In this document: positions 1 to 23,359 of the stretch, piece by piece
Numbering within the stretch: position 1 is the stretch's first letter
Layout: each line of letters opens with the position of its first letter
Virus record (IMG/VR): IMGVR_UViG_3300046642_000545
Coordinates: 1-23,359 of that record
DNA from: a virus
Direction: 5' to 3' (one strand)
DNA length: 23,359 nt
Program-made: the position numbers and the translations under genes
Notes under the pieces: model-generated
Told to the model about the DNA's origin: nothing
Databases searched by the model: none
Seen by the model: only the letters and a program-made list of their open reading frames with translations

Positions 1-219
1 CGCCCAGGAGTAGTCGAAGTCCATGATGATCGGCGTGCGCTCGCTCAGGTTGCCTGACTCGCGCTGGGAGAGTTCCCACAGCTCGATGCTGTACTTCATC
101 ATCAGCTCGTCGGCCTTCGCCATGAACACCTGGCGCTCACCTTCGAACTCAGACGACTCGGCCTTGGCCATCAGACCTGCAATCTTACGCAGTAGATCAT
201 CCTTTTTACTGGATGTCAT
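1..219 (-). CDS. DUF2786-like protein, partial (C-terminus beyond left edge)
   Basis: The reading frame is open from the ATG at 217-219 to the window edge (73 codons), so only the N-terminal part is seen. The start is fixed by the conserved AAAAGGAGGGTACCGAA leader directly upstream. The segment LLRKIAGLMAKAES followed about 15 residues later by AKADELMMKYSIE matches the N-terminal helical signature of the DUF2786 family, which I recall as common in actinobacteria and their phages and of unknown function. Seen: start, leader and helical motif. Known: the family pattern. Not known: its biochemical role. It is the last visible gene of the leftward block and has its own leader, separated from the next gene by a hairpin-containing gap of about 85 bp. 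Confidence 0.75.
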   Translation of the reverse strand, partial: MTSSKKDDLLRKIAGLMAKAESSEFEGERQVFMAKADELMMKYSIELWELSQRESGNLSERTPIIMDFDYSWA

Positions 220-222
220 TTC

Positions 223-236
223 GGTACCCTCCTTTT
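223..236 (-). promoter_or_regulatory. Start-associated RBS element, copy 1
   Basis: Read on the minus strand this is AAAAGGAGGGTACC, three bases before the ATG of the DUF2786 gene. It joins a Shine-Dalgarno core to a fixed GTACC and recurs before nine other leftward genes. Confidence 0.85.
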
Positions 237-248
237 GGGTTTACAGAA

Positions 249-291
249 CGCATACTCTTATGCGCTCCCGCCCTGAAGCTAGTCAGGGCGG
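249..291. other. Two stem-loops in a left-arm gap
   Basis: CGCATA-ctct-TATGCG (249-264) is followed by the perfect 9-bp stem CCGCCCTGA/TCAGGGCGG (268-276 with 283-291, 6-nt loop). They lie between the stop of the 87-aa gene and the leader of the DUF2786 gene. No T-tract follows, so this may be an RNA-processing or leader structure rather than an intrinsic terminator. Confidence 0.6.
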
Positions 292-305
292 CAGAGCACT
301 CCGCT

Positions 306-569
306 CTACTTGCTCTTCTTCACCCGGTAACGATCACCGGATTCTGCTTCACAGGTGGAAGCGTACTTCTGAAGAGCTTCTTGCAGAAGGTCGAAGACAA
401 TCTCGGCATCACAGTCAAAGATGCCGATAGCTTCGACCTTGACGACAACGACGGGTTCGTCATTGTCGGGGTAGTCGTCAGCGATCACTTCGATCTCTCC
501 GAAGGGCCGCATATTCATGCGGGCTTCGTAGAATCGACGCTGACGTGGGCTTATCTTGCTAGCACTCAC
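306..569 (-). CDS. Small hypothetical protein, 87 aa
   Basis: GTG start at 567-569, preceded by AGGAGGGAACATCA. This is a good Shine-Dalgarno sequence but lacks the GTACC of the other leaders. The protein has a basic N-terminus (SPRQRRFYEAR), an acidic, valine-rich middle (YPDNDEPVVVVKVEAIGIFD) and a basic tail ending KKSK. I recognise no family. It starts 12 bp after the stop of the 91-aa gene, so it is probably the last cistron of the run that begins at 1547. The open frame overlapping it on the + strand has no ribosome site and reads as a shadow. Confidence 0.7.
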   Translation of the reverse strand: MSASKISPRQRRFYEARMNMRPFGEIEVIADDYPDNDEPVVVVKVEAIGIFDCDAEIVFDLLQEALQKYASTCEAESGDRYRVKKSK

Positions 570-581
570 TGATGTTCCCTC

Positions 582-857
582 CTAGTAGTGACTCCGCAGG
601 AACTCAGCAACCGCGTCCACTTGCCTTTTGTGGCTGCTGTAGACGAACGGGCTGTCAGGACCGGGCTTCAGGTAGAACTTGCCGTCACCACCCCAGCCAC
701 GCGGGACTTCGGTGATGTAGGCTTTTGAGCTTGGCCCTTCGATCACACGGTAGCAGGAAGTTGGCGCCTTCGGGAACTCCTTGTCCCCGTAGATGTACTC
801 CAACTTCCCGACCGTGACTCCAGCCTTCGCGAGGGCATCGATCTGATAGCGTTTCAT
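582..857 (-). CDS. Small hypothetical protein, 91 aa
   Basis: The ATG at 855-857 overlaps the stop of the upstream gene as ATGA, which fixes the start; an in-frame extension to 986 would run through that gene. The protein begins MKRYQIDALAKAG and has a central Gly/Trp segment (PRGWGGDGKFYLKPGPDSP) and a C-terminal helix (QVDAVAEFLRSHY). No family recognised. The overlap implies translational coupling with the 78-aa gene. No membrane segment or metal-binding motif is visible. Confidence 0.75.
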   Translation of the reverse strand: MKRYQIDALAKAGVTVGKLEYIYGDKEFPKAPTSCYRVIEGPSSKAYITEVPRGWGGDGKFYLKPGPDSPFVYSSHKRQVDAVAEFLRSHY

Positions 858-1090
858 CGCAGACCGATCGCTTCCAGATAAGCGGCGTACACAGACAACA
901 CCGCTTTCTTGGTTCGCGGGCCGTCGTACGGGACTCCAGCCTGCCTCAGCAGCTCGATTGCCTGGTTCATAGGGCTTTCGCGCCACTTCGGGCCGGTCGG
1001 AGCTTCGACCTCCATCTTCAGCTTGTAGTACACCTGAAGGAGAAGAAAGGCCCTGATCTGATTCGGCTGGTCGAGGATGAAGTCAGTCAC
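854..1090 (-). CDS. Small hypothetical protein, 78 aa
   Basis: GTG start at 1088-1090, overlapping the upstream stop as GTGA. The protein is predicted mostly helical (DFILDQPNQIRAFLLLQVYY, then QAIELLRQAGVPYDG and a C-terminal KKAVLSVYAAYLEAIGLR). No family recognised. It is the middle gene of a four-gene coupled run (1547 to 582), in which each stop overlaps the next start by four bases, so the four products are probably made together. Confidence 0.75.
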   Translation of the reverse strand: MTDFILDQPNQIRAFLLLQVYYKLKMEVEAPTGPKWRESPMNQAIELLRQAGVPYDGPRTKKAVLSVYAAYLEAIGLR

Positions 1091-1335
1091 GAGTCTTCCC
1101 TCACGAGCACGACTTCAGCGGCATGCACGATATGTTCCTTGCCGGCCGCTGGGCCGTTCGTCGCGATGAACTTGATCCACTCGAATCCCAGCTCATCCCG
1201 AAACACTTCCGCACCTGCCTTCGCGAACAGAACGGTCTCCATTGCGCTGAAGTAGACGCGGATCGAGTAGTTGAGCTTGATGTTGCCCCGCTGCTCCAGA
1301 TCGGAGAACGGAGGCTCATTCGAATAGGTGCTCAT
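1087..1335 (-). CDS. Small hypothetical protein, 82 aa
   Basis: ATG start at 1333-1335, in an ATGA overlap with the upstream gene. The sequence alternates short strands and turns (NIKLNYSIRVYFSAMETVLFAKAG, then EWIKFIATNGPAAGKEHIV), suggesting a small alpha/beta or beta-barrel protein. No catalytic motif is visible and no family recognised. The start is well supported by the overlap, but no independent Shine-Dalgarno sequence is obvious, consistent with re-initiation after the upstream gene. Confidence 0.75.
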   Translation of the reverse strand: MSTYSNEPPFSDLEQRGNIKLNYSIRVYFSAMETVLFAKAGAEVFRDELGFEWIKFIATNGPAAGKEHIVHAAEVVLVREDS

Positions 1336-1547
1336 GACGCCTGCTTCCAGTACTCGCTCGGAGTCCTCATGATCGTCCAGGGATTGGACATCTTCATGAT
1401 GAGGAACTTCGTCCGCTGCGGGTACTTCTTGTACTGGACCAACTTGACCCAGTCGTCAGCATCGTCTGAACTGTCAAACGGTCCCCAGACATCCGTCTCC
1501 TCATCGGGATCCGGAAGCAAGAGGATTGTCGTTATGACGATCCACAT
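1332..1547 (-). CDS. Small hypothetical protein, 71 aa; first gene of a coupled run
   Basis: ATG at 1545-1547, two bases after the conserved AAAAGGAGGGTACC leader. The N-terminus is hydrophobic (MWIVITTILLLP), then acidic (DPDEETDVWGPFDSSDDADDW), then basic. The hydrophobic part is only about 12 residues, more like a buried strand than a membrane segment or signal peptide. No family recognised. It heads the four-gene run ending at 582. Confidence 0.75.
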   Translation of the reverse strand: MWIVITTILLLPDPDEETDVWGPFDSSDDADDWVKLVQYKKYPQRTKFLIMKMSNPWTIMRTPSEYWKQAS

Positions 1548-1549
1548 AC

Positions 1550-1563
1550 GGTACCCTCCTTTT
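1550..1563 (-). promoter_or_regulatory. Start-associated RBS element, copy 2
   Basis: AAAAGGAGGGTACC on the minus strand, two bases before the ATG of the 71-aa gene. Confidence 0.85.
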
Positions 1564-1598
1564 CGTTTTGGAGCTTACACCACGTAGGCTCCAGACCC

Positions 1599-1630
1599 CA
1601 TCCCCACCGCAGAAGGGATGAGATCTGCGG
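1599..1630 (-). other. Interleaved stem-loops (switch or pseudoknot candidate)
   Basis: CATCCC (1599-1604) can pair with GGGATG (1615-1620), and CCGCAGA (1607-1613) with TCTGCGG (1624-1630). The two perfect stems interleave, so they are either alternative hairpins or the arms of a pseudoknot. The one- to three-base loops look tight for a classical H-type knot. The element lies just after the stop of the 46-aa membrane protein and before the leader of the 71-aa gene. Confidence 0.5.
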
Positions 1631-1631
1631 C

Positions 1632-1772
1632 CTACTTGGCCGCGTTCTTGCAGTCCCGACAGAACCTCATCAGGCCTTCGATGAAGCCCAGTACTGCGCA
1701 GAATAACAAGAAGACCAGGATCACGACGACGAAGACGCCGCCGATCACCAGCCAACTCTGCCATACGTTCAT
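1632..1772 (-). CDS. Single-span membrane protein, 46 aa
   Basis: Short frame with ATG at 1770-1772 in an ATGA overlap with the upstream 220-aa gene and a TAG stop at 1632-1634. Residues about 7-33 are strongly hydrophobic (WLVIGGVFVVVILVFLLFCA), one clear transmembrane helix. The C-terminus FCRDCKNAAK carries a CxxC pair and positive charges, suggesting N-out/C-in topology. Function unknown; small phage membrane proteins include holin-like, superinfection-exclusion and anti-host factors, and nothing here separates these. The overlap with the larger gene supports that it is real. Confidence 0.7.
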   Translation of the reverse strand: MNVWQSWLVIGGVFVVVILVFLLFCAVLGFIEGLMRFCRDCKNAAK

Positions 1773-2431
1773 GCCTTCCCGCTCCAATCGGCGGGCTGGT
1801 AGGCAATCTGCATTCGCCGAATCTCGTCCGAGACGCCGGTGTCGAAGGCGTCGCAGTACACATCGTACAGATGCGCTTCGCCATCGTCACCGTAGTGCTC
1901 GATCTCCTCCATGCAGATCTCTTCCCAGTTCGGGTCGTCGGCAAACTCGCCGTTGACCCTGTAGTCTGGGAGCTTGTCGAGCACTTCGGGATCACCGTCC
2001 TCGATCCCCTGAACGAGGTCGCTCAGGACCTTGTACGGATCCTCGGTGTTCCCGTCAACGAGCCAGGAAGCCGCGGCTACGCCGTCGTCATGACCGCGCT
2101 GCCGGATGGCCTGCTCGTTCTGATTCGTGTGGGTGAAGTCTTCCAGACGAGACTCGTAATCGGCCATCGCCTCGGTGATCTGACGGTAGTAGTGTCCATA
2201 GGAACAGGATTCCACCGTCTGCAGCCGATGAATACCATCAGCATCGGCTTCGAACGTCACCCAGCGGATCCATGTCACGAAGTGCTGACTTACGTACTCA
2301 CTCGTCAAAGCGAGCACGATGGTCTTCACAGTCACCGTGTCATTGTCCTTGTCCTCGGTTGTCTCCAGGATCTCCTGACGGAGCATCGTGCAGCCGCCGT
2401 TGAACCTGTAGCCAGGTCTTCCAAGATACAT
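1769..2431 (-). CDS. Conserved actinophage-type hypothetical protein, 220 aa
   Basis: ATG at 2429-2431, one base after the conserved leader. Largest protein of the left arm. An N-terminal strand-rich part (TVTVKTIVLALTSEYVSQHF) is followed by an acidic C-terminal half. The segment RGHDDGVAAASWLVDGNTED, then GIEDGDPEVLDKLPDYRVNGEFADDP, resembles a family of unknown function that I recall from mycobacteriophages (GxxAAxWxxDGNT, GDPE, GEWADDP pattern). No catalytic residues can be assigned. It is coupled to the 46-aa membrane protein downstream. Confidence 0.75.
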   Translation of the reverse strand: MYLGRPGYRFNGGCTMLRQEILETTEDKDNDTVTVKTIVLALTSEYVSQHFVTWIRWVTFEADADGIHRLQTVESCSYGHYYRQITEAMADYESRLEDFTHTNQNEQAIRQRGHDDGVAAASWLVDGNTEDPYKVLSDLVQGIEDGDPEVLDKLPDYRVNGEFADDPNWEEICMEEIEHYGDDGEAHLYDVYCDAFDTGVSDEIRRMQIAYQPADWSGKA

Positions 2432-2432
2432 C

Positions 2433-2446
2433 GGTACCCTCCTTTT
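2433..2446 (-). promoter_or_regulatory. Start-associated RBS element, copy 3
   Basis: AAAAGGAGGGTACC on the minus strand, one base before the ATG of the 220-aa gene. Confidence 0.85.
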
Positions 2447-2465
2447 CGTCAGAGCATTATCGCTC

Positions 2466-2489
2466 CGGCCCTCCTCACTGGGAGGGCCG
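2466..2489. other. GC-rich stem-loop in a left-arm gap
   Basis: Perfect 9-bp stem CGGCCCTCC/GGAGGGCCG (2466-2474 with 2481-2489), six-base loop. It lies between the stop of the 69-aa gene and the leader of the 220-aa gene, without a T-tract. Confidence 0.6.
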
Positions 2490-2493
2490 CAAC

Positions 2494-2703
2494 CTACGCT
2501 CGGAAGTAGATGGGACGTTCTTCCTGCTTGAAGGTGCGTTTCACTTTCAGCCAGACGAGATCGTCCACGCTGATGTGCTCTTTCCTCGCGATCATCCAGT
2601 CGAGGAAGATCTGGCGAGCTTGATTCAGCCCGTCAGCAACTACGAGGATCGAGTACGTGTTCTTGTACTGACAGGCGTAGATCTGCCCTTCGAGCACGGG
2701 CAT
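2494..2703 (-). CDS. Small hypothetical protein, 69 aa
   Basis: ATG at 2701-2703, one base after the TAG stop of the 78-aa gene, so probably translated by re-initiation. The N-terminal half is strand-like (GQIYACQYKNTYSILVVADG), followed by a helix (LNQARQIFLDWMIARKEHI) and a basic strand (VWLKVKRTFKQEERPIYF). No family recognised. It is the third and last gene of the run beginning at 3228. Confidence 0.75.
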   Translation of the reverse strand: MPVLEGQIYACQYKNTYSILVVADGLNQARQIFLDWMIARKEHISVDDLVWLKVKRTFKQEERPIYFRA

Positions 2704-2704
2704 T

Positions 2705-2941
2705 CTACTGCCCGTCCGGGAAGTTCAGACGCCACAGCTCCGCGCCAACCGATGCGTAGATCGTATCGAGTGGCCCGGTGACGGTGAGTTCCCTGCCTGA
2801 CGGTTCCTGGTACATGCGCTTCTCGTACAGCTCAGCGATGTAATGTCCGTTCGGCCGTTTCTTGAGAGAGCGCAGCTTCCACCCCATAGCGGCAGCGGAG
2901 TTAGCAACTCTTTCGCGAGTAGCTGAGGCGTCCAGGGCCAT
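2705..2941 (-). CDS. Small hypothetical protein, 78 aa
   Basis: ATG at 2939-2941 overlaps the upstream TGA by one base (TGATG). The basic N-terminal helix (ATRERVANSAAAMGWKLRSL) is followed by a strand-rich part (GHYIAELYEKRMYQEPSGRE). No motif identifies a function. A small nucleic-acid- or protein-binding product is possible from the charge but not shown. Coupled to genes on both sides. Confidence 0.75.
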   Translation of the reverse strand: MALDASATRERVANSAAAMGWKLRSLKKRPNGHYIAELYEKRMYQEPSGRELTVTGPLDTIYASVGAELWRLNFPDGQ

Positions 2942-3228
2942 CAGTCCACCGTCCAGCCGTCGTCGAGCAGAGCGTCGATGTCCTGGTAGACGATGTTCTC
3001 GTCAACCACGTTCGCGAAGATCAACGCCAGATAGACAATCGGCTGAACTGCGTCGTCGTGAGTGCTTCCGTTGAAGACGAAACCGCAGTTGGGACGGTCT
3101 CCTTGCGGAGTCCGCTTCAGCGGCAGTCTCGGCCACATCGGCCAACGATTGGGATCAAGGATCATATCCTTGTCCTGTTGACGGCGTTCGGGCGTTCCTG
3201 GGAAAGCCAGTTTGAACCCATTTTCCAT
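2941..3228 (-). CDS. Small hypothetical protein, 95 aa
   Basis: ATG at 3226-3228, one base after the conserved leader (GAAGGAGGGTACCG). The N-terminus is basic and proline/tryptophan rich (PNRWPMWPRLPLKRTP), and the C-terminus is acidic (VYQDIDALLDDGWTVD). No family recognised. First gene of a three-gene run (3228 to 2494) with overlapping or adjacent stops and starts. Confidence 0.75.
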   Translation of the reverse strand: MENGFKLAFPGTPERRQQDKDMILDPNRWPMWPRLPLKRTPQGDRPNCGFVFNGSTHDDAVQPIVYLALIFANVVDENIVYQDIDALLDDGWTVD

Positions 3229-3229
3229 C

Positions 3230-3241
3230 GGTACCCTCCTT
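3230..3241 (-). promoter_or_regulatory. Start-associated RBS element, copy 4
   Basis: AAGGAGGGTACC on the minus strand, one base before the ATG of the 95-aa gene. Upstream A/T content differs slightly from copies 1-3. Confidence 0.85.
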
Positions 3242-3250
3242 CGGGTTGTT

Positions 3251-3298
3251 CGGTGTCAGTTTTCTGAGCACCGGATGGCCCGCAGTTACGCGGGGCCA
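3251..3298. other. Two stem-loops in a left-arm gap
   Basis: CGGTG/CACCG with inner CAG/CTG (3251-3273), then TGGCCCGC/GCGG-GGCCA (3276-3298) around AGTTAC. They fill the gap between the 68-aa gene and the next leader. Confidence 0.5.
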
Positions 3299-3305
3299 CC
3301 GCTAC

Positions 3306-3512
3306 TCAGTTCTTGGCGACGATCTGCACTGAGTCGAAGTCGATCTCGTCAGTGACGACGGTCATCTTGATGTCCCCGTCCTCGTCCTTCGTGAGGTTGA
3401 GAACGAACTTCAGGGTGTCGTTGATGATCACGTCCACGACAATCGCTTCTGCGCCGGGTTGGTCCCAATGGATCATATCGAGTTCCAGCAGGTACTGATC
3501 GACAATCGCCAT
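3306..3512 (-). CDS. Small hypothetical protein, 68 aa
   Basis: ATG at 3510-3512 overlaps the upstream TAA (TAATG), which sets the start; a longer in-frame version would run back through the zinc-ribbon-like gene. The protein is acidic and strand-rich (AIVVDVIINDTLKFVLNLTK, then DIKMTVVTDEIDFDSVQIV), suggesting a compact beta-sheet fold. No family recognised. Coupled to the Cys-containing gene at 3512-3742. Confidence 0.75.
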   Translation of the reverse strand: MAIVDQYLLELDMIHWDQPGAEAIVVDVIINDTLKFVLNLTKDEDGDIKMTVVTDEIDFDSVQIVAKN

Positions 3513-3742
3513 TACTCGATGTCCAGCTGGTCGTCCGTGACCCAGAACTGGCCGAGGCCCATCCCGAGCGTCGGGGCTACGCGGTGAATCTTCCAATGTT
3601 CCACGCAACCGTGAGCCCAGGGTCCCAGATTCGTCTTGAAGTCATACGGACCGAGATTGGTCTCACCTTCCAGAACGCAGAAGTCGCAGTTCGGGATGAA
3701 GTCCACCCGAATCACCTGATGTGGGATCAATTTTACTGCCAT
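3512..3742 (-). CDS. Small Cys/His (zinc-binding type) protein, 76 aa
   Basis: ATG at 3740-3742, two bases after the conserved leader. C19 and C22 (CDFC) and C46 and H49 (WAHGCVEH) form a likely four-ligand zinc site. The pattern CDFC, then YDxKTNLGPWAHGC and GxGxGQFW resembles a small-protein family I recall from many tailed phages (YDxKT-GPWA-C, LGTGxGQ); its function is not established. Seen: ligand spacing and motif order. Inferred: zinc binding. It heads a two-gene run with the 68-aa gene. Confidence 0.8.
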   Translation of the reverse strand: MAVKLIPHQVIRVDFIPNCDFCVLEGETNLGPYDFKTNLGPWAHGCVEHWKIHRVAPTLGMGLGQFWVTDDQLDIE

Positions 3743-3744
3743 TC

Positions 3745-3757
3745 GGTACCCTCCTTT
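3745..3757 (-). promoter_or_regulatory. Start-associated RBS element, copy 5
   Basis: AAAGGAGGGTACC on the minus strand, two bases before the ATG of the 76-aa gene. Confidence 0.85.
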
Positions 3758-3790
3758 GTAGGGGTTTGGAATCCAGCTTATTCTGAACTC

Positions 3791-3820
3791 CGGGAAAGGT
3801 AGTTGCTAGCTACCCTCCCG
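3791..3820. other. Stem-loop in a left-arm gap
   Basis: CGGG...CCCG encloses GGTAG/CTACC (3791-3820), a two-part stem in the gap between the 34-aa gene and the leader of the 76-aa gene. Confidence 0.5.
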
Positions 3821-3824
3821 CAAC

Positions 3825-3929
3825 TCAGAGCTTCTTGACCTTCTTCGCGGCGTCCTTGAACGCCATCGCGATCCCGGTGTAGCTCTCGGTTGCGACGATT
3901 GCCGCTTGGATGAGCTTCTCACTCGCCAT
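3825..3929 (-). CDS. Very small basic protein, 34 aa
   Basis: ATG at 3927-3929 overlaps the upstream TAA (TAATG), and a TGA stop lies at 3825-3827. The product is one amphipathic helix with a basic end (MAFKDAAKKVKKL). Although short, the coupled start and position at the end of a three-gene run (4314 to 3825) support translation. Function unknown. A basic helical peptide could bind nucleic acid or membranes, but this is only inference. Confidence 0.6.
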   Translation of the reverse strand: MASEKLIQAAIVATESYTGIAMAFKDAAKKVKKL

Positions 3930-4141
3930 TATTCCTCATCCTCCTTCCACATGATGTCCCAGCAAGGATCGCAGGTGCCGGTCATGAGGATTTCACGCTC
4001 GCTTGAGGTCAGACCAGGAAGCAAGTCCTGAATCTTTCCCTCGCGATTGAGCCAGGCACGGTAGGCGTCAATGTTCACCGTGACAAGGCTTACCTTCCCG
4101 CAAATCGGGCAGGTCTTGGAGACCGTTGTCTCTTCTTCCAT
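3929..4141 (-). CDS. Zinc-ribbon-like phage protein, 70 aa
   Basis: ATG at 4139-4141 shares its A with the upstream TAA. Two knuckles, C11-x2-C14 (CPICG) and C57-x2-C60 (CDPC), flank a helical middle with YRAWLNREGKIQDLLPGL, then SSEREILMTGTCDPCWDIMW. This matches a small family I recall from actinobacteriophages (CPxCG, YxxWxxGxxIQxxxPxL, ERExLxTGxCxxCWD). Function is not established; a structural zinc site is inferred. The longer in-frame version reaching 4216 would cross the upstream gene and is not supported. Confidence 0.85.
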   Translation of the reverse strand: MEEETTVSKTCPICGKVSLVTVNIDAYRAWLNREGKIQDLLPGLTSSEREILMTGTCDPCWDIMWKEDEE

Positions 4142-4314
4142 TACGAGCGCCCCATCTCGAAGTCGGCGTACCAAGTGGGCATCGTCGTCCACTTGATCAG
4201 CATGAGGTGGTAGCACATCAGCCTGCCGTTCAGCACTCGCTTATTCAGCGGGGGCTGAGTTGCGACCCGGCGGCTCGCGAATGAGCCTTGCCGAGGCTTG
4301 TAGGCTTTTGGCAT
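4141..4314 (-). CDS. Small basic hypothetical protein, 57 aa
   Basis: ATG at 4312-4314 lies just after a variant leader (AAAGGAGGGTATCGAA), which decides the start over an in-frame extension to 4377. Strongly basic N-terminus (MPKAYKPRQGSFASRRVATQ), then a hydrophobic/aromatic part (LMCYHLMLIKWTTMPTWYAD). No family recognised. First gene of the run with the zinc-ribbon-like and 34-aa genes. Confidence 0.75.
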   Translation of the reverse strand: MPKAYKPRQGSFASRRVATQPPLNKRVLNGRLMCYHLMLIKWTTMPTWYADFEMGRS

Positions 4315-4317
4315 TTC

Positions 4318-4330
4318 GATACCCTCCTTT
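4318..4330 (-). promoter_or_regulatory. Start-associated RBS element, copy 6 (variant)
   Basis: AAAGGAGGGTATC on the minus strand: the only copy in which the KpnI hexamer is broken (GATACC on the + strand). The spacing to the ATG is kept. Confidence 0.8.
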
Positions 4331-4341
4331 ATTGCTTTACC

Positions 4342-4389
4342 GCACCCAATTGGGTACGGGGAGACGAGCGTTTGCACGCTCGCACCCCC
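4342..4389. other. Palindrome and stem-loop in a left-arm gap
   Basis: A 12-bp palindrome ACCCAATTGGGT is followed by CGAGCGT/ACGCTCG (4365-4371 with 4376-4382, 4-nt loop), extended by GGGG/CCCC (4358-4361 with 4386-4389). It fills the gap between the 109-aa gene and the 57-aa gene leader. Confidence 0.55.
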
Positions 4390-4392
4390 TAC

Positions 4393-4722
4393 TCAGTTGG
4401 TCGGGAAACTCCACTGCTCCGGAATTGCGCCGATCTTCTTGAGATCGAGCATCAGCCGGTAGGCAGCGCCGAGCAGGTCGTTGAAGTCGTCCATCGTCAG
4501 GCCGTCTTCTTCACTCAGACGCGACCTCTTGACCGTTCCGTGCCACTCTTCCATCGCTTCGTCAGGCGGCATCGCGAAGGGCGGCAGCTCCCACCAGGTA
4601 TTGGTTCCTTTCACCCGGTATTGGACGCTTTCGCGGGTGCCTTCGCCGCCTTGCGGAACGTCGTAGTACATCTCCCAGACCGTTCCTTCGTCAGGATCAG
4701 TCCATTCGAAGTAGTTAGACAT
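4393..4722 (-). CDS. Hypothetical protein, 109 aa
   Basis: ATG at 4720-4722, overlapping the upstream gene by eight bases. Acidic and rich in aromatic residues (MSNYFEWTDPDEGTVWEMYY, WWELPPFAMPPDEAMEEW), with a C-terminal helix (DDFNDLLGAAYRLMLDLKKI). No family recognised and no membrane segment. The overlap with the 68-aa gene implies coupled translation. Confidence 0.75.
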   Translation of the reverse strand: MSNYFEWTDPDEGTVWEMYYDVPQGGEGTRESVQYRVKGTNTWWELPPFAMPPDEAMEEWHGTVKRSRLSEEDGLTMDDFNDLLGAAYRLMLDLKKIGAIPEQWSFPTN

Positions 4723-4921
4723 TCTCGCTCACCCCGTCGTTCGTGAAGATCAGGTGAACGCTGTCCCCGGTTGAGAGCTTCTGAACGAGAAGGCAATCCT
4801 CGAACATCTCAACCGCCTGTTGCGGATCGTCCGTTTGCATCGCGACTTCTTCATCTTGATGCGAATCGGTGACGATCACTAGCCAACGTCCCTTGAGGAC
4901 GCGCAGATGATCGGCTTTCAC
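4715..4921 (-). CDS. Small hypothetical protein, 68 aa
   Basis: GTG start at 4919-4921, placed by the conserved leader AAAGGAGGGTACCGAA. Starts MKADHLRVLKGRWLVIVTDS, continues with an acidic helix (DPQQAVEMFEDCLLV) and ends in a strand (DSVHLIFTNDGVSENV): a beta-alpha-beta pattern of a compact domain. No family recognised. The only leader-driven gene here that uses GTG. Confidence 0.75.
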   Translation of the reverse strand: MKADHLRVLKGRWLVIVTDSHQDEEVAMQTDDPQQAVEMFEDCLLVQKLSTGDSVHLIFTNDGVSENV

Positions 4922-4924
4922 TTC

Positions 4925-4937
4925 GGTACCCTCCTTT
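4925..4937 (-). promoter_or_regulatory. Start-associated RBS element, copy 7
   Basis: AAAGGAGGGTACC on the minus strand, three bases before the GTG of the 68-aa gene. Confidence 0.85.
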
Positions 4938-4965
4938 ATTGCGTTTCAGTAGCCAGATGACTACC
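4938..4965 (-). repeat. 28-bp intergenic repeat, copy A
   Basis: Differs at three positions from 5656-5683. Core CAGATGACTACC. Each copy lies immediately upstream of a start-associated element on the minus strand, a position fitting a promoter or regulator-binding site. Confidence 0.7.
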
Positions 4966-4996
4966 CGCCCCCTCTGTCATTCTTTTGAGGGGGCGG
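4965..4996. terminator. Strong GC stem-loop, possible terminator
   Basis: Perfect 10-bp stem CCGCCCCCTC/GAGGGGGCGG (4965-4974 with 4987-4996) with a 12-base loop. It follows the stop of the 206-aa gene (at 5007). No T-run follows on the minus strand, so intrinsic termination is possible but weakly supported. Confidence 0.45.
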
Positions 4997-5006
4997 CTAG
5001 GCTCAG

Positions 5007-5627
5007 CTAGTCGAGCACGATCAACTGCGCGGGATCCACCGCCGAGTCAATCGCAGCCGCGTCCGATTCCAGATCGTACGCGACGGACAGCAAGTAGGTG
5101 CCGTCCTTCTCCATCTCAGCTGCTTCCTTCCCGATCACCGTTCCTTCCCACTTGAAGGTCAGGTGCGCGACCTTATCGCCCACCGAGATGAGCGTTCCGG
5201 TTGCGTCCGTCCCGACAGGACTATGAGCGTAACTCCACTCGTCGAAGTCCGCAAGGACCTGAGCGGCGTCGTAGCCATACGGGTGAACGTTGAGTTCCCA
5301 CATCGAGTTGAACGCCTTCACGAGAACCGGCTCAAGTGCGTCGCAGCCGGCATACGCTTTCCAGGTCCGTCCTTCAGGATCAGGATCCTCGGTCTCACGA
5401 ACGATCTCTGAAAGCCAGTGAATAATGGCCTTCAGCATATCGAGGTCGGCTTTCTTCAGACCACCTTCTCCGCGAATACTTGTCATATTGGAGAAGTGAT
5501 ACATCGATGCGACTTCCAACCCGTTACCGGGTTGCGTATCGCGATACTGATCTGAGCCGACTTCGTTGTCGAGGTACGATTCAAGAGCGTGCCTCTTGAC
5601 CTCCTCGGAAAGCTCGTTGAGCTTCAT
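5007..5627 (-). CDS. Hypothetical protein, 206 aa
   Basis: ATG at 5625-5627, two bases after the conserved leader. The N-terminal half is helical and acidic (MKLNELSEEVKRHALESYLD; LKKADLDMLKAIIHWLSEIV). The C-terminal part GTLISVGDKVAHLTFKWEGT, then VIGKEAAEMEKDGTYLLSV, looks like a small SH3/KOW-like beta-barrel, inferred from the DKVxx-x-GTVxG pattern only. No catalytic residues stand out. It stands alone between its leader and the 4965-4996 hairpin. Confidence 0.75.
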   Translation of the reverse strand: MKLNELSEEVKRHALESYLDNEVGSDQYRDTQPGNGLEVASMYHFSNMTSIRGEGGLKKADLDMLKAIIHWLSEIVRETEDPDPEGRTWKAYAGCDALEPVLVKAFNSMWELNVHPYGYDAAQVLADFDEWSYAHSPVGTDATGTLISVGDKVAHLTFKWEGTVIGKEAAEMEKDGTYLLSVAYDLESDAAAIDSAVDPAQLIVLD

Positions 5628-5629
5628 TC

Positions 5630-5641
5630 GGTACCCTCCTT
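5630..5641 (-). promoter_or_regulatory. Start-associated RBS element, copy 8
   Basis: AAGGAGGGTACC on the minus strand, two bases before the ATG of the 206-aa gene. The flank AGCAATAACCCAAT upstream is shared with copy 9. Confidence 0.85.
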
Positions 5642-5655
5642 ATTGGGTTATTGCT

Positions 5656-5683
5656 ATTGCCTTTCAGCAGTCAGATGACTACC
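5656..5683 (-). repeat. 28-bp intergenic repeat, copy B
   Basis: Partner of 4938-4965 with three mismatches, in the same orientation and relative position before a leader. Confidence 0.7.
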
Positions 5684-5689
5684 GGATGG

Positions 5690-5708
5690 GGTAGGTCGAT
5701 TGCCTACC
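5690..5708. other. Stem-loop in a left-arm gap
   Basis: GGTAGG/CCTACC (5690-5695 with 5703-5708), seven-base loop, just downstream of the stop of the 48-aa gene. Confidence 0.5.
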
Positions 5709-5719
5709 GCCACCGCTAG

Positions 5720-5866
5720 TCAAATGAAGCGTTCAGAGAGCGGGTAGCGCCGCGCCTGCTTTGCGCGGAACTTGCGCTCGTAGCCAATAACATTCCAGAG
5801 GTAAATCCGGAACATCATCGATTCGTGACGCCGCGGGTACATCTCGCGGATAGCTTCCATATACAT
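5720..5866 (-). CDS. Small basic protein, 48 aa
   Basis: ATG at 5864-5866, two bases after a conserved leader, with a TGA stop at 5720-5722. Sequence begins MYMEAIREMYPRRHESMMFR and continues with a Tyr/Arg/Lys-rich helix (YERKFRAKQARRYP). Basic and aromatic, with no membrane segment. The leader makes it as well supported as its larger neighbours. Function unknown; nucleic-acid binding is possible from charge only. Confidence 0.7.
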   Translation of the reverse strand: MYMEAIREMYPRRHESMMFRIYLWNVIGYERKFRAKQARRYPLSERFI

Positions 5867-5868
5867 GC

Positions 5869-5880
5869 GGTACCCTCCTT
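5869..5880 (-). promoter_or_regulatory. Start-associated RBS element, copy 9
   Basis: AAGGAGGGTACC on the minus strand before the 48-aa gene; only 31 bp separate this gene from the previous stop, so here the element lacks room for a hairpin. Confidence 0.85.
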
Positions 5881-5897
5881 ATTGGGTTATTGCTGGG

Positions 5898-6167
5898 TTA
5901 CGGCTTCTTGATCTTCGGGAGGCAGGTGAGGCAGAAATGCCCCGTACTTGTCCCGAAGCGCGTCTTGAACTTCACTTGTCCTAGCGCCGCGTTCCGGGGG
6001 CATCTCTGTTTGGATTCCGGGTCGCGGTAGTTGCACTGAACGTTAGGGAAGGTCACGTGCGGTTTTGCCTTCCGCCCGAGCCCTCTTGATTCGTAGGAGT
6101 TGCGCTCGCTCTTGGGTCCGGCTTGCGCTTTCATTCTCCTGCGATACGCCTTAGTTGCTTCGTCCAT
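5898..6167 (-). CDS. Cys-containing basic protein, 89 aa
   Basis: ATG at 6165-6167, three bases after the conserved leader, which rules out the in-frame extension to 6416 through hairpin DNA. Basic N-terminus (KAYRRRMKAQAGPKSERNSY), then C45 (VQCNY), C56 (QRCPRNAALG), and H77, C79, C82 (GHFCLTC) near the C-terminus: a probable zinc finger with an unusual long spacing. Function unknown; basic charge and a zinc-type site fit nucleic-acid binding. First gene of the leftward block, next to the 1.3-kb non-coding region. Confidence 0.75.
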   Translation of the reverse strand: MDEATKAYRRRMKAQAGPKSERNSYESRGLGRKAKPHVTFPNVQCNYRDPESKQRCPRNAALGQVKFKTRFGTSTGHFCLTCLPKIKKP

Positions 6168-6170
6168 TTC

Positions 6171-6185
6171 GGTACCCTCCTTTTT
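6171..6185 (-). promoter_or_regulatory. Start-associated RBS element, copy 10
   Basis: AAAAAGGAGGGTACC on the minus strand, three bases before the ATG of the 89-aa gene; the rightmost copy in this orientation. Confidence 0.85.
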
Positions 6186-6201
6186 GGGGGCGATTTGCCG
6201 C

Positions 6202-6288
6202 CCCATTGAGGGGAGCGCGCTCGCAACTGGGTCGCACCTCTTGCGAGTAGAGGACGGATTGCGGCCCGACGCGCCTCCCCTCAATGGG
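6202..6288. repeat. 14-bp inverted repeat with inner stem
   Basis: CCCATTGAGGGGAG (6202-6215) and its exact complement (6275-6288) enclose a second perfect stem, CTCGCAA (6220-6226) with TTGCGAG (6241-6247). One bulged base allows four more GC pairs on the outer stem. No T-run follows on either strand. It lies upstream of the first leftward gene: a structured leader RNA, cruciform or protein-binding site. Confidence 0.65.
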
Positions 6289-6289
6289 A

Positions 6290-6319
6290 CGGACGTGACC
6301 TTTCTTTTGGTCGCGTCCG
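6290..6319. other. 11-bp stem-loop with TTTCTTTT loop
   Basis: CGGACGTGACC (6290-6300) pairs with GGTCGCGTCCG (6309-6319), including one T-G wobble, around an eight-base pyrimidine loop. Directly beside the 6202-6288 repeat. Confidence 0.6.
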
Positions 6320-6329
6320 CCCCGGCCGT

Positions 6330-6344
6330 AAAGGAGGGGGTACC
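6330..6344 (+). promoter_or_regulatory. Orphan, oppositely oriented RBS-like element
   Basis: AAAGGAGGGGGTACC on the + strand resembles the left-arm leader with two extra G bases, but no ATG, GTG or TTG follows at the right distance. It also forms GGGGG/CCCCC (6336-6340 with 6351-6355). Confidence 0.35.
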
Positions 6345-6900
6345 ATTTATCCCCCAAGACCGCCCGTAGGATTTGTCCGTTACGCTAGCTCCTTTTGTCC
6401 GCTCGCCTCTAAGCATATACTCACGATCTCCGCGCCCTAGCGCATAACCGCCCCTAGCTATTTGGCGTCAGTACGGAACTGCGAGGTTCCGGACAATTCG
6501 TACGTCCGTTCTTGGGTTAAGGTTTTCAAAGGTCAGGTGAGCGTTTCGCGCGAGTCCATTTCGTCTCCGTCACCTCCCGGCGGTATCCATTGTCTAGGGG
6601 ACAATTTCGATATTCCTCCTCAAGACGGCCTAATCATCGGTCGGCTCACATCTGAGGGATCCGGGGCGCAGTTTGCGAGCCGTAGGCTCGACTTACAAGT
6701 TATTGCCCCTACCGGGATCGGGGGACGCACGCGGTTGAAGCTCCCGAGCCGGGTTCGGCGGGGACTTCAACGCGACGCTCAATTTTCAAGGATCAGGTTA
6801 GGAGGGGCAAACTCGCGATTCAAACCTCTCGCAAACCCCCCGACCTCGCGAGGCGAGGTCCCCCGGAGTCTACCCTATACAAACACTGACGTCTAGGGAG
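6345..6900. other. Non-coding segment with stem-loops and a 19-bp direct repeat
   Basis: No frame here has a ribosome site with coding character. It holds stems at 6676-6690 (CGAGCC/GGCTCG), 6735-6770 (TTGAAG, TCCC and GCCG arms, three stacked parts) and 6842-6860 (GACCTCGC-gag-GCGAGGTC). A 19-bp direct repeat matching at 16 positions lies at 6523-6541 and 6783-6801 (core TTTTCAA...TCAGGT). Confidence 0.5.
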
Positions 6901-7074
6901 TCATAAGATGTTTCCTAAGGAGTCCTAAGTTGAAATAAGGAGTCGTGCTTTTCCTTTGAGGTGTTTTGAAAGTGTTGTTTTGGCACATGACAGGGGGATG
7001 GATATGAACGGTTTGAACGGGGGTGAAAACCGGCCGTTTTGAGATGGGCTTACGTGCCCGATTGTATACGTACA

Positions 7075-7130
7075 TGACGTGTATTGGTAAGTTACTACTT
7101 ACCATCCAAGGCATACCAACGTACACGTCA
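7075..7130. repeat. Inverted repeat with nested hairpin
   Basis: TGACGTGTA-TTGGTA (7075-7089) pairs with TACCAA-cg-TACACGTCA (7114-7130). A nested perfect hairpin, GGTAAGT-tact-ACTTACC (7086-7103), competes for part of the same arm. A possible protein-binding operator or switch. Confidence 0.6.
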
Positions 7131-7144
7131 GAGTTTTCGGTTTT

Positions 7145-7439
7145 TGGCTTGACTTGAGAAGGAGTTTTACGACTTACGAGCGGGAATTGCCTTGCCGAAT
7201 CGTTCAGGCTTACGAGTTGGCTTGTATACGCAAGAGTTTTCACATGCTTTGACCGATTTTTCAGGCTTACGAGATGGCGTGTTTTGGAAGTTGGCTTGAG
7301 TTGCCGGGAACACTGTTCCTGTGTTGAGTTGAGCGTACAGCCGGCAGCCGAGCTGTACCCACGGATTTGGCTTGCCTTGACGGATTTTACAGGCTTACGA
7401 GATGGCATGCTTTGCCGACTTTGAACGGCTTATGAGTTG
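7145..7439 (+). repeat. Degenerate 34-bp direct repeats (about five copies)
   Basis: Copies at 7243-7276, 7371-7404 and 7406-7439 are each 34 bp; related copies are at about 7184-7219 and 7145-7181. The shared core is CAGGCTTACGAGATG, preceded by a CTTTGxCGATTTT-like part. The last two full copies are one base apart. Between copies lie a 13-bp palindrome GGAACACTGTTCC (7307-7319) and a 10-bp stem GTACAGCCGG/CCG-GCTGTAC (7335-7358). Iteron-like in layout; an origin or operator array is inferred. Confidence 0.6.
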
Positions 7440-7457
7440 TCTTGACGTCGAAATGAG

Positions 7458-8213
7458 TTGACATGCGATTGTCGGGTGAGCCGACAATCTCAAGGCAAGA
7501 CAGTCGGGGCGGCCGATGGTCGTGGCGTGAGACCGTCGGTCACGCCGACAGTCGGCACGGCCAATCGTAGGGAAAACAAGCTAAAATCCCCCGTTCGGGG
7601 GAGACGAACCGCGCGGTGCGCCGGTACGCTACTACCGAAGACGAACGAGGGACGGGGCGAACGGATCGCCCGCGAATCGGTCGTCGGGAAGGAAGCTATA
7701 CCGAAGCTCGAAACTATCCGGAGGGCCGCTACCGCCCTTTACCTCGCGGCCCTCGCGGCCGACGGCGGAGCGGGCTACCCGTACTCCCCCGCGAAGACGA
7801 CCGCGACGCTCGCGAAGCGGTACGGGATCGACCCCCGCGGCTCTATCGTCGGGATCGTCGCGGCGGAGTACTACCGCGAAAACGGGACGCGCGCTCCGCT
7901 CTCGTTCGACCGGCTCGCGAAGGACGGACGCCCGACCGAAGCGGGTATCGCCCGGAGCGTCCGTAAGGCCCGGGACGCCCGCGGACGGCTCGCGCGGTGG
8001 GAGGTACTCGCGTACCGCCTCGCGGCCGCTCTCGGTACCGAGACGATCCCGTCTCGCTCCGCGGTCGAAGGGTACTACCGGAAGGGCGGCGGCGACGTCG
8101 AGACGTCCTATACCGGGAAGGGTACGCGCGCCGGAGCGACCGCGACGCGCGGCGACGCTACCGTCGAGGTCTCCGCGTCGGATCCCGTCGCGGACGCGGC
8201 GGCCGCCGAGTAA
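7458..8213 (+). CDS. Unknown protein from CA/TG-void DNA; start uncertain
   Basis: The frame is open from a TTG at 7458 to TAA at 8211-8213 (at most 251 aa). The first 50 or so codons cover hairpin DNA and have no good ribosome site, so the real start is probably later. The body looks like a genuine alpha-helical protein: ETIRRAATALYLAALAADGG, then TLAKRYGIDPRGSIVGIVAA, EYYRENG and a basic helix ARSVRKARDARGRLARWEVL, with a low-complexity tail ending DPVADAAAAE. From 7619 on there is no CA and one TG (the Trp codon), so the body has no His, Gln, Met or Cys and no ATG, GTG or TTG. In-frame candidates are GTG 7527 (poor RBS) or a non-standard ATA at 7698, after GGGAAGGAAGCT. A terminator follows. 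Function unknown. Confidence 0.6.
   Translation: MTCDCRVSRQSQGKTVGAADGRGVRPSVTPTVGTANRRENKLKSPVRGRRTARCAGTLLPKTNEGRGERIARESVVGKEAIPKLETIRRAATALYLAALAADGGAGYPYSPAKTTATLAKRYGIDPRGSIVGIVAAEYYRENGTRAPLSFDRLAKDGRPTEAGIARSVRKARDARGRLARWEVLAYRLAAALGTETIPSRSAVEGYYRKGGGDVETSYTGKGTRAGATATRGDATVEVSASDPVADAAAAE
7467..7489. other. 9-bp stem-loop
   Basis: GATTGTCGG-gtgag-CCGACAATC, perfect, followed by a related GTCGG/CCGAC family of arms at 7524-7555. Upstream of the CA/TG-void gene, so possibly in its leader. Confidence 0.6.
7587..7602. other. TCCCCC-gttc-GGGGGA stem-loop
   Basis: Six-bp stem with a GTTC loop. It resembles an intrinsic terminator stem but has no T-run; it lies where a leader of the next gene would be. 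Confidence 0.45.
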
Positions 8214-8248
8214 CGGCGCACCGCGCGAGCGGTATCCGCGTTCGGCCG

Positions 8249-8277
8249 AGAGGCCCCCTACGGGGGGCCTCTCTTTT
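8249..8277 (+). terminator. Strong intrinsic terminator
   Basis: Ten-bp stem AGAGGCCCCC/GGGGGCCTCT closed by an extra-stable C(TACG)G loop, followed by CTTTT. It lies 35 bp after the stop of the CA/TG-void gene and isolates it from the late genes. Confidence 0.9.
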
Positions 8278-8335
8278 CGCGCCGGGACTCCGGGAGGTGG
8301 GGATCGGGGACTTCAGATAGAAACTGGCTCGAAAA

Positions 8336-8648
8336 ATATTCACACACGCCTAAAACCCCTGCTCACAAACACTTTCCTTCCACCAAACCCCCACCAAACT
8401 GCGCTCAAGAACCAGCCGAACACCCACCCAAGCGACACACGACCGGAAAAACGGAAAAATACACACGCGCAAAACGAACCAGCTGGAAACAAGCAACTTT
8501 CTTTCCACCAAAGCATATCAAAACCCAGTTCAAACCCCCATCCAACCCAACCCAAAAAAAATCCAACAAAACCTCAAAAAAAATCACACAATCCAACAAA
8601 TCAAAAACCCAAATTCACTTACTACGCCTCCGCGACCCCCCCCCCCCC
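8336..8648 (+). other. G-poor, A/C-rich tract ending in C13
   Basis: About 300 nt with very few G on the + strand, no gene, many CAA, CCA and ACC steps, and a run of 13 C (8636-8648). A short repeat TTTCCTTCCACCAAA recurs as TTTCTTTCCACCAAA. The RNA of the + strand would be C-rich and nearly unstructured, the known preference of Rho loading sites. Alternatives are an unwinding element or a packaging-related site. Confidence 0.6.
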
Positions 8649-8792
8649 TCCGTGGCATTTCTCGTCTCCGCGCATACGTATACGGGGGAAAGTCCGAAGG
8701 ACTTTGGGCGGGCGCGCGCTCGGGCGCATACGTGCGCCTACGCGAGGCCGGAAGGTGGGGGTCTGCCCTCGCGGGCGAGAGCGTAGTAAGTG
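8616..8792. repeat. Perfect 12-bp inverted repeat flanking a structured segment
   Basis: CACTTACTACGC (8616-8627) and GCGTAGTAAGTG (8781-8792) are exact complements 153 bp apart. Inside are the C13 run, AAAGTCC-gaa-GGACTTT (8689-8705) and GGCGCA-tacg-TGCGCC (8723-8738). No open frame. It could fold as a 177-nt RNA, or be a recombination or packaging site. Confidence 0.6.
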
Positions 8793-8796
8793 GAGC

Positions 8797-8825
8797 TAGA
8801 CTTCACGTCCTCCAACAGGTAGGAT
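8797..8825 (+). promoter_or_regulatory. Candidate promoter before the LAGLIDADG-like gene
   Basis: TAGACT, 17 bp, TAGGAT (each 4 of 6 against the sigma70-type consensus). Placed 50 bp before the ATG at 8875. Weak alone, but it shares TAGAC and the spacing with the site at 9245. Confidence 0.35.
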
Positions 8826-8874
8826 CGAGGAATCCCTAGAGACGCCCAACCAAGGGCAGAGAAAAGGAGGCACT

Positions 8875-9240
8875 ATGGCAAGGCCAAGGAAGCAACCACC
8901 GGTGAGTCTCACGAAGGATGAATTGATCTACCTCGCGGGGCTGTTTGACGGAACGATTGGCTTGCGTGGAACGAGCGACATCTACGCAGTCGCCATCTCC
9001 AAGAAACCGGATTGGCCCGAAGTCATGGCCAAGAAGTACGGCGGCGAGTCCAAGCCGTTCACGTCCAAGGGCGGCAAGGTTCTGTTTGGTTGGTTTGTCC
9101 CGCTCCAGCGCAGGCTGGAACTCTTCCTCATGCTGGAGAACGCCCAACTCATCCAGAGCCTGGACCCATACGACTGTGATGGAGTCCGTGGCAGGCTCCA
9201 GAAGTCCATCAACTCGCTCAAGGAACGCGGCGGGGACTGA
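8875..9240 (+). CDS. LAGLIDADG-like protein with degenerate active site, 121 aa
   Basis: ATG at 8875 after AAAAGGAGGCACT. Residues 20-29, YLAGLFDGTIGL in context, match the LAGLIDADG helix of homing endonucleases. Further family features follow in order: a strand (IYAVAISKK), KKYGGESKPF, GKVLFGWFVP and a helix LELFLMLENAQLIQSL. Length and single motif fit the one-motif (homodimeric) class. In LAGLIDADG the eighth position is the catalytic Asp/Glu; here it is Thr27, as if the usual DGEG had lost EG. The protein may therefore bind DNA without cutting, as some domesticated members do. It stands alone between two candidate promoters at the head of the rightward block. Family assignment is moderate; loss of activity is inference. 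Confidence 0.65.
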   Translation: MARPRKQPPVSLTKDELIYLAGLFDGTIGLRGTSDIYAVAISKKPDWPEVMAKKYGGESKPFTSKGGKVLFGWFVPLQRRLELFLMLENAQLIQSLDPYDCDGVRGRLQKSINSLKERGGD

Positions 9241-9244
9241 CCTC

Positions 9245-9273
9245 TAGACGGCAAAAAGTCCAACCGGTATAAT
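9245..9273 (+). promoter_or_regulatory. Candidate promoter with perfect -10
   Basis: TAGACG, 17 bp, TATAAT. The -10 is perfect and the -35 keeps four of six bases. It lies after the stop of the LAGLIDADG-like gene and could drive the cassette starting at 9408 and the late genes. Confidence 0.55.
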
Positions 9274-9324
9274 CCGGAGACGGCGGTCGGGGACCGGCGG
9301 TATCGGTGCCTGGGCGTCCGTTAG

Positions 9325-9387
9325 TGGCGGACCCTTGGGTTGCCCGGCCCTCGAACCAACCGGGCGTCCCCGCCTGGGGGTCCGCCA
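9325..9387 (+). other. Structured 5' leader
   Basis: A perfect 10-bp outer stem TGGCGGACCC/GGGTCCGCCA (9325-9334 with 9378-9387) encloses GCCCGG/CCGGGC (9342-9347 with 9360-9365), with a competing GGTTG/CAACC pairing. It lies between the 9245 promoter and the ATG at 9408 and ends about 10 bp before the Shine-Dalgarno sequence, so it may influence translation or transcription of the first gene. Confidence 0.6.
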
Positions 9388-9407
9388 CCCAACCGAGAAG
9401 GAGACAC

Positions 9408-9632
9408 ATGGACATCGACTTGTTCCACAGCCGCAAGGATGGCACAGCCGAGCCGAAGCCGCAGAAGGTCATGAACATTGCGCGGCTGGAGACGACCGTC
9501 GAGGCTGATGATGGTCAGCAATTCCGCCTGATCGTACTAGACGCAGACGACAGCTTCGACCTCGTGATCCAATATCCCAACGACCAGCGCGAGATCGTCT
9601 GGTCTTTGATCCGCGAGCGCCTGGGCCAGTGA
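9408..9632 (+). CDS. Small acidic hypothetical protein, 74 aa
   Basis: ATG at 9408 after GAGAAGGAGACAC. The in-frame upstream extension to 9306 crosses the leader hairpin and is not favoured. Starts MDIDLFHSRKDG; the middle is strand-rich (ARLETTVEADDGQQFRLIVL), then acidic (DADDSFDLVIQYP), with a C-terminal helix (REIVWSLIRERLGQ). No family recognised. First gene of a tightly overlapping cassette that runs to the resolvase. Confidence 0.7.
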   Translation: MDIDLFHSRKDGTAEPKPQKVMNIARLETTVEADDGQQFRLIVLDADDSFDLVIQYPNDQREIVWSLIRERLGQ

Positions 9633-9820
9633 CCATGAGTCACGGGTCTTACCAGAGAGAGATCGAGGCCCTGCGCTCCCGGCTAGTCGCAGCCACAGCT
9701 CGCGTAGCGGAGCTAACCCAGGAGAACGTCGCTCTGCGAGAACGCTTGTACAACTTGGACATTGCCGAGACAAACGAGATGCTCGCCCGCCGGAACGAGA
9801 ACCTCAAGAGGAAGGCGTGA
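9629..9820 (+). CDS. Coiled-coil protein, 63 aa
   Basis: GTG at 9629 overlaps the upstream stop as GTGA; an ATG two codons later (9635) is also possible. Almost the whole protein is one heptad-like helix (YQREIEALRSRLVAATARVA, ELTQENVALRERLYNLD), a likely dimeric coiled coil, ending in a basic NENLKRKA. Function unknown; its place among small genes gives no direct clue. Confidence 0.7.
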   Translation: MTMSHGSYQREIEALRSRLVAATARVAELTQENVALRERLYNLDIAETNEMLARRNENLKRKA

Positions 9821-9984
9821 GCGTTGTTCACGTCGAACCCGTGGCTGATCTTGTTACCCACGACTGCACGGGCGGCGCGCTCTGCGAGTGCGTATGCGGC
9901 CCCGATATCGAATTTGTAGAGAACGGCGGCATACTCGTCATCCATCACTCGCTCGACGGACGAGAAACCAAGGAGACCACGTGA
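9817..9984 (+). CDS. Cys-rich small protein, 55 aa
   Basis: GTG at 9817 in a GTGA overlap and a TGA stop at 9982-9984. The N-terminal half has C17, C23, C25 and C27 with H15 (HDCTGGALCECVCGP), a likely metal site. It is followed by DIEFVENGGILVIHHSLDGR, a pattern I recall from small actinophage proteins (CGPxxEFVxGGxLVxHHSLDGRE). Function not established. Coupled to genes on both sides. Confidence 0.75.
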   Translation: MSVVHVEPVADLVTHDCTGGALCECVCGPDIEFVENGGILVIHHSLDGRETKETT

Positions 9985-10106
9985 AGAGATACCGCTGCAT
10001 GAACCGACGCTGCTCCCGTTTCAACAGCACCACCACCGGCAAGCGCTGCGTCTGCGGCTCGACCGCCAGGTACCCGCGCTCGGACAAGCGCAGAACGGAG
10101 GAATGA
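9981..10106 (+). CDS. Small zinc-ribbon-like basic protein, 41 aa
   Basis: GTG at 9981 (GTGA overlap), TGA at 10104. C6 and C11 (CMNRRC) and C23 and C25 (CVCG) form a rubredoxin-like knuckle pair in a very basic protein (MKRYRCMNRRCSRF; YPRSDKRR). Zinc and nucleic-acid binding are inferred from composition. The coupled start supports that it is expressed. Confidence 0.65.
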   Translation: MKRYRCMNRRCSRFNSTTTGKRCVCGSTARYPRSDKRRTEE

Positions 10107-10186
10107 TGGACACGGCCTGGGCAATCTTGATCGCGTTCCTGATCTTGCTCCCGTTCATCTATCTGTTCCTCTGGAGGATGAAGTGA
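10103..10186 (+). CDS. Tiny single-span membrane protein, 27 aa
   Basis: Start at ATG 10103 (ATGA overlap) or the next ATG at 10106; TGA stop at 10184-10186, overlapped by the following GTG. The product is essentially one transmembrane helix (WAILIAFLILLPFIYLFLW) ending RMK, so C-in topology. Function unknown. Confidence 0.55.
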   Translation: MMDTAWAILIAFLILLPFIYLFLWRMK

Positions 10187-10485
10187 CAAACGAAGAACAG
10201 CCCAGCGCGTTCGTGCAGGCTTGGAACAAGTCCATCGAGCGCGAGCAGCGGCTACGTTCCCGTGTTGAGAAGGCAGAGGCGGCTCTGGCCCGTGTCTCTC
10301 AGGAGCGCGAGCAGTACCGCATCGAGGCCGACTGCGGGTTGCGCGACTACGACGCCTTGGAGTTGAAATATGGGACTCTCGAAACAGCGCTACAGGAGAT
10401 AGCCGACGCTCGCGGCAACCAGGACTCCGGCTATGCGATGAAAGCAATTGCCCGTGTGGCGTTGGCGTCGGTGGCTGACAGGTGA
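10183..10485 (+). CDS. Coiled-coil protein, 100 aa
   Basis: GTG at 10183 in a GTGA overlap. A long charged helix (WNKSIEREQRLRSRVEKAEA, then RVSQEREQYRIEAD) continues to a second one (YGTLETALQEIADARG). The second coiled-coil protein in this cassette after the 63-aa one; the two could pair, which is speculation. No catalytic motif visible. The stop overlaps the next GTG. Confidence 0.7.
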   Translation: MTNEEQPSAFVQAWNKSIEREQRLRSRVEKAEAALARVSQEREQYRIEADCGLRDYDALELKYGTLETALQEIADARGNQDSGYAMKAIARVALASVADR

Positions 10486-10628
10486 GCTGCGTCGTCTGGT
10501 TCTCGGTCGGCGCCATTGGAGGCGCAGCCTTCGAAGCGACCGCGCCGAACCATCCGGTGATCGCGGCCGGCAGCGCCGCCTGCCTCATAGCGGGGATTTT
10601 GCTGTTGGTCTATCTCGGGAGGCGGTGA
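10482..10628 (+). CDS. Small membrane protein, 48 aa
   Basis: GTG at 10482 (GTGA overlap), TGA at 10626. Two hydrophobic stretches, residues 3-17 (CVVWFSVGAIGGAAF) and 26-45 (VIAAGSAACLIAGILLLVYL), are separated by TAPNHP, and the tail is GRR: possibly a two-helix hairpin. The cassette thus holds two small membrane proteins. A holin-like role is possible but not shown. Confidence 0.65.
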   Translation: MSCVVWFSVGAIGGAAFEATAPNHPVIAAGSAACLIAGILLLVYLGRR

Positions 10629-10632
10629 GAGC

Positions 10633-11184
10633 TTGCGAGGGATCTTCTGCGTAGACCCGGGAGAATCGACCGGTCTAGCCTGGGGAGTCGTGAACGACAG
10701 GGCGTACACGGCCCTAGAGGCCGTCGCGGGGCGACTCGCCCCGGCGGGATCCGCGACCTTGATCGGGACGGAGGCGGAACAGATCCGCCTCTTGTACGTC
10801 TACTGGACGGGGTTCAAGAAGCACTGCGTCAGCATCAACTTGCTCGACCCCAGCGAGGTCGATCTCGTGATCGAGGACTTTGTCCTCTTCCCGGGTGAGA
10901 AGCCGGGCAAGTCCACCACCGTGCCGGAGCGGATCTCTTGGGGCTTTGAGGGATATCGCATGGCCATGGCCGACTCCTGGCGCAGGTCTCTGCCCAAGCA
11001 CTACAACGAGGTCATTTGGCAGAAGAGTGGCGCAGCTCACCGCTTCAAGAACCAAAAGATTCTCAAGAAAGCGGACGCTTGGGTTGTGGGAAGAGATCAT
11101 GAGCGCAGCGCCTTCTCACATATGATCCTGCGAGTGAACGTCCTCATGGACGGCAAGCGCCCAGGAGCCCATCGCCCTTTATAA
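10633..11184 (+). CDS. RuvC-like Holliday-junction resolvase, 183 aa
   Basis: TTG start at 10633 after GGGAGGCGG; no ATG or GTG is available in frame. D8 in IFCVDPGESTGLAWG, E81/D82 in LVIEDFVLF and the C-terminal D155-H156 in VGRDHERSAFSHMI follow the order of the acidic RNase H-fold residues of RuvC-like resolvases. The length fits phage members. Such enzymes cut branched DNA using Mg2+; beside terminase the likely job is resolving replication or recombination branches before packaging. Seen: motif order. Inferred: substrate. About 85 bp follow to the next gene, containing a stem-loop. Confidence 0.75.
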   Translation: MRGIFCVDPGESTGLAWGVVNDRAYTALEAVAGRLAPAGSATLIGTEAEQIRLLYVYWTGFKKHCVSINLLDPSEVDLVIEDFVLFPGEKPGKSTTVPERISWGFEGYRMAMADSWRRSLPKHYNEVIWQKSGAAHRFKNQKILKKADAWVVGRDHERSAFSHMILRVNVLMDGKRPGAHRPL

Positions 11185-11227
11185 CGCGCGAGTAGGCGCG
11201 GGCGCGCGACTAGGACCCATTATCTGT

Positions 11228-11249
11228 TGCCGCTTTACGTAGAGCGGCA
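11228..11249 (+). other. Stem-loop between resolvase and terminase genes
   Basis: TGCCGCT-TTACGTAG-AGCGGCA, a seven-bp stem with further pairing inside (TACGTA). No T-run; a weak terminator or processing site. Confidence 0.4.
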
Positions 11250-11268
11250 GATGGGGTAGTCTTCCTCC

Positions 11269-11478
11269 GTGCCAGTAGATCCCAGCATTCGTGTCTTGCC
11301 TGTCCAAGACACCTTGATCCGCGACCCCGAGTGGGAGGAGTTGCAGAGGACTCCAGGATCAGGACCCTCCGAGGGGCGGATTGTCTACTGGGATCCGATC
11401 CATGGATGGGTCTACAAGGACGGTCCCAAGATCGAAGTCGGCATCCGGGGACGTGCCGGACACGAGAGGCCGTACTGA
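11269..11478 (+). CDS. Small hypothetical protein, 69 aa
   Basis: GTG at 11269; its TGA shares a base with the ATG of the small terminase (TGATG), supporting that it is real even though its own ribosome site is weak. Starts MPVDPSIRVLPVQDTLIRDP, then GRIVYWDPIHGWVYKDGPKI, a strand-turn-strand pattern, with a basic end. No family recognised. Its place directly before TerS suggests a late-expressed structural or packaging accessory. Confidence 0.6.
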   Translation: MPVDPSIRVLPVQDTLIRDPEWEELQRTPGSGPSEGRIVYWDPIHGWVYKDGPKIEVGIRGRAGHERPY

Positions 11479-12107
11479 TGCCACCTGCCATCCCACGCAA
11501 GCGCAGGTTACGCAGAAAGAGCGAGGTCTGCGGGGCCAAGACCAGGAAGGGCACCCTCTGCCAGATGCCGGCGGGGCATCGTACGGACCACCCGGGAGTG
11601 GGCACCTGCTTCTATCACGGTGGCAGGATGAAGTCGCATCGTGTATATGGCGTCAAGAAGCAGGCAATCAAGTTCATGGGGGCACCCAAGGACATCAATC
11701 CGCTGGACGCGATTATCTGGTGCATTCGGATCACGGCGGGCGAGGTCGAGTGGCTCTCCATCAAGATCTCGGAGGTTGACGAGGATCTCTGGATCGAGCA
11801 TACCCCGCTCGGAAAGCAGATGCACGTTCTCCAGCGGACGCGGGCGGACGCGCAGGACAGGCTCGTCCGCTACAGCTCCCAGGCAATCTCGCTCGGCTTG
11901 GCCGAACGCAGCATCCGGCTCGCGGAGCAATTCGGGGCGACGATTGCGCGCCTTCTGGAAAGCGTGGCAGGCGAATTGAACCTCAATGCAACACAGCAGA
12001 AGCAATGGCCGCAGATCGTTCGAAAGAACCTGATCTTGCTGGAGGCGTCCGCCTCGCCTCCGGAGGACCTGCAGTTGATTGAGGGCAATGGCAACCGCAG
12101 AAAATAA
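11478..12107 (+). CDS. terS: Terminase small subunit (probable), 209 aa
   Basis: ATG at 11478 overlaps the preceding stop. Basic N-terminus (PPAIPRKRRLRRK), then C18 (VCGAKTRKGTLC), C28, AGHRTDHPGVGTC, C44 and HGG 47-49. This CGAxTRxGxxC-AGxxTxHxGxGxCxxHGG pattern is one I recall from phage small terminases and related zinc-type DNA-binding proteins. The rest is helical (LAERSIRLAEQFGATIARLL), suited to ring oligomers. TerS recognises the packaging site and delivers DNA to TerL; the TerL gene overlaps its 3' end by 20 bp. Assignment rests on motif plus position. Confidence 0.75.
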   Translation: MPPAIPRKRRLRRKSEVCGAKTRKGTLCQMPAGHRTDHPGVGTCFYHGGRMKSHRVYGVKKQAIKFMGAPKDINPLDAIIWCIRITAGEVEWLSIKISEVDEDLWIEHTPLGKQMHVLQRTRADAQDRLVRYSSQAISLGLAERSIRLAEQFGATIARLLESVAGELNLNATQQKQWPQIVRKNLILLEASASPPEDLQLIEGNGNRRK

Positions 12108-13569
12108 CCTTCCGCTCAGCAACCTCCCGCCCGGGACGGCCAGCGCAGCTTTGCGCTACTTGTTCCCGGAGCCAGCCCCGTATCTGGACGACGCGAAGGG
12201 CTGGATCAAGGACAAGCTAGGCGAACAGATTTGGAGCAAGCAGGAGGACATCTGCGACTCCGTGGTGGCGAACCGCTACACAGCGGTCAAGGCCTGCCAC
12301 GGACCTGGCAAGAGCTTTATTGCCTCGCGGATTGCCTGCTGGTGGCTCAATATCCATCCGCTCGGGGATGCTTTCGCGGTTACAACCGCCCCCTCCTGGC
12401 CGCAGGTGCAGGCGATCCTATGGCGCGAGATCAGGCGTGCTTGGCGGATCGGGAAGCTACCCGGGCGGATTACTCTTGAGTGCCAGTGGTATATGGGCGA
12501 GGGCAAGTCGGACGAGGAACTGATCGCGATGGGGCGCAAGCCCGCCGACTACAACGAGCAGGCGTTTCAGGGCTTGCACGCTCGCTACATTCTGATCATC
12601 CTCGATGAGGCCTGCGGGATCCCGGAGGTTCTCTGGACTGCCGTCATGACGCTGATGACGAACGAGAACGCTCGCGTCCTGGCGATTGGGAACCCAGACG
12701 ACCCCGGCTCGCACTTCGCGCAGATCTGCAAGCCGGGGAGCGGCTGGAACGTCATCACGATCCCCGCTTTCGAGACCCCCAACTTCACGGGCGAGGAGAT
12801 CACACCCCTGATGGCGGAGAATCTCGTCACTCCGATGTGGGTGGATGATCGCCGCCGGGACTGGGGCGAGGGATCTCCACTCTGGCAGGCGAAGGTCTTG
12901 GCCGAGTTCCCGGACATCTCCGACGAGTACCTGATCTCGCCGGGGATGATCCAGACGGGCATCATGACAGACCTGCCAGGGATCCAGAAGGGCCGTTACG
13001 GCGCAGACGTATCTCGTATGGGCGAGGACAAGACATTGGTCTACCGGAACCGCGGCGGCGTGATCCGCTACGTCGATTCCTGGGGCATGACCGATACGAT
13101 GCGGACGACCGGCAAGTTCAAGCTACTGCTCGACCAGCACCTCGCTATGCAGCGGCCTGACTTCGTAGTTGACATCGTCGGCCTCGGCTCGGGTGTCTAC
13201 GACCGCCTGCGCGAGCAGGGATACCCGGCCATCGGCTTCAGCGGCGCGGAGCGCGCCTACCGTCCGGACAAGTTCAAGAATCGGCGGGCCGAGGTCTACT
13301 GGACATTCCGGAACGATCTGGAGGGTGGTCTGATAGACCTCGATCCCGCCGACCTGGAGCTTCAGTCACAGCTCCAGAACATCAAGTGGTGGGTGGACAG
13401 CGGCGGCAGGATTCAGATCGAGTCGAAGGACGACATGCGCGAACGGGGAGTCAAGTCCCCCGACCGCGCAGATGCTTGCGTGTATTCGACTGTTGCCTCG
13501 GCTGGGCATATCTACCAGCCGATCCAGTCGGGCAGTATTGCCAGCGACCTTCTCACGATGGAGATGTAA
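12088..13569 (+). CDS. terL: Terminase large subunit, 493 aa
   Basis: ATG at 12088 inside the end of terS; an upstream TTG at 12079 is an alternative. ATPase half: Walker A ACHGPGKS (69-76), Walker B ILIILDEACG with D173/E174, and a coupling motif near LAIGNPDD (199-205). Nuclease half: D307 (YGADVSRMGED), D362 (VVDIVGLG) and D459/D462 (SPDRADACVYS), the RNase H-type triad of phage terminases. Length is typical. It pumps DNA into the prohead through the portal and cuts concatemers. Domain order and all key residues are present, so it should be active. Confidence 0.95.
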   Translation: MATAENNLPLSNLPPGTASAALRYLFPEPAPYLDDAKGWIKDKLGEQIWSKQEDICDSVVANRYTAVKACHGPGKSFIASRIACWWLNIHPLGDAFAVTTAPSWPQVQAILWREIRRAWRIGKLPGRITLECQWYMGEGKSDEELIAMGRKPADYNEQAFQGLHARYILIILDEACGIPEVLWTAVMTLMTNENARVLAIGNPDDPGSHFAQICKPGSGWNVITIPAFETPNFTGEEITPLMAENLVTPMWVDDRRRDWGEGSPLWQAKVLAEFPDISDEYLISPGMIQTGIMTDLPGIQKGRYGADVSRMGEDKTLVYRNRGGVIRYVDSWGMTDTMRTTGKFKLLLDQHLAMQRPDFVVDIVGLGSGVYDRLREQGYPAIGFSGAERAYRPDKFKNRRAEVYWTFRNDLEGGLIDLDPADLELQSQLQNIKWWVDSGGRIQIESKDDMRERGVKSPDRADACVYSTVASAGHIYQPIQSGSIASDLLTMEM

Positions 13570-14135
13570 TGGCTAGAGTAGCGATTAAGATCTACACGGT
13601 TCACGACTGGAACGCTCGCAGGCCGAAGCAGGGGATCCAGACGGTTGGCAGGGCATCGCGGATCATCTTCCACCACACAGCCGGCCATCATCGCGAGATC
13701 TCAGGCGCGGGCGAGAGCATTCAGGAGTCGATGCAGTACGCCCGCGACATCCAGAACTTCCACATGGACACGAATGGCTGGACCGACTCCGGGCACAACT
13801 TCCTCGTCTGCCGCAACGGCGCGATCCTGCAGGGGCGCTGGCTAACGGTCTCCGCGATCCAGGCCGGTCACATGGTCCTCTCCGCTCACTGCCCCGGCCA
13901 GAACGACCAGATCGGGATTGAGCACGAGCATTACGCCGCTGAGCCGATGACGAAGGAGCAGCGCGAAGCCTCTGCGCGGTTGCAGGCCTGGATCGCCTGG
14001 AAGTACAACAAGGCGACGGTTCTGCCCGTCGGCCCGCATAGCGCCTACTACGCGACCGCATGTCCGGCGAACCTGAAGAACGAGATCCCGAATATCACTC
14101 GGATGGCTCAGCAGATCCTGAAGGGCGGCGTCTGA
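13569..14135 (+). CDS. N-acetylmuramoyl-L-alanine amidase (PGRP/Amidase_2), 188 aa
   Basis: ATG at 13569 shares a base with the terL stop (TAATG). Motifs: FHHTAGHH with H35/H36, WTDSGHNFLVCRNGAILQGR, and H157...C165 (GPHSAYYATACPANL). A histidine near the N-terminus, then His and Cys spaced eight apart, is the zinc site of T7-lysozyme-like amidases, which cleave the MurNAc-L-Ala bond of peptidoglycan. No signal peptide and no cell-wall-binding domain are visible. Its place between TerL and portal is unusual; it may be the endolysin, paired with the tiny membrane protein that follows, or a virion-associated wall hydrolase. Confidence 0.9.
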   Translation: MARVAIKIYTVHDWNARRPKQGIQTVGRASRIIFHHTAGHHREISGAGESIQESMQYARDIQNFHMDTNGWTDSGHNFLVCRNGAILQGRWLTVSAIQAGHMVLSAHCPGQNDQIGIEHEHYAAEPMTKEQREASARLQAWIAWKYNKATVLPVGPHSAYYATACPANLKNEIPNITRMAQQILKGGV

Positions 14136-14212
14136 TGGGATACGGACTGATCGGCATCCTCGTCATCATCCTGCTGGTCGTGCTGATCTTCTATTTCGTC
14201 AGGAGAGCGTAA
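14135..14212 (+). CDS. Tiny membrane protein, 25 aa (holin-like candidate)
   Basis: ATG at 14135 shares its A with the amidase stop (TGATG), and its TAA shares a base with the portal ATG. The product begins MGYGLIGILVIILLVVLIFY and ends FVRRA: one transmembrane helix with a positive tail. Its place right after an amidase fits a lysis role (pinholin-type), but it is shorter than known holins. The double overlap argues that it is translated. Confidence 0.6.
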   Translation: MGYGLIGILVIILLVVLIFYFVRRA

Positions 14213-15633
14213 TGGCGCGTCCGCGTAACACCATCGCGACTACCGGGTCCAAACCGCCCATCAACGAGATCGGGGCCGTCCTGAACGGCAACTTCACTCC
14301 GGCGGGGATGGCGCCCTGGACGATGTGGGTGGACATCGAGGAGACGGTGCCGGAGCTGAGATGGCCCAACTCTGTCCGCACCTACTCGACCATGCGGAAC
14401 GACTCGCAGATCGCCGCGCTCTACCAGGCGACGGTGCTCGCGCTCGGGAAGATGGAGTGGTTGATCGACCCGAACGGCGCGGACGACGCCATGGTGCAGA
14501 AGGTCGCTGAGGACTACGGTCTCTCGATCCTCGGTGATACTCAGGACGACCGGCCGGTGGGACGGTTGAAGAAACGGTTCTCCTTCCGCGAGCATCTGCG
14601 CAAGGCGTTCAAGGCCGGGATCTTCGGCCACTACTTCTTCGAGCAGGTCGGCTACATCGGCGACGGCACCCAAGGTCGGCCTGACGACGGTCTCTGGCAT
14701 TTGCGGAAGCTCGCAGAGCGCCCGCCGAGTACCATTGAGCAGTTCAGGGTCGCGGACGATGGCGGGCTGGTCTCCATCATCCAGAACGTCACGACTCCCC
14801 GGAACAACTCCTGGCAGCAGCCGCTCCCGGAGATCCCCGTGGATGTACTGGTCGGCTACGTCTGGGATCAGGAGGGCGCGAACTGGGCCGGACGTTCCTG
14901 GTTCCGCGAGTGCTACAAGAACTATCTGATCAAGGATCGCCTGCTGCGGATTGATGCTGTGAATCATGAACGCGCGGGCGGTGTTCCTTACATCGAGGCT
15001 CACCCCGGGGCTACGCAGGACGAGATCCGTTCCCTCAATCAGATGGCGCAGAGCTTCCGCGTTGGCGATACCGCCGGTGGGGCAGTCCCGGCCGGGGCGA
15101 AGTTCAACATTGCTCGTGGTCTGCAAAGCTCGGTGATCGACTCGGTGATCTATCACGACGAAGCGATGGCCCGGAAGTTCATGCTGATGATCATGCAGCT
15201 TGGACAGACCAAGTCTGGATCCCGCGCGCTCGGAGCTACCTTCGTAGACTTCTGGGCTGCAGGGATGGAGGCAATCGCCTGGTGGTTCTGCGACACCTTC
15301 AATGAACATGTGATCGAGGACGACATCGACTGGAACTGGGGTGAGGACGCATCTCCAGTTCCTCTCTTGACGTTCGACTTCGATCCCGAGTTGATAACGC
15401 AAGAGTTGATCTCGCTCATCACCGCCGGAGCTGTCGTGGTAGATGATGAGCTGGAGGCGGCGATTCGTAAGGAGATGGGACTGCCGCCCGCTCAGTTCCA
15501 TCACGAGGATCCGAACAAAATACGCCAGGACGCTCTCGATGCTGCAGCTAAGCAGGACGCGCAGAGTCAGCCTCCCGGCAAGAGTGCGCCGCCGTCGGCG
15601 GGTAAGCCGCAGCCCACAGGTAAGGCGCAATGA
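14212..15633 (+). CDS. Portal protein, 473 aa
   Basis: ATG at 14212 after AGGAGAGCGTA. Features of DUF935/Mu gp29-like portals: RTYSTMRNDSQIAALYQATV near the N-terminus, a central alpha/beta part with FGHYFFEQVGYIGDGTQ, and a long C-terminal helical region (ELISLITAGAVVVDDELEAA, then GLPP). It ends in a low-complexity PPGKSAPPSAGKPQPTGK tail. Portals form the dodecameric ring at the capsid vertex through which TerL packages DNA. Position after terminase supports the call. The 479-residue frame on the opposite strand is a shadow. Confidence 0.85.
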   Translation: MARPRNTIATTGSKPPINEIGAVLNGNFTPAGMAPWTMWVDIEETVPELRWPNSVRTYSTMRNDSQIAALYQATVLALGKMEWLIDPNGADDAMVQKVAEDYGLSILGDTQDDRPVGRLKKRFSFREHLRKAFKAGIFGHYFFEQVGYIGDGTQGRPDDGLWHLRKLAERPPSTIEQFRVADDGGLVSIIQNVTTPRNNSWQQPLPEIPVDVLVGYVWDQEGANWAGRSWFRECYKNYLIKDRLLRIDAVNHERAGGVPYIEAHPGATQDEIRSLNQMAQSFRVGDTAGGAVPAGAKFNIARGLQSSVIDSVIYHDEAMARKFMLMIMQLGQTKSGSRALGATFVDFWAAGMEAIAWWFCDTFNEHVIEDDIDWNWGEDASPVPLLTFDFDPELITQELISLITAGAVVVDDELEAAIRKEMGLPPAQFHHEDPNKIRQDALDAAAKQDAQSQPPGKSAPPSAGKPQPTGKAQ

Positions 15634-15634
15634 C

Positions 15635-15681
15635 GGCGGCGACCAAACACCGCGGCTCCCTCCCGGCGGGAGGTCGTCGCC
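15635..15681 (+). other. Two-part stem-loop after the portal gene
   Basis: GGCGGCGACC (15635-15644) pairs with GGTCGTCGCC (15672-15681) with one G-T wobble, enclosing CCTCCC-ggc-GGGAGG (15659-15673). It lies between the portal stop and the next Shine-Dalgarno sequence. No T-run; it could stabilise or process the mRNA. Confidence 0.5.
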
Positions 15682-15705
15682 GTCCCTTCAACAAGGAGGT
15701 AGGTA

Positions 15706-15897
15706 GTGGCAAAGGATAGGATCGACACAGCCAACCCGAAGTTCAGGGGTGCGTTCAGCGGCCAGCAGGGTGTCGCTTCCGGGATGAACGTCGGCGGTCT
15801 GACCGACGCCCAGGTTCGCATCAACGCCTGGGGGCAGGGCAAGATGCTCCACGACCAGCTCGCCAAGGACAAGAGCGCGAGTAACCCGGTCCCGTGA
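15706..15897 (+). CDS. Small head-module protein, 63 aa
   Basis: GTG at 15706 after ACAAGGAGGTAGGTA, a strong ribosome site. Basic and glycine-rich (FRGAFSGQQGVASGMNVGGL) with a C-terminal helix (AWGQGKMLHDQLAKDK). No family recognised. Its TGA overlaps the GTG of the protease gene (GTGA), so it is coupled to head maturation genes; a minor head component is plausible. Confidence 0.7.
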   Translation: MAKDRIDTANPKFRGAFSGQQGVASGMNVGGLTDAQVRINAWGQGKMLHDQLAKDKSASNPVP

Positions 15898-17363
15898 GGT
15901 TCAAGCTACTACGCGATCCGCGTCTACTCAGGGCATCTGGACCAGAGATCAGCGTCCCCTACCAGGGCGACGACGGTCTCTGGAGGATCGACAACGTTCC
16001 GATCTGCGAGACCGGGATCGAGTATCGGCTTGGCACCGGGCCGCACACGTTCACCGAGGCCGAGCTAGCGGACGCAGTCAAGGCCGCGTCGGGGAGCGAC
16101 GTGGCGATCAACTCTCCCCGGATCAAGCTCGGCCACACGTCGAAGGCCAACGAGCTGTTCCTTGGCGAGGACGAGCCTGCTTTCGGCCGAGTCGAGAACA
16201 TGCGACTCAGCGACAACAAGCAGACAATCGTTGGCAACTACGTCGGGACGCCCGAGTGGTTGACGAAGATTTTGCCAGTCGCGTATCCCAGCCGCTCCGT
16301 TGACGCGCAGCTCGATGTCGAGACCGTCACTGGCAAGCGGTACGGGATGATCGTCACCGACGTGTCTCTTCTCGGAGTGCGCTGGCCAGGATGTACGACG
16401 CTGGAGGATCTACCGCTTTGGTACGGCGGCGAGACTCCGGAGCACGTAGAGGTGGACAAGATCGCAGCCTCGCTCGACGTGATCGCGATCCGTCGCAAGT
16501 TCTACCAGGAGGGTCCAGGCAAGGCCAACGACTCCTCTTGGATCCGGGGAGAGCGGTACGACACCGACGAAGGTTACAACCTCATCGTAGACGAGGGGAA
16601 CGGCGAGATCAGCCGCGTCCCCGTCAAGGTCGATGGGGAGGTCGTTGAATTCGGGGATGCGGTGCTCGTCACCGAGGAGTACCCCGACAAGGTGGCGGCG
16701 GCTTCGGCTGTCCTCGCCGGGATGAAGATGGCGGATCCGGCCATGATCATCCATGCAACCCGGGCAGAAACAACGCCCGACAACTCAACCCAGGAAGGAG
16801 AGGCTATGGACGAAGAACTGCGTCTCAGCCTCGCCGCCCGTCTGGGTCTGCCCGCGGACGCGACAGAAGAGCAGATTCGCACGGAGCTGGCAAAGCCGGT
16901 GGAGACACCGCCGCCGCCACCGCCAGGTGACGACGACGAAGGTGAGGGCGAGGGCGATGGCGAGCCGGAAGGCGAATCAACCGTCACGCTCGACCGCGAG
17001 ACCTTCGAGCAGCTGAAGACCGGCGCTGCGCTCGCCGCCTCGCATGAGCAGGAGCGAGTCGGCAATCGCATCACCGAGACCGTCGAAGCGGCAGTCATGG
17101 ACGGACGGATCCCGCCCGCGCGCCGCGAGCACTGGGGGAAGGCTCTCAAGGCCGACTTCGAAGGGACCAAGACCGTTCTCGACGGTCTGGAGAAGGGCAC
17201 AGTGCCTGTCACCATCCGTGGCAATTCCGGCGCGGGCGACGGCGAGGGCAGCGGGGACGAAGGACAGGTGACGGGCCTGCCCGAGGACTGGTTCCCGGAG
17301 ATCAAGACCATCCGTGCTCAGGCAGCAACTGACCGGCGGGTCGTCAACGCGAAGGAGGGCTGA
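15894..17363 (+). CDS. Prohead protease with C-terminal scaffold domain, 489 aa
   Basis: GTG at 15894 in a GTGA overlap. The N-terminal part, residues about 1-190, resembles Mu I-like phage proteases: GHTSKANELFLGEDEPAFGR, the AYPSRSVD motif and VSLLGVRWPGCTTLEDLPLW. The C-terminal part holds an acidic, proline-rich linker (PPPPPPGDDDEGEGEGDGEP), then helical scaffold-like sequence. Fused protease-scaffold genes are known in Mu (I/Z) and lambda (C/Nu3). The protease cleaves scaffold and capsid during maturation. I cannot assign catalytic residues with certainty. An internal start at 16806 gives the scaffold alone. Confidence 0.75.
   Translation: MRFKLLRDPRLLRASGPEISVPYQGDDGLWRIDNVPICETGIEYRLGTGPHTFTEAELADAVKAASGSDVAINSPRIKLGHTSKANELFLGEDEPAFGRVENMRLSDNKQTIVGNYVGTPEWLTKILPVAYPSRSVDAQLDVETVTGKRYGMIVTDVSLLGVRWPGCTTLEDLPLWYGGETPEHVEVDKIAASLDVIAIRRKFYQEGPGKANDSSWIRGERYDTDEGYNLIVDEGNGEISRVPVKVDGEVVEFGDAVLVTEEYPDKVAAASAVLAGMKMADPAMIIHATRAETTPDNSTQEGEAMDEELRLSLAARLGLPADATEEQIRTELAKPVETPPPPPPGDDDEGEGEGDGEPEGESTVTLDRETFEQLKTGAALAASHEQERVGNRITETVEAAVMDGRIPPARREHWGKALKADFEGTKTVLDGLEKGTVPVTIRGNSGAGDGEGSGDEGQVTGLPEDWFPEIKTIRAQAATDRRVVNAKEG
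16806..17363 (+). CDS. Nested in-frame scaffold protein, 185 aa (predicted)
   Basis: ATG at 16806, in frame with the protease gene, preceded by CAGGAAGGAGAGGCT, a much better Shine-Dalgarno sequence than expected by chance inside a gene. The product starts MDEELRLSLAARLGLPADAT, then an acidic proline-rich linker and helices (HEQERVGNRITETVEAAVMD). This mirrors lambda Nu3 and Mu Z, scaffolds made from internal starts in the protease gene. Seen: start and ribosome site. Inferred: separate expression as the major scaffold. Confidence 0.65.
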   Translation: MDEELRLSLAARLGLPADATEEQIRTELAKPVETPPPPPPGDDDEGEGEGDGEPEGESTVTLDRETFEQLKTGAALAASHEQERVGNRITETVEAAVMDGRIPPARREHWGKALKADFEGTKTVLDGLEKGTVPVTIRGNSGAGDGEGSGDEGQVTGLPEDWFPEIKTIRAQAATDRRVVNAKEG

Positions 17364-17366
17364 TAC

Positions 17367-17801
17367 GTGGCGAACGATCTCTACCCCTACTATCGCCCTG
17401 GTGACGATGTCACCTGTTTCGCAGTAGGTGCCGTGACGGGCAAGCGTTGCGTTCAGATCGCAGCTGCTCTGCTCGCAACGGAGAAGGGCGAGGGTCTCGC
17501 CACGACGGCCGGTGGAGGCACGTACCGCGTCTCGATCCCGTCGGCCGCAGGTGCGAACGGCGGCGCTCTCAAGATGATCTTCGGCGTCGCCAAGTACGAC
17601 GCTGCGATCAACAAGCTCGTGGGAGTCGCTCGCGAAGGGATCGTCCCGATCACGACAAGCGTGGCGGTCACTGCCGGGGCATCCGTCGAGGTCAAGGCCG
17701 ATGGAACCATCGGTCCAGTCACGACCGGCGTGGCCATCGGCTACGCCTGCGATGATGCCGGAATCGGAGCCGACTGTCCTGTCGCGCTCCTGATCAGCTG
17801 A
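17367..17801 (+). CDS. Capsid decoration-like protein (DUF2190-like), 144 aa
   Basis: GTG at 17367 after GAAGGAGGGCTGATAC. The sequence is strand-rich with small residues: YYRPGDDVTCFAVGAVTGKR, then a repeated pattern of GVAKYDAAIN, REGIVPITTSVAVTAGASVE and VKADGTIGPV. This fits the DUF2190-type beta-barrel decoration proteins that stabilise capsids or act as head fibres. It lies directly before the major capsid gene, the usual place. Moderately sure. Confidence 0.75.
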   Translation: MANDLYPYYRPGDDVTCFAVGAVTGKRCVQIAAALLATEKGEGLATTAGGGTYRVSIPSAAGANGGALKMIFGVAKYDAAINKLVGVAREGIVPITTSVAVTAGASVEVKADGTIGPVTTGVAIGYACDDAGIGADCPVALLIS

Positions 17802-17813
17802 GAGGAGGTAGAC

Positions 17814-18803
17814 ATGAAAAACAGAGTCATCCTGGACAGGGATATCGTCTGGGTCCCGGGGCAGCCCGGAATCATCCGGGCGCGTGAAGCCATCGAGGCT
17901 TCGACATTCCAGAGTCCAATCGCGCATCCTCTCGGCCCGCCGACAGTCAGCGGTACGACGATGACCGTCGATCTGGCGCTCAACGCGCCGACGCGAGTAA
18001 CACGAACACTGATGGACCTCACGCTTCAGAGGTTCTTCGCTGATCGTGTCTTCACGTCGGCGGGAGGCGTCAGCGGTGGCGCAGTGGTGTACGACGAGCT
18101 ACTGGCCAACGATCTCTACTCCGACCGCGACATCCGCCGGGTCGCTCCGGGTGACGAGTTCCCGCTCATCACCAGCTCGCGGCGCGCACCGAAGGTTGCC
18201 GAGGTCGAGAAGTGGGGCGCCAAGTTCTTCACGACCATCGAGGCTCGCGACCGGAACGACATCGCGGTCTTCACGAGGAACATCCGTATGATGGCGAACA
18301 CCATCGTGCGGAAGATGAACCAGCGGGCCGTCGAGGTTCTGGAGGCAGCAGTCCAGGCCTCCCCGAACCGCCTCGTCACCGGCGTCAACTGGAGCACCGT
18401 CGTCACGGCGGGCTCCACGGCCAGCAACTCGAACCTCTGGCCTGGGTACGACTTCTCTCGTGCGCAGGCGCAGGCAGAGACCGAGGAACTGGGGATCGTG
18501 TACGACCTGTGGATCCTCAATCCGCAGGAGTACCTCCAGCTCGCCCGGATCTACGGGCCATTCCTCAACGACTTGCTCTCGTCGTTGGGCCTGTCGATCT
18601 TCGTCACGAACCGCGTACCGGCCGGCAACGCCTACGTCGTACAGTCTGGCCAGGTCGGCCAGATGCGCGTCGAACAGCCGTTGCAGACCACGCAATGGTA
18701 CGAGCAGGAGACCGAGCGTTTCTGGACGCAGAGCAGCGTCCGTCCGCTCATGTTCTGCGACAACCGGTTCGCCGTCCTGAAGTTCACCAACCTCGCCGGG
18801 TAA
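17814..18803 (+). CDS. Major capsid protein, 329 aa
   Basis: ATG at 17814 after GAGAGGAGGTAGAC, the strongest ribosome site of the head genes, as expected for the most abundant protein. Size, composition and position (after protease/scaffold and decoration) fit an HK97-fold capsid. Helical middle MMANTIVRKMNQRAVEVLEA resembles the spine helix, and the C-terminus SSVRPLMFCDNRFAVLKFTN is typical of phage capsids. No cleavage site can be assigned by eye. The 385-residue frame on the other strand is a shadow. Confidence 0.85.
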   Translation: MKNRVILDRDIVWVPGQPGIIRAREAIEASTFQSPIAHPLGPPTVSGTTMTVDLALNAPTRVTRTLMDLTLQRFFADRVFTSAGGVSGGAVVYDELLANDLYSDRDIRRVAPGDEFPLITSSRRAPKVAEVEKWGAKFFTTIEARDRNDIAVFTRNIRMMANTIVRKMNQRAVEVLEAAVQASPNRLVTGVNWSTVVTAGSTASNSNLWPGYDFSRAQAQAETEELGIVYDLWILNPQEYLQLARIYGPFLNDLLSSLGLSIFVTNRVPAGNAYVVQSGQVGQMRVEQPLQTTQWYEQETERFWTQSSVRPLMFCDNRFAVLKFTNLAG

Positions 18804-18812
18804 GGAGGGAAC

Positions 18813-19346
18813 ATGGCACAGGAACTGCATGGCGCCGACCCCACCGCTACGGCTGGGGAGGACTATGAGGTGCCGGAGGAGTACGCAGGTCAGGGTGACA
18901 CTCGTGTCATCCGTGCACTCCGGTTCCTCTACACGGTCTCTCGCGAGGACGCCTCCGGGATGATCGTGGTCGAGCCTCAGGAGGCTCTGGAAGGAGAGAA
19001 GGTCACCCTCGAACAGATCGGTCTCATCGCCCAGATGAAGGGCGAGGAATCTCATTCGTTCTACACGGACGATGAGCGGGAGCGGATCGAGTCGGGTGGC
19101 AACCCGGACGAGCCGGCAACACTCCCGTCCGGCGACGTCAGCTCGCTCGGTGAGTACGAGCTGGCGGAGTACATCAAGGGCGACAACCCGAACGGCAAGG
19201 AGCTGACGGTGAACGAGACCGTCGCACTGGCGCAGGGCGACAAGGACTTCGCCCATCGTCTGCTCCAGGCCGAGAACATCGCAACTGATGGTGAGCCTCG
19301 CAAGGGCGTCGAGGCAGGGCTCACGTCGATCATCGAATCGGAGTAG
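18813..19346 (+). CDS. Head-module protein, 177 aa
   Basis: ATG at 18813 after TAAGGAGGGAAC, nine bp after the capsid stop. Acidic throughout. The C-terminal part GDNPNGKELTVNETVALAQG, then FAHRLLQAENIATDGEPRKG, ending GVEAGLTSIIE, resembles a short domain I recall from other phage head-region proteins (TVxxVxxxAxGDxxLAxRLLxAExxAT). Function not established; it could be a head-completion or capsid-associated protein. Confidence 0.7.
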   Translation: MAQELHGADPTATAGEDYEVPEEYAGQGDTRVIRALRFLYTVSREDASGMIVVEPQEALEGEKVTLEQIGLIAQMKGEESHSFYTDDERERIESGGNPDEPATLPSGDVSSLGEYELAEYIKGDNPNGKELTVNETVALAQGDKDFAHRLLQAENIATDGEPRKGVEAGLTSIIESE

Positions 19347-19349
19347 GTC

Positions 19350-19769
19350 ATGGCTGAACTCAAAGCCTTGACGTACGTCAATGTTCCGTTCCTGGACGGT
19401 GGGGCGGGACGTAGCTACAAGCCGGGTGACATGATTCCCGATACCGATTTTGCGGAGTCGGTCGAGCTGGGAACATCAGCCATCGGGGAAGACGATTGGG
19501 ATGGCAAGGAGTCAGCCGAGTCGATGATTGCGAAGTTGATCGACGGCGGCGCGCTCTCGGAGGATCCCGACGCCGAACTGCACCCGGCTCACCGTCCTGT
19601 TGAACCCGGCACTCCTACAGTTGCGGGACTCGTCGAGCAGGCGAAGTTCCTCGTGGCTGAGATGGAGGAGGCCGGGGAGCCGGTTCCCGATGAGCTTCGC
19701 CTAATGGCGGAGTCAAGGGAGCTGGTAGGAACGGACGACGAGGCAGCAGGGGGTGACGCAAGTGCATAA
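19350..19769 (+). CDS. Head-module protein, 139 aa
   Basis: ATG at 19350, three bp after the previous stop, with GGAGTAGGTC before it. The N-terminus, KALTYVNVPFLDGGAGRSYK and PGDMIPDTDF, looks like a short beta domain common in small head-joining proteins. The rest is acidic (SEDPDAELHPAHRP; VAEMEEAGEPVPDELRLMAE). No firm family. It overlaps the next gene by eight bp. A head-tail joining role is plausible from position only. Confidence 0.65.
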   Translation: MAELKALTYVNVPFLDGGAGRSYKPGDMIPDTDFAESVELGTSAIGEDDWDGKESAESMIAKLIDGGALSEDPDAELHPAHRPVEPGTPTVAGLVEQAKFLVAEMEEAGEPVPDELRLMAESRELVGTDDEAAGGDASA

Positions 19770-20394
19770 CGGAACAACCCTCTGGATCTGCGAGAAGTGG
19801 TCGGATGAAGCCGTCAAGTTCGCTCAGCGCAAGCTGGAACGGATCGACGTGCGGCGGATTCCGATCTCACACGGGATCGAGGTCGCAAAGCTCGTTCCTA
19901 TCAAGACGGGGATCTCCTCAGCGTTTTTGCGGGCGCTGGTTGGTCCTCCCGAGGAGTGCGCCGAAGTTGTCGGCAACCTTCTCGTGAACGAGGGGATCCA
20001 GAGGTTGCAAGACCTCACCATGATCGCCACGCCGCTGACGAACCAGACAGCGGCGAATGCCTGGGGTACCACCAACGCCTATCTCGGGGTAGGCGACTCA
20101 GTCACGGCAGAAGTGGCAACGCAGACGGAGCTTCAGGCTGCGACTAATCGCTTCTATAAGATCATGAACTCGACCTTCCCCTCGCGCGCGTCTCAGACGG
20201 TCTCGTTTGCCTCGGACTTCATTACCTCCGAGGCGAACTACGTCTGGGCCGAGTGGTCAATCGCGGCGGGCGCTACGACAGTGTCGGGTGGTGGGTTCAC
20301 ATCGGGAACGGTGAACCTCAACCGGAAGGTCGCGGCTCTCGGCACGAAGGCGTCCGGTACATGGACGCTGACAGCTCAGGTGACGCTCTCCTGA
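19762..20394 (+). CDS. Phage structural protein, 210 aa
   Basis: GTG at 19762 is preferred over GTG 19753 because AGGGGGTGA, close to the full anti-SD complement, lies five bases before it. Basic N-terminal third (WSDEAVKFAQRKLERIDVRR), then NLLVNEGIQRLQDLTMIATP, NAYLGVGDSVTAEVATQTEL and FPSRASQTVSFASDFITSEA, ending in strands. I recall this NEG-LxDL, GVGDSxTAxxATQTxLQAATN pattern from actinophage virion-region proteins of unknown role; a tail- or appendage-associated protein is likely. A strong hairpin follows its stop. Confidence 0.7.
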   Translation: MHNGTTLWICEKWSDEAVKFAQRKLERIDVRRIPISHGIEVAKLVPIKTGISSAFLRALVGPPEECAEVVGNLLVNEGIQRLQDLTMIATPLTNQTAANAWGTTNAYLGVGDSVTAEVATQTELQAATNRFYKIMNSTFPSRASQTVSFASDFITSEANYVWAEWSIAAGATTVSGGGFTSGTVNLNRKVAALGTKASGTWTLTAQVTLS

Positions 20395-20400
20395 GGTCAG

Positions 20401-20434
20401 GCTGCGCCGTCCCATCCGCAAGGGGCGGCGCAGC
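20401..20434 (+). terminator. GC stem-loop, possible terminator
   Basis: Perfect nine-bp stem GCTGCGCCG/CGGCGCAGC (20401-20409 with 20426-20434), six bp after a stop codon. There is no T-run, so termination strength is uncertain. Confidence 0.45.
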
Positions 20435-20445
20435 GCCTAACTAAT

Positions 20446-20724
20446 ATGAGCGAGACATTCTCCTATGAGAACGATGGAACCTACGTCCGTACGGGCGAGT
20501 GCTGTCGCTGCGGAGAGTGTTGCTGGGGCGATCCCTTTCAGGGCGAGATGGGAGAGGCTCCGATCCCCGGAGCTTGTCCCCTCTTGGCTCTCGCGGGCGG
20601 GCGCTACGTCTGCACCGATCGTTTGAACTCGTATTACCTGAATGGATGCAACGTCTGGCCATCGCATCCCCTGCAGATCGCGGATAAGCCGAGCTGTACC
20701 TACAAGTTTGAGAAGATCGCCTAA
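20446..20724 (+). CDS. CxxCxxCC (YkgJ-like) metal-binding protein, 92 aa
   Basis: ATG at 20446; no clear ribosome site. C19, C20, C22, C25 and C26 (GECCRCGECC), then C44 (PGACPLLA), C56 (YVCTD), C68 (NGCNVWPSHP) and C84 (SCTYKF). This order is that of the YkgJ/CxxCxxCC family, described as zinc- or iron-sulfur-cluster-binding. Family role is not settled. Here it is short and lies just before a fibre-like gene whose ATG overlaps its stop (TAATG). A role in modifying or assembling the fibre is inference. Confidence 0.7.
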   Translation: MSETFSYENDGTYVRTGECCRCGECCWGDPFQGEMGEAPIPGACPLLALAGGRYVCTDRLNSYYLNGCNVWPSHPLQIADKPSCTYKFEKIA

Positions 20725-23359
20725 TGGCAACCTTCATTGGTGAAATCTCTGCGTCGGCTACTAGCGTCGCTATCCCTACTCATCAGCCGGGTGATTTGAT
20801 TGTAATTGTTTCGCGCGGTCCTACTACTGTACCAACGCCACCTGCTGCTGGCGGAACAGTTCCCACTTTCGTGAATCTTAGTGGTGCCGGAGGTAGTGGA
20901 GTTTGCTATTCGTGCTATATTGCATATGCTACTGCATCGAATCATACTACTGGAACCTGGAGCAACGCGACGGAGATGATAGCTGCGGTATTCCGTCCAG
21001 CAGCGGGGAATTCATTTCTTAAGGGTGCTGGAGGCGGTGGTCAACAGGCTGTTGCTGCTAGTATTGTCTACCCGGCTGGTGCAGCCCCATTTGGAAAGCT
21101 CAATGGAACTTCTCTAGGTCTACGACTTGGTGCTCGCGCTTCGTTGGATGCCAATATGGGCAATCCTCCGACTGGATGGACAAGCGCGGGTGTTGAACCT
21201 GCGGCTCCGAATGGTCTTGTGACACTGCACTATCGCTTTGCCATAACCGTGCAACCAGTTGCCGACACGGTAACTATGGCAACTAGTGCTCAGGAACGTG
21301 CAGGTACATTTGAGATTTTCGAGGGCATCTTTGTTTCGGATTCGGATACGAACGGAGTAACAACTGAGACAGCTACCGCCGCTCTCAAAACTCCGAAGCA
21401 GTATCTGCTGGGATCTGGGGCTGATGGAAACTTTGCCGCTCTGGCCGATGGAGTCGATCAGACAGCGGCTTCTCGTACGGACGGCTGGACTGTAGCCAAG
21501 ACCGCAGCTGGCAACGCTTCGGACTTCGATGCGGGCACCAAGCAGCTCGCGACTTCTTTTGCGACGGCGTCAGGCAAGCCGTCGGCAATTCTGATCGGTA
21601 CGACCGCTAATGCATTCAAGACTCCTGCCGTTCTGAACGGAGGGTTCGTAGCGGGGGCATGGATTCTTTCATTTGCAGTCAGAGCCGTCACCCTCTCTGC
21701 GCAGGCAGGACGAGCGCGCGTCCGTGTCTACAAGGGATCGGCCGCGGATGGGTCGAACGCGGTAGAGCTGACATCAGGTACGCAGGTTGGCTCAACTACC
21801 GGGACTCTCTCCACGACCGTAGATGTAGTTTCTACCGTCACTTGGGTTCCGGGCGCGATCACTCTGAACAATGAGTACCTCTTCTTCGTGGTCGCTTGGG
21901 AAATTACAACGCAATCAGGTAGCACCTCGGCCGATGTTGTTCTGCGAACGGGGCAAGCAGCCGCCGGTACTGGAGTCGTAACTTCTTCATTCACTCCCTC
22001 GACTCCAATTTCAGCGACCGATGCGAACGGGACGACGACCGAATCTGCCTCTGTTGCGGTTGCTCCCCTTACTCTGATCGATGACTTCAATCGGGCGAAT
22101 GGCGCGATCTACGCGGGCGCGGGCGCGGCAATCTGGACGGGTCACGGGATCGGAAATACCACCCCGGCTACTAACTCCGCTGTCATTGGGAACCAGGCCG
22201 GGGTCCTCGCCGCCAACGCCAGTTGCGCCTCGCTTCTACTCATGCAGTCAGACTTCGATATGACCTGGGACTGCGTAGTTGCGCCGGGTGGCGGTGCGGG
22301 AGCGAACTTCTACGTCTGCTTGAGTAACTACGATCAGGGCACTTGGAACGGCATCGCTATTGGATACAATGCCGGTCCTTGGTACGCGACCTCCTACACC
22401 GCAGGTAGCGGTTCTCCAGCAGGAAGCGCAGCCAGTGCCGCGATCCAAGCTGGTGAGACGTATCTCATCTCGAAGAGAGGGACAACTGTCTCTTTCTTCA
22501 AGTCAACTACTGGCGGACCATTCACGTTGATTATGAGTTTCGGCGTAGCGGGCACTTTCGGAGCTGGCGCTTTCGGCACAGTCTTCACCGATACAACGCA
22601 GCGCTGGGACAACCTTCGCGGCGGGCCTCTAGCTCCCATTCCGATATCGAGTACGGATGCGAATGGAGCGACGACCGAGAGTGCGTCCTTCGTTGCTCAA
22701 TTGGTCGGGACCGACCCGACTGGTCCGGAGATTGAGCTAGCTACACTAGTCACGCAACTGTCGGCCTCCGACTTGAACGGGACGACGACCGAGGCTGCGA
22801 CGCCAAATACCCTGGTTGCCTCGACGGATACGAACGGAACGACAACCGAGTCTCAATCCGTCAATATAGTTCAGGCGGTCTCAGCAACCGACACGAATGG
22901 AACGACGACTGAGGCGCAGTCGGTCGTTGTTTCGATCTCGACCTCGGATGCGACTGGGACGGCGACCGAAGCGCAATCAGTCAAGGGCGTCGTCTCTACC
23001 GCTGATGTCAACGGGACTGTGACCGAAGTCGGGACGGCAGTCCAGGGAGTCGTCCCGATCAGCGGATCGGACTCGGGCTCAGGTTCTGAGACTGCGACGG
23101 TGAAGGCGGTTCTTGCCGTAGCCGACGGAATGGCGGGGGTATCGTACCACGACACAATTGTCGGTGGCGGGCCATACGCCTACTATCGCTTGGGTGAGTC
23201 CTCGGGAACGAGTGCCGCTGAAGAGATCAGCGGATACAGCGGTACCTTTGTCGGTAGTCATGGAGGCCCAACTCTCGGACAGGCGGGGATCCCCGGCGGG
23301 CAAGGGAGCACAGCGATAGGAGGAACGGGTGGCGACTCGGTAGCTCTAACCAATCTCCC
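20724..23359 (+). CDS. Tail-fibre/receptor-binding-like protein, partial (over 878 aa)
   Basis: ATG at 20724 (TAATG overlap); the frame is open without a stop to the window edge. N-terminal domain 1-200 (HQPGDLIVIVSRGPTTVPTP) is glycine/alanine-rich. A beta-sandwich-like domain lies at about 312-410. Residues 451-632 begin LIDDFNRANG and resemble a concanavalin-like domain. Nine copies of a linker near (S/A)TDxNGTTTExxSV occur at about 204, 430, 641, 679, 699, 719, 739, 758 and 779. From about 806, YHDTIVGGGPYAYYRLGESS starts a LamG-like domain. Domains plus repetitive linkers fit an extended host-binding fibre. The first 600 bp use more A/T-ending codons than neighbouring genes. Confidence 0.75.
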   Translation, partial: MATFIGEISASATSVAIPTHQPGDLIVIVSRGPTTVPTPPAAGGTVPTFVNLSGAGGSGVCYSCYIAYATASNHTTGTWSNATEMIAAVFRPAAGNSFLKGAGGGGQQAVAASIVYPAGAAPFGKLNGTSLGLRLGARASLDANMGNPPTGWTSAGVEPAAPNGLVTLHYRFAITVQPVADTVTMATSAQERAGTFEIFEGIFVSDSDTNGVTTETATAALKTPKQYLLGSGADGNFAALADGVDQTAASRTDGWTVAKTAAGNASDFDAGTKQLATSFATASGKPSAILIGTTANAFKTPAVLNGGFVAGAWILSFAVRAVTLSAQAGRARVRVYKGSAADGSNAVELTSGTQVGSTTGTLSTTVDVVSTVTWVPGAITLNNEYLFFVVAWEITTQSGSTSADVVLRTGQAAAGTGVVTSSFTPSTPISATDANGTTTESASVAVAPLTLIDDFNRANGAIYAGAGAAIWTGHGIGNTTPATNSAVIGNQAGVLAANASCASLLLMQSDFDMTWDCVVAPGGGAGANFYVCLSNYDQGTWNGIAIGYNAGPWYATSYTAGSGSPAGSAASAAIQAGETYLISKRGTTVSFFKSTTGGPFTLIMSFGVAGTFGAGAFGTVFTDTTQRWDNLRGGPLAPIPISSTDANGATTESASFVAQLVGTDPTGPEIELATLVTQLSASDLNGTTTEAATPNTLVASTDTNGTTTESQSVNIVQAVSATDTNGTTTEAQSVVVSISTSDATGTATEAQSVKGVVSTADVNGTVTEVGTAVQGVVPISGSDSGSGSETATVKAVLAVADGMAGVSYHDTIVGGGPYAYYRLGESSGTSAAEEISGYSGTFVGSHGGPTLGQAGIPGGQGSTAIGGTGGDSVALTNL

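Follow-up and report, generated by a model that had tools for sequence, protein, structure and literature searches.

A single probable transcription unit in an uncultivated phage and its relatives has been purged almost entirely of the CA/TG dinucleotide step, and the data below show that strong, lasting and local selection against this step acts across the unit. Amino acids that need the step are avoided along with it, the exceptions being mostly start, Trp and Met codons. As the target of the selecting agent we favour, tentatively, the RNA transcript.

A transcription unit nearly devoid of CA and TG

The window, that is, the whole stretch of DNA analysed, comprises 23,359 nucleotides (positions 1 to 23,359 of IMG/VR record IMGVR_UViG_3300046642_000545). 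An earlier note on this sequence had described an island at positions 7619 to 8218 with no CA and one TG, the latter in its only Trp codon, and our recount gave the same numbers, namely, zero CA and one TG (at 7998), against composition expectations of about 35 CA and 26 TG. The same positions hold 126 CG and 26 TA dinucleotides, and no 600-bp segment elsewhere in the 23,359-base record shows a comparable depletion. The depletion reaches beyond the 600-bp island: the full unit runs from 7578 to 8297 and includes a leader and a terminator. This unit, which contains one CA (8219) and two TG (7617 and 7998), spans a leader hairpin, an open reading frame (ORF), a terminator-like hairpin with its T-run and a GGGACTCC box, and its features are the following.

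7578 to 8297, + strand: whole CA/TG-depleted unit, 720 bp (maximal-segment scan and counts)
7582 to 7587, + strand: possible -10 box TAAAAT at the left edge of the unit (sequence; no match with the sigma-70 scanner)
7588 to 7601, + strand: leader hairpin CCCCC-GTTC-GGGGG at the left edge of the unit, scoring as terminator-like on the - strand
7610 to 7627, + strand: left arm of an inverted repeat, 18 nt, 94% complementary to 8210-8227, holding the TG at 7617
7698 to 8213, + strand: ORF (about 171 aa) with a TAA stop and a probable ATA start, encoding a small, helical protein (homolog alignment, start-codon survey, AlphaFold model)
7998 to 7999, + strand: single TG within the ORF, in the sole Trp codon, TGG (dinucleotide counts)
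8210 to 8227, + strand: right arm of the inverted repeat, holding the CA at 8219 (complementarity; pairs in the predicted RNA fold)
8248 to 8277, + strand: terminator, a GAGAGGCCCCC / GGGGGGCCTCTC hairpin followed by TTTT (scanner and sequence)
8284 to 8291, + strand: GGGACTCC box at the right edge of the unit (position relative to the terminator)

A leader hairpin like that of the window is also found in five relatives (L016, L018, L021, L083 and L088). In the predicted RNA fold of the window's unit, which the inverted repeat closes, the TG at 7617 pairs with the CA at 8219, and in L083 the only CA and the Trp TG sit in complementary heptamers that are paired in the predicted fold. Pairing of leftover CA with leftover TG was nevertheless rejected as a general rule: it holds in the window and L083 but not in L088, which keeps the CA context of L083 without that hairpin, and the sites are too few. 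Such pairing would fit an agent acting on unpaired strands, but because of L088 we do not rely on it. Overall, island RNAs fold modestly better than their shuffles (z from -0.1 to -4.9, 20 shuffles each).

Two other readings of the repeats were discarded. First, the 18-nt inverted repeat (match I4), taken as the terminal repeats of a mobile element, has no equivalent in the homologs read by eye, and the presence of the island in all six terminase loci that reach this place leaves mobility unsupported. Second, paralogy with the gene at 5007-5627 (inverted-repeat matches I1, I2 and I6) is accompanied by no protein similarity, so that the DNA match there is attributed to GC-rich chance.

The depletion is shared by a family of diverged homologs

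Relatives were gathered through terminase and capsid, and then scanned for segments free of CA and TG. First, only six of the 22 terminase loci extend more than 8 kb upstream (L009, L011, L016, L018, L021 and L022), and the island is present in all of them; the remaining 16 have less than 3.3 kb upstream and are too short to show it. L009 is the sister contig of the window, and thus no separate phage. Second, a profile made from six proteins detected homologs in eight out of 40 records, five already in the profile and three added by it (L082, L083 and L084), and none in the other 32, which are mostly short fragments. Third, a later scan added L088, whose gene is cut at the contig end. A homolog of the protein, of about 165 aa, therefore occurs in ten distinct uncultivated phages, the window's included, and the other eight proteins available whole share 37-50% identity with that of the window. 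Some more distant phages, with capsid proteins 57% identical (e.g. the 39.6-kb G035), may lack the gene.

All ten phages that carry the gene are depleted, including L088 as far as its contig goes, and an undepleted homolog was not found. Seven members have 0-1 CA and 1-3 TG per 646-744 bp; the others are L016 (2 CA and 6 TG over 947 bp), L084 (0 CA and 6 TG over 636 bp) and L088 (2 CA and 2 TG in its 426 bp). Observed-to-expected ratios for the six islands tabulated are 0.00-0.03 for CA and 0.03-0.12 for TG, whereas outside the islands these loci have ordinary values (CA 0.88-1.08, TG 0.89-1.03), which confines the depletion to the island. With ratios of 1.09-2.01 in the islands, TA is not avoided.

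Relatives outside this family were sought in several ways. None above noise was found in Pfam, PHROGs or PDB sequences; none by tblastn with two members against the 50,697 phage records of INPHARED; and none by pattern-seeded scans of 84,980 species genomes. With no relative in these phage records and species genomes, a constant position in the six terminase loci that reach it and a normal CA/TG content of the surrounding DNA, import from a genome with this bias, which the earlier note had put forward as one possible origin, is unsupported. A comparison of positions 5600-8900 with Rfam gave nothing above noise.

Protein content, codon usage and rarity

The depletion is not a product of chance. 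It might be seen as a by-product of amino-acid content, codon usage or high G+C, the gene being GC-rich and rich in Ala, Arg and Gly. However, when the own codons of the nine whole genes were permuted at fixed protein, 80.2±5.7 CA and 61.2±4.7 TG were obtained, against one and 14 observed; for the window gene alone, the expectation is 10.7±2.1 CA and 7.3±1.7 TG, against zero and one. Under phage codon usage, the window gene should have 43.2±5.0 CA plus TG, where one is observed, and the mean expectation for each of the nine genes is 35-47, where 0-4 are observed. The shuffled controls thus lie far above the real counts, and the non-coding leader and 3' end are depleted as well, which leaves a by-product with practically no credibility. 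The 14 residual TG in the nine genes include seven Trp codons and three Met codons, all three in L084 and one of them its start; over the whole units, the TGs that persist mostly belong to start, Trp or Met codons or stand where the terminator T-run ends.

To place the islands among other sequences, a rarity scan covered 97 sequences (1.26 Mb, overlapping), retaining segments that scored at least 100. As controls it included 27 kb of Gordonia phage GMA4, 25 kb of a fecal phage contig, and 47-50 kb each of Arthrobacter phage Amavida, Gordonia phage Schnabeltier, Mycobacterium phage Rem711 and Streptomyces phage Kradal. None of these six control stretches (25-50 kb, five of them from named actinophages) holds such an island, so that neither of the outcomes named in the earlier note as refuting it, similar counts in codon-shuffled controls and the same depletion in many unrelated phage genes, was obtained, and the longest segment in this comparison was one of 193 bp in L095. 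Outside the islands, the only segments to reach the threshold were that one and L016:3572-3996, found again in overlapping loci of the same contig. The latter, a weaker CA/TG-poor stretch with 1 CA and 8 TG in 425 bp, is apparently non-coding and lies about 0.9 kb left of the island of L016; the other members have no such second stretch.

Word avoidance is normally partial and genome-wide, and concerns words of at least four bases. In the restriction-site avoidance of phages, selection removes target words, mostly palindromic and of 4-6 bases, from the whole genome. Our case is alike in that a word has been removed from phage DNA, but instead of a word of four or more bases avoided genome-wide, we found a 2-base step avoided in one unit.

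Substitution patterns point to selection

Where two members have identical residues, their codons differ in 896 out of 2,140 comparisons (0.42), these being overlapping, non-independent pairs, against 0.46 expected for random draws from the island's own codon usage. Silent sites are therefore nearly saturated, and common descent fails to explain the shared depletion. That eight diverged homologs and a fragment keep the avoidance despite this saturation substantiates selection against the CA/TG step, which the earlier note had listed among the possible causes.

A mutational process that removes CA/TG, either by RIP-like changes of C to T or by changes of A to G that give CG, would be in keeping with the similar depletion of both strands, with the raised CG and TA ratios, and with the loss of an ordinary start codon inside the island in the window and L011. 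In fungi, RIP and CpA-directed mutation deplete CA/TG and raise TA. However, C is found at none of the 194 fourfold sites before A, where it is replaced by G in 161 cases, by T in just 27 and by A in six; before G, T is found at two of 494 fourfold sites. Since decay of C to T would favour T at fourfold sites, the excess of G speaks for a filter through which the common G passes. Codons for Asn, Asp, Tyr, Phe and Ile that end in C or T before A all end in T (12 out of 12), while the phage's other genes have 103 C and 20 T in this situation. Moreover, none of the nine reading frames is broken, most members retain start, Trp and Met codons, and the rise in CG and TA is about that estimated from removing two of the four YR steps. 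Unlike in RIP, then, C before A mostly gives way to G, the genes are intact and the virus infects bacteria. A directed conversion of CA/TG into CG, as the earlier note had also contemplated, finds no backing in these figures, and we hold a mutational origin to be highly unlikely.

Avoidance of internal start codons (NTG) on both strands has the appeal that TG covers ATG, GTG, TTG and CTG, and CA the same codons on the other strand. In the island set, ATG occurs four times against 25.3 expected, GTG four times against 53.5, and TTG not once against 34.5; but the weak start CTG, with five against 85.4, is avoided as strongly as GTG and TTG, which makes this explanation extremely unlikely.

The encoded protein and its start codon

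As the earlier note had read from the island frame, the window protein has no His, Gln, Met or Cys, and it has a single Trp; the nine proteins together, with 1,474 residues, contain three Met and seven Trp but lack His, Gln and Cys altogether. Within the island, the frame of the window lacks ATG, GTG, TTG and CTG, the in-frame ones being upstream at 7458, 7476 and 7527, and the open frame of L011 lacks these codons anywhere. Among the nine whole members, ATG is the start codon in six and GTG in one. Without ordinary starts, ATC at 6123 in L011 and ATA at 7698 in the window are likely, or else another mode of translation; for the window, alignment of homologs makes ATA 7698 the probable start, with an upstream start as the less probable choice.

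An AlphaFold model from nine sequences has six helices, with pLDDT of at least 90 for 126 of 171 residues and below 50 for residues 140-171, the tail in which a conserved SYTGRGTRAGA-like stretch is located. Structural comparisons gave nothing convincing: Foldseek with this model returned no match at E≤0.001, and VIA-align gave at best a silk domain (Z 5.0), and a paired domain over 44 residues (Z 3.5). The missing match does not imply a new fold. A weak match to HTH_36 (E 0.19, in one of six members), together with the basic tail, suggests a protein that possibly binds nucleic acids. An overlapping gene in another frame was also considered and rejected, as no alternative frame is free of stops in all nine members; the - strand frame '-0' is open in seven of nine, as expected because TGA and TCA are nearly excluded.

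Genomic context of the island

The capsid protein matched 179 phage records, all below 60% identity (mostly of Gordonia, 72, Arthrobacter, 70, and Mycobacterium phages, 26), and the terminase 292 records from many hosts, Vibrio being the most frequent (40), with a human fecal phage contig and Arthrobacter and Streptomyces phages as best matches. Since the terminase hosts are mixed, the label 'actinophage-like' rests mainly on the capsid. The sister contig G001 (57,311 bases) is identical to the window over 1,801 bases around the island and has 12 differences over the 10.75 kb compared; its base 1 corresponds to window position 22167, which gives a joint map of roughly 63 kb whose join at the other end is provisional. 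Among the matches listed for G001 are DNA polymerase III alpha, primase/helicase, exonuclease and helicase in a leftward arm, and tail sheath and baseplate proteins in a rightward structural arm. The island lies where the replication and structural arms diverge.

Several features of the neighbourhood may be described here. Within about 1 kb to the left of the island, repeats with TTGAGTTG and GGCTTA words form a cluster in most members, at 7181-7414 in the window and also in L011, L018, L021 and L022, with fewer exact copies in the window than in other members; these repeats could be binding sites or an origin. Further left, a repeated gene leader, GGTACCCTCCTTATTGGG (+ strand), occurs at 5625-5655, 5864-5894 and 6166-6196, the copies being 68-97% alike, placed shortly before leftward start codons and resembling a common ribosome-binding leader. 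To the right, the stretch at 8461-8680, between the island and the first rightward gene, is C/A-rich with 2-8% G (120-bp windows) and is possibly an unstructured leader. That first gene, at 8875-9240, is conserved in the eight members aligned, has no Pfam match in the five members scanned, and has a product that we take to resemble a small LAGLIDADG-type protein. A replication-arm protein at L006:5428-6084 (- strand) has a PHROG match (E 1e-17) to a family with the annotation polynucleotide kinase and, weakly, one to Pfam NT5C; an RNA-repair role would suit a phage that meets RNA-cutting defences.

The edges of the depletion follow the probable transcript

The 80 nt before the start codon contain one CA/TG in 720 nt over nine members, against 304 in 1,800 nt between -130 and -330. 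Likewise, the stretch between stop codon and GGGACTCC box has five in 669 nt, whereas the following 669 nt have 97; three of the five consist of the final T of the terminator T-run and a G, at or beyond the expected RNA end. Depletion sets in about 80-125 nt ahead of the start codon and, on the other side, tracks the distance from stop codon to box, which varies from 30 to 165 nt. Because its edges follow a 5' leader and a variable 3' end, the depleted stretch behaves as a transcript, unlike an ORF; the transcript ends of the unit are putative.

Terminator signals were read with a scanner and by eye. With the scanner, + strand terminators close to the right edge came out in three of nine members (window, L021 and L022), and - strand hairpins resembling terminators came out at the left edge in three of nine (window, L018 and L083), where region shuffles yield 1.0-2.2 such sites. 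By eye, a hairpin with T-run is also present in L016, L082, L083 and L084, and a hairpin without T-run in L011 and L018. The GGGACTCC box follows the terminator or end hairpin in all nine members read, and in seven it lies beyond the T-run. No sigma-70-like promoter was found by the scanner within 100 nt of the left edges, nor in window 7300-8700. A cos-type physical genome end at the GGGACTCC box, though possible, is unsupported, because the distance from the island to the contig end varies widely among contigs of 57-61 kb.

Given the left-edge hairpins, both strands of the island may be transcribed. Sense and antisense RNAs could then each avoid one word, or the RNA could be an orthogonal one, kept from pairing with the CA-rich and TG-rich flanks or their transcripts or from being bound as they are, the left flank being rich in TTGAGTTG-like repeats and the right one G-poor and C/A-rich. 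Yet preventing such pairing needs no near-total removal of CA/TG, CA/TG counts in the flanks are near their composition expectation, and an antisense promoter was not found, for which reasons both variants appear distinctly unlikely.

More weight is carried by the possibility that a protein which binds, cuts, modifies or primes at the CA:TG step is kept off this stretch of DNA, as at a replication start, or where a DNA-binding protein of low specificity silences the rest. In duplex DNA, CA and TG make up one and the same step, and their avoidance is almost equal; the island, at the divergence of the replication and structural arms and beside the TTGAGTTG repeats, ends in a conserved GGGACTCC box. 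Against this stand the edges, which follow the transcript on both sides, and the point that no enzyme or other protein is known to have so small a target in DNA and yet leave the DNA around it alone. We consider action on the DNA rather unlikely, though it keeps a substantial share because CA/TG is a single step only in duplex DNA, both words are avoided, TA is spared and no enzyme was found.

A proposed RNA-attacking enzyme as the best explanation

Our leading explanation, still short of an even chance, is selection against CA and UG in one transcript, exerted by a dinucleotide-specific enzyme that attacks RNA and is active when the gene is needed; both the transcript as target and the enzyme are inferred. 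We favour it because the edges follow the transcript, because enzymes acting on RNA dinucleotides are on record, and because messages free of sites are translated beside an active RNase. Such an enzyme, attacking RNA at UG and CA at the time when the island gene must be translated, could be a nuclease or modifier from a host defence or toxin system, or else a shut-off nuclease of the phage itself. Damage would scale with the number of sites, so that going from about 35-60 sites to a few would protect the message, while one or two unavoidable sites would be tolerated. The small helical protein would be a regulator or counter-defence protein required at that moment.

The anti-phage enzyme CmdT modifies mRNA at GA dinucleotides in single-stranded RNA (PMC11618068); CmdTAC is thus a bacterial system that attacks mRNA at a dinucleotide, although a different one, and the PMC11618068 excerpts contain no GA-purged phage message. 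Human APE1 cuts single-stranded RNA at CA, UA and UG (PMC7385091), and shows that one enzyme may prefer both CA and UG; apart from being human, it also cuts UA, whereas TA is not avoided in the islands, which counts against this precedent. In E. coli cells expressing MazF (single protein production), peptide is produced from ACA-less transcripts (PMC5408214), that is, a site-free message is translated despite an active RNase. Those messages are engineered and lack a 3-base word; the phage unit, natural, lacking a 2-base step on both strands and including the untranslated regions, would be by analogy their natural counterpart. The PPE genes of M. tuberculosis, in which sites for MazF-mt3 and MazF-mt7 are naturally under-represented (PMC5408214), are likewise a gene family poor in the sites of an RNase, but there the avoidance is partial, the sites are long and a function is unproven, whereas here it is near-absolute, dinucleotide and in a single-copy gene.

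What defines an RNase-proof message, namely, recognition words lacking beyond codon-preserving chance, is found here in genes, leaders and 3' ends. Against the RNA reading is the point that CA and UG are two words in RNA, and one step only in duplex DNA, and yet are avoided almost equally. The lack of a sigma-70 match at the left edges, scanner terminators in just three of nine members, the GGGACTCC box beyond the T-run in seven of nine, the modest gain in folding over shuffles and the loss of CA-TG pairing in L088 likewise weigh against it. Among the protein families listed, no obvious candidate for the cognate RNA-attacking enzyme was found in or near the phage. Searches of the open-licence PMC literature turned up no report of a phage gene or transcript from which CA and TG are missing, though one may exist in print.

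Implications

A step expected about 35-60 times has been almost entirely excluded from one gene and its untranslated ends across a phage family, at the price of three amino acids and, apparently, of the ordinary start codon in two of nine members. This implies a strong and specific agent, directed at a single viral message or at a single stretch of DNA, and the clean specificity makes the matter directly testable. It is conceivable, if rather doubtful, that the message is immune to a CA/UG-specific anti-phage or host-shutoff enzyme that has not been described, such that a regulator or counter-defence protein is made while other messages are destroyed. If true, a whole transcription unit, apparently including the start codon in two of nine members, would have been recoded to escape the enzyme, and its sequence would betray the specificity of an enzyme nobody has described.
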